NCBI RefSeq assembly: GCF_013408535.1 | Contig: NZ_JACBZA010000001.1 | Span: 248,001 to 312,000, forward strand | Length of the DNA stretch: 64,000 bases | Source: Actinopolymorpha cephalotaxi | Lineage (GTDB): Bacteria; Actinomycetota; Actinomycetes; Propionibacteriales; Actinopolymorphaceae | Direction: 5' to 3' | In this document: positions 1-64,000 of the stretch, piece by piece | Numbering within the stretch: position 1 is the first letter of the stretch | How the letters are laid out: the number at the start of each line of letters is the position of its first letter | Program-made: the position numbers and the translations under genes | Notes under the pieces: model-generated | What the model saw: only the letters and a program-made list of their open reading frames with translations | Told to the model about the DNA's origin: nothing | The model's database searches: none

Positions 1-33
1 CGCGGAAGAGCTGCCCACCGCCGGAAGGAAGCC

Positions 34-813
34 ATGCGCCAGTTGCGCTACGACGAACTCACCGTGTCCGTCGCACCGTCCGCGGAGGCGGCCGGAGCCG
101 CGGCCGCGGAACGCTTCGCGGCGGCCGTCCGCGCCGAACTCGCCACCGTCGACACCGGCGACGCGGTGGCGGTGATCCTGGCCACCGGCAACTCCCAGTT
201 CGGCTTCGTGCGGGCCGTGCGCGAACGCGACGACATCGACTGGTCGCGGCTGGTCGTGCTGCACATGGACGAGTACGCCGGCATGACGGCGGACCACTCG
301 GCGAGTTTCCGCCGGTGGTTCGCCGACCAGTTGCTGCCGTACGTCACGCCGCGGGAGTTCCACGGCATCCGCGGCGACCACGAGCCGGTCGAGGAGGAGC
401 TGGCGAGGTACTCGAAGCTGCTGGCCGACCTCGACCCGGCGGTGTGCGTTATGGGCATCGGCGAGAACGGCCACCTGGCGTTCAACGACCCGCCCGCCGA
501 CTTCGACACCACCGCGCTGGTCCACCTGGTGGACCTGGACGACGCGTGCCGGCGCCAGCAGGTCGGCGAGGGCCACTTCCCGTCGCTGGCGCAGACGCCG
601 ACGCAGGCGCTGTCGCTGACGGTGCCGGCCCTGATCCGGCCGCGGACGGTGCTGGTGGTGACGCCCGAGGCCCGCAAGGCGGAGGCGGTCCGCGCCGCGC
701 TGGAGGGCCCGGTCACCCCGGACTGCCCGGCGTCGGTCCTGCGCACCGTCGGCCACGCGCAGCTGTTCCTCGACGAGGAGTCCGCCGGAACACTGCGCGA
801 CCAGGTGGCCTGA
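34..813 (+). CDS. nagB: Glucosamine-6-phosphate deaminase (NagB family)
   Basis: A 259-residue cytoplasmic enzyme expected to convert glucosamine-6-phosphate to fructose-6-phosphate and ammonia, feeding amino sugars into glycolysis. Visible family marks are the early TGNSQ phosphate-binding loop, HMDEYAG around residue 75 (the Asp of the proton-transfer site) and GIGENGHLAFNDPP around residue 140 with the Asp/His catalytic pair region. The length is close to the usual 240-270 residues. The ATG is preceded by GGAAGGAAG at good spacing, which fixes the start. It stands at the window edge, so any operon partners upstream are not visible; downstream it converges on a helicase gene. More distant 6-phosphogluconolactonase-type relatives share the fold, but the GENGHLAFNDPP string points to the deaminase branch. 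Confidence 0.9.
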   Translation: MRQLRYDELTVSVAPSAEAAGAAAAERFAAAVRAELATVDTGDAVAVILATGNSQFGFVRAVRERDDIDWSRLVVLHMDEYAGMTADHSASFRRWFADQLLPYVTPREFHGIRGDHEPVEEELARYSKLLADLDPAVCVMGIGENGHLAFNDPPADFDTTALVHLVDLDDACRRQQVGEGHFPSLAQTPTQALSLTVPALIRPRTVLVVTPEARKAEAVRAALEGPVTPDCPASVLRTVGHAQLFLDEESAGTLRDQVA

Positions 814-847
814 GCCGCGGGCCGGGACGCAGGGGCTGGTACGCCGG

Positions 848-3499
848 TCAGTCGCGCAGGGCGGTGGCGGGACCGACGGCGGTCACGATGACCACGGCCG
901 TGCCCGCCTCGTCGGAGGCGGCCAGGTCGACCTCGGCGGTGATGCCCCAGTCGCGGTCGCCGTTGGGGTCGTCGAAGATCTGCCGGACCAGCCACCGGCC
1001 GGGCTCGGTCGTGGTGTCCACCACCAGGAACGCCGGGCCGCGCGCGTCCGGGCCGGTGCCGATCGAGTCGTACTCGGAGAAGTACTCCGCCAGGGCCTGC
1101 GCCCAGGCGTCCGCGTCGAAGCCGGCCTCGGCGTCCAGCTCACCGAGTTCGCCGGAGCGGCGCAGCGCGGCCAGCTCGACCCTGCGGAACAACGCGTTGC
1201 GGACCAGCACCCGGAACGCCCGCGCGTTCGAGGTCACTGTCAACGGCTCCTTGACACCGATGCCCGGAGCGCCGGCCGACAGCGCCTCCTCGGACGGGTT
1301 GCGCAGACGTTCCCACTCGTCCAGCAGGCTGGAGTCGACCTGGCGGACCAGCTCGCCCAGCCACTCGATCAGGTCGGTCAGCTCCTCGGTCCGCGCGTCC
1401 TCGGGCACGGTCTGGCGCAGCGCCCTGAACGCGTCGGCGAGGTAGCGCAGCACCAGCCCCTCCGAGCGGGTCAGGCCGTACAGGCCGACGTACTCCACGA
1501 ACGTCATCGCCTGCTCGTACATGTCGCGGACGACCGACTTCGGGGAGAGCTCGTGGTCGGCGACCCAGGGATGCCCGCGCCGGTACATGTCGTACGCCGC
1601 GTCGAGCAGGTCGACCAGTGGCCGCGGATGGGTGACGTCCTCCAGCAGCTCCATGCGTTCGTCGTACTCGATGCCCTCCGCCTTCATCGCCGCGACCGCC
1701 TCGCCCCGCGCCTTGTTCCGCTGGGCGGACAGCACCTGCCGCGGGTCGTCCAGCGTGGACTCGATCACCGACACCACGTCCAGGGCGTACGTCGGCGACT
1801 CCTTGTCCAGCAGCTCGATCGCGGCCAAGGCGAACGGCGACAGCGGCTGGTTGAGGGCGAAGTCCCACTGCAGGTCGACGGTGAGCCGGATCCGGCGCCC
1901 GGTCTCGTCGGGTTCGTCCAGCCGCTCCACCACGCCGCCGGCGAGCAACGCGCGGTAGATCGCGATCGCCCGACGGATGTGCCGGCGCCGCGCGGCCGGC
2001 TCCTCGTGATTGTCGGTGAGCAGGTGGCGCATCGCGGCGAACGCGTCTCCGGGCCGGCCGATGACGTTCAGCAGCATCGCGTGGCTGACCGCGAAACTGG
2101 ACGTGAGCGGCTCGGGCTCGGAGGCGATCAGCCGCTCGAACGTCGGCCGGCCCCAGCCGATGGAGCCCTCCGGCGGCTTCTTGCGCACCACCTTGCGGCG
2201 CTTCTTCGGATCGTCGCCGGCCTTGGCCAGCGCCTTCTCGTTGTCCACCACGTGTTCGGGTGCCTGCACGACCACGGTGCCGAGGGTGTCGTAGCCGGCG
2301 CGACCGGCCCGCCCGGCGATCTGGTGGAACTCCCGCGCCTTGAGCAGCCGCACCTTCTGCCCGTCGTACTTCGACAGTCCGGTGAACAGCACCGTGCGGA
2401 TCGGCACGTTGATGCCCACGCCGAGGGTGTCGGTGCCGCAGATCACCTTCAGCAGCCCGGCCTGGGCGAGCGTCTCCACCAGCCGGCGGTAGCGGGGCAG
2501 CATGCCGGCGTGGTGGACGCCGATGCCGTGCCGGACCAGCCGGGACAGTGTGCGCCCGAACCCGGCGGTGAACCGGAAGTGTCCGATCATCGCCGCGATC
2601 GCGTCCTTCTCCGCCCGGGTGCACATGTTGACGCTCATCAGCGCCTGCGCGCGTTCCAGCGCGGCGGCCTGGGTGAAGTGGACGACGTAGACCGGCGCCT
2701 GGTGGGTGCCGAGGAGTTCCTCCAGCGTCTCGTGCAGGGGAGTGGTGACGTAGGAGAACACCAGCGGCACCGGGCGCTCGGCCGCGTGCACGAGGGTGGT
2801 GGGCCGCCCGGTCCGCCGGGTCAGGTCCTCCTCGAACCTGCTGACGTCGCCCAGCGTCGCCGACATCAGGACGAACTGCGCGTGCGGCAGTTCGATCAGC
2901 GGCACCTGCCAGGCCCAGCCCCGGTCGGGCTCGGCGTAGAAGTGGAACTCGTCCATCACCACCTGGCCGACGTCGGCGTCGGCCCCGTCCCGCAGGGCGA
3001 TGTTGGCGAGGATCTCGGCGGTGCAGCAGATGATCGGCGCGTCGGCGTTCACGCTCGCGTCGCCGGTCTGCATGCCCACCTTGTCGGCGCCGAACATCTC
3101 GCACAGCCCGAAGAACTTCTCCGACACCAGCGCCTTGATCGGCGCGGTGTAGTAGGTCCGCCGGCCCTGCGCCAGCGCGGCGAAGTGGGCGCCGGCGGCG
3201 ACCAGGCTCTTGCCCGAGCCGGTGGGGGTCGCGAGGATCACGTTGGCGCCGGAGACGACCTCGATCAGCGCCTCTTCCTGGTGGGGATAGAGGGTGAACC
3301 CGCGTTCGCCCGCCCAGGAGACGAAGGTCTCGTAGAGCGAGTCGGGGTCGGCGTCGGCCGGGTCGGCCGGCGGGTGCAGCTGCCTGAGCGGCACGGTCGC
3401 CGGCGAGGACGTGGCCGGTGACAGCGCGGCCGAGGCCGGTGCGGCCGGTGCGGAGAGGGCGGACGTGGACGGCGGGGACAACGGATCAGTGAGCGACAT
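848..3499 (-). CDS. Superfamily 2 DEAD/DEAH-type helicase with DUF3516 region
   Basis: An 883-residue ATP-dependent helicase. Motif I is ATPTGSGKS near residue 90, motif II is DEFH, motif III is MSATLGD and motif VI is QIAGRAGRAGYD, so the two RecA-like lobes are complete in about residues 70-430. The remaining half is the DUF3516 type of C-terminal region found in actinobacterial helicases related to the Ski2/Mtr4 group, which suggests an RNA-processing role; this is family knowledge, not shown here. The first 50 residues are Ala/Pro/Ser-rich and probably disordered. The ATG at 3499 has a GGAAG-type ribosome site. It lies downstream of glyA on the same strand, but a strong hairpin separates them, so it is probably transcribed alone. 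Confidence 0.9.
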   Translation of the reverse strand: MSLTDPLSPPSTSALSAPAAPASAALSPATSSPATVPLRQLHPPADPADADPDSLYETFVSWAGERGFTLYPHQEEALIEVVSGANVILATPTGSGKSLVAAGAHFAALAQGRRTYYTAPIKALVSEKFFGLCEMFGADKVGMQTGDASVNADAPIICCTAEILANIALRDGADADVGQVVMDEFHFYAEPDRGWAWQVPLIELPHAQFVLMSATLGDVSRFEEDLTRRTGRPTTLVHAAERPVPLVFSYVTTPLHETLEELLGTHQAPVYVVHFTQAAALERAQALMSVNMCTRAEKDAIAAMIGHFRFTAGFGRTLSRLVRHGIGVHHAGMLPRYRRLVETLAQAGLLKVICGTDTLGVGINVPIRTVLFTGLSKYDGQKVRLLKAREFHQIAGRAGRAGYDTLGTVVVQAPEHVVDNEKALAKAGDDPKKRRKVVRKKPPEGSIGWGRPTFERLIASEPEPLTSSFAVSHAMLLNVIGRPGDAFAAMRHLLTDNHEEPAARRRHIRRAIAIYRALLAGGVVERLDEPDETGRRIRLTVDLQWDFALNQPLSPFALAAIELLDKESPTYALDVVSVIESTLDDPRQVLSAQRNKARGEAVAAMKAEGIEYDERMELLEDVTHPRPLVDLLDAAYDMYRRGHPWVADHELSPKSVVRDMYEQAMTFVEYVGLYGLTRSEGLVLRYLADAFRALRQTVPEDARTEELTDLIEWLGELVRQVDSSLLDEWERLRNPSEEALSAGAPGIGVKEPLTVTSNARAFRVLVRNALFRRVELAALRRSGELGELDAEAGFDADAWAQALAEYFSEYDSIGTGPDARGPAFLVVDTTTEPGRWLVRQIFDDPNGDRDWGITAEVDLAASDEAGTAVVIVTAVGPATALRD

Positions 3500-3529
3500 G
3501 GCGCTTCCATCGTGCCCTACGCCGTACGC

Positions 3530-3564
3530 GAGGGCCCACCCGCGCCGGACGCGGGTGGACCCTC
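3530..3564 (-). terminator. Hairpin terminator after glyA
   Basis: Stem 3530-3544 pairs with 3550-3564 (15 positions, one mismatch) around a 5-nt loop, 29 nt after the glyA stop. There is no U-tract, as is common for terminators in high-G+C actinobacteria. Confidence 0.7.
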
Positions 3565-3592
3565 GGGTGGGCCTCGGTGAGCGTCGTAGCTC

Positions 3593-5080
3593 TCAGCCCA
3601 GGTCGATCGTGGGGTAGAGCGGGTGGTTGGCCAGCAGGTCGGCGGCCTGCTGGGAGACCCGGGAGGCCACTGCCTCGTCGAGCACGTGCGAGGCCTTCGA
3701 CGGGGCGCCCTGCCTGGTGGTGCCGGGCTTCGTCTGGCCGAGCACCGTGTCGATCAGCCCGGCCACCTCATCCAGCTCGGCGGTGCCGAGGCCGCGGGTG
3801 GTGAGCGCGGGGGTGCCGAGCCGGATGCCGGAGGTGTACCACGCGCCGTTGCGGTCCTGCGGGACGGCGTTGCGGTTGGTGACGATGCCCGAGTCGAGCA
3901 GCGCCGACTCGGCCTGCCGCCCGGTGAGGCCGTACGACGACACGTCCAGCAGCACCAGGTGGTTGTCGGTGCCGCCGGTGACCAGCTTCGCGCCGCGCCG
4001 GGTCAGCCCCTCGGCCAGCGCCTTGGCGTTGTCCACGATCCGCTGGGCGTAGTCGCGGAAGTCCGGCTGCCGTGCCTCGGCGAGTGCGACCGCCTTGGCC
4101 GCCATCACGTGCGGCAGCGGGCCGCCGAGCACCATCGGGCAGCCGCGGTCCACCTGGTCGGCGAGCTCGGGCTGGCACAGCACCATGCCGCCGCGCGGCC
4201 CGCGCAGCGACTTGTGCGTCGTGGTGGTGGTGATGTGGGCGTGCGGCACCGGGTCGTAGTCGCCGGTGAGCACCTTGCCCGCCACCAGCCCGGCGAAGTG
4301 GGCCATGTCGACCATGAACGTCGCACCCACCTCGTCGGCGATCTCGCGCATCGTGGCGAAGTTGATCAGCCGGGGGTACGCCGAGTAGCCGGCGACCAGG
4401 ATCAGCGGGCGGAACTCCTGCGCCGCCCGGCGTACCTCGTCGTAGTCGATCAGGCCCGTCTCGGGGTCGGTGCCGTAGCTGCGCTGGTCGAACATCTTGC
4501 CGGAGATGTTCGGCCGGAACCCGTGGGTGAGGTGGCCGCCCGCGTCCAGGGACATGCCGAGCATCCGCTGGTTGCCGAGCTCGCGGCGCAGCTCGAACCA
4601 GTCCTGCTCGGACAGGTCGTTGACCTGGCGGACCTGCGCCTTCTCCAGCGCGGGAGCCTCGACCCGGTTGGCGAGGATCGCCCAGAACGCGACCAGGTTG
4701 GCGTCGATCCCGGAGTGCGGCTGGGCGTAGGCGTGCGGGGTGCCGAAGAGCTCGCGGGCGTGCTCGGCGGCCAGCGCCTCCACGGTGTCGACGTTCTGGC
4801 AGCCGGCGTAGAAGCGGCGCCCGATGGTGCCCTCGGCGTACTTGTCGCTGAGCCAGTTGCCCATCGCCAGCAGCACGGCCGGCGAGGCGTAGTTCTCGCT
4901 CGCGATCAGCTTCAGGGACTCGCGCTGGTCGGTGAGCTCGGCGCCGATCGCGGCGGCGACCCGGGGCTCCACCCCGGCGATCACGTCCAGCGCGCTCCGG
5001 AACGCGGTCGACTCGGCACTGTTCGCGGCACTGCTGGGGGAGCTGCTCTGGGGGTTGTCCGGGGCGGACGCGGGGCTCAT
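3593..5080 (-). CDS. glyA: Serine hydroxymethyltransferase
   Basis: PLP enzyme that interconverts serine and glycine while loading one-carbon units onto tetrahydrofolate. The PLP-lysine motif [14 protein letters not shown] is intact, as are ASENYAS near the N-terminus and the QPHSG segment. At 495 residues it is longer than the common 415-430-residue form because of an insert of about 60 residues after the QPHSGIDAN segment, a variant I know from other actinobacteria. The frame stays open upstream of 5080, but the ATG at 5080 is chosen because AGGAGG lies 4 nt before it and because a ZTP riboswitch occupies the upstream leader. Expression is therefore probably raised when ZTP/ZMP signals 10-formyl-THF shortage. 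Confidence 0.95.
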
Positions 5081-5105
5081 GGGACCTCCTGTGGCGTACG
5101 GAAGG

Positions 5106-5190
5106 GGGCCCAGGCGCACGGCACTCCGTCCTTCGACGAGGCCGCTTCCCGATGGTCGATCCCATCCCAACGCGCCAGTCACGGCCTGCA
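5106..5190 (-). promoter_or_regulatory. ZTP (pfl) riboswitch upstream of glyA
   Basis: Read on the minus strand, the leader holds the two conserved halves of the pfl/ZTP aptamer. The 5' half is AGGCCGTGACTGGCG ... GGGAAGCGGCCT, whose AGGCCG and CGGCCT ends form P1. The 3' half is GCCGTGCGCCTGGGC. The aptamer starts about where the promoter would place the transcript end and finishes about 25 nt before the glyA start. A short CCTTC/GGAGG pairing between the segment after the aptamer and the ribosome site suggests control of translation; that last point is inference. ZTP riboswitches upstream of glyA are established in actinobacteria. Confidence 0.9.
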
Positions 5191-5193
5191 CCG

Positions 5194-5199
5194 AGGCTA
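5194..5199 (-). promoter_or_regulatory. -10 hexamer of the glyA promoter
   Basis: TAGCCT on the minus strand lies 3-4 nt before the riboswitch. A start about 7 nt downstream would begin the transcript at the first base of the aptamer. No convincing -35 is seen. Confidence 0.5.
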
Positions 5200-5539
5200 T
5201 CGTGACCGCCCGCCGCCGCGCAGCCACCCGTACCCCCACACATCCGCCCACGTCACGCCCGCGCGACCTTCCCCGCCGAGCCCGGCACGATCCGCCCGGC
5301 CCGGCGGTGTCCGCCATTCCGGTCGTGCCCGCCCGGACCGGGACGCTCCGGCGCGGCCGGATGCACTCCGGCCCGTGAAGACGGCGCCCTCTCCGGCGTT
5401 TGTGCCCTCACCCACCCACCGCTGTGGACACTGGGATGAGGAATGTCTCAGGGACTTCTGTGGGCGGAACCGTTTTCGCAGGTCAGAGGCGGTACGCCGA
5501 CCGCGGGGCCGCAGGCTCTGAGCGTCGGGGGGTGAGGTT
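5200..5539. other. Intergenic region between divergent glyA and TPR gene
   Basis: About 340 bases with no supported gene. It must hold the upstream part of the glyA promoter and the promoter of the TPR-protein gene, but I see no clear operator, repeat or hairpin. Confidence 0.6.
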
Positions 5540-8500
5540 GTGGCGGCGCAGAAGGGACAGCAGCACGGCGACCCGGGCAAGCCGGAGGAGTCGCAGGGGC
5601 GGCCGTGGGTCCGCTCGCTGGGAATGATCGGTCTGGTCCTCCTGGTGCTCGCGGCCCTGATCGAGACGATCACGGCCGGGACCCAGCGCCCGATCGTGGG
5701 CGGGCTGGCTCTGCTCGCGATCGCCGCGTTCGTGGTGGCCGGGGTGGGGCGGCTGACCGAGCCGGAGAGCGTGCGCGCCGCTCGGGCACAGGCCGCCGAC
5801 GGGGCCTCGGACCCGGACGGACGGTCCGGGCCCTGGCAGGAGGACGACGCCCCGTGGCGGGAGGACGCCGACGGGCCCTGGCAGGAGGAGGGCGGCGACG
5901 GCGGCGAGGGCGGCTGGAACGAGGGCGAGGGACCGTGGAGCGAACGCGGCGAGCCCAGCGCACCGGCCGAACGGGCCGGCGGCTGGCAGGGCGCCCCGCC
6001 CGGCGCCCGCGCGGGTGCCCGCACCCAGACCCAGGCCGCCACCCGGGTGCCGGGCCAGCGGCGCGAACGCGGACGCAAGGCACCGCAGGTTCCCGAGCGG
6101 ACGTTCCCCCGCCTGTCGGAGCTGTCCGAGGTGGTGCTGGGACCGACTCCGACGCACTACGCCCACCGCGGCCAGGCGCCGTACGTACGCCGTCCCGCCG
6201 CCGACGGCCGGCTGGCCGCGCTGCTGAACGCCGACAGCCAGCCGTTCCCGTTCGTGGTCGTGGTCGGCCCGTCCAAGGCCGGCAAGTCGCGCACGGTCGT
6301 GGAGGCCGTGCGGTCGGTGCTCGGCGGCCGGGACCCCGGTGTGTTCGTGCCCGGCAGCGGCGAGGAGCTCGCCGAGGTGCTGCGCGAGGAGGAGGCCCTG
6401 CCCCGGGGACGCCAGCCGTGGGTGATCTGGCTGGACGACGTGACCGCCGCGGACCTCGTACACCTGTCCGCGGACACCCTGGACCGCGCGGCCCGGCACG
6501 CCATGATCGTGGCGAGCATGACCGACGAACGCTGGGACCAGGTGCTGGACAGCCACGGCGACGTCGCGGCCACCGCCAAGGCGGCGTTGCGCCGGGCGAC
6601 GAAGGTGCCGCTCGACTTCGAGCTGACCGTACGCGAGCGCGCGGAGGCCGAGCAGCTGTATCCGCAGCTGCAGATCAACGCCAGCATCGGCGAGGCGCTG
6701 ATCGGCGGGGACCAGCTGGTGGCGAAGTTCCGCGCCGGCCGGGACCGGGAGCCCGCCGGCTACACGATCGTGCAGGCGGCGGTGGACGCGCGGCGGGCCG
6801 GGCTGAACCGCCCGCTCACCGAGTCCGAGCTCCGCGGCCTCTACCCGCTGTACCTGCGCCGGGTGCGCATCGACCTCGACCCCACCACCGCGTTGTTCGA
6901 GGAGGGGATGGCATGGGCCACCGAACCTGTCGCCTCCGAGGTCTCGCTGCTCAGCCAGGTCGGAGGCGGTGCCGGGAGTGCCGGGGGCGCCGGGGGTGCC
7001 GGCGTGGCGCACGGTGCGCTCGGCTCGTCGCTCGGCTCGACCACCGGACCGGGCACCCGGGCGAAGCCGACGGAGAACCCGGACGGTGCCCTGGAGGTCC
7101 TGGACTACGTGGTCGCGATCGAGGAGGGCCGCCACGGCCAGGAGGCCCGGCCGGTCTTCGACGCGATGTGGCAGGAGCTGATCGCCGCTGTTCCGCCCGA
7201 TGACGCGTTCGACATCGGCATCGGCGCGAGCCTGCGCGGCAACCAGTCCGCGGCCGAACTCGCGTTCCGCAAGGTCCTCGACCTCGACCACGCCGGCGAG
7301 GCGCCGCGGGCGGCGAACAACCTCGGCCTGCTGCTGCGCGAGCGCGGCGACGTGGCCGGTGCGCGGGCGGCGTTCCAGAAGGCGATCGACTCCGGTCACC
7401 CGGACGTCATGCCGAGGGCGGCGAACAACCTGGGCGCGCTGCTGCGCCAGCAGGGCGACGTGAGCGGCGCGCGCGGCGCGTACCAGAAGGCGATCGACTC
7501 CGGGCACACCGACGTGGTGCCCCGGGCGGCCAACGACCTGGGTTCGCTGCTGCGCGGGCAGGGCGACGTCGCGGGCGCGCGCACGGCGTACCAGCGGGCG
7601 GTCGACTCCGGCCACACCGACGTGGTGCCGTCGGCGGCGCTCAACCTCGGCATGTTGCTGAAGGACCAGGGCGACGTCGCCGGGGCGGAGACGGCGTACG
7701 AACGGGCGATGGGGTCCGGCGACCCTGAGGTGGTGCCGGTGGCCGCGCTGAACCTGGGTTCGCTGCTGCGCGAGCAGGGCGACATGGCGGGTGCGCGGAC
7801 GGCGTACCAGCGGGCGGTCGACTCCGGCCACGCCGAGGTGGTGCCGGTGGCCGCGCTCAACCTGGGTTCGCTGCTGCGCGAGCAGGGTGACATGGCGGGT
7901 GCGCGGACGGCCTACCAGCGGGCGGTCGACTCCGACCACCCGGGCGTGATGCCGGTCGCCGCGCTGAACCTCGGCATGTTGCTGAAGGACCAGGGCGATC
8001 CCGAGGGCGCGGAGGCCGCGTACCAGCGGGCCGTCGACTCCGGCGACGTGGACGTGGTGCCGATGGCGGCGCTCTACCGGGGTTCGCTGCTGAAGGACCA
8101 GGGCGACCTGGTGGGTGCGGAGACGGCGTTCCAGCGGGCGGTCGACTCCGGCCACCCCGACGTCGCGCCGATGGCGGCGAACAACCTCGGCGTGCTGCTC
8201 ACCGAGGAGGCCGACGTGGGCGGCGCCCGGGCGGCGTACGAGCTGGCCGTGCGGTCCGAGCACGCCGACGTGGCGCCGATGGCGGCGAACAACCTCGGGG
8301 TGCTGCTCACCGAGGAGGCCGAGGTCGACGACGCCCGCGCCGCCTACCAGGTGGCGGTAGACTCCGGGCACGCCGACGTGGCGCCGATGGCGGCGCTGAA
8401 CCTCGGCCTGCTGCTGGACGCGCAGGGCGACGTGGGTGGTGCGCGGTCGGCGTACGAGCTGGCGGTGGACTCCGGGCACGCCGACGTGGTGTCGGTGGCC

Positions 8501-8827
8501 GCGGTCAACCTCGGCACGCTGCTGCGCGACCAGGGCGACGTGGCCGGCGCCCGGGCGGCGTTCCACCTCGCGATCGACTCCGGGTTCGTCGACATCGCAC
8601 CGGTCTCGGCCGGGCACCTGCGGGTGCTTTTGGCCGGGCAGGGCGGTTCGGTGAACGCCCGGCCGGCCGCCCGGATCGGCGCGGATCGCGTACGCGAGAC
8701 CGCTGCCCTGGGTGCCCGGGCGGGGGAGTCCGGCGCGGACGTCGAGGGCGGGGACGATCTGGGCACCCTCGAAGCCATGGAGGAGGGGCTCGGCGAGGAC
8801 GAGGGGCCGAACGGCCGCCGCACCTAG
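5540..8827 (+). CDS. Membrane-anchored P-loop protein with TPR array
   Basis: A 1095-residue protein of unknown function. Order of parts: a short cytoplasmic N-terminus; two hydrophobic helices (about residues 28-47 and 51-70); an acidic Trp/Gly/Glu-rich linker with repeated PWQEE-like units (about 90-150); a nucleotide-binding domain with Walker A VVGPSKAGKS near residue 243 and a hydrophobic WVIWLDD Walker-B-like strand near 295; a Gly/Ala-rich hinge; then 12 full TPR-like repeats of 36 residues from about residue 590. The repeats carry NLGxLLRxQGDxxGAxxAYQxAVDSGHxDV. Start GTG 5540 follows a GGGGGGTGAGG ribosome site. It resembles STAND-like or sensor ATPase-TPR proteins, but the substrate is not predictable. 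No operon partner is apparent. Confidence 0.85.
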   Translation: MAAQKGQQHGDPGKPEESQGRPWVRSLGMIGLVLLVLAALIETITAGTQRPIVGGLALLAIAAFVVAGVGRLTEPESVRAARAQAADGASDPDGRSGPWQEDDAPWREDADGPWQEEGGDGGEGGWNEGEGPWSERGEPSAPAERAGGWQGAPPGARAGARTQTQAATRVPGQRRERGRKAPQVPERTFPRLSELSEVVLGPTPTHYAHRGQAPYVRRPAADGRLAALLNADSQPFPFVVVVGPSKAGKSRTVVEAVRSVLGGRDPGVFVPGSGEELAEVLREEEALPRGRQPWVIWLDDVTAADLVHLSADTLDRAARHAMIVASMTDERWDQVLDSHGDVAATAKAALRRATKVPLDFELTVRERAEAEQLYPQLQINASIGEALIGGDQLVAKFRAGRDREPAGYTIVQAAVDARRAGLNRPLTESELRGLYPLYLRRVRIDLDPTTALFEEGMAWATEPVASEVSLLSQVGGGAGSAGGAGGAGVAHGALGSSLGSTTGPGTRAKPTENPDGALEVLDYVVAIEEGRHGQEARPVFDAMWQELIAAVPPDDAFDIGIGASLRGNQSAAELAFRKVLDLDHAGEAPRAANNLGLLLRERGDVAGARAAFQKAIDSGHPDVMPRAANNLGALLRQQGDVSGARGAYQKAIDSGHTDVVPRAANDLGSLLRGQGDVAGARTAYQRAVDSGHTDVVPSAALNLGMLLKDQGDVAGAETAYERAMGSGDPEVVPVAALNLGSLLREQGDMAGARTAYQRAVDSGHAEVVPVAALNLGSLLREQGDMAGARTAYQRAVDSDHPGVMPVAALNLGMLLKDQGDPEGAEAAYQRAVDSGDVDVVPMAALYRGSLLKDQGDLVGAETAFQRAVDSGHPDVAPMAANNLGVLLTEEADVGGARAAYELAVRSEHADVAPMAANNLGVLLTEEAEVDDARAAYQVAVDSGHADVAPMAALNLGLLLDAQGDVGGARSAYELAVDSGHADVVSVAAVNLGTLLRDQGDVAGARAAFHLAIDSGFVDIAPVSAGHLRVLLAGQGGSVNARPAARIGADRVRETAALGARAGESGADVEGGDDLGTLEAMEEGLGEDEGPNGRRT
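7313..8608 (+). repeat. Twelve tandem 108-bp TPR-coding repeats
   Basis: Twelve in-frame units of 108 bp, each coding 36 residues, run without spacer inside the TPR gene. Units 5 (from 7745) and 6 (from 7853) are nearly identical at the DNA level, pointing to recent duplication. It is coding, not a CRISPR array. Confidence 0.9.
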
Positions 8828-8884
8828 CGGTCGCGCAAGTCCGCCTTGACAGCCGGCGCGGTCTCGCCGCGGCTGACCGGTTCC

Positions 8885-8932
8885 CCTCGCCCGCGGGCAA
8901 CACCAGGCACCCATCCGGGCCCGCGGGCGAGG
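8885..8932. terminator. Bidirectional terminator hairpin between convergent genes
   Basis: A 13-bp perfect inverted repeat (8885-8897 with 8920-8932, arms CCTCGCCCGCGGG and its complement) lies between the convergent TPR and alcohol dehydrogenase genes, with a 22-nt loop. Confidence 0.7.
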
Positions 8933-8970
8933 CTCCCCTACCGGTCGTTTCCCTTATCGGGTAGGCGATC

Positions 8971-10020
8971 TCAGGGGCGCAACATCACCTTGACGGCGCG
9001 GCGTTCGTCCATCGCGGCGTACGCCTCGGGCGTCTTGTCCAGGTCGAGTGTCAGGTCGAACACCTTCCCGGGCTCGATCGCGCCGGACAGCACGTCGGGC
9101 AGCAGCTCCGGGATGTACGTACGAGCGGGGGCCACGCCGCCCGCGACGTTGAGGTTGCCGGAGAACATCGCCCGGATCGGCAGCTCCGCACCACCGGCGG
9201 GCACCCCGACGTAGCCGATCTGGCCGCCGGGCCGGGTCACCGCGAACGCCTGCTCCATCGAGCCCTTGGTGCCGACCGCCTCCAGCACGGAGTCGGCGAG
9301 CACTCCGCCGAGCAGTTCGCGGACCTTCGCGGCACCTTCCTCGCCGCGTTCGGCCACGATGTCGGTGGCCCCGAACGCCTTCGCCAGCGCCTGCCGGGAC
9401 TCGTGCCGGGACATCGCGATCACCCGCTCGGCGCCGAGCCGGCGGGCCGCGATCACTCCGCACAGGCCGACCGCCCCGTCGCCGACCACGACGACCGTGC
9501 GCCCGGGCCCGACCCGGGCGGCCAGGGCCGCGTGGTGGCCGGTGCTCATCACGTCCGACAGGGTGAGCAGGCCGGGCAGCAGCGCCTCGTCGGGCACCTC
9601 GGGCAGGCTCACCAGGGTGCCGTCGGCCTCGGGCACGCGGACGTACTCGCCCTGCCCGCCGTCCACCGGCAGGCCGTCGGCGTCCTCGCCACCCCACGAG
9701 CCGAGCCGGTCACACGACGTGGTGATCCCGTCGCGGCAGGCCGGGCAGGTGCCGTCGCTGGCGACGAACGGCGCGATCACGAAGTCGCCGGGGCGTACGG
9801 AGGTGACCCCGGCGCCGGCCTCCTCGACCACGCCGACGAACTCGTGGCCGATCGGGTGCGGCTCGTCGGTCGGCACGACGCCCCGGTAGGGCCACAGGTC
9901 CGAGCCGCACACGCAGCTCGCGGTCACCCTGACGATCGCGTCGGACGCACCGCGGATGGCCGGGTCGGGGCGGTCCTCCATCCGGATGTCGCCCTTACCG
10001 TGAATGACGGCAGCTCGCAT
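8971..10020 (-). CDS. Zinc-dependent alcohol dehydrogenase family protein
   Basis: A 349-residue medium-chain dehydrogenase/reductase. The catalytic zinc site is shown by SCVCGSDL (Cys near residue 38) and GHEFVG (His/Glu near 61-62); the NAD(P) site by VVVVGDGAVGLCG near residue 175. The structural-zinc loop has CPACRDGITTSC, three cysteines where classical members have four, so the structural metal may be absent or bound differently. The natural alcohol is not predictable. The ATG has GAGGGAG upstream. It is transcribed divergently from the HAD/GH65 pair, with about 150 bp between them, and no partner gene suggests a pathway. Confidence 0.88.
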   Translation of the reverse strand: MRAAVIHGKGDIRMEDRPDPAIRGASDAIVRVTASCVCGSDLWPYRGVVPTDEPHPIGHEFVGVVEEAGAGVTSVRPGDFVIAPFVASDGTCPACRDGITTSCDRLGSWGGEDADGLPVDGGQGEYVRVPEADGTLVSLPEVPDEALLPGLLTLSDVMSTGHHAALAARVGPGRTVVVVGDGAVGLCGVIAARRLGAERVIAMSRHESRQALAKAFGATDIVAERGEEGAAKVRELLGGVLADSVLEAVGTKGSMEQAFAVTRPGGQIGYVGVPAGGAELPIRAMFSGNLNVAGGVAPARTYIPELLPDVLSGAIEPGKVFDLTLDLDKTPEAYAAMDERRAVKVMLRP

Positions 10021-10155
10021 GCCACTCCCTCGAAGTTGTGTTCAGTCGGACAAGTTCGTTCTCCCCGCGTCTGCGAGGGTCGCACAGGTGGGAACCGGTC
10101 GCCGTGGCGGGCGGGCGCGGTGCCCGGTTGACACCCGGATGCCCCGCTTCGCCTG

Positions 10156-10161
10156 TAGCGT
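10156..10161 (+). promoter_or_regulatory. -10 hexamer of leaderless HAD/GH65 operon
   Basis: TAGCGT ends 7 nt before ATG 10169, so the transcript should begin at the start codon. A TTGACA lies at 10128-10133 but the 22-nt gap is longer than usual. Confidence 0.55.
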
Positions 10162-10168
10162 CGGGGGA

Positions 10169-10903
10169 ATGTTGGGACTACCGGACACGATCACCGCGTG
10201 CCTGTTCGACCTGGACGGCGTGCTCACCACGACCGCCGAGCTGCACATGGCGGCGTGGAAGAAGGCGTTCGACGAGTTCCTGCGGGCACGTGACGGCGAC
10301 GGTTTCGCGCCGTTCACCGAGCACGACTACGCGGAGTACGTCGACGGGCGGCCGCGTGCCGACGGCGTCCGCGAGTTCCTCCGGTCGCGCGACGTCACCC
10401 TGCCCGAGGGGACCCCGGACGACGCGCCCACCGAGGTCACCGTCAACGGCGTCGGCAACCGCAAGAACGAGCTGCTGGACCAGGTGATCGCCGAGCGCGG
10501 CGTACAGCCGTTCCCCGGCTCGCTCCGCTACCTCCGGGCCGTCCGCGAGGCCGGGCTCGCGGTCGCGGTGGTCACCTCCTCCCGCAACGGCGAGAAGGTG
10601 CTTCAAGCCGCCGGGCTGACCGACTACTACCGGGCGCTGGTCGACGGCAACGTCCTCGCCGAGCGCGGCCTTTCCGGCAAGCCGGCGCCGGACTCCTTCC
10701 TCGCCGGCGCGCAGGCGCTCGGCGTCGAGCCCGGCCGGGCGGCGGTCTTCGAGGACGCCCTGGCCGGTGTCCAGGCCGGACGGGCCGGCCACTTCGGCCA
10801 CGTCGTCGGGGTCGACCGTGCCGACCAGGCCGACGAACTGCGCTCCCACGGCGCCGACGTCGTGGTGAAGGACCTCGCCGACCTGCTGCAGGGGGACGCG
10901 TGA
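10169..10903 (+). CDS. Beta-phosphoglucomutase-type HAD hydrolase
   Basis: A 244-residue HAD-superfamily enzyme. FDLDGVL at residues 11-17 holds the nucleophile and acid/base aspartates, VVTSSRNG is motif II and FEDALAGVQAG is motif IV; a helical cap lies between. Expected to isomerise beta-glucose-1-phosphate to glucose-6-phosphate. The assignment is strengthened by a 4-base GTGA overlap with a GH65 phosphorylase, the classic source of beta-glucose-1-phosphate. The start ATG 10169 was chosen over in-frame upstream starts because a TAGCGT -10 lies 7 nt before it and because the protein then begins just before the first HAD strand. Without context, a simple phosphatase would also be possible. 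Confidence 0.88.
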   Translation: MLGLPDTITACLFDLDGVLTTTAELHMAAWKKAFDEFLRARDGDGFAPFTEHDYAEYVDGRPRADGVREFLRSRDVTLPEGTPDDAPTEVTVNGVGNRKNELLDQVIAERGVQPFPGSLRYLRAVREAGLAVAVVTSSRNGEKVLQAAGLTDYYRALVDGNVLAERGLSGKPAPDSFLAGAQALGVEPGRAAVFEDALAGVQAGRAGHFGHVVGVDRADQADELRSHGADVVVKDLADLLQGDA

Positions 10904-13290
10904 GCGCCACCCCCCGGGACACCCGACGGCTCCAGGAGGAGCGGCCGAGCTACGAGGTGGCGCCGTGGGAGCTGCGCTGGCGCGGCCTGGACCTCGAGGC
11001 GCTGAAGCGGACCGAGTCGACGTTCGCCCTGTCCAACGGGCACATCGGCATCCGTGGCTCGTTCGAGGAGGGCGAGCCGCGCGGCCTGCCCGGCACCTAC
11101 CTCAACGGCTTCTTCGAGCGCCGGCCGCTGCCGTACGCCGAAGCGGGCTACGGCTATCCCGAGGACGGTCAGACCGTCGTCAACGTCACCGACGGCAAGA
11201 TCATCCGGCTGCTGGTCGAGGACGAGCCGCTGGACATGCGCTACGGCGCGGCGCCCTTTCACGAACGCACGCTGGACTTCCGGTCCGGCACGCTGCGCCG
11301 GGTCACCGAGTGGGTCTCGCCGACCGGGCGGCGGGTCCGCATCCGCTCCGAGCGGCTGGTGTCGTTCACCCAGCGCGCGGTGGCCGCGATCCACTTCGAG
11401 GTGGAGGCGCTGGACGGCCCGCTGAACGTCGTACTCCAGTCGGACCTGCTGGCCAACGAACCCGTCGAGGCGGCCGGCGGCGACCCGCGGGTGGCCGCCG
11501 CCCTGGACCGGCCGCTGGTCGCCGACTTCGCCATGGCCGAGGGAGACCACGCCGTCCTCGCCCACCACACCCGGCGCTCGGACCTGCGGATGGCCGCGGC
11601 GATGGAGCACGAGTTCGACACCGAGTGCGACCTGCGCCGGGAGATCCAGGCCGAGGAGGACCTCGCCCGGCTGACCGTCGCCACCCAGATCTCGCCGGGC
11701 ACCGTGCTGCGGATGACGAAGTTCGTCGCCTACGGCTGGTCCAGCCAGCGGTCCACCCCCGCGCTGCGCGCCCAGGTGGACGCCGCCCTGGCCGGCGCGC
11801 GGCGTACCGGCTGGCAAGGCCTCCTTGACGAGCAGCGTGCCTACCTCGACGACTTCTGGTCCCACGCCGACGTCGAGCTCGACGGGGACGCCGAACTCCA
11901 GCAGGCGTTGCGGTTCGCGTTGTTCCACGTGCTGCAGGCCGGGGCCCGCGGTGAGACCCGGGCGATCCCGGCCAAGGGCCTCACCGGGCCGGGCTACGAC
12001 GGGCACGCGTTCTGGGACACCGAGACGTTCGTGCTGCCCGTGCTCACCTACACTCAGCCGGACGCCGTACGCGACGCGCTGGTCTGGCGGCACTCCACGC
12101 TGGACAAGGCACGTGCCCGGGCCCGCCAGCTCGGCCAGGCCGGCGCGGCGTTCCCCTGGCGCACCATCGACGGCCAGGAGTGCTCGGGATACTGGCCGGC
12201 CGGCACCGCGGCGTTCCACGTCGACGCCGACATCGCCGACGCGGTCGCCCGCTATGTCGCGGTCACCGGCGATGAGGAGTTCGAACGCGCGTACGGCATC
12301 GAACTGCTGGTGGAGACTGCCCGGCTGTGGATGTCGCTCGGCCACCACGACGTGCACGCCGGCTTCCGGATCGACGGGGTGACCGGCCCGGACGAGTACA
12401 GCGCGATCGCCGACAACAACGTCTTCACCAACCTGATGGCGCAGCGCAACCTCCGGATGGCCGCCGAACACTGCGAGCGGCACCCCGACGTCGCCCGGTC
12501 CCTCGACGTCGACGAGGAGGAGGCGGCGCGCTGGCGCGACGCCGCGCACCGGATGGTGGTGCCCTACGACGAGTCCCTCGACGTGCACGAGCAGTCGGAG
12601 GAGTTCACCGACCACGCCGTCTGGGACTTCGCCGACACCCCGCGCGACCACTACCCGATGCTGCTGCACTACCCGTACTTCGACCTGTACCGCAAGCAGG
12701 TGGTCAAGCAGGCCGACCTGGTGCTCGCGATGCACCTGCGCGGCGACGCGTTCACGCCCGAGCAGAAGGCACGCAACTTCGCCTACTACGAGCGGCTCAC
12801 CGTGCGGGACTCCTCGCTGTCGGCGTGCACCCAGTCGGTGCTCGCCGCCGAGTGCGGCCACCTCGAACTCGCCTACGACTACCTCGCCGAGGCGGCCCTG
12901 GCCGACCTGCACGACCTGCACGGCAACGTGCACAACGGGCTGCACATCGCGTCCCTGGCCGGGGCGTGGATCGCGACGGTCGCGGGCTTCGGCGGGATGC
13001 GGGACCACGACGGGCGGCTGACGTTCGCGCCCCGGCTCCCGGAGGAGCTCACCGGCATCGCGTTCCGGCTGACCGTGTGCGACGGCCAGATCGGCGTACG
13101 GATCACCTCCAAGGAGGCGACGTACGAGCTGCTGCGGGGCCGGGAGCTGTCGACGTCCCACCACGGCGAGCCGTTCGTGCTGCGGGCCGGCGAGAGCCGG
13201 ACCCTGCCGATCCCGCCGCCGCCCTCGCACCCGCGGCCCCGCCAGCCTCCGGGCCGGGAGCCGGCCCGCCGCCGCCAGACCTGGACGTAG
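10900..13290 (+). CDS. Glycoside hydrolase family 65 disaccharide phosphorylase
   Basis: A 796-residue cytoplasmic enzyme of the maltose/trehalose/kojibiose phosphorylase family, which splits an alpha-glucoside with phosphate to beta-glucose-1-phosphate. The N-terminal beta-sandwich begins with WELRWRGLD and SNGHIGIRGS; the (alpha/alpha)6 barrel carries FWDTETFVLP near residue 370 and VTGPDEYS near 495, where the Glu is the expected general acid. Beta-phosphoglucomutase is encoded just upstream with overlapping stop and start, so the two should be translationally coupled. Sequence alone does not settle whether trehalose, maltose or another disaccharide is used. The last 25 residues are Pro/Arg-rich and probably disordered. 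Confidence 0.9.
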   Translation: MSATPRDTRRLQEERPSYEVAPWELRWRGLDLEALKRTESTFALSNGHIGIRGSFEEGEPRGLPGTYLNGFFERRPLPYAEAGYGYPEDGQTVVNVTDGKIIRLLVEDEPLDMRYGAAPFHERTLDFRSGTLRRVTEWVSPTGRRVRIRSERLVSFTQRAVAAIHFEVEALDGPLNVVLQSDLLANEPVEAAGGDPRVAAALDRPLVADFAMAEGDHAVLAHHTRRSDLRMAAAMEHEFDTECDLRREIQAEEDLARLTVATQISPGTVLRMTKFVAYGWSSQRSTPALRAQVDAALAGARRTGWQGLLDEQRAYLDDFWSHADVELDGDAELQQALRFALFHVLQAGARGETRAIPAKGLTGPGYDGHAFWDTETFVLPVLTYTQPDAVRDALVWRHSTLDKARARARQLGQAGAAFPWRTIDGQECSGYWPAGTAAFHVDADIADAVARYVAVTGDEEFERAYGIELLVETARLWMSLGHHDVHAGFRIDGVTGPDEYSAIADNNVFTNLMAQRNLRMAAEHCERHPDVARSLDVDEEEAARWRDAAHRMVVPYDESLDVHEQSEEFTDHAVWDFADTPRDHYPMLLHYPYFDLYRKQVVKQADLVLAMHLRGDAFTPEQKARNFAYYERLTVRDSSLSACTQSVLAAECGHLELAYDYLAEAALADLHDLHGNVHNGLHIASLAGAWIATVAGFGGMRDHDGRLTFAPRLPEELTGIAFRLTVCDGQIGVRITSKEATYELLRGRELSTSHHGEPFVLRAGESRTLPIPPPPSHPRPRQPPGREPARRRQTWT

Positions 13291-13315
13291 GCGCCTCGAC
13301 GTAGGGATCCGGGCG

Positions 13316-13385
13316 GGGGATACCTAGGTCCGCCGACCGGTCCGCTGCCCTCTAGGTGGGTCCGGGCCGGCCTCTAGGTATCCCC
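13316..13385. repeat. Inverted repeat with three CTAGGT motifs
   Basis: GGGGATACCTAG (13316-13327) is exactly complementary to CTAGGTATCCCC (13374-13385). CTAGGT also appears in the left half and near 13352, giving three copies in 60 bp. It could be the GH65 operon terminator or an operator for the following small gene. Confidence 0.6.
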
Positions 13386-13493
13386 GACGGAGCGAAGATA
13401 GGTAATCGGTGCCGATGGCTCGCGGCCCTTACCGAACGAGGATGGTGTCACCGATCCGGAGAGTCCGGAAAGGTTCGAAAGGACACCACCACC

Positions 13494-13766
13494 ATGTTCA
13501 ACTCCTACGTCGCTTCCGAGCTGGCCAGGGCACACCAGCAGGACCTGCTCGACCAGGCCGAGCGGTACCACCGGTACTCCCTCGCCCGCAGCTATCGCCG
13601 GGCGCTCGCCCGCCGTCGTTCCACGGCCGCCGCCGAGCGGTCCGGCCCGGACGAAGCCGACGGTGCCGGCGGCCATCCCGGCGTACGCACCAGCCCTCCA
13701 CGCAACCCCAGGCCTGCGGGTAACTTGGCGGGGTGCACAGAGTTCGGGGCGAGGCCGGTCAGGTGA
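13494..13766 (+). CDS. Small conserved basic protein of unknown function
   Basis: A 90-residue product whose first half is a helical, Arg/Tyr/Gln-rich stretch ([20 protein letters not shown]) and whose second half is low-complexity and probably disordered. The ATG at 13494 has AAGGACA 8 nt upstream. Similar short proteins with this N-terminal pattern occur in other actinobacteria, but I know no function. Its 3' end runs over the promoter and first codons of the LuxR-type gene, in another frame, which may tie their expression together or may mean the annotated end is not functional. Confidence 0.65.
13721..13726 (+). promoter_or_regulatory. -10 hexamer of leaderless LuxR-type gene
   Basis: TAACTT ends 6 nt before GTG 13733, within the 3' part of the preceding small gene. 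Confidence 0.5.
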
Positions 13767-16486
13767 TGGTGGGACGGGATCGCGAGCTGAACGCACTCGT
13801 CCAGCTCGCGACCTCCCACCACGCCCAGGTCGCGCTCGTCGCCGGGGAGCCCGGGCTCGGCAAGACCCGGCTGATCCAGGAGTTCCTGGCCAGGGTGGGA
13901 CCCGAGGTCGAGGTCCTGGTCGGCAACGCCGTGCCCGGCTCCCTGTCCCGTCCGTACGAAGTGCTTCTCGACGCGCTGGACGGCCGGCCCTCCGGACGCC
14001 CCGCCGACGAGCAGCTGCGGTCGGTCGTCGCCGATCCCAGCCGCAGCCCGGTCGAGCGCCTGCACGCGGGCCTCGCCCTGGTCGCGGACCTGGTGGGCGG
14101 GCGGCCGGCCGTGCTCGTGTTCGAGGACCTGCACTGGGCCGACTCCGAGAGCGCGGCGTTGTTCGAACGCCTCGCCGACCAGGACGGCCCCCGGCTGCTG
14201 GTCGGCACCTACCGGCCCGAGGAGATCACCAGCCGGCACCCGGCCGCCGGCCTGCTGGCCCGGCTGGAACGCCGCCGGCCCGTCCACCACGTCTCCCTGG
14301 AACGCCTGAACGAGTCCGAGACCGCGGCCCTGGTCGCCGGGATCATCGGCACGCCGGCGCCGTTCCGGGTGATCGCCGCCATGCACCAGCGCACCGGCGG
14401 CAACCCGTTCTTCATCGAGGAGCTCCTGCGCGGCCACGAGGACACCTGCCTGGACGACCTCGCCGACCAGCCGCTGCCGTGGAGCCTCGCCGAGGTGCTC
14501 CGCCAGCAGGTGGACAACCTGGAACCCTCGGTCGTCGCGATCGCCGAGGCCGCCGCCGTGCTCGGCCTGCGGGTGCCGTTCGACCTCCTCGCCGCCGTCA
14601 CCGGCACCGGCGAGGACGAGCTCATCGCCGCGCTGCGGGAGCTGGTCGTGTGCGGCGTCCTGGTCGAGGCCGGCGAGGACGAGTTCAGGTTCCGGCACTC
14701 GCTGGTGCGCGAGGCGATCACCGGGCGGCTGCTCGGGCGTCAGCAGCGCCGGCTGCACGAGGCCGCGCTGGAGGCACTGCTCGCGGCCGGTGGATCCGAC
14801 CCGGCGATGGTGGCCGGTCACGCCCGCGCCGCCGGACGGTACGACGAGATGCTGGACGCCGCCCGGCGGGGTGCCACGTCGTACCTCTCCATCGGTTCGG
14901 CGTACCAGGCACTGCGGCTGGCCGAGATGGGGCTGGACGAGGCCTGCGACGACGTCCCGCTGCTGTCCGCCGCCGCGCAGGCCGCCTGGCTGGCCGGGCT
15001 GGTCGAGGACGCGCTGAAGTACGCCCGCCGCTGGCGCGACAACGCCACCACCGCACGGGAGAGCGCCGACGCCCACTACCTGCTGATCCGGCTGGCCTGG
15101 GAGACCGACCAGACCACCGAGATGGAGGAGTACACCGACGGGGTGAAGCACCTGATCGGCCGGCTGCAGCCGGGTACGGACCAGGCCCGGGCGATGATCG
15201 CGGTGGCACAGTCGTGCACGCTGCGGGACCACTTCGACCACGCCGCCGAGTGGGCCGACAAGGCGGTGACCCTGGCGGAGAAGTTCGACATGCCGCGCGT
15301 CCGGCTGGCCGCCCTGGTGGAGAAGGGCATGGCGCTGACCGAACAGTCGAGCACCAGCCATGAGGGCTGGGAGCTGCTGTCCGGGCTGGTCGACCAGGCC
15401 GAGGAGCTCGGCGAGTGGGTGCTGGCGGCCCGGGCGCTGAACAACCTCGTCCAGGAGGCGCCGCCGCCCGGGCCGGTCCAGCACACCGAGATGCTGGAAC
15501 GCATGCGAGCCGCCGCCGAGCGGGCCGGTTTCGAGAAGCTCGCGGTCGCGGCGTACTACCAGGGCAAGGCCCGGTTGGCGATGCGGTCCGGTGACCTCGG
15601 CGCGGCGATCACCGCACTCGAGCACGGCCGCGCACGCGAACGCGGATACGAGCTGCGCGGGCGGCGTGCGGAGTACCACGCGGTGTTCCTGGCCGGGCTG
15701 TACCTCGAGGCGAGCGAGCTGGACCGGGTCGAGGCGCTGATCGCCGAACTCCGCACCGCCGGTGGAGTCCGGGCGCTGACGGTGCCGGCACTGGCGTTCC
15801 ACCTTGCGTGCCGGCGCGGCGACCTGGTGGCCGCCGAACAGACCCTGGACGACGTGCACGCCGCACTGGCCGAGCAGGCGTGGCGCAGCGCGTCCCAGGC
15901 CCACGACCTGGTCTCGGCCGCGGTGCACGTGGGGCTTCCCCTGGCCAGGTTGGAGAAACTGGTCGACGACCTGCTCGACGCCGACCTGTGGGACGACAGC
16001 CGGACACTGGTCGACGCCCAGGTGGCAGAGGCGCACGGAGACTTCCCGGCCGCGCTGGCCGGCTACCGCGCGGTGACCGGCTCGACCGTCCTGCCGGGAT
16101 ACGTCCGGGCCACCGCCCACGTCGGCGCCGCGCGGTGCCTGTCGGCGGCGGGCTCCGGTGACCGGGCCGCCGTGCTCGGCCACGTCGAGGCGGCCACCGA
16201 GCTGCTGGCCGGGTGGAGCGGGTGGCGGGTGGCCCAGCTGGAACGCCTGCGCGAACAGCTCGGGCTGGCGGCGGCCGCCGACGCGGCCCCGGAGGCCGTC
16301 ACCGGCGTGGGCACCCTCACCCGGCGCGAACGCGAGGTCGCCCTCCTCGTCGCCGACGGGCTGACCAACGCCGAGGTCGCCCGCCGGCTGTACATCTCGC
16401 CGAAGACCGCCGCCATCCACGTGTCCAACATCCTGCGCAAGCTGGAGTTGACGTCGCGCACCGAGGTCGCCGGCGCCCTGCGCTGA
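13733..16486 (+). CDS. Large ATP-binding LuxR-family regulator (LAL)
   Basis: A 917-residue transcription regulator. Residues about 11-60 carry Walker [12 protein letters not shown] and, near 125, Walker [12 protein letters not shown], typical of the AAA-like module of LAL proteins; a long helical TPR-like middle follows; the last 60 residues are a LuxR helix-turn-helix ([18 protein letters not shown] ... [17 protein letters not shown]). Such proteins bind ATP and an inducer and activate nearby or distant genes. The start is uncertain: GTG 13733 fits a leaderless promoter, whereas ATG 13766 (11 codons later) overlaps the previous stop. The target is unknown; the GH65 operon upstream and the SDR downstream are only positional candidates. 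Confidence 0.88.
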
Positions 16487-16516
16487 CGACCTCGCGTCGC
16501 TGTCGCTCCGGCCGGG

Positions 16517-17311
16517 TCAGCCGGCGAACCCGCCGTCCACCGCGACGGCCGTACCCGTCATGTAGCGGCCGCCTTCGCCGGCCAGATGCGCGACCGTCGC
16601 CGCCACGTCCGCGGCGTGGCCGTACCTCCCCAGCGAGGTGAGCGCGCTCTGCGCCTCGGCACCGGGCCCGTCGGCCGGGTTCATGTCGGTGTCGGTCGGC
16701 CCCGGGTGGACGAGGGTCGCGGTGATGCCCCGCCCGCCGAGCTCGCGGGCCAGTGCCTTCGTCAGCCCGAGCAGGGCGGACTTGCTCGTGGCGTACGCGG
16801 TGAAGCCCGGGAAGGCGACCCGCTCGGCGACACAGCTGCCGATGGTGATGATGCGGCCGCCGTCCACCATGTGCGGCACGGCTGCCTGCGCGGCGACCAG
16901 CGGCGCGCGGACGTTGACGGCCAGGCTCCGGTCGATGTCGTCAATGCTGAGTTGCTCCAGCGGAGCGAGTACGCCGAGACCCGCGTTGTTGACGAGGATG
17001 TCGAGCCGGCCGAACTCCGCGACAGCCGCCTCGACCGCCGTGCGGACGGCCGCCGCGTCGGCGCTGTCGGCTTGGACGGCCAGGGCCCGGCGGCCCGCGG
17101 CCTTGACGGCGGCTACCACCTCCGCCGCCCGGTCGGAGCGGTGCTGGTAGGTGAGGACCACGTCGCCGCCGTCCGCGGCCAGCCGGGTGGCGACGGCCGC
17201 GCCGATGCCGCGGCTGCCGCCGGTGACGAGGGCCACCTTTCCGGTCAGCGGAGCGAGCCGCTCCGTCTGGGCTGAGTCTGTCTGGGTCGGGGCGTTGCTG
17301 TGGAAGGACAT
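16517..17311 (-). CDS. Short-chain dehydrogenase/reductase
   Basis: A 264-residue classical SDR. The cofactor loop TGGSRGIG, the NNAG motif, and Ser...Tyr-x-x-x-Lys (YATSK) are all present, followed by HPGPTDTDM, so it should be an active NAD(P)-dependent oxidoreductase. The length fits the family after an extra 20-residue polar N-terminus. The substrate cannot be told. It converges on the LuxR-type gene with a 30-bp gap and is transcribed alone. Confidence 0.88.
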   Translation of the reverse strand: MSFHSNAPTQTDSAQTERLAPLTGKVALVTGGSRGIGAAVATRLAADGGDVVLTYQHRSDRAAEVVAAVKAAGRRALAVQADSADAAAVRTAVEAAVAEFGRLDILVNNAGLGVLAPLEQLSIDDIDRSLAVNVRAPLVAAQAAVPHMVDGGRIITIGSCVAERVAFPGFTAYATSKSALLGLTKALARELGGRGITATLVHPGPTDTDMNPADGPGAEAQSALTSLGRYGHAADVAATVAHLAGEGGRYMTGTAVAVDGGFAG

Positions 17312-17472
17312 GGCGTCGATCCTGGCCGGAGCCGGCTACGGAGTCCGGCGGCATTCGGACGTCGCGTTCAGGTGGATCGGTCCCCTGCTCGCCCGGGCGG
17401 AGAAAAGGTGAGGGTCGCAACATACATGCCCGATTTCTCCCGGGCTGGTTCATTGCTTCGCACAATGGCGCC

Positions 17473-18180
17473 ATGACTGAGATGACTGGCGTGACGCAAT
17501 ACCCGGGCACTCCTCATCGGTCCCACAAAAATCGCCCGGCCGCTGGCTGCTCGTTGTCGGACTCGCTTTCCTGCTGGCCGGCTTCGGCACCGTCGGCTAC
17601 TTCGGCTGGGAGTACTGGGGAAGCAATTTCGTCGCCCAGAACAGCCGGCGGCAGATCTCTGACAACCTGCGATGATCGTGGGTCGGCGCGAAGGCGCACC
17701 CGGTGGAGAGGAACGTCGCCCAGGGCAGGCCGCTGGCGCTGGTGCGGATACCGAGGTTCGGCAGGTCCTACGTCGTGCCGGCGATCCAGGGCATCCGGAA
17801 AGAGGATCTGGCCAAGGGGTTCGGGCACTTTCCCGAGACCGCACTGCCGGGTCAACGGGGCAACTGCGCCCTCGCCGGCCACCGGGTGACCCACGGCGAA
17901 CCCCTTCGTGACATGCCGAATCTCCGCGTGGGCGACAAAGTCGTGGTGGAGACGTCCGCGCCACGTACACCTACGCGCTGGACTCCGAACCGCGCGAGCT
18001 CGTGGTGCGCGACGACGCGACCTGGGTGCTGGATCCCGTTCCTGCGAAGGAGTTCACCGACGTCACTCCGACGGTCGCCCGGCTGACGCTGGTCACCTGC
18101 GCGGACCTTTTCCGTACGACACAACGCATGGTGGTCTTCGGGCACCTGGTCGGTACCGCGCCGAAAACGGTCATGAACCG
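17473..18180 (+). pseudogene. Class E sortase, broken by frameshifts and a stop
   Basis: Pieces of one sortase can be read in three frames. Frame A gives the ATG and a short N-terminus; frame B gives a membrane helix (WLLVVGLAFLLAGFGTVGY), then an in-frame TGA at 17673-17675, then RNVAQGRPLALVRIPRF through the catalytic-His segment CALAGHRVTHG; frame C gives YTYALDSEPRELVV, the catalytic-Cys segment LTLVTCADLF and the Arg in TTQRMVVFG. So His, Cys and Arg are all recognisable but lie in a reading frame cut three times (near 17500-17540, at 17673 and near 17960). No LPXTG substrate gene is nearby. Unless the assembly has several errors here, no full sortase is made. Confidence 0.85.
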
Positions 18181-18398
18181 TCGCGGGGTCCGACGTAGTT
18201 CGGCGCGCAGGAATGCGGCGGACCTCTTTGGTTGCCTTTTCGTTCTATCCCGTACTTCCGTATTCCTGCCTTCGCCCGAAGCTGTGAGAGACGCGCAATT
18301 TCGGCATTACCCGGCACGTGGGTGGGAAGCAGCCAGCCAACCCTGATATTGGGCGAATTCTTAGGTGTGGGGGAAAGATGAGAGTGTCACGGGCTCAA
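18181..18398. other. Intergenic sequence after the sortase remnant
   Basis: No gene is supported. Local A+T content is higher than in the flanking genes. It is followed by two hairpins. Confidence 0.5.
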
Positions 18399-18431
18399 CT
18401 TCGGTGAGCCTGGGGCCGTGGCTCACCGAAG
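18399..18431. terminator. Inverted repeat, possible terminator
   Basis: CTTCGGTGAGCC (18399-18410) pairs perfectly with GGCTCACCGAAG (18420-18431) around a 9-nt loop. TCGGTGAGCC recurs at 18451. Confidence 0.6.
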
Positions 18432-18480
18432 CCGATCGGACATCGCGTCCTCGGTGAGCCCGGCCTGAACAGGTCGGTCA

Positions 18481-18520
18481 GGTGATGGCCGTCGCACAAG
18501 GGGGTGCGGCGGCCATCACC
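18481..18520 (-). terminator. Strong terminator hairpin of the phosphotransferase gene
   Basis: A 17-bp stem (18481-18497 with 18504-18520, one G-T pair) with a 6-nt loop, 8 nt past the stop of the minus-strand gene. Confidence 0.75.
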
Positions 18521-18528
18521 TTCTCGTG

Positions 18529-19509
18529 TCAGGCACGGGTTGACGGCACGGCCGCGGCGGCGATGACCTCGTCCAGGTGGTCGACGATCCAGGCGATGGT
18601 GGTGGCGGCGCGCTGATAGGCGTCTGGATCCGGCGTCCAGCCGTGCAGGGCCCAGGACGCGCTCCCGATCTCGACCAGCAGCATGATCGGCACGACGGCG
18701 GCGCGCTCGCGCTCCGACAGCGGGTAGGCGTCGTGGTAGCCGGCGACGTACTCGCCCAGCACCGCGAGCATCGCGGCCGTGTCGCGTTCGGCCTCGTGCC
18801 GGTTGCCGACGTGCACGCGCAACCGGCTGGCGAGGTAGTAGCCGAGGTCACGGACTCTCGGACCCAGCGGGAGATGGTCCAGGTCGATGAATCCACTCAC
18901 CTGGCCCTTGTGGACCAGCACGTTGCCGGTGTTGCAGTCTCCGTGCGTGCGCTGGACGGGAAGCCCGGAGACGGTGGCGGTGAGGTGCCCGACCAGCGGT
19001 TCGAGGAGTCCGGTCACTTCCGGCGGCAGGCCCGGCAGTGCCGCGCCCAGCGCCTCCGGCACCGGGTCGTCGACGTACGACCTCGGCTGCCACGGGCACT
19101 CGGCCAGCGCGCGGTCGAGCTGCCCGATCGCGGCGCCGATGGCGTAGGAGGTCTCCTCCGCGTACGGGCCGAGCTCGTGGTTGCCGGAATCGCTTCGTAC
19201 GAAAGGAAAAAGAGCATACGCGTGCTCGTCCCCGGCGGTGTGGATGGCGCCCTCGTCGGTGACGATCGGGACCACGACAGGCACCCCGGCGGCCTGCAGA
19301 TGACCCAGTACGCGGAAGGCGTCGACGGGTCCGGCGCCCGGCGCGTACTCGGGAAGCCGTTTGAGCACAAAGCGCCGGCCGTCTTCGGCGACGACACGCC
19401 AGACGGGGTTGTTGACGAGGGGCATCGCTTCCAGGTGGGCGTCACCCACGGCGGAGTTCCACGCTCGGAGCGCGGATCGGGCGGCGGTGATCTCAGCTGT
19501 CTCGGCCAT
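18529..19509 (-). CDS. Phosphotransferase (APH/choline kinase-like fold)
   Basis: A 326-residue protein kinase-like phosphotransferase. Visible marks are FVLKRL (ATP-binding Lys, near residue 48), HGDCNTGNVL (catalytic loop with Asp, near 190) and FIDLDHLPLGP (metal-binding Asp, near 210). Members phosphorylate small molecules such as aminoglycosides, homoserine or sugars; the substrate here is not predictable. The gene is monocistronic, ends at a strong hairpin and begins at an ATG with a -10 hexamer 6 nt upstream, so its mRNA should be leaderless. A nucleotidyltransferase-fold gene lies divergently; resistance genes can pair these folds, but nothing else supports that. Confidence 0.85.
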   Translation of the reverse strand: MAETAEITAARSALRAWNSAVGDAHLEAMPLVNNPVWRVVAEDGRRFVLKRLPEYAPGAGPVDAFRVLGHLQAAGVPVVVPIVTDEGAIHTAGDEHAYALFPFVRSDSGNHELGPYAEETSYAIGAAIGQLDRALAECPWQPRSYVDDPVPEALGAALPGLPPEVTGLLEPLVGHLTATVSGLPVQRTHGDCNTGNVLVHKGQVSGFIDLDHLPLGPRVRDLGYYLASRLRVHVGNRHEAERDTAAMLAVLGEYVAGYHDAYPLSERERAAVVPIMLLVEIGSASWALHGWTPDPDAYQRAATTIAWIVDHLDEVIAAAAVPSTRA

Positions 19510-19515
19510 CCCAGG

Positions 19516-19521
19516 AGGCTA
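19516..19521 (-). promoter_or_regulatory. -10 hexamer of leaderless phosphotransferase gene
   Basis: TAGCCT on the minus strand ends 6 nt before ATG 19509; no ribosome site is present. Confidence 0.55.
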
Positions 19522-19620
19522 CGAAGCGCATGCGGTCGTTCGCACGACTTCGCGCATGGCCGAACACGGCCATGCGTATCGTGTGGCTTCGCCGGGTGGA
19601 GGGGTGGGGAGGTGGCGTTG

Positions 19621-20517
19621 GTGAACGTAGGCGAGGCGCTGGCGCGGCGCGAGCAGGAGCGGGCGCGGCTGGCCACCCGGCTGGCTCGGCTGTTGGCCGA
19701 CGATCCGAGGGTGCTGGCCGGTTGGCTGCAGGGCTCCGTCGGACGCGGTGAGGCGGACGGCCTCAGCGACCTGGACGTGACCGTCGTGGTGGCCGACGAA
19801 GCGCTGGCGGCGACCGCCAGCGCGCCGGACCGGCCCACTACCTACGAGCGGATACGAACGTCCCCGCGTGGCCGGTTCGTGGCCGGCCTGGGCGCACCGG
19901 CGCTGCTGACCGAGGCACCGCAGAACGCGCCGGCCGCCGGCGCCTTCCTGTCGTCGTTCTTTCCCGGTGAGTACGGACCGCACGGAGTCGACTGGGAGTG
20001 GGTTCCCCGGTCGGCTGCCGTACCCCCGGAACACACGGTGGTTCTGCTCGACCGCTCCGACGCCGCGGTGGATCACCCGGCCCGGTCGGGTCCCGGCACC
20101 GCAGGGGCGGCAGCCTCGGAGTCGCCACCGCGAGCGCCGTTGGAGGTGTCGGTCGCGGAGTGCTGCTCGTTCTGGTCGATGCTGATGTGGGCGGGCAAGT
20201 ACGCCGCGCGCGCCGACCCGACCGCCTGCGCGACGCTGCTGGGGTACGCCGTTCGGTCGCTGGACGTCGTGAGCCGGTTCACCGGGGTGACTCCGCCCGC
20301 GGACCCGGACCCGGACCCGGACCCGGCCGAGCCTGACCGCGTCCGACCGTCAACTGCGGAGCGGCTCCGCGGTCAGGTCGGGTCACTGTGGCTGCTCGCC
20401 GACCGGATGGACGCACTGGCTCCACGACTGGTCGACCTCGGCGTTGACCTGCCAGGTGACGTGGGCTGGGCCGTTCGGAGCTACCTCAACCTGGTCGAGG
20501 CCCTGTCGAATCGGTGA
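19621..20517 (+). CDS. Nucleotidyltransferase-fold protein
   Basis: A 298-residue protein. GSVGRGEADGLSDLDV near residue 40 is the nucleotidyltransferase core (GS ... DxD-like) shared by aminoglycoside adenylyltransferases and minimal nucleotidyltransferases. The rest is helical; a DPDPDPDP run near residue 225 is a low-complexity linker. GTG 19621 is preferred since GGGGTGGGGAGG ends 8 nt before it; GTG 19612 is also in frame. The substrate is unknown. Confidence 0.7.
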   Translation: MNVGEALARREQERARLATRLARLLADDPRVLAGWLQGSVGRGEADGLSDLDVTVVVADEALAATASAPDRPTTYERIRTSPRGRFVAGLGAPALLTEAPQNAPAAGAFLSSFFPGEYGPHGVDWEWVPRSAAVPPEHTVVLLDRSDAAVDHPARSGPGTAGAAASESPPRAPLEVSVAECCSFWSMLMWAGKYAARADPTACATLLGYAVRSLDVVSRFTGVTPPADPDPDPDPAEPDRVRPSTAERLRGQVGSLWLLADRMDALAPRLVDLGVDLPGDVGWAVRSYLNLVEALSNR

Positions 20518-20537
20518 CCGAGGCGGATCCCCAACCG

Positions 20538-22214
20538 TCATGGGCGGAGGATGCACTGCTGCGGGTCCACCCACTCCGGGGGTACGTACTCGGGGTGGCC
20601 GTGTGCTCCCATCCGTACCAGCCAGCCCCTGTGGTGGACGGTGACGTGGTGAAAGCGGCACAACAGCACACCGTTCGACAGATCGGTCGGGCCACTGTGG
20701 TCCCAGGCGGTCATGTGATGCGTGACGCAACGCGGCTCCGGGATCTGGCAGCCGGGGAAGTGGCAGTGGCTGCCGTCGCGGATCGCCAGGGCACGGCGTT
20801 GGTGCTCCTTGAAGAACCGGTCCGAGCGGCCGAGGTCGAGGACCTGCCCATCACCGCCGAGCACGACGGGGACCAGGTCGGCCTCGCACGCCAACCGGCG
20901 CACAGTTGCGGCGGAGATCGGCTTCCCGTCGGTGCCGAGGTAGCGGGCCGACCCGCCACCGCCACACTTCGGGCACCCGTCGTGCGGGTCGATGGCGTCC
21001 TTCATCCCCACCGCACCCTGGTCGGGTTCGGGGTCGGTGTTCGGTTGTGGGGGTTGGCCGGGTGTTCGGGGTGGTGGTATCCCGTCGGCGGGTGATCCGG
21101 TGCCGGGTGACTGCCGTTTCTGCTTACCTGGCTGGGATTCCTGGCCCTCGTCCTGGCCTTCCGCCTCGTGGGGGGTCGGCTCACCCGCCTGGTCGGGGTC
21201 CTTGGCCGCGTTCTTCGCGTTCTTGGCGTTGCCGGTGTTCTTGCTGGTGCCGTACTTGGGGTCGGTGCAGGGGCAGCTGCAGGGCCGTGGGCGTACGGGG
21301 GTGGCGGTGTCGTCGATCGTCCCGGCACCCACGCCGGTCAGGAGGACGTCGATCGGGATGGTGACCGCGACCTGGGGTGGTCTCCCGCCGCGTACGGGTG
21401 CGGTGGTGGCGGCGGCGAGCAGGCCGAGGGCTTCGGCGAACGCGTCCCCTCGCCGCTGGTCGATCGGGCGGTTGTCCGGCTCTGCGCCCTTCTTCGGTTC
21501 GGCCAACGGTTCGATGATCTTGCGGAACAGTTCCATCTCCCACGCCGGCAGGGTGATCCGCACCGTCTCCGACTGGGGGATGCCGTTGGGCAGGTAGCGC
21601 AGGGACCGTTTCTGTTCGGCCTTGCGGTCCTTCTTCGCCAGTTCCTCTCCCTCCAGCCGTTCGGCCTCTTCGGGCGCGATGCGTTCCAGCAAAGATTCGC
21701 CCATTCCGCGGAGTTCGTCGGGGTTGGCGAAGGCGGCCTTCTCGATCAGGAACTCCTCCGCCCGGTGCCGTTCATCGGCCCCGACGTACTCCGGGAGTTT
21801 CTTCAGTGCTTCGGCGATCACCTTGGCCTGCTGGGCCGACACCGCCCCGGCGGCCATCGCCTCCAGGGTCAGCCGCGCCACCTTGCCCAGGTCGCGGGCC
21901 AGCCCGACGACCGCGGACGCCTCCCGCTGCGCGAGCCGCTGCGCGGTGCGCAGATACACGGTGGCGTTCGGGGAGCCGGTCAGCCTGCCGATGTCACAGG
22001 CCTCCGCCAGAGCCACCAGGTCCAGCTCGAGGGCTTCGAAGCGGGCCTTCTTCGCCCGCGCCGCAGCGATCACCGCCGCGAGCTCCTCCGGCTTCAGGCC
22101 ACCCTTCGGCGCCACCCACGCCTCGTCCAGCGGCGCGTCGACCCGGTCGAGCGCGGCCAGGATCCGGCCGGCGGCATCGCCACCGGTCCAGGCACCCCAC
22201 TCGCTCGAAGACAT
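20538..22214 (-). CDS. DUF222/HNH endonuclease-like protein (13E12 type)
   Basis: A 558-residue protein of the 13E12-repeat family common in actinobacteria. The first 300 residues are the helical DUF222 region; the C-terminus has the HNH nuclease core CHFPGCQIPEPRCVTHHM ... LSNGVLLCRFHHVTVHHRGW. Between them is an unusually long linker of about 130 residues, rich in Lys, Asp, Pro and Gly, containing two Cys pairs (CSCPC and CPKCGGG) that may bind metal. Families of this type are often repeated in a genome and are suspected mobile or phage-related elements; their function is unproven. The start ATG 22214 has a TACGAT -10 6 nt upstream (leaderless). It converges on the nucleotidyltransferase gene. 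Confidence 0.85.
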   Translation of the reverse strand: MSSSEWGAWTGGDAAGRILAALDRVDAPLDEAWVAPKGGLKPEELAAVIAAARAKKARFEALELDLVALAEACDIGRLTGSPNATVYLRTAQRLAQREASAVVGLARDLGKVARLTLEAMAAGAVSAQQAKVIAEALKKLPEYVGADERHRAEEFLIEKAAFANPDELRGMGESLLERIAPEEAERLEGEELAKKDRKAEQKRSLRYLPNGIPQSETVRITLPAWEMELFRKIIEPLAEPKKGAEPDNRPIDQRRGDAFAEALGLLAAATTAPVRGGRPPQVAVTIPIDVLLTGVGAGTIDDTATPVRPRPCSCPCTDPKYGTSKNTGNAKNAKNAAKDPDQAGEPTPHEAEGQDEGQESQPGKQKRQSPGTGSPADGIPPPRTPGQPPQPNTDPEPDQGAVGMKDAIDPHDGCPKCGGGGSARYLGTDGKPISAATVRRLACEADLVPVVLGGDGQVLDLGRSDRFFKEHQRRALAIRDGSHCHFPGCQIPEPRCVTHHMTAWDHSGPTDLSNGVLLCRFHHVTVHHRGWLVRMGAHGHPEYVPPEWVDPQQCILRP

Positions 22215-22220
22215 GATCGA

Positions 22221-22226
22221 ATCGTA
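22221..22226 (-). promoter_or_regulatory. -10 hexamer of leaderless DUF222/HNH gene
   Basis: TACGAT on the minus strand ends 6 nt before ATG 22214. Confidence 0.5.
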
Positions 22227-22607
22227 TCGGCCACCACCGACAAGCCCGGTTAGCCCACAAGGCGGGATTCCTCAACGTACACAGGAGGTTCAGGCTGACT
22301 GTGGGAGCGCCAGTCACCTCGCAGTTGTCGATACCTACGTCGCTCGCCATAGGCGTGTGAGTATCCCCCTCACGGGCCGGGATGCTCGGGCGGCCGAAGT
22401 CGGCGGGGCGGCGATGTCCGGAGGCGGCCATCCCACCGGCGCCGCCAGGGCGGAGGGAAGTTTCCCCATACACGTTGGTGTTTCACTGCCGTCCGCAGCC
22501 CGCGCAAGCCGTCCTTGACGACCACCTGCCGAGCACGGTCTTCCCGTCCTGCGAACCCGGAATGGAAGATGATCGCGCACAGATCCTCAGGCGAAGGGAC
22601 GGCAGGA
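22227..22607. other. Intergenic region upstream of the GH42 operon
   Basis: About 380 bases without a supported gene. It should hold the GH42 operon promoter. A TTGACG is present at 22516-22521 but no good -10 follows, and I could not identify a sugar-regulator operator. Confidence 0.5.
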
Positions 22608-24662
22608 ATGGCGCAGGACGACCGCGACGCGGACGTGGACTTCGGTCAGGTCCTCTACGGCGCCGACTACAACCCCGAGCAGTGGCCGGAGGACGTCTGG
22701 GACGAGGACGTCCGCCTGATGCGGGAGGCGCACGTCACCACGGTGAGCGTGCCGGTCTTCGGCTGGGCTTCACTGCAGCCGGACGAGGAGACGTTCACCT
22801 TCGACTGGCTGGACCGCGTACTGGACAAACTGTCCGCGCAGGGAGTGCGGGCAAACCTCGCCACCGCGACCGCCTCGGTCCCGGCGTGGGTCACCCGCCG
22901 CTACCCGGACGTGCTGGTCGTCGACGAGGACGGCATCCGCCGCCGGCACGGCAACCGGCACATGTTCTGCCCGTCCTCGCCGAACTTCCGCCGGTTGTCC
23001 ACCGCGCTGGTCCGCGAGATCGCCACGCGGTACGCCGACCACCCGGCCCTGCAGTTGTGGCACATCGGCAACGAGTACGGCACGTTGTGCTACTGCGACC
23101 TGTGTGCGGACGCGTTCCGTCAGTGGCTGCGCGAGCGGCACGGCAGTCTCGACCAGCTCAACCACAACTGGAACACCGCGTTCTGGGGCCACACGTTCAC
23201 CGACTGGGCACAGGTCGAACCCCCGGTCAGCAAGGGCGAACGCGCCATCCAGGCGTTGCGCATCGACTGGCACCGGTTCGCCTCGGACGCCCTGCTGAAC
23301 TGCCTGCGCGCCGAGGTGGCGGTGATCCGCGAGGTCACTCCGAACATCCCGATCACGACCAACCTGATGGGTGCGTTCTTCCCGCTCGACTACCACCGCT
23401 GGGCGCGCGAGCTCGACATCGTGTCGTGGGACAACTACCCGCGCCCGAACGACCCGCCGGAGACGGTGGCGTTCAACCACGCGCTGATGCGTGGGCTGCG
23501 GGAGGGCCAGCCGTTCCTGTTGATGGAGCAGAGCCCGTCCCAGCAGAACTGGCAGCCCTACAACTGGATCAAGCCGCCGGGCCTGCTGCGGCTGCAGTCC
23601 TACCAGGCGGTCGCCCAGGGCGCGGACTCGGTGATGTACTTCCAGTGGCGGCGTTCCCGCGGCGGCATCGAGAAGCTGCACGGCGCGGTGGTCGAGCACC
23701 ACGGCCACTCCGACGCCCGGGTCTTCCGCGAGGTGGCCGAGCTCGGCCGCGAGCTGGAGTCCCTCGGCACCCACACGACCGGCGGCCGGGTCGCCGCCCG
23801 GGCCGCGGTGCTGTTCGACTGGCCCACCTGGTGGAGCCTGCGGTTCTCCAGCGGCCCGAGCGTCGACCTGGATTACCTCGACCAGTGCCGATCGGTATAC
23901 GCCGCGCTGCACCAGCTCGGCGTGCAGACCGACGTGCTCGCACCGGATGCCGACCTCTCGGCGTACGACCTGATCGTGGCGCCGGTGCTCACCATGGTCG
24001 AGGAGCCGGTCGCCACCGCGATCTCCGAGCGCGTACGCGCCGGGGCGACGTTCGTGGCCACGGCGTTCACCGGGCTGGTCGACCAGCACGATCTCGTCCA
24101 CCCGGGAGGAGCGCCCGGCCCGTTGCGCGAGGTGCTCGGGCTGACCGTCGAGGAGACCGACGCGCTCCCGCCCGACCGGACGAACGCGGTCCGGCTCGGC
24201 ACCGATGTGGGAACGTTGCCGGCCGGGACCGAGCTGGCCGCCGGGATCCTGTGCGAGCGGGTGTTCCTGGAGGGCGCGAAGCCGGTGGGGGAGTACACCC
24301 GCGACTTCTACGCCGGCGAGCCGGGCCTCACCCGCAACTCCCACGGCGAGGGTCAGGCGTACTACCTGCCCACCCTGCTCGGAGGCGAGGGGCTGCGGCA
24401 ACTCCTCGCCGCGCTGTGCACCGAGGCCGGCATCGGTTCGCCGCTCGCCGACGGTGCTCCGCCGCCTGCCGGGGTGGAGGTGACCCGCCGGGTCGGCCCG
24501 TCCGGGGCGGGCGTGCTCCACCTGCTCAACCACGGTGCGGAGGCTGTCAACGTGCGGTTGCGCCCGGGCGTGCACACCGATCTGCTCACCGGGCGGTCGT
24601 ACGAGGGAGAGGTGCCGGTGCCCCACCGCGGCGTAGTCATCCTGACCGAGCCGACGAGCTGA
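22608..24662 (+). CDS. Glycoside hydrolase family 42 beta-galactosidase
   Basis: A 684-residue retaining glycosidase acting on beta-galactosides or alpha-L-arabinopyranosides. YGADYNPEQWPEDVW opens the TIM barrel; HIGNEYG near residue 152 holds the acid/base Glu and LLMEQSP near 307 the nucleophile Glu. The zinc-cluster cysteines (one near residue 120, then CYCDLC near 163) seen in the Thermus A4-type enzymes are present. A trimerisation domain and a small C-terminal beta domain follow. There is no signal peptide, so it acts on imported oligosaccharides. ATG 22608 has AAGGGA 8 nt upstream. A 2-hydroxyacid dehydrogenase, an aldolase and a dehydratase follow on the same strand. Confidence 0.92.
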   Translation: MAQDDRDADVDFGQVLYGADYNPEQWPEDVWDEDVRLMREAHVTTVSVPVFGWASLQPDEETFTFDWLDRVLDKLSAQGVRANLATATASVPAWVTRRYPDVLVVDEDGIRRRHGNRHMFCPSSPNFRRLSTALVREIATRYADHPALQLWHIGNEYGTLCYCDLCADAFRQWLRERHGSLDQLNHNWNTAFWGHTFTDWAQVEPPVSKGERAIQALRIDWHRFASDALLNCLRAEVAVIREVTPNIPITTNLMGAFFPLDYHRWARELDIVSWDNYPRPNDPPETVAFNHALMRGLREGQPFLLMEQSPSQQNWQPYNWIKPPGLLRLQSYQAVAQGADSVMYFQWRRSRGGIEKLHGAVVEHHGHSDARVFREVAELGRELESLGTHTTGGRVAARAAVLFDWPTWWSLRFSSGPSVDLDYLDQCRSVYAALHQLGVQTDVLAPDADLSAYDLIVAPVLTMVEEPVATAISERVRAGATFVATAFTGLVDQHDLVHPGGAPGPLREVLGLTVEETDALPPDRTNAVRLGTDVGTLPAGTELAAGILCERVFLEGAKPVGEYTRDFYAGEPGLTRNSHGEGQAYYLPTLLGGEGLRQLLAALCTEAGIGSPLADGAPPPAGVEVTRRVGPSGAGVLHLLNHGAEAVNVRLRPGVHTDLLTGRSYEGEVPVPHRGVVILTEPTS

Positions 24663-24763
24663 CCGCCGCCGCCACGCGCGGATGCACGGCAGGGGTAGGA
24701 AGCCGCAGGAGCGCGAAGCCGCAGGAAGACGGGGCCGCAGGAGTACGGAGAGGGGGACCGACA

Positions 24764-25801
24764 ATGGCCTTCCGGGTCGGCGTCACGCGCGACTTCCGCG
24801 CACCCGACGGGCGCATCGGCTGGGGTGACATCGGACTGTCGGCGTTGGAACAGGCGCCCGGCGTGGAGTGGGAGTTCCTGCCGGACGCCCCCGATGGGCG
24901 CGACGGGCGCGACGAGCTCCCGGCCGAGGTGGTCGCCGGGTACGACGCCCTGCTGGTGCTCACGCCGCGGGTGAGCGCCGCGTCGCTGACCCGCGCGGAC
25001 CGGCTGCGGATCGTGGCTCGGTTCGGCGTCGGTTACGACAACGTGGACGTGGCCGCGTGCACCGACGCGGGCGTGCTGGTCACCATCACCCCCGACGGAG
25101 TACGCCGTCCGGTGGCGGTCTCCGCGCTCACTCTCCTGCTGGCGTTGACCCATCGGGTCCGCGCCAAGGACCAGTTGGTCCGCGCCGGGCGCTGGCAGGA
25201 CAAGCTCGACCACCTCGGCGTCGGCGTCACCGGCCGCACCCTCGGCGTGGTCGGCTGGGGCAACATCGGCCAGGAGGTGTCCCGGGTCTGCGCGCCGCTG
25301 GGGATGCGCCAGGTCGCCGCCGACCCGTACGCCGACGCCTCCGCCGCGGCAAAGGCAGGCGTCGAACTCCTCGACCTGGACGACCTGCTGACCCGGTCCG
25401 ACTTCGTGGTGCTCACCTGCGCCCTGACGCCGCAGACCCGCGGCCTGATCGCCGCCGGCCGGCTCGCCAGGATGAAGGAGTCGGCGTTCCTGGTCAACGT
25501 CGCCCGCGGGCCGGTGGTCGACCAGCAGGCGTTGACGCGTGCACTCGCCGAACGCCGGATCGCCGGCGCCGCGCTGGACGTGTTCGACCCCGAACCACCC
25601 GCGCCCGACGACCCGCTGCTCGCCCTGGACAACGTCCTGCTGGCACCGCACGCGATCGCCTGGACCGACGAGCTCGCGCTCGGCAACGGCCGCAGCGCCG
25701 TGCAGGCCATCCTGGACGTGGCCGCCGGTCGCCGTCCCACCCACGTGGTCAACCCGCAGGCGTGGGCGCCGTCAGTCCCGAGCGAAGGAGCCGACCGATG
25801 A
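24764..25801 (+). CDS. D-isomer-specific 2-hydroxyacid dehydrogenase
   Basis: A 345-residue NAD(P)-dependent enzyme that interconverts a 2-oxoacid and its D-2-hydroxyacid. The Rossmann motif is GVVGWGNIGQEV near residue 163; the catalytic Arg sits in NVARGPVVD, the Glu in FDPEPP and the His in LLAPHAIAW. ATG 24764 has AGAGGGGGA upstream. Its TGA overlaps the ATG of the next gene (ATGA), so it is coupled to an HpcH-type aldolase and then to a tartrate-dehydratase-like enzyme. This suggests oxidation or reduction of a sugar-acid intermediate, which is inference. Confidence 0.88.
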   Translation: MAFRVGVTRDFRAPDGRIGWGDIGLSALEQAPGVEWEFLPDAPDGRDGRDELPAEVVAGYDALLVLTPRVSAASLTRADRLRIVARFGVGYDNVDVAACTDAGVLVTITPDGVRRPVAVSALTLLLALTHRVRAKDQLVRAGRWQDKLDHLGVGVTGRTLGVVGWGNIGQEVSRVCAPLGMRQVAADPYADASAAAKAGVELLDLDDLLTRSDFVVLTCALTPQTRGLIAAGRLARMKESAFLVNVARGPVVDQQALTRALAERRIAGAALDVFDPEPPAPDDPLLALDNVLLAPHAIAWTDELALGNGRSAVQAILDVAAGRRPTHVVNPQAWAPSVPSEGADR

Positions 25802-26661
25802 GCAGGTCCAAGCACACCGAGCACTCCGAGCACTCCGAAACCGCTGTGCACACAGCGATCCGGGCCGGTGATCTCGTCGTGGGCACGTTCGTGTTCGAGT
25901 TCGCCACCGCGGGCATCGGGCGGCTGGCAGCCGGCGCCGGCGCGTCGTTCGTCCTCTACGACGCCGAGCACACCGGCTGGACGTGGGAGACCATCGGCAC
26001 GCTGGTGGCCACCACGCGGGGCGCCGGTGCCGACAGCTACGTGCGGGTGCCGACCACCGACCGCTCGGAGATCTCCCGGGCGCTGGACGTCGGCGCCCGC
26101 GGGGTGATGGTCCCGATGGTGGAGTCCGCCGAGCAGGCGAGCGCCATCGTGCGGTGGGCGAAATATCCGCCGGTCGGTCTGCGTGGTGCGGCGTTCGGCC
26201 TGGCCCACGACGACTACGTACGCGGTGACGGTGCCGCCTACATGCGTCGGTCCAACGCTGACAACCTCGTGTTGACACAGATCGAGACCGCCGCCGGGCT
26301 GGCCGCCGTGGAGGAGATCGCCGCGGTCGAGGGTGTGGACGTGCTCTGGGTCGGGCAGTACGACCTGACCACCAGCATGGGCATCCCCGGAGAGTTCGGC
26401 CACCCGGACTACCTCGCCGCCCTGGACCGGGTGGCCACGGCCGCGCGCACGCACGGGAAGGTCGCCGGCTTCATGGCCGGAACCCCTGCCGAGGCGGCGA
26501 TGCTGGCCGAAAGAGGCTTCTCGATGTTCGCCTACAGCGGTGACCTGTGGATCTACCAGGATGCGCTCCGGGCCGGCATCGACGATGTACGGGGGAAGGC
26601 GCAAGCCGGCCTTGCGGCAGGCGCTCGCAACGGCGGGAAGTCAACCAGGGCAGCGAAGTGA
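25798..26661 (+). CDS. HpcH/HpaI-family class II aldolase
   Basis: A 287-residue metal-dependent aldolase of the HpcH/HpaI (2-oxo-acid aldolase/citrate lyase beta) family, which cleaves 4-hydroxy-2-oxoacids to pyruvate plus an aldehyde. LYDAEHTGWTWE near residue 45, VPMVESAEQA, RGAAFGLAHDDY and the metal ligands in QIETAAGLA and WVGQYDLTTSMG are visible. The first 15 residues are a His/Glu/Ser-rich extension. Start and stop overlap both neighbours (ATGA and GTGA), so this is the middle of a tightly coupled three-gene unit for sugar-acid breakdown. Confidence 0.88.
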   Translation: MSRSKHTEHSEHSETAVHTAIRAGDLVVGTFVFEFATAGIGRLAAGAGASFVLYDAEHTGWTWETIGTLVATTRGAGADSYVRVPTTDRSEISRALDVGARGVMVPMVESAEQASAIVRWAKYPPVGLRGAAFGLAHDDYVRGDGAAYMRRSNADNLVLTQIETAAGLAAVEEIAAVEGVDVLWVGQYDLTTSMGIPGEFGHPDYLAALDRVATAARTHGKVAGFMAGTPAEAAMLAERGFSMFAYSGDLWIYQDALRAGIDDVRGKAQAGLAAGARNGGKSTRAAK

Positions 26662-27854
26662 GGATCACCGACGTACGCGTCGCCGAGGCGCCGATCGGTT
26701 CGGGGTTCGCCAACGCGGTGATCGACTTCTCCTCGATGACCGTCTCGGTGGTGGCGGTGGAGACGGACCTGGTGGTCGACGGCGAACGCGTGGTCGGCTA
26801 CGGCTTCAACTCCAACGGCAGGTACGCCCAGACCGGCATCCTCACCGGGCGACTGCTCCCGCGGCTGCGCGCGTGCCCGCCCGAGCGGCTGGTCGACCCC
26901 GAGACCGGAGTGCTGGACCCGGTCGCCGCGAACGCGGTGATGCGGACGAACGAGAAGCCCGGCGGGCACGGCGACCGGGCGGTCGCGGTCGGCATCATGG
27001 ACATGGCGCTGTGGGACGCCGCGGCGAAGGCGGCCGGTCAGCCGCTGCACCGGTTCCTGCGGACCCGCTACGAGCGGCCTGCCGCGGCGTCCGTCCCGCA
27101 CGAGGATCCGGTTCAGGAGGACTCGGTCTGGGTCTACGCCGCCGGCGGCTACTACCACCCCGACGGCACGGTCGGCTCCCTGCGGGAGGAGATCGCAAGC
27201 TACCTCGACCTCGGCTACCGCGACGTCAAGATCAAGATCGGCGGCGCCTCGCTCGCCGAGGACGTCGAACGCGTCGAGGCGGTGCTCGACCTGCTGCCCG
27301 ACGGCTGCCGGCTGGCCGTGGACGCCAACGGGAGGTTCGACCTGCCGACGGCCCTGTCGTACGCCGAGGCGTTGTCGGCGTACGACCTGCGGTGGTACGA
27401 GGAGCCGCTGGATCCGCTGGACTACCTCGGTCACGCCGTGCTGGCCGAGGCCTATCCCGGGCCGTTGGCCACCGGAGAGAACCTGTTCGCCGTCCCGGAG
27501 GTGCGTAACCTCGCCCGCCACGCCGGCCTGCGCGCCGGCCGCGACGTGCTGCAGATGGACCCGTCGCTGAGCTACGGCGTGCCGGAGTACGCCGCGATGC
27601 TCGACGCTCTGCAGGGTGCCGGTTGGTCGCCGGCGCGCTGCGTGCCGCACGGAGGCCATCTGTACAACCTCGCCGTGGCGTCGGCGTTCGGCCTCGGTGG
27701 GTGCGAGTCGTACCCGCGGGTGTTCGAGCCGTTCGGCGGCTTCGCCGACGACGCACCGGTGGCCGGCGGGCGGGTCCGGCTCGGCGACTGTCCGGGAGTG
27801 GGGATCGAGGGCAAGGCCGACCTGCACCGCCTGGTGCGTGGCCTGGTCGGCTGA
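26658..27854 (+). CDS. Enolase-superfamily dehydratase, D-tartrate dehydratase-like
   Basis: A 398-residue enolase-superfamily acid-sugar dehydratase. It closely resembles, from memory, the D(-)-tartrate dehydratase subgroup: VGYGFNSNGRYAQTG near residue 50, NEKPGGHGDRAV near 100, VYAAGGYYHP near 155, the catalytic KIKIGG near 192, metal ligands in VDANGRF, YEEPLDP and TGENLF, and the catalytic His in CVPHGGHLYN. D-tartrate would give oxaloacetate; another acid sugar is possible since the neighbours are a 2-hydroxyacid dehydrogenase, an aldolase and GH42. GTG 26658 overlaps the aldolase stop. Confidence 0.85.
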   Translation: MRITDVRVAEAPIGSGFANAVIDFSSMTVSVVAVETDLVVDGERVVGYGFNSNGRYAQTGILTGRLLPRLRACPPERLVDPETGVLDPVAANAVMRTNEKPGGHGDRAVAVGIMDMALWDAAAKAAGQPLHRFLRTRYERPAAASVPHEDPVQEDSVWVYAAGGYYHPDGTVGSLREEIASYLDLGYRDVKIKIGGASLAEDVERVEAVLDLLPDGCRLAVDANGRFDLPTALSYAEALSAYDLRWYEEPLDPLDYLGHAVLAEAYPGPLATGENLFAVPEVRNLARHAGLRAGRDVLQMDPSLSYGVPEYAAMLDALQGAGWSPARCVPHGGHLYNLAVASAFGLGGCESYPRVFEPFGGFADDAPVAGGRVRLGDCPGVGIEGKADLHRLVRGLVG

Positions 27855-27911
27855 GCGCCACGGCGTACCCCTGTCAAGCCGGCCTTGCCCCACCCCGGAA
27901 GGGGCGCTCGG

Positions 27912-28517
27912 TCAGCCCATGGTCTTCGCGCCGTCCAGGGACTCCCGGATGATGTCGGCGTGCCCCGCGTGCTGGGTGGTCTCGGCGACGATGTGGAGCA
28001 GTGCCCTACGGGCGGACCACCGGGTGCCGGGTGCGAACCACGGTGCCTCCGGCAGCGGGTGTGAGGCGTCCAGGTCCGGGAGCGTCGCGACCAGCTCGTC
28101 GGTTCGGCGGGCGATCTCCGCGTAGTGGTCGAGCACTCCGGCCAGCGTCTCGCCCGGCTGCATCCGGAACTCCTGCGACCATGCCGCGACGAGTTCCTCG
28201 CTGTACTCCTGGCTCGCCGGGCCCTCGACGATGAACTGCGCCCAGTTCTTCTCCGAGGAGGCGACGTGCTTGATCAGGCCGCCGAGGCACAACGCGCTCG
28301 CGGTGGTCCGCATGGCGGCCTGCTCGTCGGTGAGGTCGCGGGTGGTGTAGCGGAGGAAGTGCCGTGCCTGGGCCAGGGCGGCCAGCAGGTCGGCCCGCTC
28401 GCCGGTGACGGACGCGGCGGAGGCCGCGGACGAGGCGTCGGAGGCGGCGGAAACGGAAGCGGACATGGATGCGGAGGCGGTGGTGGAGTCGGGCTGGTTC
28501 GTGGTCGAGGCGTTCAT
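27912..28517 (-). CDS. DinB-superfamily DUF664 protein
   Basis: A 201-residue protein of the four-helix DinB/DUF664 superfamily, members of which are metal-binding and include mycothiol-dependent transferases. The core motif HIVAETTQHAGHADIIRE lies near residue 180; an upstream KHVASSEKNW supplies another likely ligand His. The first 45 residues are an Ala/Ser-rich tail of low complexity. ATG 28517 has GAAGGGA 6 nt upstream; the frame is open further upstream without another ribosome site. It converges on the dehydratase gene and stands alone. Function unknown. Confidence 0.8.
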   Translation of the reverse strand: MNASTTNQPDSTTASASMSASVSAASDASSAASAASVTGERADLLAALAQARHFLRYTTRDLTDEQAAMRTTASALCLGGLIKHVASSEKNWAQFIVEGPASQEYSEELVAAWSQEFRMQPGETLAGVLDHYAEIARRTDELVATLPDLDASHPLPEAPWFAPGTRWSARRALLHIVAETTQHAGHADIIRESLDGAKTMG

Positions 28518-28864
28518 GGCGGTCCCTTCTCGGTGGCGTTGATCCCACGCTAGAAGCCACACCGGCCACTTCCTGTCCTCAATGTCGAGCACTCCGGAAC
28601 TTCCGCGGATCGGGCCCAACGAACCCGACTGATGTCACACAAAGTCACCGCCGGCGCTCGCCGCGACCATCCGGAACGACCCAGCCGAACGAGTATTTAT
28701 GCCCTGCACTACCGAGCCCCAATCCAGTTCGTCCGAAGTTTTTTCCGAAGCGATTGTCGAGCCCGTTCGCGGCTTCGATAAACCCGCTCCGGCGTCCTTG
28801 TCGTGCACCCGGAAAGGGAGTTCGACGCAACCGGGAATTGCGCGATCGGCGACGGCGGCGTACC
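28518..28864. other. Intergenic region before the GT4-GH130 cassette
   Basis: About 350 bases of lower G+C than the surroundings with no gene I can support. It contains the promoters of the divergent DUF664 gene and glycosyltransferase. Confidence 0.5.
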
Positions 28865-28870
28865 TATCCT
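28865..28870 (+). promoter_or_regulatory. -10 hexamer of leaderless glycosyltransferase gene
   Basis: TATCCT ends 7 nt before ATG 28878; no ribosome site is present. Confidence 0.6.
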
Positions 28871-28877
28871 GTCCGCT

Positions 28878-29930
28878 ATGCCTCTTGAGCCTCACCTTCA
28901 CCAGCGCCCGTTGAAGGTCGCCGTTCTCGGCCCGGTCGCGTGGCGAACACCGCCGCGTCATTACGGCCCCTGGGAACTCGTCACCAGCCTGCTCACCGAA
29001 GGGCTGGTCGCCCGCGGGCTCGACGTCACGTTGTTCGCCACCCTCGACTCGGTCACGGCCGCGACGCTGGACGGGATCTGCCCGAACGGCTACGCCGAGG
29101 ACCCCGGGCTCGACGGGCGGGTGTGGGAGGCGATGCACATCGCGTACGCCTTCGAGCGTTCGGGCGAGTTCGACCTCGTGCACAGCCACCTGGACTGGTT
29201 GCCGCTGGCGTTCTCCGCACACTGCCGCGCGCCACTGCTCACCACCGTGCACGGCTTCTCCGGCCGCGGGATCGTGCCCGCCTACGCCCGCGCGAAGTCG
29301 TCGTACGTCTCGATCTCCGACGCGGACCGCGCACCCGAACTCGACTACGTGGCCACCATCCACCACGGCATCGACCTGACCGAACTCCCGTACGCGCCCG
29401 AGGGCGGCACCGGCCTGGTCGCGTTCGGCCGCATCCACCCGGACAAGGGAACCGCCGAGGCGATCGACATCGCCCACCGTGCCAACCTGCCGTTGACGAT
29501 CTGCGGGATTGTTCAGGATGAGAGTTATTTCATCGAACGCGTCCGCCCGCACATCGACGGCGACCGCGTGCGCTACCTCGGTTCGGTGGGACCGAAGGAC
29601 CGGGCGGAGATCCTCGGCGACAGTCTCGCGCTGCTGCATCCGATCTCCTTCGACGAGCCGTTCGGCCTGTCGTTGGTGGAGGCGATGGCCTGCGGAACTC
29701 CCGTGGTGGCGTTCCGCCGGGGCTCGATGCCGGAGGTCGTGGACGACGGTGTGACCGGGTTTCTGGTGCACACCGTCGAGGAGGCCGTCCGGGCGGTGGG
29801 TGCGGCCGGCACGCTGGACCGGGCGGCCTGTCGTAAACATGTGGAAGAACGCTTCGGAGTGGACCGGATGGTCGACGAATACGTGCGTGTCTACCGCGAT
29901 ATCGCCGCAACCGAGTTGAGCCCTTGGTAA
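28878..29930 (+). CDS. GT4-type glycosyltransferase
   Basis: A 350-residue GT-B glycosyltransferase. The N-terminal acceptor domain opens with KVAVLGPVAWRTPPRHYGPWE, typical of enzymes related to mannosyl/glucosyl transferases of family 4; the C-terminal donor domain has FGRIHPDKGTAEA near residue 180 and the EX7E-like segment PISFDEPFGLSLVEAMACGTPVV near 260. The donor sugar is not readable, but GDP-mannose would suit the downstream GH130 enzyme. There is no signal peptide. It is leaderless and is followed after 170 bp by a second glycosyltransferase that begins a coupled three-gene run. Confidence 0.88.
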   Translation: MPLEPHLHQRPLKVAVLGPVAWRTPPRHYGPWELVTSLLTEGLVARGLDVTLFATLDSVTAATLDGICPNGYAEDPGLDGRVWEAMHIAYAFERSGEFDLVHSHLDWLPLAFSAHCRAPLLTTVHGFSGRGIVPAYARAKSSYVSISDADRAPELDYVATIHHGIDLTELPYAPEGGTGLVAFGRIHPDKGTAEAIDIAHRANLPLTICGIVQDESYFIERVRPHIDGDRVRYLGSVGPKDRAEILGDSLALLHPISFDEPFGLSLVEAMACGTPVVAFRRGSMPEVVDDGVTGFLVHTVEEAVRAVGAAGTLDRAACRKHVEERFGVDRMVDEYVRVYRDIAATELSPW

Positions 29931-29991
29931 ATTCAGTCCGCCGAAGAGACCCGACCGGGTCCGGTGCAGGTTCGCGGAGGCCGATTTCGTA

Positions 29992-30054
29992 GGAAGGCGC
30001 CCCGCTGAACCCGTTTTCTGTTGGCCTCGAAAGCCCGGCCGGCTGGCGCCTTCC
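29992..30054 (+). promoter_or_regulatory. Long-range stem in the 5' region of the second glycosyltransferase gene
   Basis: GGAAGGCGCC (29992-30001) is exactly complementary to GGCGCCTTCC (30045-30054), enclosing 43 nt that can fold further (GGCC/GGCC). A smaller GGCA/TGCC hairpin follows before the ribosome site. It may be a terminator for the first gene or a structured leader for the second. Confidence 0.45.
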
Positions 30055-30102
30055 CCCGTGTGGCAGTAATTGCCGCCCGGGCGCATGAGTAGAAGGCACG
30101 GT

Positions 30103-31236
30103 ATGGCTACCAGCTTTGGCTTCCTCAGTACCCACCCCCCGACGCAGTGCGGTCTCGCGACCTTCAACTGCTCACTCGCCGCCCAGCTCACAGCGGGCGG
30201 CGTCGGCGGTGGGATCGTCCGGGTTCTTACAGACGGTGACGACCGACGCGCCTCGCCGGGTGTCGTGCACACCTGGTCGGCGGCGCACGCCACCGGCTGG
30301 CTGGGCGCCGCCTCGGCACTGAACCAGTTCGACGTGGCGGTGATCCAGCACGAGTACGGCATCTACCCCGGGCCCGACGGCCAGGACGTCCTGCCGCTGC
30401 TGCGACGACTGCGGGTCCCGAGCATCGTTGTGTTGCACAGCGTCCTGACCAACCCGAGCTTCCGGCAGCGGATCCTGCTCGAGCAGATCGGTGCGATGGC
30501 CGACGCGGTGGTCACCATGACCCAGGCCGCGCGCGACCGGCTGGTGGCGGGGTACGCCGTGGACCCGTCGAAGGTGACGGTCATCCCGCACGGCGCGCCC
30601 GAGTACGTCACCCGGCCGACCGAGGCCCGGACGGCGCCGCACCTGCTCACCTGGGGTCTGATCGGGCCCGGCAAGGGCATCGAGTGGGCGTTGCGTGCGC
30701 TCCCGCACCTGCGCGACATCGACCCGCGGCCGACGTACACCGTGGCCGGCCGCACCCACCCGAAGATCCTGGAACGCGACGGCGAGGCCTACCGCCGCGG
30801 GCTGCAGCGCCTCGGCGAGGAGCTCGGCGTGGCCGACACCGTGACGTTCGACGCGATCTACCGCGACACCGAGGCGCTGAACCGGCTGATCCGGTCCGCC
30901 GACGTGGTGGTGCTGCCCTACGACTCCCGCGAGCAGGTCACCTCGGGCGTGCTCATCGAGGCGGTCGCGGCGGGCATCCCCGTGGTGGCGACGAGCTTCC
31001 CGCACGCGGTGGAGCTGCTCGCGGACGGCGCCGGCCTGGTCGTTCCGCACCAGGACCCGGTGGCGCTGGCCGCGGCGGTCCGGCGGATCCTCACCGAGCC
31101 CGGACTGGCCGGCGGGATGGTCGGCGCGAGCACCACCTCGACGCTGAGCTGGCCGGCGGTGGCCGACCGGTACGACACCCTGGCCAACCGTCTGCTGGCC
31201 GCGCGGCGTTACACCGCGGAGGCGTTGCCCTCGTGA
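30103..31236 (+). CDS. Second GT4-type glycosyltransferase
   Basis: A 377-residue GT-B glycosyltransferase. STHPPTQCGLATFNCSL near the N-terminus is typical of a bacterial GT4 subgroup found beside GH130 genes. VIQHEYGIYPG, VTVIPHGAPEY and the donor-domain segment SGVLIEAVAAGIPVVATSFPH near residue 285 are visible. ATG 30103 has AGAAGG 7 nt upstream. The stop overlaps the next GTG start (GTGA), so it is coupled with the toroid-like protein and then with GH130. Probably adds a sugar, perhaps mannose, to a glycan made by this cassette; the acceptor is unknown. Confidence 0.87.
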   Translation: MATSFGFLSTHPPTQCGLATFNCSLAAQLTAGGVGGGIVRVLTDGDDRRASPGVVHTWSAAHATGWLGAASALNQFDVAVIQHEYGIYPGPDGQDVLPLLRRLRVPSIVVLHSVLTNPSFRQRILLEQIGAMADAVVTMTQAARDRLVAGYAVDPSKVTVIPHGAPEYVTRPTEARTAPHLLTWGLIGPGKGIEWALRALPHLRDIDPRPTYTVAGRTHPKILERDGEAYRRGLQRLGEELGVADTVTFDAIYRDTEALNRLIRSADVVVLPYDSREQVTSGVLIEAVAAGIPVVATSFPHAVELLADGAGLVVPHQDPVALAAAVRRILTEPGLAGGMVGASTTSTLSWPAVADRYDTLANRLLAARRYTAEALPS

Positions 31237-32246
31237 CGCCCGTGATCGCGCCCGCGCCCTCGTTCAGCCACGTCATCCGGATGTCGGACGACACCGGGCT
31301 GTTCGAACACTCCCGGAACGCCATCGTGCGCCGGGAGCACGGCTACTGCACCGACGACGTGTCCCGTGGGCTCGTCGTCACCAGCCGCGAGCCGAACCCG
31401 TCGGAGGAGGTGGTCCGGCTGGCGGAGGTCTACCTCACGTTCCTCACCCACGCCCAGGACCACACCGGCGCGTTCCGCAACCGGCTCGGCCACGACCGGC
31501 GGTGGAGCGACCGACCGGCCCTCGGAGACTGGTGGGGGCGAGCGTTGTGGGGTCTCGGCACCGCCGCGGCCCGCAACCCCGCACCCTGGATCCGCAAGGA
31601 GGCCATGATCGCCTTCGACCTGGGGGCGACCAAGCGGTCCTGGGCGGTGCGCGCGATGGCGTTCGCCGGCCTCGGGGCGGCCGAGGTGCTCCGCGCCCAC
31701 CCGGACCACAAGGGTGCGGCGGCGCTGCTCGCGGACGCCGCCAAGGCGGTCGGCGGCCCGGGGGAGGACCCCGACTGGCCATGGCCGCAGGAACACCTCA
31801 CCTACGCCAACGCCTCGCTGGCCGAGGTGGTGATCGCCGCCGGCAAGCTGGGCGGTGACCAGCAGGTGCTCGAGTCGGGGTTGCGGATGCTCAGTTGGCT
31901 GCACGACGTGCAGCGCACCGGCGACCGGCTGTCGGTGATCGCGGTGGGCGGATACCGCCGCGACGGGCCCAGGAACCGCCACGACCAGCAGCCGATCGAG
32001 GTGGCCAGTTTCGCCGACGCCTGCGCCACGGCGGCCGAGGTGACCGGCGACCCGGCCTGGGACGACGGCGTCAGCCAGGCGGTGGCGTGGTTCCTCGGCG
32101 ACAACGACCTGGGCACGCCCATGTGGGACTCCACCACCGGCGGCAGCTACGACGGACTGACCCCGACCGGCCCCAACCCCAACCAGGGCGCGGAGTCCAC
32201 CCTCGCGCTCGTGTCCACCCTGCAGCACGCCAGGCGCCTGTCGTGA
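31233..32246 (+). CDS. Alpha/alpha-toroid-like protein of the glycan cassette
   Basis: A 337-residue protein with no catalytic signature that I recognise. It is rich in regularly spaced helices (WWGRALWGLGTAA, AMAFAGLGAAEVL, FADACATAAEVTG) and carries HEHGYCTDDVSRG-like and GGSYDGLT segments, consistent with a six-hairpin toroid such as those in glycan-processing enzymes. It is locked between the second glycosyltransferase and the GH130 gene by GTGA overlaps at both ends, so it very likely works in the same pathway, possibly as a hydrolase or an accessory subunit. No signal peptide. Confidence 0.7.
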   Translation: MTPVIAPAPSFSHVIRMSDDTGLFEHSRNAIVRREHGYCTDDVSRGLVVTSREPNPSEEVVRLAEVYLTFLTHAQDHTGAFRNRLGHDRRWSDRPALGDWWGRALWGLGTAAARNPAPWIRKEAMIAFDLGATKRSWAVRAMAFAGLGAAEVLRAHPDHKGAAALLADAAKAVGGPGEDPDWPWPQEHLTYANASLAEVVIAAGKLGGDQQVLESGLRMLSWLHDVQRTGDRLSVIAVGGYRRDGPRNRHDQQPIEVASFADACATAAEVTGDPAWDDGVSQAVAWFLGDNDLGTPMWDSTTGGSYDGLTPTGPNPNQGAESTLALVSTLQHARRLS

Positions 32247-33715
32247 CGGCACCGGGCCTGGCCTCCCGGCTGGACCTGGTGCTGGCCCCGGAGTCCCGCC
32301 GGGTGATCATCCGGCCGTTCGTGCCGGGGGAGGACGACGACCTCGTCCGCGCCCGGATCTCGGCGCTGGTCGAGCGGGTCGTCCACCTCGACGACGACGA
32401 GACCGGGCGGCTGCTGCAGCAGACGCTGCTGCACTTCGGGGGACGTCACCACGACCTGGAGATGACGTTCCTGCACCACTACGACCTCGTACGCCCGCGC
32501 ATCGACCGGCACGCCGAGCTGTCACCCACTGCCCGGCTGCTGGTCGGTGCGTACTGCAGTCAGGAGTACGCCGTCGAGGCGGCGGCGCTGTGCAACCCGT
32601 CGATGGTGCCCCACCCGGACCAGTCCGGCCTGTCCGCCGGGCAGTTGCGGGTGGCGCTCAGCCTGCGCCAGATCGGGGAGGGTCACCTGTCCTCGATCGG
32701 GTTCGCCACCGGGGTTCTGGACCCCGGGCGCGGCCGGCTGGACGTGGCCGACCGGCGGGGCCCGCTGCTGGCCGGGCGGCGGGCGGGCACCCGGCACCGC
32801 CGGGACCTGTTCGCCTCCGGGCTGGAGGAGGACGGCTGGACCGACAAGGTGTCCGCGGCTGTCCTCGCCACGCTGCCGGAGGTGTTCGACGACGAGGACC
32901 TCGACCGCGCGCTGTCCCACCTGCCGGCGGACCTGCTGGCCGACGAGGAGGAGGCGGCCGCGGTGGACCGGCTCCGGTGGGCCGCCTCGGCCAGCTACGC
33001 CGTCACCTTCCCCGAGGAGGTGCCGCTGAGCCAGCGGGTGCTGTGGCCGCTGACCGCCACCGAGAGCAACGGCATGGAGGACGCGAGGTTCGTACGCTTC
33101 GTGTCCGACGACGGCGAGGCCGCCTACCACGCGACCTACACGACGTACGACGGTCGGCACATCAGCGTGCGCATGCTGAGCACCGCGGACCTGCGCAACT
33201 TCGAGGTGACGCCGGTGCGCGGGCCGGCCGCCCGCAACAAGGGGATGGCGTTGTTCCCGCGTACCGTCGGTGGCCGCCACTTCGCCCTGTGCCGCTCCGA
33301 CGGGGAGACCATCGGGCTGAGCGCGCTCGACCGGCAGAACCGCTGGCAGCAGCCGGTGCCGCTGCACGTCCCGCGGCTCGGCTGGGAGCTGACCCAGGTC
33401 GGCAACTGCGGCTCACCGCTGGAGACCGAGGCGGGCTGGCTGGTGCTCACCCACGGGGTGGGGCCGATGCGGAGGTACGCCATCGGCGCGCTGCTGCTCG
33501 ACCTGCACCGGCCGGAACGCGTGATCGCCCAACTGCCGGGGGTGCTGCTCGCGCCGCAGGACGAGGAGAGCGAGGGCTACGTGCCGAACGTCGTCTACTC
33601 CTGCGGCGGCGTCCTACACGCCGGAACACTGTGGCTGCCCTACGGCGCAAGCGACACCCGGGTCGGCTTCGCCACCGTCGACATCGCCACCCTGCTCGCC
33701 GCCATGGGGCAATGA
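32243..33715 (+). CDS. GH130-family mannoside phosphorylase/hydrolase, long form
   Basis: A 490-residue five-bladed propeller enzyme of family GH130, whose members break beta-mannosides with phosphate or water. Propeller marks are GMEDARFVRF near residue 279, NKGMALFPR near 332, GWELTQVGNCGSPLETEAG near 380 and YVPNVVYSCGG near 446. It is about 150 residues longer than the usual 300-350, with an N-terminal helical region (DDETGRLLQQTLLHFGGRHH). Whether it is a phosphorylase or hydrolase cannot be decided by eye. It is coupled (GTGA) to the toroid protein. Its 3' end overlaps the minus-strand WhiB gene by 102 bp. Confidence 0.87.
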   Translation: MTAPGLASRLDLVLAPESRRVIIRPFVPGEDDDLVRARISALVERVVHLDDDETGRLLQQTLLHFGGRHHDLEMTFLHHYDLVRPRIDRHAELSPTARLLVGAYCSQEYAVEAAALCNPSMVPHPDQSGLSAGQLRVALSLRQIGEGHLSSIGFATGVLDPGRGRLDVADRRGPLLAGRRAGTRHRRDLFASGLEEDGWTDKVSAAVLATLPEVFDDEDLDRALSHLPADLLADEEEAAAVDRLRWAASASYAVTFPEEVPLSQRVLWPLTATESNGMEDARFVRFVSDDGEAAYHATYTTYDGRHISVRMLSTADLRNFEVTPVRGPAARNKGMALFPRTVGGRHFALCRSDGETIGLSALDRQNRWQQPVPLHVPRLGWELTQVGNCGSPLETEAGWLVLTHGVGPMRRYAIGALLLDLHRPERVIAQLPGVLLAPQDEESEGYVPNVVYSCGGVLHAGTLWLPYGASDTRVGFATVDIATLLAAMGQ

Positions 33716-34075
33716 AGTCGTGACCGTCACGGCCGCAGCTTCGTCTGCGGACAGTGACGCGCCGACGGGCAGGAGAGCCGGCTCCGGTTCCGGCCCGGAC
33801 TCGGGCGCGGGCAGGGCGGCGGCGCTGATCCGCCCGCGGCGGACGGCGTTCCGGTTGGCCTCGGTGGTGCCGCCCCACACGCCGTAGGTCTCCGGCAGCG
33901 CGAGCGCGTGCGTACGGCAGGCGTCGAGAACGGGGCAGGCCGCGCAGAACTCCAGCGCCCGGGCCTCTCGCGCCAGCCGCTCCGGAGGCTTCTCGCCCTC
34001 CGGTCCGTAGAACAGCCCGTCAGGTGCGTGGACGCAGGCAGCCTCCAGGTGCCACGCCCGCGACCGGGCGGGCAT
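33614..34075 (-). CDS. WhiB-family iron-sulfur transcription regulator
   Basis: A 153-residue WhiB-like protein. It has the four Fe-S cysteines (one in EAACVHA, then CAACPVLDAC) and the GVWGG turn followed by basic residues (TEANRNAVRRGR), so it should bind a redox-sensitive [4Fe-4S] cluster and act with sigma-A at promoters. ATG 34075 is chosen over ATG 34120 because GGAGGAAG lies 3 nt before it. The C-terminus is about 50 residues longer than usual and low in complexity; it overlaps the end of the GH130 gene on the other strand, so the true stop may have been lost and the reading frame extended. Confidence 0.88.
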   Translation of the reverse strand: MPARSRAWHLEAACVHAPDGLFYGPEGEKPPERLAREARALEFCAACPVLDACRTHALALPETYGVWGGTTEANRNAVRRGRISAAALPAPESGPEPEPALLPVGASLSADEAAAVTVTTSLPHGGEQGGDVDGGEADPGVACAVGQPQCSGV

Positions 34076-34232
34076 CGGCTTCCTCCGGCCGCCTGGTACG
34101 GCGGCGCGCCGTCGCGCCATGCGAGAACCCCATTCCGCTGCTTTCGTCCGACTTGCGCCGGCTTCCCGCGCTCACCCCTCGTTCTCGCGCCGTGCTCCGA
34201 GCCCCTGCGTTCCTGACACAGGACCACGGTGG

Positions 34233-34247
34233 GCTTACGGTGTAAGC
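34233..34247. promoter_or_regulatory. Palindromic operator 1 upstream of the TetR gene
   Basis: GCTTACGGTGTAAGC, a 15-bp palindrome with 6-bp arms. It shares the CTTAC-N3-GTAAG pattern with operator 2, whose centre lies 33 bp (about three turns) away. Confidence 0.7.
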
Positions 34248-34266
34248 CACCCACACGGGGGCCAAC

Positions 34267-34279
34267 CTTACGCTGTAAG
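34267..34279. promoter_or_regulatory. Palindromic operator 2 upstream of the TetR gene
   Basis: CTTACGCTGTAAG, a 13-bp palindrome. Together with operator 1 it fits binding by a TetR dimer between the divergent WhiB and TetR genes. Confidence 0.7.
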
Positions 34280-34370
34280 CGGCCGGGCGCAAATGTCGCG
34301 TCGGCCGTGGACGTGGTACGCAGGGGGTGGACACGCCCAGTCCGAGCCACGGCGATACAGGAGCGTCCCC

Positions 34371-35168
34371 ATGAACTCACCCGGGACACCGCAGACACCA
34401 GGCGGTGACAGATCGAGTCGGTCGGGCGGGTCGACCCGGTCGGCCGGGACGACGCGACCCAACGAGCACGCGGCCTCCGGGCGCGGCGCGCTCAACCGCG
34501 ACCTGATCGTCTCCGCCGCCATCGAGTACGTCGACGAGCACGGACTGGCGATGCTCACCATGCGCCGCCTCGGTGAGCACCTGGGCGTGGAGGCGATGTC
34601 GCTCTACCGCTACGTGAACGGCCGCGAGGACCTGCTGGAGGAGATCGTCCGCCGGATGGTGGACGGCCTGCACGTGGACCGCGCCCGGCGCGAGCTCCTC
34701 GCAGGCCCGGGCTGGCAGGCCTACCTCCAGTGGCTCGCGCACGCCGTACGCCGGCTGGCCCGCCAGCATCCGCAGCTGTTCCCGCTGATCGCCACCCGGC
34801 ACCCGGCCGCCCCCTGGCTACGCCCACCGCTGCGCAGCCTGGACGTCGTCGAGGACTTCCTGGCCACCCTCGTCGACCGCGGGTTCACCATGGAGAACGC
34901 CGTGATGGCCTACCGCGCCTTCACCAGCTACCTGCTCGGCTACCTCCTGCTGGAGGTGTCCACGATCAGTGGCCGCACCGTCGCGGAGGACTCGCTGACC
35001 GAGGTGGCCAACTCCCCGCCGCCCTCGCCGATCCCGCTGGACGACTATCCCCACATCCAGCGGGTGGAGACGTTGCTGTCCCAGGACCACACCGACCTGG
35101 AGTTCGAGCTGTCCCTGGAGGACATGCTGGACCGGATCGAGCGGCTGCTGGCCAGCGACCTGACCTGA
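34371..35168 (+). CDS. TetR-family transcription regulator
   Basis: A 265-residue repressor. After a 35-residue Ser/Thr/Gly-rich tail the TetR helix-turn-helix appears (LIVSAAIEYVDEHGLAMLTM then GVEAMSLYRYVNGREDLLEE), followed by a ligand-binding helical domain with RHPAAPWLRPP and the TetR C-terminal pattern. It probably represses itself through two CTTAC-N3-GTAAG palindromes in its upstream region. The ATG at 34371 has CAGGAG about 8 nt upstream. The regulated partner is not obvious: the divergent WhiB gene is the only other gene sharing this region. Ligand unknown. Confidence 0.88.
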   Translation: MNSPGTPQTPGGDRSSRSGGSTRSAGTTRPNEHAASGRGALNRDLIVSAAIEYVDEHGLAMLTMRRLGEHLGVEAMSLYRYVNGREDLLEEIVRRMVDGLHVDRARRELLAGPGWQAYLQWLAHAVRRLARQHPQLFPLIATRHPAAPWLRPPLRSLDVVEDFLATLVDRGFTMENAVMAYRAFTSYLLGYLLLEVSTISGRTVAEDSLTEVANSPPPSPIPLDDYPHIQRVETLLSQDHTDLEFELSLEDMLDRIERLLASDLT

Positions 35169-35171
35169 GCG

Positions 35172-35633
35172 TCAGCGGTCCGACTCGGGCCAGACGTAGG
35201 GCAGATCGGGCGGTACGCCGGGAAACAGCTCGGCGTACGTCGCACTGTCCTTGCGCACCAGCGCGGACTGGTGACTGCGGTGGAAGTCCGGGTCGCCCAG
35301 CCACGGGGGCAGCTCCCCTGCGTCGGCGAGGGCGGGCTGGTCGCGGACCTCCTCCCGGCCGGTGGCCAGCGCGAGGTCGGCCCGCAGGGTGGCCGCGCAG
35401 GTGTCCTTCCGGCCGGTGTCCGTCCAGACCCGGCAGACCTCCAGCCCGTACCTCGCCAGCGCCTCGGGGTAGCCGGTCCACATCCGCACCACCGGGTGGT
35501 GCCGCCAGCCGTAGCCGGGGACGGTCAGCCCGCGCAGCGCCTGCAGGGCCTCCACCCGCTGCTTGCCCAGCCGCCGCTGGTCGAGGACCCGGGCGGAGGC
35601 GGCGAAGTCGGCGTACGGCAGGAAGGTCTGCAT
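35172..35633 (-). CDS. MSMEG_6728-family conserved protein
   Basis: A 153-residue protein with MQTFLPYADFAASARVLDQRRLGKQRVEALQ at its start (shown here as FAASARVLDQRRLGKQRV), a pattern I know from actinobacterial proteins named after MSMEG_6728 and related to pyrimidine-dimer-glycosylase-like domains. WRHHPVVRMW and HRSHQSALVRKD are conserved too. No function is shown for the family, though a nucleic-acid role is suspected. It is the last gene of the minus-strand run that starts with mauE, 53 bp after the MauA-like gene, and may be unrelated to it. Confidence 0.75.
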   Translation of the reverse strand: MQTFLPYADFAASARVLDQRRLGKQRVEALQALRGLTVPGYGWRHHPVVRMWTGYPEALARYGLEVCRVWTDTGRKDTCAATLRADLALATGREEVRDQPALADAGELPPWLGDPDFHRSHQSALVRKDSATYAELFPGVPPDLPYVWPESDR

Positions 35634-35686
35634 CCGCTTGAGTTTCCCGGCACCACCCGGGCCAACCTCGGGACCTGTGCCGCCGG

Positions 35687-36256
35687 CTACTCCAGGTACT
35701 CCCGGCACGCGGACTTGTAGTGGTAGTCCGGCCCGCAGTCGTTCAGGACGTAGGTCTTGCCGTCGGAGCAGATCACGCTCGGCAGGTTTCCGCCGGACTG
35801 TCCTCGCCGCCACACCCAGGCGTTGATGACCTCGGTGCCGGCGAGGTTCCAGCACCGGAAGTCGATCCGGTAGTCCTCGTACTCGCACTCGTCGACCCAC
35901 CTGCCGTTGACCGCCGTGCGGTGCCGCCTGATGTTGGGCTTGCAGTAGCGCCTGCTCACCCGCGCGGCGTCGGGATTGCACCACCGCCAGTCGGTCCGCC
36001 GCGAGCCGGTGCTGTAGTCGTGGCAGTTGTTCCAGTACTCCCATGGGTCGCTGCCGTGCCGGCTGGCCTGTGCCTCGCGGCGGCCGGGCAGCAGGTCCAG
36101 GGCGCTCAGGCCGAGCACCATGCCGGTGGTCAGGACGCCCTTGAGCAGGCTGCGGCGGTTGATGTGGTCGCGTTCGATCAGCTTGCGTACCGCGCTCGGT
36201 GTGGCGTTCGGGGGCGGCGTGCTCGCGCTCGGAACCGTGGGGATGGCAGCGGTCAT
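35687..36256 (-). CDS. MauA-like secreted Cys/Trp-rich protein, TAT leader
   Basis: A 189-residue exported protein. Residues about 30-65 form a twin-arginine leader (INRRSLLKGVLTTGMVLGL) followed by a short polar cleavage region. The mature part has eight Cys and eight Trp, with DPWEYWNNCHDYS and GRWVDECEYEDYRIDFRC that can be laid by eye on the light chain of methylamine dehydrogenase (MauA), which has a similar length (about 188) and a similar TAT leader. MauA makes TTQ from two Trp; the first fits GRWVDEC, but the second position reads VICSDG here rather than a Trp-Cys pair. So a classical TTQ may not form. MauE and MauD genes lie in the same operon. ATG overlaps the previous stop. Confidence 0.7.
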   Translation of the reverse strand: MTAAIPTVPSASTPPPNATPSAVRKLIERDHINRRSLLKGVLTTGMVLGLSALDLLPGRREAQASRHGSDPWEYWNNCHDYSTGSRRTDWRWCNPDAARVSRRYCKPNIRRHRTAVNGRWVDECEYEDYRIDFRCWNLAGTEVINAWVWRRGQSGGNLPSVICSDGKTYVLNDCGPDYHYKSACREYLE

Positions 36257-37032
36257 GACGATCCCTTCCGTCGGGTGGTGGGCCGCTCGGGCGCCCAGCA
36301 CAGTTCGGTGACCCGGTGCAGGAACTCCACCCGCTGCTCGCAGCGGTGTTTGTGGTCGCGTTCACCGGCGACGGTCGTGACGGTGGACGGGGTGGCGTGG
36401 ACGACGACCATGTCCGTGGACTCCGCCGACGCGGGGGAGACCTCCTCCGCCCACACCTCACCGGTGGGCACCGTCGCGCCCGACCACACCGGCACCAGCC
36501 GGTGCGCAAGGGCGGGTTGACGGATGTCGAGGTGGCCGACCCCGGGCACCCGCTTGCTGACCTCGAGCACCTCGACGGTGTGCGCGGCGGGCCTGGCCGC
36601 GGTCACCCGCAGGCCTTCCGGGCTGTCGTGGAAGCCGAGCCCGGCGAAGTACCGGAGTACGTGCGAACCCGGCATCTTCGGGTCCGGCAGCCAGGTTGCC
36701 GCCTCGTGCCAGGGTCCCCGCCACACCGCGAGTCCCTGGTCGGCCGTGTCGCTGTGGCCGATCATGCACTGGCCGCCCTGCATCTGTACGACGTTGCTCC
36801 AGTGCCCGTCGACGACGCGTTCGAGGACGTGGTCGTAGTTGCCGGCCCTGGCGATGTGCAACTGGCGCAGGTCGAGGCCCTCCGGCGTACCCGCGTACGG
36901 CCGGTTGGTGGTGATGCGGACCGAGGCCGACCACGGCTCGGTCAGGTCGTATCCGGGTGCGCACAGCGTCACCCGGCCGCCGTCCGCGGCCCGGAAGTGC
37001 GTGCGTTCGGCGGCGCGCTGGTCGTCGTGCAC
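36253..37032 (-). CDS. Unknown protein of the mau-like operon
   Basis: A 259-residue protein that I do not recognise. It lacks a signal peptide and membrane helix. Motifs worth noting are VTLCAPGYDLTEPWSASV, GLDLRQLHIARAGNYDHVLE and QMQGGQCMIGHSDTAD. The mix of beta-strand-like segments would suit a cytoplasmic enzyme or chaperone. Start GTG 37032 has AGGAGCCAC upstream. Its stop overlaps the ATG of the MauA-like gene (ATGA), so it is translationally coupled and probably needed for making or modifying that protein. Confidence 0.65.
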   Translation of the reverse strand: MHDDQRAAERTHFRAADGGRVTLCAPGYDLTEPWSASVRITTNRPYAGTPEGLDLRQLHIARAGNYDHVLERVVDGHWSNVVQMQGGQCMIGHSDTADQGLAVWRGPWHEAATWLPDPKMPGSHVLRYFAGLGFHDSPEGLRVTAARPAAHTVEVLEVSKRVPGVGHLDIRQPALAHRLVPVWSGATVPTGEVWAEEVSPASAESTDMVVVHATPSTVTTVAGERDHKHRCEQRVEFLHRVTELCWAPERPTTRRKGSS

Positions 37033-37114
37033 CGTGGCTCCTGTTCGTCGTCGTAGCGGTCGTCGTGGTGGTGGTCGGGTCGGGGCAGGGGTCGGGGCGA
37101 GGTCGGTCAGGTGG

Positions 37115-37675
37115 TCAGCCGGTCCTGGTGGCGGCCAGCAGGACCACGGCCAGGACGCAGCCGCAGGCGAAGGTCAGCAGCGGGCGCAGGGTCCGGTCGT
37201 ACGTCGCGAGCCGGGCGTCCCAGTGGCCGTCGTCGCGATGGGCGTGCCGGGCCAGCACCATCGCGGCCCGCCCGGCGCCGAACGCCAGCCCGGCGGCCAG
37301 TCCCTGCGGCCAGGTCGCGCACAGCGCCACGGTCAGCACCAGCACGTGCGGAAGGCCCGTGGTCATGTACGTCCGTACGCCGGTGCCCATCTCGAAGCCG
37401 AAGTGCAGCGCGCCGTAGCGGGGACCGTCGTCCCCGATCGACTCCGGAACCTGCCGGCCGTTCTGCGGCAGCGGCAGCCGCAGGACGCCGAGTTCGTTCA
37501 GGCAGACCAGCACGGCGACCGCGCCGACCACGAACGCGGCCGGGACCGGGCGTACGACCGGCCGCACCAGCAGGCCGAGCGCCACCGCGACCACCGCGCT
37601 GGTGAGGCCTCCGGCCAGCAGGCCGGCACTGAACCACCACCGGGAACGTTCTCGCCAGACCGACGAGACCAGCAT
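37115..37675 (-). CDS. Polytopic membrane protein of the mau-like operon
   Basis: A 186-residue protein with about four hydrophobic helices (LLAGGLTSAVVAVALGLLV, AAFVVGAVAVLVCLNELGVL, VLVLTVALCATW, LTFACGCVLAVVLLAA). The loop LPLPQNGRQVPES and GFEMGTGVRTYMTTGLPH resemble loops of CcdA/DsbD-like electron-carrier membrane proteins that I have seen next to MauD/MauE-type genes, so it may pass electrons for disulfide formation or reduction outside the membrane. That role is inference. Confidence 0.65.
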   Translation of the reverse strand: MLVSSVWRERSRWWFSAGLLAGGLTSAVVAVALGLLVRPVVRPVPAAFVVGAVAVLVCLNELGVLRLPLPQNGRQVPESIGDDGPRYGALHFGFEMGTGVRTYMTTGLPHVLVLTVALCATWPQGLAAGLAFGAGRAAMVLARHAHRDDGHWDARLATYDRTLRPLLTFACGCVLAVVLLAATRTG

Positions 37676-37690
37676 CGCCGAGTTGTGGCT

Positions 37691-37912
37691 TCATACCGAT
37701 CCCGAGATCGAGTACCCCGCGGCCAGTGCCAGCACGACCCAGGCGAGCAGGACCGGGGCGGTGGCGAACGCCCACCACCAGGTCAGCGCGGGCACCGTCA
37801 GTGCAGCCACGGCGAGCACGGCGCCGGGCGCCAGCGGATGGGTGAGGCGCCGCCGGACGCGGGGTGAGCCGGTCCCGCCGACGGAGCTCACCGGGCCTGT
37901 CCTGGTCGACAT
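37691..37912 (-). CDS. Small membrane protein of the mau-like operon
   Basis: A 73-residue product with a polar N-terminus of about 25 residues and one or two hydrophobic segments (GAVLAVAALTVPALTWWWAF, LLAWVVLALAAGYSI). It begins 7 nt after the mauD-like stop and has no clear ribosome site, so translation would depend on coupling. No known family. Confidence 0.5.
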   Translation of the reverse strand: MSTRTGPVSSVGGTGSPRVRRRLTHPLAPGAVLAVAALTVPALTWWWAFATAPVLLAWVVLALAAGYSISGSV

Positions 37913-37919
37913 GGCGACG

Positions 37920-38492
37920 TCAGCTGTTCTGGGTGGGTGCGGTCGCTGCGGCCTCGGCCAGCGCCTCGGCGTCGGTGACCACCGCGTCGAGGACCTTCTT
38001 CGAGCCGGCCGGTTCCCGGGTCACCATGGCGCCGGCCCGGTCCAGAACCACGATCGCCGGCCGCCAGCCCGGATCCAGCAGGTGGCAGGCGATCGAGTCC
38101 GCGACGAACCTGGCGCCGGTGAGTCCGGCGAACTTCGCCACCGGCGTCCGGGCGAGCACCACGAAGTCCACCGCCGCCGAGGACTTGTTCGCCAGGTCGT
38201 CGAAGTACGGCGCGACCTCCGCGCACACCGGGCAGTTGTCGTCGACGAGCAGGACGAGGGCGCACGCCGCGTCGTCTCGCGGGCGTACCGACAGCGGAGT
38301 CTGCGGGTTGTCCGGGATCGTTCCCACACCAAGCGCACTGTGCGCCGCACCGCCCGCCGTGGCCGGCACGCCGGCCGCACTCGCGACGCCGGCCTGCAGG
38401 TCGCGGAGCTGGCGCAGCATGCCGGCCATCGCGAAGGCGAGGAGCACCAACGCCAACCAGGCGAGGACGACCGCGCCGACAAGGGTTTCCAT
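37920..38492 (-). CDS. mauD: MauD-like thioredoxin-fold protein
   Basis: A 190-residue membrane-anchored thioredoxin-like protein. One N-terminal helix (VGAVVLAWLALVLLAFAMAGML) is followed by a periplasm-facing domain whose active site is CPVC in VDDNCPVCAEVAPYF near residue 82. MauD is needed in methylotrophs to form the disulfides of the amine dehydrogenase light chain. The ATG has GGAGGAACTG before it and overlaps the stop of the MauE-like gene by one base. Confidence 0.8.
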   Translation of the reverse strand: METLVGAVVLAWLALVLLAFAMAGMLRQLRDLQAGVASAAGVPATAGGAAHSALGVGTIPDNPQTPLSVRPRDDAACALVLLVDDNCPVCAEVAPYFDDLANKSSAAVDFVVLARTPVAKFAGLTGARFVADSIACHLLDPGWRPAIVVLDRAGAMVTREPAGSKKVLDAVVTDAEALAEAAATAPTQNS

Positions 38493-39100
38493 CAGTTCCT
38501 CCGGAACGAGGTGGTTCGAGACGACGGGTGGACGAGCGTGGCGGGCACCAGGGCGGTGAGAACGGCCAGCACGAGTGCCGGGACGAGGACGGACACCGAC
38601 GCGAGCCGGCCCGTCCCGGTCAGGCTCTCGACGAACGGTGTGGGACCGGCGGAAAGACCCGCGGCGGCCGCGGCCACCGCGGCGAAGACCCCGGCCCGTA
38701 TCAGGACGGGCGCCCGGACCGGCCCGTCGTCGCGCAGGCAACCGCACGGCGCGTCGGGACGGGTGCGCCGCAACACCGTCAGGTACACCAGAAACCCTGT
38801 GTAGACGAGGGCTTCGCCGACCATCGCGGGCAGCACGAGCCGGCTCGGCAGGGCCGAGGTCCTGCGCAACGACGACAGGGTGCCGGCGACGACGGCGCCG
38901 CCCACGCCGACCTCGGCCACCACCAGTGCGGCCGCACCGGCCCGGGATCCGCCGCGGGGCAGCAGGCGGTGTACCAGCAGGGTCGCCCGGAGCCGGCCGA
39001 ACGCCCGCGCGTGACCGAGACCGGCCCACAGGAGAAGCAGTCCGCCGGCCACGGCGACGGCCGAGCAGACCAGCTCCGCGACCGACCGCACTGCATCCAC
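38492..39100 (-). CDS. mauE: MauE/DoxX-like membrane protein
   Basis: A 202-residue membrane protein with four to five helices. DAPCGCLRDDGPV around residue 115 is the CGC loop of MauE-type proteins, which work with MauD in maturing disulfide-rich light chains. GTG 39100 is preferred because AGGGGGATTCG precedes it, though the frame stays open farther upstream through the PDTK-coding 15-bp repeats. It is the first gene of the mau-like operon. Confidence 0.8.
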   Translation of the reverse strand: MDAVRSVAELVCSAVAVAGGLLLLWAGLGHARAFGRLRATLLVHRLLPRGGSRAGAAALVVAEVGVGGAVVAGTLSSLRRTSALPSRLVLPAMVGEALVYTGFLVYLTVLRRTRPDAPCGCLRDDGPVRAPVLIRAGVFAAVAAAAAGLSAGPTPFVESLTGTGRLASVSVLVPALVLAVLTALVPATLVHPSSRTTSFRRN

Positions 39101-39130
39101 CGAATCCCCCTGTAGTTCTGCCGGTCGTCG

Positions 39131-39175
39131 CTTTGTGTCCGGCCGCTCTGTGTCCGGCAACTTTGTGTCCGGCCG
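39131..39175. repeat. Three 15-bp tandem repeats upstream of the mau-like operon
   Basis: CTTTGTGTCCGGC at 39131, CTCTGTGTCCGGC at 39146 and CTTTGTGTCCGGC at 39161, period 15 bp. On the minus strand they could code a PDT(K/E)R/L repeat in an extended MauE frame or serve as operator sites. Confidence 0.75.
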
Positions 39176-39307
39176 ATGCAGCCGCGAACCCACGTGGCGC
39201 GATGCGCCCTGAGGTTCTCGTACTGCCAACTGCTGGTTTCCCAACCTGGCCGCAGCAGCCAAACGGGTCCGGCGTCGGTTGATTGCTGACCGTGGTCGGT
39301 CAGTTGT

Positions 39308-39336
39308 TTGACGGCCCCCACCACGCCTGTTAGGCA
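39308..39336 (+). promoter_or_regulatory. Sigma-70-like promoter of the dioxygenase gene
   Basis: TTGACG (39308-39313), 17-bp spacer, TAGGCA (39331-39336). The start codon is 45 bp downstream. Confidence 0.5.
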
Positions 39337-39380
39337 GAAGTCGTCTTTGTGCGTTGGTGGCTCCGGCCGAGGAGATCCGC

Positions 39381-40202
39381 ATGTCGAAACTTCGTCGCCG
39401 CATCGACGAACAGGGTTACGTCGTGGTCCCCGGCGTGGTCCCGAGAAAGAACGTGGACGCGGTGGTGGCCGACATCTGGCGGCACACCGGAGCCGACCCC
39501 GCCGACCGGAGCACGTGGTACGCCCCGGACCGGATCGGACCGGCCGGCATGGTGGAGATGTATCACTACCAGTCGATGTGGGACACCCGCCAGGACGAAC
39601 GGGTGCACGAGGTGTTCGCCGAGATCTTCGGCAGCGAACGGCTGTGGGTGAGCATCGACCGTACGAACCTCAAACCGCCGTCGGTCCCGGAGTATCCCGA
39701 CTACCACCACCGCGGCTTCCTGCACTGGGACGCCGACATCGAGCGGTATCCCGACATCCCGTTCGGGGTGCAGGGCGTGCTCGCCCTGGCCGACACCTCC
39801 GAGGACATGGGTGGCTTCCAGTGCGTTCCGAGCATCTACCAGAACCTCCCTGCCTACCTGGAGAAGTACGGCCGGTCCCGGCAGGCCGACCTGACCGAGC
39901 ACACTCCGGTGCAGGTGCCGTTGCGGGCCGGTGACATGGTCATCTGGACCTCGCTGCTGGCCCACGGCAACGGCGACAACCTGACCGACCGCCCCCGCCT
40001 GGCGCAGTACATCTCGATGAACCCCGCGCGGGAGACCGACGACCAGGCACGGCAGGCACGCATCGACGCCTGGCAGGAGAACCGCCCGCTCGCACATCAC
40101 CGCGCCTTCCCCGGTGACCCGCGCGGGATCGAGGCGGCGCGTGGCCGGCCGGCCGAGCTCACCTCCCTGGGCCGGCGGCTGCTGGGCCTGGATCGCTGGT
40201 AG
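39381..40202 (+). CDS. Phytanoyl-CoA dioxygenase-family protein
   Basis: A 273-residue Fe(II)/2-oxoglutarate-dependent oxygenase of the PhyH family. The iron ligands are His and Asp in HWDAD near residue 115 and His in LLAHGNGDN near 194; the 2OG-binding Arg is in TDRPRLAQY. Substrates in the family range from fatty acyl-CoAs to ectoine and natural-product intermediates, so the role is open. ATG 39381 has GGAG 6-7 nt upstream. It is alone; the binding-protein gene begins 114 bp later and may or may not be linked. Confidence 0.87.
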   Translation: MSKLRRRIDEQGYVVVPGVVPRKNVDAVVADIWRHTGADPADRSTWYAPDRIGPAGMVEMYHYQSMWDTRQDERVHEVFAEIFGSERLWVSIDRTNLKPPSVPEYPDYHHRGFLHWDADIERYPDIPFGVQGVLALADTSEDMGGFQCVPSIYQNLPAYLEKYGRSRQADLTEHTPVQVPLRAGDMVIWTSLLAHGNGDNLTDRPRLAQYISMNPARETDDQARQARIDAWQENRPLAHHRAFPGDPRGIEAARGRPAELTSLGRRLLGLDRW

Positions 40203-40316
40203 CCCCTGACGCCGGCGGCGAGGTTCGGGTCGGCGGTGGAGGCCGTCGACCCACGGGGAGTGTGAACGCACGTGTGTGCGGGGGTGGTGTGTGGCCAGGA
40301 GCCCTAGGAGGCGGAC

Positions 40317-42266
40317 ATGACAGACGCGGTGACCCGGCGGGACGTCCTGCGGGTGGGTGGAGTCGCGGTGACGGTCGCGGTGACCGGAAGCGCGTGCAGC
40401 TTCCTGTCCACCAAGCCCAGCGGCAGCGACTCCGACGCCGGCTCGGGGAAGAAGACGAAGGAGCCGCCCACGCTGGCCGCCAAGGTCAAGGCCGGGAAGC
40501 TGCCGCCTGTCAAGGACAGGTTGCCCGCCAAGCCACTGGTGGTGAAGCCGAACGAGAAGATCGGACGGTACGGCGGGGCCTGGCACCTGCGGATCAAGGG
40601 CGAGGCCTACGGCGACGCCGCGACGATCTACTCCTTCGCCGGCTACGAGAACCTCGTGCGCTGGGACCCGACGTTCAAGAAGGTCGTCCCGGACATCGCC
40701 ACCAGCTACCAGGTCAACGCCGCCAGCACGGAGTACACCTTCGTACTCCGCGAGGGCATGCGCTGGTCGGACGGAAAGCCGTTCGGACCCGACGACGTGG
40801 TGTTCGCCGTCCAGGACATCCTGATGGACAAGCGGATCACGTCGATCCCGCCGTTCGGTGACATGAAAGCCACCAAGGTGGACGACCACACCGTCAAGGT
40901 CACCTTCACCAAGCCCAACGGGACGTTCGTGAACTACCTCGCCACCCGTCGCGGCGCGGCCCTGACCGACTATCCCCGCCACTACCTCGAGAAGTTCCAC
41001 CCGAAGTACAACCCCCAGCACGCCGCCCAGGCCAAGAAGATCGGCTTCAAGGACGGGATCACCGTCCTGCAGGACGTGGGCGGCACCTGGAGCTTCGGCC
41101 GCAACCCCGACAAGCCGACGTTGTACGCGTGGGTGCTCACCACCACCTCCGACCAGAAGTCCCAGGTGGTGGTGGAGCGCAACCCGTACTACTGGAAGGT
41201 CGACCCGGAGGGCAGCCAGCTGCCCTACATCGACCGGATCGTCTACTCGGTGGTGGGCGACGACGAGGCCGCGCTGCTGAAGACCCTCAACGGCGAGCTC
41301 GACGTGGCGACGCCGCAGTTGAAGGACAAGCCGATCGTGGCGAAGTACCGCGAACGCGGCGACTTCCGGCTCTTCGACGTCGTGCCCGAGGCGATGAACG
41401 TCGCCTGCATCTACCCCAACCTCACCCACGACGACCCGGTCAAGCGGGAGATCTTCAACAACCGCAACTTCCGGGTCGGGCTGTCGCACGCCATCAACCG
41501 GCCGGAGATCATCAAGGCGGTGTTCCAGCGGCAGGGCGAGCCCTGGCAGGTGGCGCCGCGCAAGGAGTCGACCTACCTCGACAAGGAGATGGCCACGCAG
41601 TACACCGAGTACGACGTGGCCCAGGCGAACGAGATCCTGGACAAGGAGTACCCGAAGAAGGACGCGAGGGGTGTACGCCTGGGCCCGGACGGCAAGCCCA
41701 TCTCGTTCCTCGTCGACGTGGCCACCATCGTGCCCACCTGGACCGACGTCCTCTCGCTGGTGGTCGGCTTCTGGCAGAAGGTCGGCATCGACGCGCACGT
41801 GAACTCCGGCAGCCCGGAGATCGTGGTCGAACGCGGTTCGGCCAACAAGCACGACTTCTCGGTGTGGGCGGGCGAGGGTGGCCTGGACGGCGTGGTGCTG
41901 CTGAACCCCTACAACTACCTGCCGTTGCTCAACCCGTACTCGTTCTTCGGGGTGAAGTGGGCGGAGTGGTACAACTCCAGGGGCAAGGCCGGCGAGCGGC
42001 CACCGGCCGACGTACGTCAGCAGATGACGTTGTACGACAAGGTGAACGCCACGTCGGACATGGACGAGCAGGCCCGGCTGATGAAGGAGATCCTCACGAT
42101 CGCCAAGCAGCGCTTCCACGCCATCGGGATCGCCGCCCTGCCCAACGGCTACGGCACGGTGGCGAACAAGATCGGCAACTGGCCGAAGTTCACCACCGAG
42201 GGCGCCTGGGTCTACATGTCGCCCGCGCCGACGAATCCCTGCCAGTACTACATAAAGCCGAGCTGA
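40317..42266 (+). CDS. ABC transporter substrate-binding lipoprotein, family 5
   Basis: A 649-residue solute-binding protein of the peptide/oligosaccharide family 5. TRRDVLRVGGVAV is a twin-arginine signal and TGSAC the lipobox, so it is a TAT-exported lipoprotein. The SBP_bac_5 core is shown by YTFVLREGMRWSDGKPF near residue 145 and later by repeated N/Y-rich segments. The ATG has AGGAGGCGGAC just before it. No permease or ATPase genes follow, and a terminator lies right after the stop, so it is an orphan that must use a transporter encoded elsewhere. Confidence 0.9.
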   Translation: MTDAVTRRDVLRVGGVAVTVAVTGSACSFLSTKPSGSDSDAGSGKKTKEPPTLAAKVKAGKLPPVKDRLPAKPLVVKPNEKIGRYGGAWHLRIKGEAYGDAATIYSFAGYENLVRWDPTFKKVVPDIATSYQVNAASTEYTFVLREGMRWSDGKPFGPDDVVFAVQDILMDKRITSIPPFGDMKATKVDDHTVKVTFTKPNGTFVNYLATRRGAALTDYPRHYLEKFHPKYNPQHAAQAKKIGFKDGITVLQDVGGTWSFGRNPDKPTLYAWVLTTTSDQKSQVVVERNPYYWKVDPEGSQLPYIDRIVYSVVGDDEAALLKTLNGELDVATPQLKDKPIVAKYRERGDFRLFDVVPEAMNVACIYPNLTHDDPVKREIFNNRNFRVGLSHAINRPEIIKAVFQRQGEPWQVAPRKESTYLDKEMATQYTEYDVAQANEILDKEYPKKDARGVRLGPDGKPISFLVDVATIVPTWTDVLSLVVGFWQKVGIDAHVNSGSPEIVVERGSANKHDFSVWAGEGGLDGVVLLNPYNYLPLLNPYSFFGVKWAEWYNSRGKAGERPPADVRQQMTLYDKVNATSDMDEQARLMKEILTIAKQRFHAIGIAALPNGYGTVANKIGNWPKFTTEGAWVYMSPAPTNPCQYYIKPS

Positions 42267-42285
42267 GCCGGAGCGCCGTGGTTAT

Positions 42286-42313
42286 CGGGAGCGTGCCCGC
42301 GGGCACGCTCCCG
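42286..42313 (+). terminator. Terminator hairpin after the binding-protein gene
   Basis: Thirteen-base arms 42286-42298 and 42301-42313 (CGGGAGCGTGCCC) form a perfect palindrome 20 nt after the stop. Confidence 0.75.
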
Positions 42314-42358
42314 GCATGGTCGCGCGCAGACGACTGCTGGCAGACGGCCCGCGGTGGC

Positions 42359-43051
42359 TCACACGTCGCGGCCGGCGGCGAGCAGCAGTTGGTGTGCCCG
42401 GCGTGCGGCCCGCGCGGCCCGGTGGGAGGACGGCTCCTCGACGGGAACCTCCTCCATCCCGACGGCCAGCGCCCGGACCGCCTCGGTGAGCGCCTGCAGG
42501 TGGCGTTCGAGGTCTGCCAACCTGTCGTTGACAGCGGTGTCGGCACGGTTGCGCTGACTGGGTACGCGTTCGCCGCCCTTCTCGCCCCGGCCGCCGGCCG
42601 CCTTCCCGTCTCCGCCGGCAGCGTGGCCGGGGTCGGGTTCGAACAGCGCCCGCAGGCGTACCGGCAGGTTGCCGAACGTCGTGTCCAGCTGGCCCGGGGA
42701 GAACTGCTCGCGCATCGCGACCGAGACGGCGGCGGCCACTTGGTGCACCTCGGCAAGCGGGATCATCGCCTCGTGCGCGAAGCGTTCGGCGGTCTCCTCC
42801 GCGTCCGCCTTCGTCGGCACCCGGCTGGGCGACCAGCCGTCGTAGAAGACGCCGCGCAGCAGCTCCGGCAGCTGAGCGGCCAGGTGGGCGGCACTTTCCA
42901 CCGTGAGCCGGTCACGGACGCAGTGCAGCCACGTGCGCACCGCGCGGAAGGTGAACTCCGGGTCGTCGCTGCCCAGCTCCTGGGCGACGGTGTGCAGCCA
43001 GGCGTGGGTGGTGTTCTCCGCACGGGCCAGGGCATGTGGGCGGATCGTCAT
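42359..43051 (-). CDS. DUF2267-family protein
   Basis: A 230-residue helical protein matching the DUF2267 pattern: FTFRAVRTWLHCVRDRLTVE ... HLAAQLPELLRGVFYDGW and later REQFSPGQLDTTFGNLPVRLRALF. The C-terminal third is a charged linker and coiled-coil segment (ADLERHLQALTEAVRALAVGME). DUF2267 has no assigned function, though it is often seen with CBS or stress proteins. ATG 43051 has GGAGGCG upstream. Confidence 0.82.
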   Translation of the reverse strand: MTIRPHALARAENTTHAWLHTVAQELGSDDPEFTFRAVRTWLHCVRDRLTVESAAHLAAQLPELLRGVFYDGWSPSRVPTKADAEETAERFAHEAMIPLAEVHQVAAAVSVAMREQFSPGQLDTTFGNLPVRLRALFEPDPGHAAGGDGKAAGGRGEKGGERVPSQRNRADTAVNDRLADLERHLQALTEAVRALAVGMEEVPVEEPSSHRAARAARRAHQLLLAAGRDV

Positions 43052-43388
43052 CGTCGCCTCCGGGAGACGTACCGGCACTCGGGTGGTCTCCCTCCACGCT
43101 CGGCGACGAGCCACCGCCGAAGCCAGGGGCGAACGGCCCGGCCGGACGGCCCGGTCGGCGGGATGTCCGGCGTACGGGCCGGTGAGGACCTTCTGCCCTA
43201 CGCGGCAACGGGGCCGGCGCGGGAGTTTGGCAGCAAGGCCTGTGGAGCAAGCGAGGGAGCCCGAGAGGGCTGAGAGGCCCGGACGGTCGAGAGATCGCCT
43301 GGACGACCCCCAGCTACCTGATCCGGACAATGCCGGCGAAGGGAAATTGTTCTACAGGTCTCCAACTGCGCCCAGGGACGCCGCGGCG
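43052..43388. other. Gene-poor stretch between DUF2267 and a small membrane gene
   Basis: About 340 bases with no supported gene, repeat or hairpin. It holds the DUF2267 promoter on the minus strand. Confidence 0.5.
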
Positions 43389-43643
43389 TCAGCTGCCGCC
43401 TCCTCCGACCCCGCCTCCGCCGCCTCCTCCTCCGACGCCCCCACCCCACCCGCCGGAGAACCACTTGGATCCCATGTCCTGGCCGACCTGGGGAAGCTTG
43501 GCGTCGCCGCGGTCATCGTGTCGGGCCACGAACTCTCCGGCGTACCCACGACGGCGTTCCCGGCGGCGCCCGACCACGACCACGGTGACTCCCACGGCGA
43601 CCAGCACCGCGACAACCAGGACCAGTCCCACGATTCCGCTCAT
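43389..43643 (-). CDS. Small membrane protein with Gly-rich tail
   Basis: An 84-residue product with one N-terminal membrane helix (GIVGLVLVVAVLVAVGVTVVVVG), a basic stop-transfer RRRERRR, a charged middle, and a C-terminal tail made almost only of Gly, Trp, Val and Ser. Such short Gly-rich membrane proteins are common and uncharacterised in actinobacteria. The start is uncertain, as no strong ribosome site is seen. Confidence 0.5.
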   Translation of the reverse strand: MSGIVGLVLVVAVLVAVGVTVVVVGRRRERRRGYAGEFVARHDDRGDAKLPQVGQDMGSKWFSGGWGGGVGGGGGGGGVGGGGS

Positions 43644-43689
43644 GTCCGCACAGTGACAGGCGTGCCGTCCGGAGTCCAGCGATCTCCAG

Positions 43690-44496
43690 TCACGATTGGG
43701 CGCCCGGCTTGGACAGTGCCGCGCCGAGCTGGCTGGCGAGGGTGGCCGCGACCTGGCGCTGTTCCAGCGTCGGGTGCACCACCTCGGTGGCCGCTACGAG
43801 CAGGAACCTGCCGTGTACGACACCGCCGCTGCGGACGACGAGCGCCGTCTCCGCGTCCGTCGGCAGGCCGTACCTGTCCACGTCCAGCGGACGGCCGCGC
43901 CGGGTCACGTGCCCGTCGCTGTCCATCGTCGGCAGGCCGTCACCGTCGCCGTCGCCACCGCCGCCACCGTGATCGCCGTTCGAGCTGCCGGCACCGGTTC
44001 GGTCGAAGCGGCAGTCGTCGATCCGCAGCACGTCGGTGATCTGGTCGGCGACGTGCGAGGTGAGCGTGTCCGGTGACTCCCGGCCGGCGGCGACAGCGGC
44101 GGACGTACGGACCACACCGGACAGATATCCCTCCTGCCGGCTCGCGCGTGCCTGCTGGCGGCGTCCCCAGTGGGCGATCTCGGAGACCGCGACACCGACG
44201 ATGACCAGGAGTACGGCGGTCTCCACGTCCTCCCGGTTGGCGATGGTGAGCTGGTGGTACGGCCGGGTGAGGAAGAAGTCGAACCACACCGCGCTGGAGA
44301 CCGCGGCGACCACCCCGGCCCAGCGGACGCCGGTGGATGCCGCGGCGACGATCAGCAGCACCAGGGCGAGGGCGACGTCGGTGTTGGCGACGCTCTCCCG
44401 GAACGGTGCCAGCGCCGCGCACGCGACCAGCGGGAGCACGGCGGACACCACACCGACCCAGGTGCGGTGTGCCTGCAGGAACGACTCCGCGCGCAT
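43690..44496 (-). CDS. DUF4118 (KdpD-type) membrane sensor-like protein
   Basis: A 268-residue protein with four membrane helices of the DUF4118 type (WVGVVSAVLPLVACAAL, VALALVLLIVAAASTGVRWAG, VWFDFFLTRPYHQLTI, TAVLLVIVGVAVSEIAHWGRR), the module found in KdpD sensor kinases. After it comes a GAF-like domain interrupted by a Gly/Asp run, but there is no histidine kinase core. It may sense membrane or turgor state and pass the signal to another protein. ATG 44496 has GATGGAG 4 nt upstream. Confidence 0.8.
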   Translation of the reverse strand: MRAESFLQAHRTWVGVVSAVLPLVACAALAPFRESVANTDVALALVLLIVAAASTGVRWAGVVAAVSSAVWFDFFLTRPYHQLTIANREDVETAVLLVIVGVAVSEIAHWGRRQQARASRQEGYLSGVVRTSAAVAAGRESPDTLTSHVADQITDVLRIDDCRFDRTGAGSSNGDHGGGGGDGDGDGLPTMDSDGHVTRRGRPLDVDRYGLPTDAETALVVRSGGVVHGRFLLVAATEVVHPTLEQRQVAATLASQLGAALSKPGAQS

Positions 44497-44605
44497 GGCT
44501 CCATCAAACCGCTCTCGCGGCGGTCTCGGCGGCCCGTCCGCGACGACGGTAATCTGCCCGAGACGAGCGGCCCGGAGCGGTTCGCCCGGATTGGGGAGGA
44601 GCGCG

Positions 44606-45718
44606 ATGACCGGTGCGGCGACGTTCGGGATCGTGGGTGGAGCGGGCTTCCGGGCGCAGTACTTCCTGCGGATCGCACAGGCGCTGCCGGAGCGGTTCCG
44701 GGTGGCCGGGCTGGTGGTGCGCGACGCCGACCGCGGCGCGGAGATGGAACGCCGCTGGGACGTGCCGACGTTTCGTACCCTCGACGACTTCCTCGCCCGC
44801 ACCCGGCCGAACGCCCCCGACTTCCCCGATTTCGTGGTGGTGTCGGTGCCCGCGGCGGCAGGCGCCGGCTACATCCGCGACCTCGCCGGTCGCGGCGTAC
44901 CCGTCCTGGCCGAGACCCCGCCCGCTCCCGACCTCGACGGCCTGCACCGGTTGTGGGCCGACCTCGCCGGGACCGGCGCCCGGGTCCAGGTGGCCGAGCA
45001 GTATCACCTGCACCCGGTCAACCAGGCGCGGCTGGCGCTGGTCGAGGAGGGCCGGCTGGGACCGGTTACCCAGGCCACCGTGTCGTTCTCGCACCTCTAC
45101 CACGCCGTCAGCCTGCTGCGGCTCCTCCTCGGCGTGGGGTACGACGACGCGGTGATCCGCGGGATGCGGTTCGAGTCGCCTTGGGTGGCCGGGCCGACCC
45201 GCGAGGGCCCGCCGCGCGAGGACGTCCTGGTCACCTCCGAACGCGACCTTGCCTGGCTGGACTTCGGGGACCGGCTCGGCTGCTACGACTTCACCGCCAA
45301 CCAGCACCGGTCCTGGATCAGGTCCAACCACGTGTCGGTGCGGGGCCACCGCGGTGAGATCTTCGACCGGCGGGTCCGCGTGCAGGAGCCGTCCGGCACG
45401 CCGCTGGACCTCGAGCTGACCCGGGTCAACCGCGGGGAGTGGGAGAACGCCGAGGGCTACTTCCTGCAGGGCATCACGGCCGGCGACCGCTGGGTCTACC
45501 AGAACCCGTTCGCGCCGGCCAGGTTGTACGACGACGAGATCGCCATCGCCACCTGCCTGGCGAAAATGGCCGAGCACGCGGCCGGTGGGCCGGGCTTCTA
45601 CGGGCTGGACGAGGCCTGCCAGGACCACTATCTCGGCATGATGATCGCCCAGGCCGTGCGGACCGGCGAGACCGTCCGCACCGAGCGTCAACCCTGGGCG
45701 CCGGCGGCCGGGGGATAG
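44606..45718 (+). CDS. Gfo/Idh/MocA-family oxidoreductase
   Basis: A 370-residue Rossmann protein related to sugar and cyclitol dehydrogenases. The NAD(P) loop is GIVGGAGFRAQYF. The usual E-K-P motif reads AETPPAP here, so the catalytic Lys of most active members is missing; EQYHLHP near residue 133 is still present. It may bind substrate without hydride transfer or use another residue. GGGGAGGAGCGC precedes ATG 44606. No operon partner: Ku follows after 83 bp. Confidence 0.8.
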   Translation: MTGAATFGIVGGAGFRAQYFLRIAQALPERFRVAGLVVRDADRGAEMERRWDVPTFRTLDDFLARTRPNAPDFPDFVVVSVPAAAGAGYIRDLAGRGVPVLAETPPAPDLDGLHRLWADLAGTGARVQVAEQYHLHPVNQARLALVEEGRLGPVTQATVSFSHLYHAVSLLRLLLGVGYDDAVIRGMRFESPWVAGPTREGPPREDVLVTSERDLAWLDFGDRLGCYDFTANQHRSWIRSNHVSVRGHRGEIFDRRVRVQEPSGTPLDLELTRVNRGEWENAEGYFLQGITAGDRWVYQNPFAPARLYDDEIAIATCLAKMAEHAAGGPGFYGLDEACQDHYLGMMIAQAVRTGETVRTERQPWAPAAGG

Positions 45719-45801
45719 AGCGGCGCCCCACGGGTAGACGACCTTCGACCCGACTTCCCGATCTCAGAACCGACCTTCCGACAGCACACGAGGTGACCAC
45801 C

Positions 45802-46905
45802 ATGGCACGTCCGATTTGGAACGGATCGCTGAGCTTCGGGCTGGTGAACGTCCCGGTGCGGCTGCTGAGCGCGACCGAGCAGAAGGACGTGTCCTTCCAC
45901 CAGCGCGAGGCCGGCTCGAACGCCCGGGTGCGCTACAAGCGCGTCGCGGAGGGCACCGACCGCGAGGTCGAGTACAAGGACGTGGTGAAGGGCTACGAAC
46001 TGCCCGGCGACAAGTTCGTCACGCTGACCCAGGAGGAGGTCGAGTCGGCCAGCCTGGGCAGGTCGCGATCGCTGGAGATCTCCGACTTCGTCGACCTCGC
46101 CGAGATCGATCCCGTCTACTACGAGAAGAGCTACTACCTCGCGCCGCGGGAGGAGAGCGCGCACGAGGCGTACGCCCTGCTGCGCGACGCGATGGAGCAG
46201 TCCGGCCTGGCCGGAGTGGGCTCGTTCGTGATGCGCGGCAAGGAGTACCTCGCGGTGATCCGGCCCTGGAAGCGGGTGCTGGTTCTGGAGACGCTGCTGT
46301 TCGCCGACGAGGTACGCGACCCGCAAGAGGTGGTTGACACCCTGCCGTCGAGCAGCAAGAACAACTCCCGCGAGGTCAAGGCCGCGGTCAACCTGATCGA
46401 GCAGCTCACCACGCCGTGGAAGCCGGAGCAGTACCACGACAGCTACCGCGAACGCCTGCTCGGCATCGTGAAGGACAAGGCCAAGGGCAAGGAGATCGAG
46501 GTCGAGGAGTACGAGCCGGAGGAGAGCAACGTCGTCGACCTGATGGACGCGTTGCGCCGCAGCGTCGACGAGGCCAGGAGCGGTAGGGCCGGGCGCGCGG
46601 GTTCGGGCGCGAAGAAGGCCGCGAAGTCCACCGGTGCGAAGAAGGCGGCGAAGTCGGCCGGTGCGAAGAAGGAGGCCGCCAAGAAGAGTGCGACGTCGGC
46701 CGGTGCGAAGAAGGCCGCGAAGTCCACCGGCGGGTCGGGCTCCCGCAAGGCGGCGGGCAACGGATCCGGCGGGCGCTCCAGGGCCGCCGACGTCGCCGAG
46801 CTCAGCAAACAGGACCTGTACGACCGGGCCAGCAAGCTCGGCATCGAGGGCCGGTCGAAGATGACCAGAGCCCAACTGCAGAAGGCGGTTCAGAAGGCAT
46901 CCTGA
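45802..46905 (+). CDS. ku: Ku protein, non-homologous end joining
   Basis: A 367-residue DNA-end-binding protein that forms a homodimeric ring and recruits LigD. The core (IWNGSLSFGLVNVPVRL at the start, VSFHQREAGSNARVRYKRV, ELPGDKFVTLTQEE) spans about residues 1-260. The tail has three GAKKAAKS-like Lys/Ala repeats and ends with a SAP-type DNA-binding segment (ELSKQDLYDRASKLGIEG). Lys-rich tails are known to help Ku thread along DNA. No LigD gene is in the window. GAGGTGACCACC precedes the ATG. Confidence 0.95.
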   Translation: MARPIWNGSLSFGLVNVPVRLLSATEQKDVSFHQREAGSNARVRYKRVAEGTDREVEYKDVVKGYELPGDKFVTLTQEEVESASLGRSRSLEISDFVDLAEIDPVYYEKSYYLAPREESAHEAYALLRDAMEQSGLAGVGSFVMRGKEYLAVIRPWKRVLVLETLLFADEVRDPQEVVDTLPSSSKNNSREVKAAVNLIEQLTTPWKPEQYHDSYRERLLGIVKDKAKGKEIEVEEYEPEESNVVDLMDALRRSVDEARSGRAGRAGSGAKKAAKSTGAKKAAKSAGAKKEAAKKSATSAGAKKAAKSTGGSGSRKAAGNGSGGRSRAADVAELSKQDLYDRASKLGIEGRSKMTRAQLQKAVQKAS

Positions 46906-46946
46906 CCTCTGCGCACCCGCAGGTCCGTACACCGACGTGACGTGCC

Positions 46947-46984
46947 GAACGCCCCGCCCGTGATTCGTCACGAGCGGGGCGTTC
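46947..46984. terminator. Bidirectional terminator after ku
   Basis: Arms GAACGCCCCGC (46947-46957) and its complement (46974-46984) around a 16-nt loop, between the convergent ku and flavin reductase genes. Confidence 0.75.
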
Positions 46985-47004
46985 CGGTATCCGCGAGGGA
47001 AGGC

Positions 47005-47547
47005 TCAGCGTGGCGTCGGCGTGGTGGCTGCCGTTGTCGCCGGCCCCACCGTGGCGTACGTCCCGGCGTGGTAGACCAGCGGCGCGTGCTGCCGGGTCGC
47101 CGCCGCGGTGACCTCGGCGACCACCAGGTGATGGTCCCCGACCGGGTAGCGGTAGTCGATCCGTCCGCGCAGGTGACCGGCGGCATCGTCCAGCACCGGC
47201 TCACCGGTGTGCAGCCGCGACCACCTGGTGGGGCCGGCGAACCGGTCGATGCCGCTGGTGGCGAACCTCGCCGCGAGAGTGTGGTCGTGCGCCCCGACGA
47301 AGTTGACCACCACGCTCTCCGCGGTGGCGATGGTGGGCCAGCTGGACGCGTTCGTGGACAGGGCGAACGACACCAGCGGCGGGTCGAGGGAGATCGACGC
47401 CAGTGACGTGGCGGTGAAGCCCACCGGGCCGAACCCCGCGTCCGCAGTAACGATGACGACGCCCGCGGCATACCTGCGGAAGACCGCGCGGTAGAGGTCC
47501 GGGGTGATGCCGGTGGGCGCTTCCAGAGCTTCCAGGTACGTGGTCAT
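47005..47547 (-). CDS. Flavin reductase (HpaC-like)
   Basis: A 180-residue FMN/FAD reductase that supplies reduced flavin to the neighbouring monooxygenase. [13 protein letters not shown] at residue 20, [21 protein letters not shown] and FAGPTRWS are typical of the flavin-reductase-like family. ATG 47547 is chosen as GGAGGATCTG lies before it; an upstream start is also in frame. It is the last gene of the sulfonate operon, 22 bp after the LLM monooxygenase. Confidence 0.88.
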
Positions 47548-47569
47548 CAGATCCTCCGTGGGCACCGGC

Positions 47570-48952
47570 TCAGGCGCCGAGCAGGTCGAGGTGGTGGTCG
47601 CGGTCGTGTTCCTGGGCGGGTGCCGGTGGGAAGGAGCTGACCGGGCGGTCGAGGCCGTAGTGGTCGCGCAGCGTCGTGCCGGTGTACTCGGTACGGAAGA
47701 GCCCGCGCCGGCGCAGGATCGGCACCACGTGGTCGACGAACTCCGACAGTCCGCTCGGCAGCACCGCCGGCATCACGTTGAAGCCGTCCGCGGCGCCGTT
47801 CGCGTGCCAGTCCTCGAGGGCGTCGGCCACCTGTTCCGGCGTACCGCTGAACGTCCGGTGCCCGCGGCCGCCGCCGAGCCGCCCGATCAGCTGCCGTACG
47901 GTCAGCCGCTCCCGGCGGGCCAGGGTGACGATCAGGGTGTAGCGGCTCTTGGCGCCCTCGATCTCGTCCTCGTCGGGCAGGTCCGCCGGCAGCTCCCGGT
48001 CCAGCGGCAGGTCCTCGGGGTCGACCCTGAGGGTGCGGGCCAGCTGTGCCCGGGCGTACTCGGGCACGATCAGCTGGTCCAGTTGCTCCTCCCGGGAACG
48101 GGCCTCGGCCTCGGTCGCCCCGAGCACCGGCACGATGCCGGGCAGGATCTTCACCGTCTCCGGGTCTCGGCCGGCCCGGGCCACCCGGGCCTTCAGGTCG
48201 GTGTAGAACGCCTGCGCGTCGGCCAGCGTCTGCTGCGCGGTGAACACCGCCTCGGCGTACTCCGCGGCGAGGTCCTTGCCGTCCTCGGACGACCCGGCCT
48301 GGACGAGGACGGGATGCGCCTGCGGAGAGCGGGGCACGTTGAGCGGGCCGCGGACGCGGAAGTACGCCCCGGTGTGGTCGACCCGGTGGACGCGGGACGC
48401 GTCCGCCCACACACCACTCTCCTTGTCGGCAAGGGCCGCGTCGTCGTCCCAGCTGTCCCACAGTCGCCGCGCCACCTCCAGGAACTCCGCCGCCCGGGCG
48501 TAACGGTCCCGGTGGCTCGGCAACTCGTCCAGGCCGAAGTTGCGGGCCGCGTCCACCGACGCGGTGGTGACGACGTTCCATCCCGCGCGGCCGCCGCTCA
48601 CGTGGTCGACCGAGGCGAACCTGCGGGCCAGGTTGTACGGGTCGTTGTAGGTGGTGGACGCGGTGGCGATCAGGCCGATGCGTTCGGTGGCGGCCGCGAT
48701 CGCGGTGAGCAGAACGGTCGGCTCCAGCGACCCGGACGGCCGCCGGCCCACGTCGCCGAACAGCGCGGGACTGTCGGCGAAGAAGACCGAGTCGAAGGTG
48801 CCGCGCTCGGCGATCCGGGCCAGCTCGCGGTAGTGCTCGACGTCGGTGTTGGCGTAGGCGTTGCTCTCCGGCAGTCGCCACGACGCCTCGTGGTGGCCGG
48901 TGCTCATCAGGAAGGCGTTCAGGTGCAGGGGTTTGCGGCGTGGCGTACTCAT
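47570..48952 (-). CDS. LLM-class flavin-dependent monooxygenase (NtaA/DszA type)
   Basis: A 460-residue two-component monooxygenase of the NtaA/SnaA/DszA group. [19 protein letters not shown] at the start, [15 protein letters not shown] near residue 55 and [16 protein letters not shown] near 115 are standard for it. With a linked flavin reductase and an SsuABC-type transporter it most likely oxidises an imported organosulfur compound (a sulfonate or sulfone) to release sulfite; the exact substrate is unknown. Its ATG overlaps the ATPase gene stop (ATGA). Confidence 0.88.
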
Positions 48953-49734
48953 GCGGAGACCTCTTCGGGTCGACGGGAGGTGACGTCGGTCTCGGCGGCC
49001 GGCAAGCCGCCGTTGACGATGCCCAGGTGGGCCAGGAGCAGGGAGCGGAGTTCTGCGAAGCGCAGGTCGGACGGGTCGCGCGGAGAGTCGATCGTCACCT
49101 CGACCTCGGTGTCGACCCGGCCGTCGGCGAGCACCAGCACCCGGTCCGCGAGCGCGATCGCCTCGTCGACGTCGTGGGTGACCAGCAGCACCGCCGGGCG
49201 GTGCCGCTCGCACAACTGGCGGAGCAGGCCGTGCATGCGGATCCGGGTGAGCGCGTCCAGGCTGCCGAACGGTTCGTCGGCGAGCAGCAGCTCCGGCTCG
49301 CGGACCAGCGAACGCGCCAGCGCGACCCGCTGCTGTTCGCCACCGGACAGCTGGTTGGGCCAGGCGTGTTCGCGACCGGCCAGCCCGACCTCGGCCAGAC
49401 TCTCCCGGCCCCTGTCCGACGTTCCGGGCCCGGACAGTCCGAGCGTCACGTTGTCAAGGACGCGTTGCCACGGCAGCAGCCGGGAGTCCTGGAACACCAC
49501 CGAGACGTTCCTCGGCACCCCGATCTCACCGGTGCCCTCGACGTCGTGGTCCAGTCCGGCCAGCGCGCGGAGCAGGGTGCTCTTGCCCGAACCGCTGCGG
49601 CCCAGCAGGGCGACGAACTCGCCCGGTGCGATCGCCAGGTCCAGGTGGTCGAGGACCAGCCGCTCGGCGAACCCCCTGACGAGTGAGCGGACCTCGACCG
49701 CGGAACCGGTCAGTCGGCCAGCGTACGTCGCCAT
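48949..49734 (-). CDS. ssuB: Sulfonate-type ABC transporter ATPase
   Basis: A 261-residue ATPase of the SsuB/TauB group. Walker [10 protein letters not shown], signature [14 protein letters not shown], Walker [13 protein letters not shown] and the [14 protein letters not shown] switch are intact. It energises uptake through the adjacent permease. The start lies 25 bp inside the permease gene and its end overlaps the monooxygenase start, so expression is coupled. Confidence 0.92.
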
Positions 49735-50552
49735 GTCAGCGCCTTCCTCTGCACGAGTCGGACGGCGCCGTCGGAGGCGAGCCCGAGAATTCCGTAGACC
49801 ACCAGGCCGACGACGATGATGTCGGTCTGGCCGTAGGTGCGGGCCAGCTCCATCATGTAGCCGATTCCGCTGGTGGCGTTGATCTGCTCCACGACCACCA
49901 GGGCCAGCCAGGCGCCGACCACGGCGAACCGCAACCCGAGCAGGAAACCCGGGAACGCTCCGGGAAGAACGACCTTGCGGAGGAACGCCCACCGGCTCAG
50001 GCCGACGGTCTGGGCGAGTTCGACGTACCGGCTGTCGATGGTGCGCAGGCCGTTGTGGGTGTGGATGTAGACCGGGACGAGCACGCCCAGGGTGATGGTG
50101 ACGACCTTCATCGTCTCCCCGATCCCGAACCACAGGATCAGCAGCGGGAGCAGGGCCAGCGACGGTATCGCGCGCTTGATCTGGATCGGCCCGTCGATCA
50201 GTGCCTCGCCCAGCCGGCTCAGGCCGGAGGCGAGCGCGAGCACGGTGCCGACGGCGATCCCGATCGCCAGTCCGAGGAAGGCCCGCTGGGCCGAGACGGC
50301 CAGGTTGGCAGGCAGCCTGCCGTCGTTGACCAGGTCGATGGTGGTGGTCACCACGGTCCAGGGCGCGGACAGGATCCGGGGGTCGATCAGGCCGGTCGCC
50401 GATCCGGCCGACCATACGGCGAGCAACAGCAGCGGGCCGACGGCGGAACCGAACCGGACGGGCCGCCCCGGGCCGAGCCGGCGAGCGCGCCGGACGGGTG
50501 CGGTGGTGGTCGGCCGCGCCGGTACCCGGACGGGCGGTGCGGTGGTGGTCAT
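49710..50552 (-). CDS. ssuC: Sulfonate-type ABC transporter permease
   Basis: A 280-residue inner-membrane permease with about six helices after a Pro/Thr/Arg-rich N-terminus. The EAA loop that docks the ATPase is [20 protein letters not shown] near residue 180. It belongs to the SsuC/TauC branch. The reading frame overlaps ssuB by 25 bp; an 80-bp gap with short ATGGCTGTC repeats separates it from ssuA. Confidence 0.9.
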
Positions 50553-50631
50553 CGGTTCGTCGGCCCCCTCGTCGATGTCCTGGCTGGCATGGCTGTCATG
50601 CGTGTTGTCGCAGTCACGGGTGTCATGGCTG

Positions 50632-51738
50632 TCATGGCGCCTCGCTCTTGATGGCGTCCGCGGCGACCGGCGCGAACCGCTGGTCGAACAGGTCCGCCGC
50701 TGTCAACTTCGGCTTGTCGGTCTCCCGGGCGAGCAGGTCGATGGTCTGCTGCTGGCGGGCGATCGCCGCCGTCCAGTCGGCGGGGATGTCGGGGTGGCCG
50801 GACTTCTCCACCAGCCAGCGGCCGTCCTCCTCGGACAGGCCCTGGTCCTTCACGTAGTAGCCGTCGATCCACTGCTGCGGGTGCTTGTCCATCCAGATCT
50901 GGGCGCGGGCCCAGTACTCCACGTACGCACGGATCGCCGCCGCCTTCGCCGGGTCCTCCAGCGTGGCGACCTGGGTGTAGAGGTGGCCGGGGTCGTCGCG
51001 CAGCCCGTGCGAGATCGTGGTGCCACCGTCCTTGGCGTACTTGCCGAGATACCGCTTGATGGCCACGCCGCCGATCGGTGCGACGTCGACCTGCTTGCCG
51101 GCAAGGGCGTTGGGGTAGACGTCGCCGGTGCTGGGCAGCTCCACCAGGGTGACGTCGGACTTCTTCAGTCCGGCCTTCTGCAGCACGCGCAGCACCAGGG
51201 CGCCCTGTGCCTGGCCGGGGCTGTACGCGATCTTCTTGCCGCGTAGGTCTGTCAGCGAGCGCACCTTCACCCCGGGGGCGATGCCGAGCTGGTAGATCGG
51301 GTGGTTGATCGGGTCCACGCGGAACTTCGCGGCGACGATCCGTACGTGCAGGCCGGTCCAGGTCGCGTGGATCGGCGGGATGTCGGCGACCGAGCCGAGG
51401 TCGAGCGCGCCGGCCCGGAAGGCCTCGGTGGTCTGTGGTCCGCCACTCAGGTTGGCCCACTTCACCTTGAACGGCAGCTTGTCGATCTGCCCGGACAGCT
51501 CCAGTGCCTTCTGGGTGGCGGGATCGCCGATGGTGAGCGTCGTTCCCTCGGGCACCTTGGTCGGCAGCGGCGCGTCCAGCGCCAGCTTCTTGCCACCGGA
51601 CCCGCCGGCGCCGCTCGCGCCGTCGGTGCCGTTGGCGTCGGCCTTGCCCAGGCCGCATCCGGTCAGCAGAACGAGGCCGGTGAGGAGGGCCAGACCGGCG
51701 CGCAGGGTGCGGCGGGTACGCGGGACGGGCGAGGACAT
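50632..51738 (-). CDS. ssuA: Sulfonate-type substrate-binding lipoprotein
   Basis: A 368-residue binding protein of the SsuA/TauA group. The signal ends in the lipobox LLTGC, followed by a Gly/Ala/Ser linker. TIGDPATQKALELSGQIDKL, then the family segments AGALDLGSVADIPPI and GKKIAYSPGQAQGALVLR, show the NMT1/SsuA fold. AGGAGTTCTGCC precedes the ATG. The cysteine leader peptide lies 258 bp upstream, suggesting control by sulfur supply. Confidence 0.9.
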   Translation of the reverse strand: MSSPVPRTRRTLRAGLALLTGLVLLTGCGLGKADANGTDGASGAGGSGGKKLALDAPLPTKVPEGTTLTIGDPATQKALELSGQIDKLPFKVKWANLSGGPQTTEAFRAGALDLGSVADIPPIHATWTGLHVRIVAAKFRVDPINHPIYQLGIAPGVKVRSLTDLRGKKIAYSPGQAQGALVLRVLQKAGLKKSDVTLVELPSTGDVYPNALAGKQVDVAPIGGVAIKRYLGKYAKDGGTTISHGLRDDPGHLYTQVATLEDPAKAAAIRAYVEYWARAQIWMDKHPQQWIDGYYVKDQGLSEEDGRWLVEKSGHPDIPADWTAAIARQQQTIDLLARETDKPKLTAADLFDQRFAPVAADAIKSEAP

Positions 51739-51996
51739 GGCAGAACTCCTTGCGGTGTGCGGATCGCGCCGGTCGCGGACTCAGGCGGTTCCGGATGCAG
51801 GCGGGGAAGTGAGGGGGTGACTCGACGGCAAATCACGCGGCCGGGTTGGTATGCCGGGGCCGGACGGCAGGGACAGGCCGGCCGGCCCGGACAGCCTGGA
51901 TCACCGTGCCGAACGGCTGTGGCGACAGGCGAGAACAGGCGAGATGGTGCGCGATGGTGCGGGGAGAAGGGGTCGCGGAGCGAACCCGTCCGGATG

Positions 51997-52071
51997 TCAG
52001 CGACAGGTCGCGCTGGCGACGTGCATCAGGTCGATCTCACGCCGTTGGGTGAGGAGGAGCGCTGCCCACAT
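51997..52071 (-). CDS. Leader peptide of the sulfonate operon, C-terminal Cys
   Basis: A 24-residue peptide ending RREIDLMHVASATCR, the pattern of actinobacterial putative leader peptides found before sulfur-uptake genes. The near-final Cys codon would make ribosomes pause when cysteine is scarce and so affect the downstream ssuA message. It begins with an ATG 7 nt after a TATGGT -10, so it is leaderless. Between it and ssuA are GC-rich segments that could pair, but no defined attenuator stem stands out. Confidence 0.85.
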   Translation of the reverse strand: MWAALLLTQRREIDLMHVASATCR

Positions 52072-52078
52072 GACAGTC

Positions 52079-52084
52079 ACCATA
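52079..52084 (-). promoter_or_regulatory. -10 hexamer of the sulfonate operon
   Basis: TATGGT on the minus strand, 7 nt before the leader-peptide ATG. The 40 bp upstream are AT-rich (GATATCATAGTAATCC) unlike the surroundings, a likely activator site. Confidence 0.6.
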
Positions 52085-52164
52085 GCCGCTAATTCCTACT
52101 GGATTACTATGATATCCGAAGGCTGAGACGACTTGTTCTCGTACCGAGACCACCCGGAGGACCC

Positions 52165-52779
52165 ATGGCACCCCCGCCCATCGCCGACCCGGCCACCTGC
52201 CCGCTCCCGGAGCGGACGCCGGTGGAGGGCGGCGAACCAGCGGCTTCCGTGGTCGCCCTGGTCGGCAACCCGCGCCGGAACTCCCGTACTCGCGAGCTCA
52301 CCGAACACCTCTCCGCCCGGCTGGTGGACGCCCTCGGCCTGCCCGGCACGGCCCTGCGGGTGGTCGACCTGGCGGAGTTCGGCGGCGCGGTCCTCGACGG
52401 CAGCCCCGCGGTCGACGAGGCGCTGGCGACCGTCACCTCCGCCTCGGTTCTGGTCGCTGCCACGCCCGTCTACAAGGCGAGCTACACCGGACTGCTGAAG
52501 TCGTTCCTCGATCGGCTCGGCGGTGCCGCGCTGCGAGGGGTGGCGGCGGTGCCGATGACCGTGGCCGGCGCCCCGATCCACCGGCTGGTCGCCGACGTTC
52601 ACCTGCGGCCGCTGCTGGTGGAGCTGGGAGCCAGCACGCCCACCCGGGCGTTCGCGGTGGAGGAGGCCGTGCTCGCCGACCCGGCGGCGGTGGTGGAGGA
52701 GTGGGTACTCAGCGAAGCGCCAACCCTGGCCCGGATGCTCCGCGCGGTCGATAGCACGGAGTTCGTCGCCACTCGCTGA
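52165..52779 (+). CDS. ssuE: NAD(P)H-dependent FMN reductase (SsuE/MsuE-like)
   Basis: A 204-residue flavodoxin-fold reductase. VALVGNPRRNSRTRELTEHL near residue 30 binds the FMN phosphate and AATPVYKASYTGLLKSFLDR near residue 95 is the SsuE-type motif. It would supply reduced FMN to the divergently encoded LLM monooxygenase. ATG 52165 has GGAGGACCC before it. The 3' end, GCCACTCGCTGA, is repeated beyond the toxin-antitoxin genes. Confidence 0.88.
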   Translation: MAPPPIADPATCPLPERTPVEGGEPAASVVALVGNPRRNSRTRELTEHLSARLVDALGLPGTALRVVDLAEFGGAVLDGSPAVDEALATVTSASVLVAATPVYKASYTGLLKSFLDRLGGAALRGVAAVPMTVAGAPIHRLVADVHLRPLLVELGASTPTRAFAVEEAVLADPAAVVEEWVLSEAPTLARMLRAVDSTEFVATR

Positions 52780-52785
52780 CGATGC
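52768..52785 (+). repeat. Left direct repeat flanking the toxin-antitoxin pair
   Basis: GCCACTCGCTGACGATGC, covering the last codons and stop of the SsuE-like gene. It matches 53496-53513 at 17 of 18 positions. Confidence 0.75.
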
Positions 52786-52791
52786 ACGAAG

Positions 52792-52875
52792 GCGCGGGCG
52801 GAGGCGGCCCGGATGCGGGCCGGTGAACCGCCTGCACCGCAGCAAGGCCACTCCCAACACTTGGTCGAGTTGTAA
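52792..52875 (+). pseudogene. Fragment of the downstream membrane-protein gene
   Basis: Translates as ARAEAARMRAGEPPAPQQG and then a stop after LVEL. The first part equals ARAEAARMRAGQPPA near residue 95 of the protein encoded at 53668-55275, and the DNA is identical over about 22 bases. It is an orphan piece with no start, best read as a relic of duplication or rearrangement. Confidence 0.65.
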
Positions 52876-52890
52876 ATCTTCCAAATTTGC

Positions 52891-52905
52891 ATACCGTGCG
52901 GGTAT
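52891..52905. promoter_or_regulatory. Palindromic operator of the toxin-antitoxin operon
   Basis: ATACCGTGCGGGTAT, 5-bp arms with a 5-bp centre, overlapping the -10 hexamer. Fits autorepression by the Phd-type antitoxin. Confidence 0.55.
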
Positions 52906-52908
52906 CTT
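52903..52908 (+). promoter_or_regulatory. -10 hexamer of the toxin-antitoxin operon
   Basis: TATCTT ends 7 nt before ATG 52916, a leaderless start. The surroundings are AT-rich relative to the window. Confidence 0.6.
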
Positions 52909-52915
52909 TGGTGCC

Positions 52916-53203
52916 ATGTCGACGTACACGATGACCGATGCCACCCGGCGCACGGCGGAGATGGTGAACGAAGCCCGGTACGGCGGGGAGCCGGTGGTCA
53001 TCACCGACCACGGCAAGCCGGCCGCGATCGTGATCTCTCCAGAGATGATGGCCCGCTACCAGGCACTCGAGGATGCCGCGGACCTGGCCGAGATCGAGGC
53101 GATCAAGTCCAAGGGCCCTGTGTGGGTGAGCAACGAGGACGCGCAGCGTCAGATGAACCAGTGGCTGGACGAGGCTGACGCGGCCGGGGACCAGACCCGG
53201 TGA
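52916..53203 (+). CDS. Phd/YefM-family antitoxin
   Basis: A 95-residue antitoxin. MVNEARYGGEPVVITDHGKPAAIVISPEM is the Phd/YefM DNA-binding pattern; the Asp/Glu/Gln-rich C-terminus would wrap and neutralise the toxin. It overlaps the toxin by GTGA and probably represses its own promoter through the palindrome over the -10. Confidence 0.88.
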   Translation: MSTYTMTDATRRTAEMVNEARYGGEPVVITDHGKPAAIVISPEMMARYQALEDAADLAEIEAIKSKGPVWVSNEDAQRQMNQWLDEADAAGDQTR

Positions 53204-53454
53204 GCAGGGAGCGGCACCTGCTGTTCGAGCAGGGTTACCTCACCGGGTTCAAGGACCTCATCACAACAGACCAGATCATGGCCCGGCGGGTAATGGCGCT
53301 GGTCAACTCCCTCGCCAGCGACCCCGAACCAGAAGGCAGCATCCACCTCGGCGGCAGTCTGATCTACCGGCTGCACATCGAGGACTGCCGGGTCATGTAC
53401 GAGGTGACGGACGACACCGTGCGGGTGTGGTCCCTCGGCAAAGTCCGTCGCTGA
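53200..53454 (+). CDS. RelE/ParE-family toxin
   Basis: An 84-residue toxin of the RelE/ParE superfamily, shown by IYRLHIEDCRVMYEVTDDTV near the C-terminus. RelE-type members cleave mRNA at the ribosome while ParE-type members poison gyrase; the choice cannot be made by eye. It starts with GTG 53200 inside the antitoxin end. The pair is flanked by 18-bp repeats that suggest insertion after the ssuE-like gene. Confidence 0.82.
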   Translation: MSRERHLLFEQGYLTGFKDLITTDQIMARRVMALVNSLASDPEPEGSIHLGGSLIYRLHIEDCRVMYEVTDDTVRVWSLGKVRR

Positions 53455-53495
53455 CGTTTCCCGAGCTGTCAGTTGCCGTGCCACATACGTGCGCC

Positions 53496-53513
53496 GCCAC
53501 TCGCTGACAATGC
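53496..53513 (+). repeat. Right direct repeat flanking the toxin-antitoxin pair
   Basis: GCCACTCGCTGACAATGC, 42 bp after the toxin stop; one mismatch to the left copy. Confidence 0.75.
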
Positions 53514-53667
53514 GAGGTTGACGAGGTTTGCGAGGCCGGCCGCGGCCGGCTGACGGACCTTCGGCTCTGCGCGCCCGGGCTCGCAGGTGCGGACACTGGG
53601 AGGCACCACCGCGGATTCCGCGGTGGCACGGCCGTACGCCGGGGGCGGCCGTGGTCCGGAGGTGTCG

Positions 53668-55275
53668 ATGGGTTCGGGCGAACAGTCGGGTGAGCGTCCG
53701 GGCTCGCGCTCGGACGAACGCCGGACCGAGCTTCCGGGCCAGCGTTCGGACGCTCCGGAGACCGCGCCCGAACAGCCCACCGCGTCCGAACAGCCCACCG
53801 TGCCGGACCAGCCCACTACGCCCGAGCAGCCCGCCGTTCGCGAACATCTCACCGTGCCGGACCAGCGGACCGAACTCGACCGGTTGCGCGCCGACCTCGC
53901 GAGTGTCCAGGCAGAGGTTGCCTCGGTCCGGGCGGAGGCCGCCGAGGCCCGGGCGGAGGCGGCCCGGATGCGCGCAGGTCAGCCGCCGGCCACCCAGCCG
54001 CCGGCTGCCGAGCGGCCGCGTACGCCCGGCCGGTGGCGACTGCCGGTGGCGATCGCGCTGGTGGTGCTGGGCAGCCTGCTCGCACCGCTCGCGGTGGCGG
54101 CGGTGTGGGTCAAGACCGAGGTCACCGACACGCAGAAGTACGTCCAGACGGTGGCGCCGCTGGCGAAGGAGCCCGCGGTCCAGCAGGCGGTGGCGACCGA
54201 GGCCACCGACGCGATCTTCACCCGCCTGCACGTCAACCGGCTGATCAGCCAGACGGTCACCGCGCTCACCTCGCGCAGCGGGATACCGCCGCTGGTCGCC
54301 GACCAGCTCACCGCGCTGATCGGCCCGATGACCTCCGGCATCCACGGCTTCGTCCAGTCCAGGCTGGTCGACGTCGTACGCAGCGACCAGTTCGCGCGGG
54401 TGTGGGTGCAGGTGAACACCACCGCCCACCAGCAGATGGTGCAGGTGCTGTCCGGACAGTCGAAGGCGGTGGTCGTGTCCGGCAACACGGTGAAGCTGCA
54501 ACTGGGGCCGTTCATCGACGTGGCCAAGAAGGATCTGGCCGCCCACGGCCTCGGCATCGTCAACAAACTGCCGAACATCAACCCGAGCATCCCGGTCGCC
54601 CAGACCAAGGACCTGGTGAAGGCGCAGAACGCCTACGGGCTGCTCAACCGCCTGGGGGTCGCGCTGCCCGTGCTGGCGGTGGTGTTCCTCGGCCTCGGCG
54701 TCTTCCTCGCCCGTGGCCATCGCCGGATGCTGGTCGCCGCCGGCCTCGGACTGGCCGGCGGCATGATCGTGCTGTGGCTGGCGCTGGCCATCGGCCGGAC
54801 GTTCTATCTGGGCTCGGTGCCGCCGACCGCGCTGCCACCGGACGCGGCCGCGGTGATCTTCGACACCTTCGTCCGCTTCCTGCACACCAACCTGTGGGCC
54901 TACTTCGCGCTCGGTCTGGCGGTGGCGTTCGGCGCGTTCATGACCGGGCCGTCGGTGACCGCGACGCGCACCAGGTCGGTGTTCGCCCGCGGCATCGGCT
55001 GGCTGCGTACCAGGGCCGAGTCGATCGGGCTGCGCACCGGGCCGGTGGGACCGTGGGTGTACGCCCACCGCACGCTGGTCCGGGTCGCGGTCGTCGTCGT
55101 GGCCGCGCTGATCTTCGTGCTGTGGAACGAGCCGACGGCCGTGGTCGTCTGGTGGCTCGCGGTGGCGGTGGGCCTGGCGATGGCCGTGGTGGAGTTCCTC
55201 GCCCTCCCCGCGGGCGAGGAAGGCGAGCGAGAGGACGGCCCGGCGGTGCCGGACGCGGCCAGGGCGCGGGGCTAG
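53668..55275 (+). CDS. Polytopic membrane protein with coiled-coil N-terminus
   Basis: A 535-residue integral membrane protein of unknown function. Residues 1-65 are a Pro/Glu/Gln/Thr-rich tail with PTxxEQP repeats; 65-110 is a heptad-like Arg/Ala/Glu coiled coil; a helix near residue 125 (LPVAIALVVLGSLLAPLAVAAV) is followed by a 190-residue outside domain and four more helices. Similar proteins are found in streptomycetes without known role. ATG 53668 is chosen for GGAGGTGTCG upstream; GTG 53587 is also in frame. Confidence 0.8.
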   Translation: MGSGEQSGERPGSRSDERRTELPGQRSDAPETAPEQPTASEQPTVPDQPTTPEQPAVREHLTVPDQRTELDRLRADLASVQAEVASVRAEAAEARAEAARMRAGQPPATQPPAAERPRTPGRWRLPVAIALVVLGSLLAPLAVAAVWVKTEVTDTQKYVQTVAPLAKEPAVQQAVATEATDAIFTRLHVNRLISQTVTALTSRSGIPPLVADQLTALIGPMTSGIHGFVQSRLVDVVRSDQFARVWVQVNTTAHQQMVQVLSGQSKAVVVSGNTVKLQLGPFIDVAKKDLAAHGLGIVNKLPNINPSIPVAQTKDLVKAQNAYGLLNRLGVALPVLAVVFLGLGVFLARGHRRMLVAAGLGLAGGMIVLWLALAIGRTFYLGSVPPTALPPDAAAVIFDTFVRFLHTNLWAYFALGLAVAFGAFMTGPSVTATRTRSVFARGIGWLRTRAESIGLRTGPVGPWVYAHRTLVRVAVVVVAALIFVLWNEPTAVVVWWLAVAVGLAMAVVEFLALPAGEEGEREDGPAVPDAARARG

Positions 55276-55305
55276 TCATCAGATGTTTGGTCGATAGGCT
55301 GCACC

Positions 55306-56865
55306 ATGCCTTCGCGACGCACCGCCCGCGCCGTTGTCAACGTCGACCTGCCCGGGCCACAGATCAGCAGACACCTGTACGGGCACTTCGCCGAGCACCT
55401 CGGCCGCTGCATCTACGGCGGTTTCTACGTCGGGCCGGACTCCGACATCCCCAACGAGGCGGGCATCCGTCTCGACGTGGTGGAGGCGCTGCGCGCGCTG
55501 AACATCCCCAACCTGCGGTGGCCGGGCGGCTGTTTCGCCGACGAGTACCACTGGAAGGACGGGATCGGCCCCAAGGACCAGCGGCCCGCGATGGTGAACA
55601 CCAACTGGGGCGACGTCGAGGAGAACAACCACTTCGGCACGCACGAGTTCATGGCTCTGTGTGAGCTGCTCGGTGCCGAGCCGTACGTCAACGGCAACGT
55701 CGGCAGCGGCACCGTCCGCGAGATGAGCGAGTGGGTGGAGTACCTCACCCGCGACGGCGACAGCCCGATGGTGCGCCTGCGCAAGGAGAACGGGCGCGAG
55801 GCCCCGTGGCGGGTGCCGTTCTGGGGGATCGGCAACGAGGCCTGGGGCTGCGGCGGCAACATGCGCGCCGAGCACTACGCCGACCTCGCCCGCCGGTACG
55901 CCACGTACTGCCGCGACCAGGCCGGCAACAAGCTCTACCGGATCGCCGCCGGCGCCCACGACCGCGACTACGCGTGGACCGAGGCGCTGATGAAGGCGCT
56001 CAACCCGCTGGGCTGCACCAACCGGCCGCGGGGCTACTACCAGGGCATCTCCCTGCACTACTACACGCTGGCCGGGCCCTGGCACGCGAAGGGAAGCGCC
56101 ACCGACTTCACCGAGGACGACTACTACCGCACCCTGGCCTCCGCCAGGGCGATGGACGAGATCCTCGCCGGGCACTCCCGGGTGATGGACTGCTACGACG
56201 CGGGCGCCCAGGTAGGCCTCGTGGTCGACGAGTGGGGCACCTGGTGGGACGTCGAGCCGGAGACGAACCCGGGCTTCCTGTTCCAGCAGAACACCTTGCG
56301 CGACGCGCTGGTCGCCAGCGTGACGTTCGACATCTTCCACCAGCACGCCCGCCGGGTGGTGATGGCCAACATCGCGCAGACGGTCAACGTGTTGCAGGCG
56401 ATGCTGCTCACCGACGGGGACGCACTCGTCCGCACCCCGACCTACCACGTGTTCGAGATGAACAAGGGGCACCAGGACGCGCACAACCTGGCGGTGCACC
56501 TGTCGACGCAGGGAACGTCGCGGTCCTACGGCGAGAACGACGCCGGCGGCGAACTTGAGACGGTGTCGGTGTCGGCCAGTGTGAAGGACGGCGACCTGCT
56601 GGTGTCGTTGACGAACCTCGACGCCAGTGACGCCCTCACTGTCAACTTCGACCTGCGTGGTGGCGCCGTCGCCGAGCTGACCGGCCGGATCCTCACCGCC
56701 GAAGCACTGAACGGTCACAACCGGCCCGGAGAGCCGGACGCCGTTGTGCCGAAGGCGTTCGACGGCTTCACCCTGGCCGACCGGGACGCCGGTGCCTTCG
56801 GGACCGGCCTGACGGTCGAGCTGCCGCCGCACTCGTTCGTGACCCTCGCGGGCCGGATCGGCTGA
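55306..56865 (+). CDS. Alpha-L-arabinofuranosidase, GH51
   Basis: A 519-residue retaining arabinofuranosidase acting on arabinan or arabinoxylan fragments inside the cell. [20 protein letters not shown] opens the barrel; [11 protein letters not shown] near residue 177 holds the acid/base Glu and [11 protein letters not shown] near 309 the nucleophile Glu. The C-terminal 130 residues are the usual beta-sandwich. The ATG follows TAGGCT by 5 nt, which may be a near-leaderless promoter. No transporter or regulator is adjacent. Confidence 0.92.
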
Positions 56866-56965
56866 GTCACCAGCCTTCCCGGCCGACGGGTGAGCGCCGC
56901 ACGGAGCGGGTATCGAGCGATGAGTGATCGTCGGTTCGTGACTCGTGGGTGGAGGCGGCGTGGTT

Positions 56966-58534
56966 GTGTGGTCTCGACGGGCAGGAGGCGCGGGTGCCCG
57001 GCTGGTGGCGGCGCTGGCCCTGGTGACGGCGGGGTGCTCGGGGCCGGTCGGCATCCCGGTCGGCCCGAAGGCGTCGCCGTCGTCTCTCCGGGATGCGCCG
57101 GCGGCCAGGCCCAGCCCCGTTCGTCCCGCGGTCGAGGTCGAGAACTCCCTGCCCGGGACCACGCGATGGAAGCTTGGCCGGAAGAGCCCGAACGCGGCGA
57201 TCGAGGGATACGCCGACCGGGTGGCGGTTCGGTCCGGTGAGCCCTTCCGCCTGTTCGTCTCCACGACGGCCGACGGCTACCGGGCGGTGGCGTACCGGAT
57301 CGGATGGTACGGCGGCACCGGGGGCCGGGAGGTGTGGCGGTCGCCGGCGATGCCTGGGCGCCGGCAGCCGAAGCCGGTCGTGACGCGGCCGCTCAACACC
57401 GTGACCGCCGCGGCGTGGAAGCCGTCCATGACGGTCCGGACGACCGGATGGCCGGAGGGCGACTACCTGGTCAAGCTGATCTCGACCGCCGGGTACGAGC
57501 GCTACGTCCCCGTCACGGTCCGCTCCACCGACACCTCCGGCAAGGTGGTCCTCGTCAACGCCGTCACCACCTGGCAGGCCTACAACCTGTGGGGCGGGTA
57601 CGACCTCTACCGCGGGCCGACCGGGTTCGCGGACCGCTCGCGGGCGGTGAGTTTCGACCGGCCCTACGACGACGCCGGCATCTCGCGGTTCACGACCAGC
57701 GAGCGGGCCGCGGTCGTGTTCGCGGAGCGGATGAGGCTTCCGCTCGCCTACATCACCGACGTGGAGCTCGCGACGGAGCCGAGACTCCTCACCGGCGCAC
57801 GCGCGGTGATCAGCCTGGGCCACGACGAGTACTGGTCGAAGGCCATGCGGGACCACGCGATCCGGGCGCGCGACGCGGGCACGAACCTCGCGTTCCTCGG
57901 CGCGAACGCGGTCTACCGGCACATCCGGTTCGCGAACACGCCGCACGGTTCGAACCGGCTGGTGGTCTGCTACAAGTCCGTCTCGGAGGACCCGATGCGC
58001 AAGCGGGATCCGGCGGACACGACGCAGGACTGGCGGCAGCCACCGAACGCACGGCCGGAGAGCGAACTCACCGGCCTGGCCTACGACTGTTTCCCGGCTG
58101 ACGCGGCCTTCGTGGTGGTCGACCCGGGGAACTGGTTGTTCGCCGGGACCGGAGTGCGCAAGGGCTCGAGCTTTCCCCACCTGGTGGGCGTGGAGTCCGA
58201 CCGCCTGGACCTGAGCTATCCGACCCCACGTCCGATCGAGGTCCTGTCCAACTCGCCGGTCCGGTGCGGCACGGAGAGAAGTACCTGGGCCAACTCCGCC
58301 TACTACACCACCGACTCGGGGGCGGGAGTGTTCGACACCGGCACCATGAGGTGGGTCCCTGCCCTGGCTCACTCCAAGCACTTCGACGCCCGCACCTGGC
58401 GGTTCGTCGAAGGTGTCACGGCCAACCTGCTCAGGGCGTTCGCCGCGGGACCGGCCGGGCGACGCCACCCCGCGCACGACAACGCCGACCGGTACACGCA
58501 CGGGGGTGGCCGGCAGGCAGGCACGTCGGACTGA
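56966..58534 (+). CDS. Lipoprotein with N,N-dimethylformamidase large-subunit-like domain
   Basis: A 522-residue exported protein. The signal ends ALALVTAGC (lipobox). The main part resembles the C-terminal domain of the N,N-dimethylformamidase beta subunit: TTWQAYNLWGGYDLYRGP near residue 205, DYLVKLIS, LGHDEYWSKAMRD near 290. Members are seen widely in actinobacterial genomes as unassigned surface proteins. GTG 56966 is chosen because GGAGG lies 10 nt before it and the signal peptide then has ordinary length. Function unproven. Confidence 0.8.
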   Translation: MWSRRAGGAGARLVAALALVTAGCSGPVGIPVGPKASPSSLRDAPAARPSPVRPAVEVENSLPGTTRWKLGRKSPNAAIEGYADRVAVRSGEPFRLFVSTTADGYRAVAYRIGWYGGTGGREVWRSPAMPGRRQPKPVVTRPLNTVTAAAWKPSMTVRTTGWPEGDYLVKLISTAGYERYVPVTVRSTDTSGKVVLVNAVTTWQAYNLWGGYDLYRGPTGFADRSRAVSFDRPYDDAGISRFTTSERAAVVFAERMRLPLAYITDVELATEPRLLTGARAVISLGHDEYWSKAMRDHAIRARDAGTNLAFLGANAVYRHIRFANTPHGSNRLVVCYKSVSEDPMRKRDPADTTQDWRQPPNARPESELTGLAYDCFPADAAFVVVDPGNWLFAGTGVRKGSSFPHLVGVESDRLDLSYPTPRPIEVLSNSPVRCGTERSTWANSAYYTTDSGAGVFDTGTMRWVPALAHSKHFDARTWRFVEGVTANLLRAFAAGPAGRRHPAHDNADRYTHGGGRQAGTSD

Positions 58535-58562
58535 CCTGCGAGCCGGCCGCCTCGCCGCTCGG

Positions 58563-58946
58563 TCAGGTGAGGATCTTCGACTTGGCCGCCTGGAACTCCG
58601 CCTCGGAGATGTCGCCGTGGTCGCGCAGCTGGGCGAGCTTGCTCAGCTCGTCGGCCTGGCTGGGCACCCGCGCCGTCGTCCGGACGTACTCCTGGACGGC
58701 CTGTTCCTGCTGCTGGGCGCGCGCCAGCTCCCGCTCGTTCATCGACCGGCCGCGCGCGATGAGATACACGAAGACGCCCAGGAACGGCAGGATGATGACG
58801 AACAGCGTCCAGCCCGCCTTGGCCCAGCCGCCCATGTCGTGGCTGCGGAAGATGTCGCTGATCACCTTCACCAGCAGGAAGATCCACAGGATCCACAGGA
58901 ACAGCCACAGCATGGTGAGGAATGCGTTGAGAAGTGGGTAATCCAT
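58563..58946 (-). CDS. PLDc_N/SHOCT-domain small membrane protein
   Basis: A 127-residue protein with two membrane helices (LWLFLWILWIFLLVKVI, LFVIILPFLGVFVYLIA), a short Arg-rich loop, and a C-terminal SHOCT motif (ELSKLAQLRDHGDISEAEFQAAK), a short helix-turn-helix found at the ends of many bacterial membrane proteins. GGGGGAACGTC precedes the ATG. A second SHOCT protein is encoded nearby at 59727-60065. Confidence 0.85.
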   Translation of the reverse strand: MDYPLLNAFLTMLWLFLWILWIFLLVKVISDIFRSHDMGGWAKAGWTLFVIILPFLGVFVYLIARGRSMNERELARAQQQEQAVQEYVRTTARVPSQADELSKLAQLRDHGDISEAEFQAAKSKILT

Positions 58947-59022
58947 GACGTTCCCCCGAACGAGACCCGTGCACGCACGGCTCCTTCCAGGGTAGGCGTG
59001 CGTGGCTCTCCCGCAGGTCAGC

Positions 59023-59711
59023 TCAGGAGATCACCAGCTGGTCGATGTGCGCGCGCTGCTCGGCGGAGATGTCCACCGGCGAGCCGCTCGCTTCGGTGAC
59101 CGTGTTGCCGCGTACTTCCAGCCGGGCCAGGTCGGCGAGCTTCGTCCCGATCGGTGTCGGTCCGCCGACCCAGATCCCGGCGTACGGCGTGCGCCGGATC
59201 GCGTTACCGGCAAGGAGAATGTCCGCACTGGTGCGCCCGCGCTGCAGGCTGTGCACCGCGATAGCCCCAGGGGTGTGGGAGAGCCGGCCGACGTTGGTGT
59301 CGGTGAGCACGTTGCCGGTGACCTCCACCCGGCCGGGCGGGAAGTTGCCGCAGCGGGAGTAGACGTAGACGCCGGCGAGGTAGCTGCGGGACACCGTGTT
59401 GCCGGTGACGCTCACGTGGTCGCCGCCGATGACCGCCACTCCGGCGCCTTCCGATGTGGTGGTCACCTGGTTGCCGCGGACGCGGACGTACTGCGGCGCG
59501 CACGCGATGCTGCCGAGCCAGCCGAGGTAGATCCCGTGGTCGCGGGCGCCGGTCACGGTGCAGTCGTCGACGACCACCTGCCGGCTGGCCGCGATCTCGA
59601 TCCCGTGGGTGCCCGCCCGGTCCACGCGAGTGTGGCGGTGCCGCCGACGCCGGTCCGGCGGGCAGCACTCCGGCCGCCGCCGCGGCGATGCCGGTGCCTA
59701 CCAGGACAGCC
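59023..59711 (-). pseudogene. Decayed right-handed beta-helix protein
   Basis: A 200-residue frame gives beta-helix coils (HGIYLGWLG, VRVRGNQVTT, VSVTGNTVSRS, VEVTGNVLTDTN, ILLAGNAIRRT) up to the stop. Upstream, another frame encodes a clear Ala-rich signal peptide ending GVLPAGPASAAPP, with no usable start codon in frame and a stop ahead. The two frames meet near 59640 without the first coils of the helix. So start, frame and an N-terminal part appear lost. The live protein would have been an exported polysaccharide-active or surface protein. Confidence 0.65.
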
Positions 59712-59726
59712 CTCAGCCCTCAGCGC

Positions 59727-60065
59727 TCATCGCCTGGTGGAGCCGGAACCCGTCGCGTGCAGGACGTCCAGCCGATGGCGGTAGTCGTCCTCGTCGATCT
59801 CGCCGCGGGCGAAGCGCTCCGCCAGAACGTCGTCCGGGGTCGGCTGCATGGTCGCCCGGGCGGCCGGCGGCGGCGCGTGCGTGTCCGGCGCTTGCGCCTG
59901 AGCGGGAATATGCGGCCGTTCACCGCCCGGGCCGGTCTGCGGGCCGTGGCCGGCGTACCGGACCAGTGCCACCACACCGGCGATCACCAGACCCCAGAAC
60001 ACGATCATGCTGACCGTCATGAGCACGTAGCCCCACCAGCCCATGCCACCGCCGTACCAGAACAT
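59727..60065 (-). CDS. SHOCT-domain small membrane protein
   Basis: A 112-residue protein. A Trp/Gly-rich start (MFWYGGGMGWWGYVLM) leads into a membrane helix (SMIVFWGLVIAGVVALVRY), a Pro/Ala linker and a C-terminal SHOCT motif (DVLAERFARGEIDEDDYRHRL). GGAGACGACG precedes the ATG. Function unknown; such proteins often follow metal-related genes. Confidence 0.85.
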   Translation of the reverse strand: MFWYGGGMGWWGYVLMTVSMIVFWGLVIAGVVALVRYAGHGPQTGPGGERPHIPAQAQAPDTHAPPPAARATMQPTPDDVLAERFARGEIDEDDYRHRLDVLHATGSGSTRR

Positions 60066-60243
60066 CGTCGTCTCCGATCACGGACCGACCGTCGACCGCG
60101 CACCGGCGACGAGTCGATCCGGTAGGCCCATCGTGGCGCGGCCGAGCACCGGCAGGCAGAGCCGCAGGTCGGACGGCAGCTGCCGAACGACCCCACCCCG
60201 GCGCCGCGAGCCCCGGCGAGCGGACCATCGGCGGGCCGGAAGC

Positions 60244-60483
60244 TCAGCGACGGCGGCGGACGCTGATCGTCCCCGCCAGCAGGCCGAGCGCCCAGGCGAT
60301 GAGGAGGGCGCCCCACAGCGGCATCGACACCTCAGGCACCAGCAGCCGAACCGTCGTCGTGGCGGTGTTCTCGAAGATGAAGACCAGTGCGATCACCGCG
60401 ACGACGGCGAACCTCGCCGCCCGCCGGACGCCCGGCCGTGTCCAGAATCCCTGTCGTTCCTCACCTGGCTGTGTACTGTTCAC
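60244..60483 (-). CDS. LapA-domain small membrane protein
   Basis: A 79-residue protein with two helices (AARFAVVAVIALVFIFENT and PLWGALLIAWALGLLAGT) and the linking FENTATTTVRLL typical of LapA-type domains. Start GTG 60483 follows GGGGGGTCTC. Actinobacteria lack LPS, so the role here is not LPS assembly. Confidence 0.8.
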   Translation of the reverse strand: MNSTQPGEERQGFWTRPGVRRAARFAVVAVIALVFIFENTATTTVRLLVPEVSMPLWGALLIAWALGLLAGTISVRRRR

Positions 60484-60785
60484 GAGACCCCCCAACCACA
60501 GCGGTTGAACGCCTACCTCCAGCCTGCGCGCACTTGCCCGAAAGGACAGGAGATCAGCGGATGGCAACCGCCCGAGGGGTGTGGAGACGACTGACCCGGG
60601 TAGGTGTGACCAATTGTGTGCACCCCTGGGTCGCGGCCGAGGTCCGGTCGGCCCGAGGGTGCCGAGATCGAGCGGCGACGAGCCGCGCCCGCGCCGGGTC
60701 CGCGCGAATGGTCCCGTTTGGTGTGGGTACGTGCCAGATCGGTTGAGCAGCAGCCGCTGAGTCGAGTTGTACGGGGGAATCGGCT
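60484..60785. other. Intergenic region between the LapA-like and small acidic genes
   Basis: About 300 bases with no well-supported gene. An ATG at 60561 with AGGAG 8 nt upstream could open a 61-codon frame, but its codon use and composition do not convince me. Confidence 0.45.
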
Positions 60786-61124
60786 GTGGCAGACCTGACC
60801 GCCACCAACCATCCGGAGCCGGCCGCGGAGCCGGCTTCCGACAGACCCGAGGGCCAGGTGCCTGGCCCGGACGGGCCGCGCCCGGCAGCCACCGAGCCGC
60901 ATCTGGCCGGTCGGCGGGTCGTCCTGATCGACGTGGACGAGGAGAACGAGACCGCCCACTACACGCATGGTCACCGGGCGGCCTCGGACGTCCTGGTCGA
61001 CCCGGAGGGCGTTCCCGTCGTGGAGGTCGTACCCGAACGCAGTTGGCAGGCGTGGCGGAAACGCGGAACCGGCCGGTGTCCGGAAGCGTTCCCGTGGCCG
61101 GCCGACCTGGTGTGGGTCGCCTGA
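60786..61124 (+). CDS. Small hypothetical protein
   Basis: A 112-residue product with a disordered Pro/Glu/Ala-rich first third and a compact remainder (RRVVLIDVDEENETAHYTHG, then VLVDPEGVPVVEVVPE). GTG 60786 has GGGGGA 7 nt upstream. No known domain. Confidence 0.55.
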   Translation: MADLTATNHPEPAAEPASDRPEGQVPGPDGPRPAATEPHLAGRRVVLIDVDEENETAHYTHGHRAASDVLVDPEGVPVVEVVPERSWQAWRKRGTGRCPEAFPWPADLVWVA

Positions 61125-61248
61125 GGCCAAGGACACCCGCGGCCAAGGACACCCGCGACTTCGGTTTGACCTGAAGTGCCGGTGGTACGCACTCCCACAC
61201 ATACGCAAGAAACCGTGCCCGACCCGAATCCGAATGAGGACGAACGCC

Positions 61249-61818
61249 ATGACCGACACCAGGCAACAGAACGTCGTCGACCTGCTGCTGGAGCAGCACG
61301 AGCAGATCCGGGATCTCTTCGCGAAGGTGCAGAACGCCCGTGGCAAGCGCAAGGAGGAGCTGTTCAACGACCTGGTACGGCTGCTCGCGGTGCACGAGAC
61401 CGCCGAGGAGGAGATCGTCCACCCGGCCTCCCGGGAGAAGATCCCGTCGGGTGAGAAGGTCGTCGCGGGCCGGCTGAAGGAGGAGTCGGAGGCGAAGCAG
61501 GAGCTCGCCGCCCTCTACGACATGGGTGTGGACCACCCGGACTTCGACGAGAAGCTGGCCGAGCTGGCCGAGGCGGTGACCGCGCACGCCGACCACGAGG
61601 AGCGCGAGGAGTTCTCCCAGCTCCGCAAGGTGCTGTCGGAGGACGAGCTGCGCAAGATGGCCGGAGCGGTGCGGGCCGCCGAGGCGATCGCGCCGACCCG
61701 TCCGCACCCCTCGGCCGGTGAGTCCGCGGTGGGGAACATGCTGCTCGGCCCGCCGGTCGCGATGTTCGACCGGATGCGGGACGCGGTGCGCGACTGGGGC
61801 CGCGCCAACAAGGGCTGA
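61249..61818 (+). CDS. Hemerythrin-domain protein
   Basis: A 189-residue four-helix protein with a di-iron hemerythrin-like site: LLEQHEQIRDLF, LAVHETAEEEIVHP and TAHADHEEREEFSQL supply His and Glu ligands. Members bind oxygen, NO or iron and act in stress sensing. GAGGACGAACGCC precedes ATG 61249. It converges on the metal ATPase gene with a 9-bp gap. Confidence 0.9.
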   Translation: MTDTRQQNVVDLLLEQHEQIRDLFAKVQNARGKRKEELFNDLVRLLAVHETAEEEIVHPASREKIPSGEKVVAGRLKEESEAKQELAALYDMGVDHPDFDEKLAELAEAVTAHADHEEREEFSQLRKVLSEDELRKMAGAVRAAEAIAPTRPHPSAGESAVGNMLLGPPVAMFDRMRDAVRDWGRANKG

Positions 61819-61826
61819 CCGCTCGT

Positions 61827-63935
61827 TCACCCCGTCCCGGTGCCGCCGCGCAGCGCCCGCTGCCAGGCGGCGCCGCGCAACAGGCGGAGGCCGTTGAGGC
61901 CGACGATCACCGTCGACCCCTCGTGGCCCGCGACGCCGAGCGGCAGCGGCAGGTCGCCCAGCAGGTCCCAGGCCACCAGGACGGCGATGAACGACGCGGC
62001 GATGACGAGGTTGGCGACCACCAGCCGGCGGGCCCGCCGCGCCAACGCGATCACGGCGGGAACGCCGGCGAGTTCGTCGCGGGTCACCACCGCGTCGGCG
62101 GTGTCCAGGGCGAGGTCCGATCCGGTGCGCCCCATGGCGATGCCGGTGTGCGCGGTCGCCAGCGCGGGTGCGTCGTTCACGCCGTCGCCGACCAGGCCGA
62201 CCTTGGTGCCGGAGCCACCGGTGCCGCCGGTGCCGTCGGCCTGGAGTTCGCGTACCGCCGCCACCTTGTCGGCCGGGAGCAGGTCCGCGCGGACGTCGGT
62301 GATCCCCACCTCGCCGGCCAGCCGGTGAGCTGCCCGGGCGTTGTCGCCGGTCAGCAACACCGGCGCGGCCCCGGTCAGCTCGGTGAGGTGGGCGACTGCC
62401 TCGGCCGCGCCGGGGCGCATCCGATCCGCCAGGGCGAGTACGCCGGCAGGCACGTCGTTCAGGCGTACGACCACCGCGGTGTGTCCCGCGTCCTGGAGCT
62501 CGGTCACGACGGCGTGCAGGTCGGCGTGGCCGGACCGCTCGCCGGCCGCCGTGAGGTGGGCGGGACTGCACACCTCGACCGTCGTCTCGTCCACCCGCGC
62601 CCGCACGCCGCGGCCGGGTTCGGAGGTGAAGTCCGCCAGCTGCCCGAACGGCAGGCCGGCCGTGCGGGCGGCCCGTACGACGGCCGTGCCCAGTGGGTGT
62701 TCGGAGTACTGCTCGGCGGTGGCCGCCAACGCCAGCAGGCGTTCCTCGGTGAGCTCACCACCGGGCAGGACTCGTACGCCGGTCAGGTGCGGACGTCCCT
62801 CGGTCAGCGTTCCGGTCTTGTCGAACGCCACCCGGGTGACCGTTCCGAGCTGTTCCATCGCCACCGCCGACTTCACCAGCACGCCGTGCCGTCCGGCGGT
62901 AGCGATGGCGGCCAGCAGCGGCGGCATCGTGGCCAGCACGACAGCGCAGGGCGAGGCGACGATCATGAACGTCATCGCGCGCAACAGGCTGTCCTGCAGG
63001 GCGACGCCCCACAGCAGCGGCAGTGCGAACAGCGCCACCGTGGCGGCGACCATCGCGACGGAGTAGCGCTGCTCGACCTTCTCGATGAACAGCTGGGTGC
63101 GCGCCTTGGTGGCACTGGCCTGCTCGACCATGGCGACGATGCGCGCGATCACGGTCTCCGCCGCCTGCCGGCTCACGCGGACGCGCAGGGCGCCGGTGCC
63201 GTTCGACGTACCGGCGAACACCTCGTCTCCTGGGCCCTTGTCCACCGGGATGCTCTCGCCGGTGATGCTCGCCTGGTCGACCGCGCTCGCACCCACGACG
63301 ACCTGGCCGTCCGCGCCGATCCGCTCGCCGGGACGGACGAGGATCACGTCGCCCACCTCCAGGGTGGCCGCCTCGACCTGCTCCTCGCGGGCGCCGTCGA
63401 ACGCGTCGCCGCCGGCCACCTCGTCTTCTCGCCCCTCCTCGGCAACCTTCAGCCGGGTGGCGGTTTCGGGGGTGAGGTCCAGCAGCCCGCGTACCGAGTC
63501 CTCGGTGCGTTTGGTGGCCACCGCCTCCAGCGCTCCGGAGGTGGCGAAGATGACGATCAGCAGCGCGCCGTCGAAGACCTGGCCGATGGAGGCGGCGCCG
63601 ATCGCCGCGGCGACCATCAGCAGGTCGACGTCCAGGGTCTTCTCCCGCAGCGCGCGGAGTCCTGCCAGGCCCGGCTCCCAGCCACCGGCTGCGTAGCAGA
63701 CGAGGTAGAGGCTCCACCACAGCCAGCTCGGCGCGCCCGCCAGCTGGCAGATCCCACCCACGGCGAAGAGCGCGGTCGCGATCACCGCCCAGCGCACCTC
63801 CGGCAGCGACCAGGTGCCGTGCCACCAGCGGGACGGCCGGCGGTCCGGCCGGGTCTCCGCGGCGCCGGTGGGGTCGGGTGCCGCTGAGGAGTCGGCGGGG
63901 GAGCCGGCGGGGGAGGAGCTCAGGTCGACGGTCAC
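61827..63935 (-). CDS. P1B-4-type (CtpD-like) heavy-metal ATPase
   Basis: A 702-residue P-type ATPase. Instead of CPC the membrane motif is SPC (MIVASPCAVVLA), and the last helix region has HEGST (GVAGHEGSTVIVGLNG), both marks of subgroup P1B-4, which exports cobalt, iron or nickel. DKTGTLTEG, the HP motif (SEHPLG) and GDGVNDAP are intact; there is no N-terminal metal-binding domain. GTG 63935 is chosen since a TATGCT -10 lies 6 nt before it; ATG 63956 would lie upstream of that transcript start. A palindrome shared with a divergent gene suggests metal-responsive repression. Confidence 0.9.
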   Translation of the reverse strand: MTVDLSSSPAGSPADSSAAPDPTGAAETRPDRRPSRWWHGTWSLPEVRWAVIATALFAVGGICQLAGAPSWLWWSLYLVCYAAGGWEPGLAGLRALREKTLDVDLLMVAAAIGAASIGQVFDGALLIVIFATSGALEAVATKRTEDSVRGLLDLTPETATRLKVAEEGREDEVAGGDAFDGAREEQVEAATLEVGDVILVRPGERIGADGQVVVGASAVDQASITGESIPVDKGPGDEVFAGTSNGTGALRVRVSRQAAETVIARIVAMVEQASATKARTQLFIEKVEQRYSVAMVAATVALFALPLLWGVALQDSLLRAMTFMIVASPCAVVLATMPPLLAAIATAGRHGVLVKSAVAMEQLGTVTRVAFDKTGTLTEGRPHLTGVRVLPGGELTEERLLALAATAEQYSEHPLGTAVVRAARTAGLPFGQLADFTSEPGRGVRARVDETTVEVCSPAHLTAAGERSGHADLHAVVTELQDAGHTAVVVRLNDVPAGVLALADRMRPGAAEAVAHLTELTGAAPVLLTGDNARAAHRLAGEVGITDVRADLLPADKVAAVRELQADGTGGTGGSGTKVGLVGDGVNDAPALATAHTGIAMGRTGSDLALDTADAVVTRDELAGVPAVIALARRARRLVVANLVIAASFIAVLVAWDLLGDLPLPLGVAGHEGSTVIVGLNGLRLLRGAAWQRALRGGTGTG

Positions 63936-63941
63936 CGCGGC

Positions 63942-63947
63942 AGCATA
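63942..63947 (-). promoter_or_regulatory. -10 hexamer of the metal ATPase gene
   Basis: TATGCT on the minus strand, 6 nt before GTG 63935, inside the palindrome 63945-63968. Confidence 0.6.
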
Positions 63948-63968
63948 CCTGCGCATGCACGCAGGTAT
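63945..63968. promoter_or_regulatory. Palindromic operator ATACCTGC-N8-GCAGGTAT
   Basis: Perfect 8-bp arms with an 8-bp centre, covering the -10 of the ATPase gene and the expected -35 of the divergent gene. Fits an ArsR- or MerR-type metal sensor. Confidence 0.7.
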
Positions 63969-63981
63969 GCAGGTACGGGGT

Positions 63982-63987
63982 TAGGCT
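63982..63987 (+). promoter_or_regulatory. -10 hexamer of the divergent gene at the window edge
   Basis: TAGGCT, 6 nt before ATG 63994. Confidence 0.5.
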
Positions 63988-63993
63988 GGCGGC

Positions 63994-64000
63994 ATGCACG
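63994..64000 (+). CDS. Start of a divergent gene, cut by the window end
   Basis: Only ATG CAC G is visible. The position after a leaderless -10 and opposite a metal ATPase suggests a metal-responsive regulator, but the product cannot be read. Confidence 0.35.

Follow-up and report, generated by a model that had tools for sequence, protein, structure and literature searches.

The window analysed here, a 64,000-nucleotide stretch of the genome of the soil actinobacterium Actinopolymorpha cephalotaxi, contains at positions 35687–39100 six consecutive open reading frames on the minus strand, separated by intergenic gaps of at most 82 bases, in agreement with the six adjacent minus-strand genes noted in the preliminary description. 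From the upstream end, these are mauE (38492–39100; 202 aa, GTG start), a mauD-like gene (37920–38492; 190 aa), a gene for a hydrophobic protein of 73 aa (37691–37912), a mauF-like gene (37115–37675; 186 aa), a gene for a 259-aa protein (36253–37032; GTG start) and a gene for a 189-aa Cys-rich protein (35687–36256), the presumed substrate; the bounds of the first three replace those assigned earlier. The mauE and mauD-like genes overlap by one base (TGATG), and the 189-aa gene shares its first four bases with the 259-aa gene. None of the six frames is interrupted, and their order is common to the window, A. rutila (locus L005) and a further genome of the genus Actinopolymorpha (G004, locus L007).

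MauD, MauE and MauF are required for methylamine dehydrogenase, although their mode of action is unsettled. By its match to PF07291 (47.3 bits, above the threshold of 27), the 202-aa protein is a member of the MauE family, a DoxX-family redox membrane protein whose Cys-Gly-Cys motif, already recognised from the sequence, is invariant together with Glu63 in all eight MauE proteins aligned. The 190-aa protein carries an N-terminal hydrophobic segment and a thioredoxin-type CPVC motif; it scores 21.5 bits against TIGR02661, far under the cut-off of 188.6, and is nevertheless matched to P. denitrificans MauD by hhalign (probability 96.9, none of 60 shuffles as good), so that on these comparisons it is a distant MauD homologue and no equivalog, which upholds its earlier description as MauD-like. 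Of the two membrane proteins previously left unclassified, both are indeed membrane proteins, but the 186-aa one, by profile comparison, is a MauF homologue: aligned with its actinobacterial relatives against three MauF proteins it reaches a probability of 98.1 (E 8.3e-14, 0/60 shuffles as good), and the two Actinopolymorpha proteins alone still reach 90.7 (0/60). The homology spans the membrane domain; the N-terminal SPCG segment, invariant in the three aligned MauF proteins, is absent, and three of six members of the MauF-like family are free of Cys. With this assignment, the MauF–MauE–MauD accessory set is present.

The other membrane protein, the 73-aa product, is recognised by hydropathy and has no Pfam match above the cut-off, and its gene is kept in both A. 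rutila and G004. The 259-aa protein, unclassified when first noted, likewise has no Pfam family above the cut-off, and neither a signal nor a membrane segment was found in it; a structure prediction was unusable (pLDDT 28). Comparison with MauJ gave nothing, and that identity was rejected. In genome G551, a homologue of the 259-aa protein adjoins mauE (BLASTP E 3e-7).

The 189-aa protein has the features previously ascribed to it, namely an Arg-Arg leader and a Cys-rich composition (8 Cys, 8 Trp), and all eight Cys are kept in four orthologues; it is present in 4 of 6 genomes of the genus and absent from 2. It looks exported, its putative twin-arginine leader scoring under the thresholds of TIGR01409 (14.4 bits; cut-off 16.7) and PF10518 (12.1 bits; cut-off 22.7). 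Arg34-Arg35 is shared without exception by the 15 proteins aligned, which include MauA. The preliminary description had likened this protein to MauA, the light chain of methylamine dehydrogenase. Leader and length sustain the likeness and the rest does not. The protein has no match to PF02975 at E<=10 (protein-level controls: Paracoccus MauA 180 bits, Haematobacter 167 bits) in the HMM search proposed as a check in that description; shuffles align with MauA as well as the mature part does in 194 of 1000 cases locally and 124 of 1000 globally, and for the mature window family 16 of 100 do so by hhalign. Moreover, the Trp of the WVxxC motif is Arg in A. rutila, a strong argument against TTQ, and with respect to the two TTQ-forming Trp of MauA, at what we take to be their positions, a second Trp-Cys counterpart is missing, since VIC of the 189-aa protein stands opposite IIWC of MauA in a weak alignment. 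The identification as MauA was consequently rejected, and with it the proposal that one TTQ tryptophan of a MauA relative had been replaced, the supposed remaining TTQ Trp being unconserved within the genus and the mature parts aligning at chance level. Structure prediction of the 189-aa protein was unusable (pLDDT 34), and searches of solved structures gave nothing better than E 0.27. No relative was found in the plasmid collection or among viral contigs, the latter also containing none of the exported family of the sister cassette described below. Weak matches in G159, G287, G568, G587, G318, G460 and G524 were set aside because their frames contain stop codons; in G159 and G287, inspected by eye, the reading frames look like unrelated genes.

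Beyond the genus, a divergent copy of the cassette in another actinobacterial class holds homologues of the 259-aa protein, MauE, MauD and the exported protein. A profile built from three MauE proteins and run against 326 genomes matched the window and G551 only, a result that tells little of breadth because 9 candidates were scored per genome; the Pfam MauE model outperformed it in the genome survey. The exported proteins of the window and G551 align globally better than most shuffles (8 and 6 of 1000 as good) but do not stand out locally (97 and 264 of 1000).

Actinomycetota also possess a sister cassette which, like that of the window, combines MauE, a thioredoxin-type protein, a MauF-like protein and a Cys-rich protein with an RR leader. 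In each of the 15 genomes that encode the sister Cys-rich protein (12 of 12 without the seeds), a same-strand mauE is found no more than about 3.5 kb away, a count that excludes 8 of 23 matching genomes in which the LGFP part alone was matched, the window's own genome among them. Unlike the window protein, the sister protein has 14 invariant Cys, an invariant Trp-Trp (12 of 12 proteins) and, in some members, an extension into long C-terminal repeats of surface type (LGFP); no Pfam or NCBIfam model matches its Cys-rich part above the cut-off. A protein of about 168 aa takes the place of the 259-aa one, with no detectable homology (17 of 60 shuffles as good, and the relationship was rejected). 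A common substrate family is not claimed, as 83 and 81 of 100 shuffles matched the mature window and sister parts equally well. G551 against a sister protein gave 226 and 107 of 1000 by global alignment. Because the mature parts cannot be aligned above chance, what speaks for a shared substrate is the leader, the Cys content and the gene context. A relationship of the sister family to MauA is not claimed either, because its hhalign probability of 91 leaned on the leader and fell to 1.5 for the mature part, 4 of 100 column shuffles doing as well, and 5 of 100 when the Cys columns were kept in place. Overall, these similar gene sets look like an uncharacterised surface-protein maturation line.

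Some sister features bear on a different reading, in which the Cys-rich protein is a metal binder or metal store whose thiols the Mau proteins, working in the DsbD-like direction, keep reduced rather than oxidise. MauD and MauF relatives also resemble reducing proteins (one sister MauF-like protein matches DsbD_2 at E 6e-5, just under the cut-off, and another DsbD_TM at E 0.003), and one sister cassette adjoins genes resembling a metal transporter. A DsbD-type thiol relay through the MauF-like proteins is, however, unlikely because the SPCG segment is missing and three of six members lack Cys altogether, and the exported proteins matched no known metal-binding family; we regard this reading as highly unlikely.

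A close known counterpart is the mau operon of Paracoccus denitrificans PD1222 (mauFBEDACJGMN, locus L018), which likewise encodes MauE, MauD and MauF homologues next to an Arg-Arg-leader Cys-rich protein. The window cassette differs in lacking MauB, MauG, MauJ and amicyanin (the last judged without a model search), in an exported protein that cannot be aligned to MauA above chance, in a MauF-like protein devoid of the SPCG segment, and in the additional 73-aa and 259-aa genes. The window genome yielded no family match for MauB or MauG in a search whose positive control responded, and none for MauA with PF02975 in a genome-level search without a working control. Across the carrier genomes, PF06433 (MauB) and PF03150 (MauG) were each matched in 0 of 17, the Paracoccus plasmid controls being positive, so that, by these models, the lack of MauB and MauG noted in the preliminary description holds for all 17 carriers. 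The related proposal that mau machinery has been redeployed without the dehydrogenase is upheld by the Cys-rich, exported-looking neighbour and this absence, and the case has gained strength from the MauF homologue and from the recurrence of a related set across Actinomycetota. Decay of a former methylamine dehydrogenase operon, with mauB, mauG and a functional mauA lost, would also account for the MauF, MauE and MauD shared with Paracoccus. Such a remnant is extremely unlikely, since six intact frames keep the same order in three genomes, the two additional genes belong to the operon, and the cassette recurs as a divergent copy in a further class and as the sister set in 15 genomes, none of which gave a match to MauB or MauG.

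The absence of a MauG match also weighs on the possibility that the exported protein acquires through this gene set a new crosslink or cofactor derived from Trp or Cys, another oxidase having replaced MauG. In the mau operon, the accessory proteins act for a TTQ protein, and both the eight Trp and eight Cys of the window protein and the invariant sister Trp-Trp would suit such chemistry. Yet A. rutila has Arg in place of the one Trp whose surroundings resemble those of TTQ, the sister Trp-Trp has no counterpart in the window protein where the alignment is trustworthy, MauG was matched in none of the 17 carriers, and the six genes include no recognisable oxidase, which together render this decidedly unlikely. 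Of the two outcomes first envisaged, a Trp- or Cys-derived cofactor and a disulfide-rich exported protein, the disulfide option fits better, and no test favours a Trp-derived cofactor in this species.

No description of the window cassette was found in the literature searched. As far as the available part of the decRiPPter study goes, MauE is speculated to form the disulfides of the MauA subunit, MauD function is called unclear, and a use of mauE and mauD outside methylamine metabolism has already been proposed, mauE, and in one family also mauD, being found, away from methylamine dehydrogenase, in candidate Streptomyces RiPP clusters with small predicted precursors; MauF and the 259-aa protein are unmentioned there (PMC7794033). 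For humidimycin, the accessible portion of the report assigns two disulfides of an exported product to a DoxX-family membrane protein (HumE) paired with a thioredoxin protein (HumF), the substrate being a 21-residue lasso peptide, and mentions neither a MauF-like protein nor a twin-arginine leader (PMC7168211). Both precedents favour disulfide formation by the cassette and also lend something to the idea that the 189-aa protein, as a RiPP-like precursor, gives rise to a bioactive peptide or small protein that is secreted, with the Mau proteins as tailoring enzymes. This latter idea is nonetheless unlikely, as about 125 mature residues are large for a RiPP, neither a protease nor a RiPP enzyme is encoded among the six genes, and the long C-terminal repeats of sister proteins suit surface proteins.

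Taken together, the operon probably serves to mature one particular exported Cys-rich protein, employing mau accessory proteins without methylamine dehydrogenase, and its role would most likely be that of a membrane thiol-redox line forming the disulfides of that protein. The 259-aa protein, whose gene overlaps that of the 189-aa precursor, would handle this precursor before its Arg-Arg leader directs its export. MauD, anchored in the membrane, would then exchange thiols with the eight Cys through its CPVC motif, giving up to four disulfides, and MauE, through CGC and the conserved Glu, would regenerate MauD by electron transfer in one direction or the other with the membrane pool, by analogy with DsbB/VKOR. 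The MauF-like protein would aid the MauD/MauE pair with no thiol chemistry of its own, because of the missing SPCG segment and the Cys-free family members. The best guess for the finished protein is a cell-surface role, by analogy, because the same slot in the sister cassette holds some proteins with LGFP repeats.

With MauF, MauE and MauD occurring apart from MauB and MauG, the thiol-redox part of the machinery is separated from cofactor synthesis, and the roles of the three proteins become testable with one small substrate. The cassette also points to the RR-leader family with 14 invariant Cys, spread over several actinobacterial classes and without a Pfam or NCBIfam model above its cut-off for the Cys-rich part. 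A broader and, on balance, unlikely reading is that Actinomycetota possess an undescribed maturation system for RR-leader Cys-rich surface proteins, either the ancestor or a descendant of the mau accessory genes, in which the sister Trp-Trp and 14 Cys might jointly give rise to a new crosslink or cofactor; methylamine dehydrogenase would then represent a single specialised application of a machinery of general use. As to the surroundings of the operon, divergently oriented ABC-type genes lie nearby, from 40317 onward.

The six minus-strand genes comprise mauE (38492-39100), a mauD-like gene (37920-38492) and genes for a 73-residue hydrophobic protein (37691-37912), a 186-residue MauF-like membrane protein (37115-37675), a 259-residue protein (36253-37032) and a Cys-rich, presumably exported protein of 189 residues (35687-36256). 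They are tightly packed, with a one-base overlap between mauE and mauD, a four-base overlap between the genes for the 259- and 189-residue proteins and remaining intergenic gaps of at most 82 bases, and the set is assigned here to a variant of the mau accessory system.

The proposal in the preliminary description that mau machinery occurs here without its dehydrogenase is borne out. Neither PF06433 (MauB) nor PF03150 (MauG) found a match in any of the 17 carrier genomes, several of them drafts that could miss a gene, namely the window genome (6.86 Mb in a single contig, 99.7% completeness), the more distant carrier G551 and 15 genomes with the sister Cys-rich protein, while the Paracoccus plasmid used as positive control scored 702 and 147 bits, respectively. 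On the Pseudomonas aeruginosa clinical plasmid pF061_1 (L107), recombinase genes flank a group that encodes the large subunit of an amine dehydrogenase along with MauE, MauD, a light chain and two cytochromes c.

The accessory proteins are relatives of the mau components, as first described, and the set is larger than was recognized, since the 186-residue protein had been left unclassified. MauE scores 47.3 bits against PF07291 (cut-off 27); in an alignment of eight MauE proteins, including two encoded in genuine mau operons, the residues common to all are limited to Met1, Glu63 and Cys-Gly-Cys. The MauD-like protein falls under the MauD equivalog cut-off; in hhalign, three such proteins align with Paracoccus MauD at probability 96.9 (E 1.6e-10; 0 of 60 shuffles as good). 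The 186-residue protein with its actinobacterial relatives aligns with three MauF proteins at probability 98.1 (E 8.3e-14), and the two Actinopolymorpha proteins alone at 90.7, with 0 of 60 shuffles as good in either case. The N-terminal SPCG segment invariant in the three aligned MauF proteins is absent from the 186-residue protein, and three of the six members of the MauF-like family lack Cys altogether, so thiol chemistry is not a conserved task of this protein.

More problematic is the suggested kinship of the exported protein with MauA, the methylamine dehydrogenase light chain, which had been based on length, leader and a Trp-Val-x-x-Cys region. The protein carries an Arg-Arg leader, scoring under the leader-model cut-offs, and eight Cys within approximately 125 mature residues. 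PF02975 does not match it (Paracoccus MauA, 180 bits), its mature part aligns with MauA no better than many shuffles (194/1000 local, 124/1000 global; 16/100 by hhalign), and the A. rutila orthologue has Arg in place of the Trp of the motif. For these reasons a TTQ cofactor appears very unlikely, and descent from MauA is unproven; the predicted structure is unusable (pLDDT 34).

Within the genus, the 189-residue protein is present in four of six genomes, and all eight Cys are retained across the four orthologues, the nearest named relative found being Actinopolymorpha rutila DSM 18448 (88% identity in this protein). It was found in neither of two other genomes of the family searched, and a search of the order gave a match in 5 of 245 genomes, the fifth (G159) with in-frame stops. 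The order of all six genes is identical in A. rutila (L005) and another Actinopolymorpha (G004, L007), including, directly downstream, a pyrimidine-dimer DNA glycosylase homologue (35172-35633, minus strand in the window; PF03013 71.7 bits, NF038085 249 bits).

When 246 genomes were sampled across the phylum, 83 had a PF07291 match. Besides that of G551, seventeen MauE neighbourhoods were hand-picked from the weaker matches, and of the five of these examined (L061, L063, L070, L071, L073), four contain a sister cassette with an RR-leader Cys-rich exported protein. The fifth, L071 (2968-5132, G372), offers another non-mau setting for MauE: here a radical-SAM-like gene (CNLDCPIC, by eye) begins within the MauE-like gene. 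Seed proteins from three of the sister cassettes (P0001-P0003) matched in 23 of 198 genomes, covering the Cys-rich part in 15 and the LGFP part only in 8. A same-strand MauE gene lies within about 3.5 kb of every Cys-rich protein (15/15; 12/12 without the seeds), and in G253, G330, G329 and G319 the protein is accompanied by a thioredoxin-type CxxC protein, a MauF-like protein and a protein of about 168 residues. Homology was tested for the MauF-like protein; the thioredoxin-type protein, seen also in G302, G421, G361 and G289, was recognized by eye, with nothing over Pfam cut-offs. Fourteen Cys and a Trp-Trp pair are invariant across 12 aligned sister proteins, some of which bear C-terminal repeats (LGFP over cut-off in two of three seeds, FG-GAP-like under cut-off in one). 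At L085, L086 and L087 the Cys-rich domain is followed by at least 200 residues of FG-GAP-like or GYWL-type repeats, under Pfam cut-offs, which may form propellers, perhaps mirroring the MauA/MauB pair within one covalent chain. In G330 (L070:3552-6087) the cassette adjoins CbiM/CbiQ/CbiO-type metal transporter-like genes (by eye). The window and sister exported proteins are linked through context, leader and machinery, not through mature sequence.

A divergent copy of the window set lies in one run in G551, a genome of another class of the phylum, and comprises a homologue of the 259-residue protein (BLASTP E 3e-7), MauE (50.9 bits), a MauD-like protein and a 62-residue hydrophobic ORF resembling, by eye, the 73-residue protein, together with an RR-leader protein whose mature part contains 14 Cys; the contig ends at the run, so a MauF-like gene there cannot be judged. 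The window and G551 exported proteins share a leader region (33% over 78 residues), and their mature parts are weakly alike (shuffles as good in 8/1000 global, 97/1000 local). Among 66 genomes of its class, G551 alone carries the copy, besides one weak match with an in-frame stop.

In the working suggested by these genes, MauD and MauE would act as a membrane thiol-redox pair making or correcting disulfides of the exported protein, the MauF-like protein would support this pair, and the 259-residue protein may be a cytosolic partner of the precursor. Precedents exist: the decRiPPter study noted mauE, with mauD in one family, among Streptomyces gene clusters regarded as RiPP candidates, and it reports disulfide formation by MauE as speculation (PMC7794033); for humidimycin, disulfide formation is assigned to HumE (DoxX) and HumF (thioredoxin) (PMC7168211). 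The literature searched, which left most subscription papers outside, yielded no description of the six-gene cassette.

Divergent from mauE, a plus-strand segment (39354-42266) encodes two proteins that are retained beside mauE in A. rutila and that, by eye, resemble a PhyH-type Fe/2-oxoglutarate dioxygenase and an ABC binding protein of the peptide type. Two long frames with LGFP repeats lie in the same genome about 18 kb ahead of the window start (G000:C1:226607-229815).
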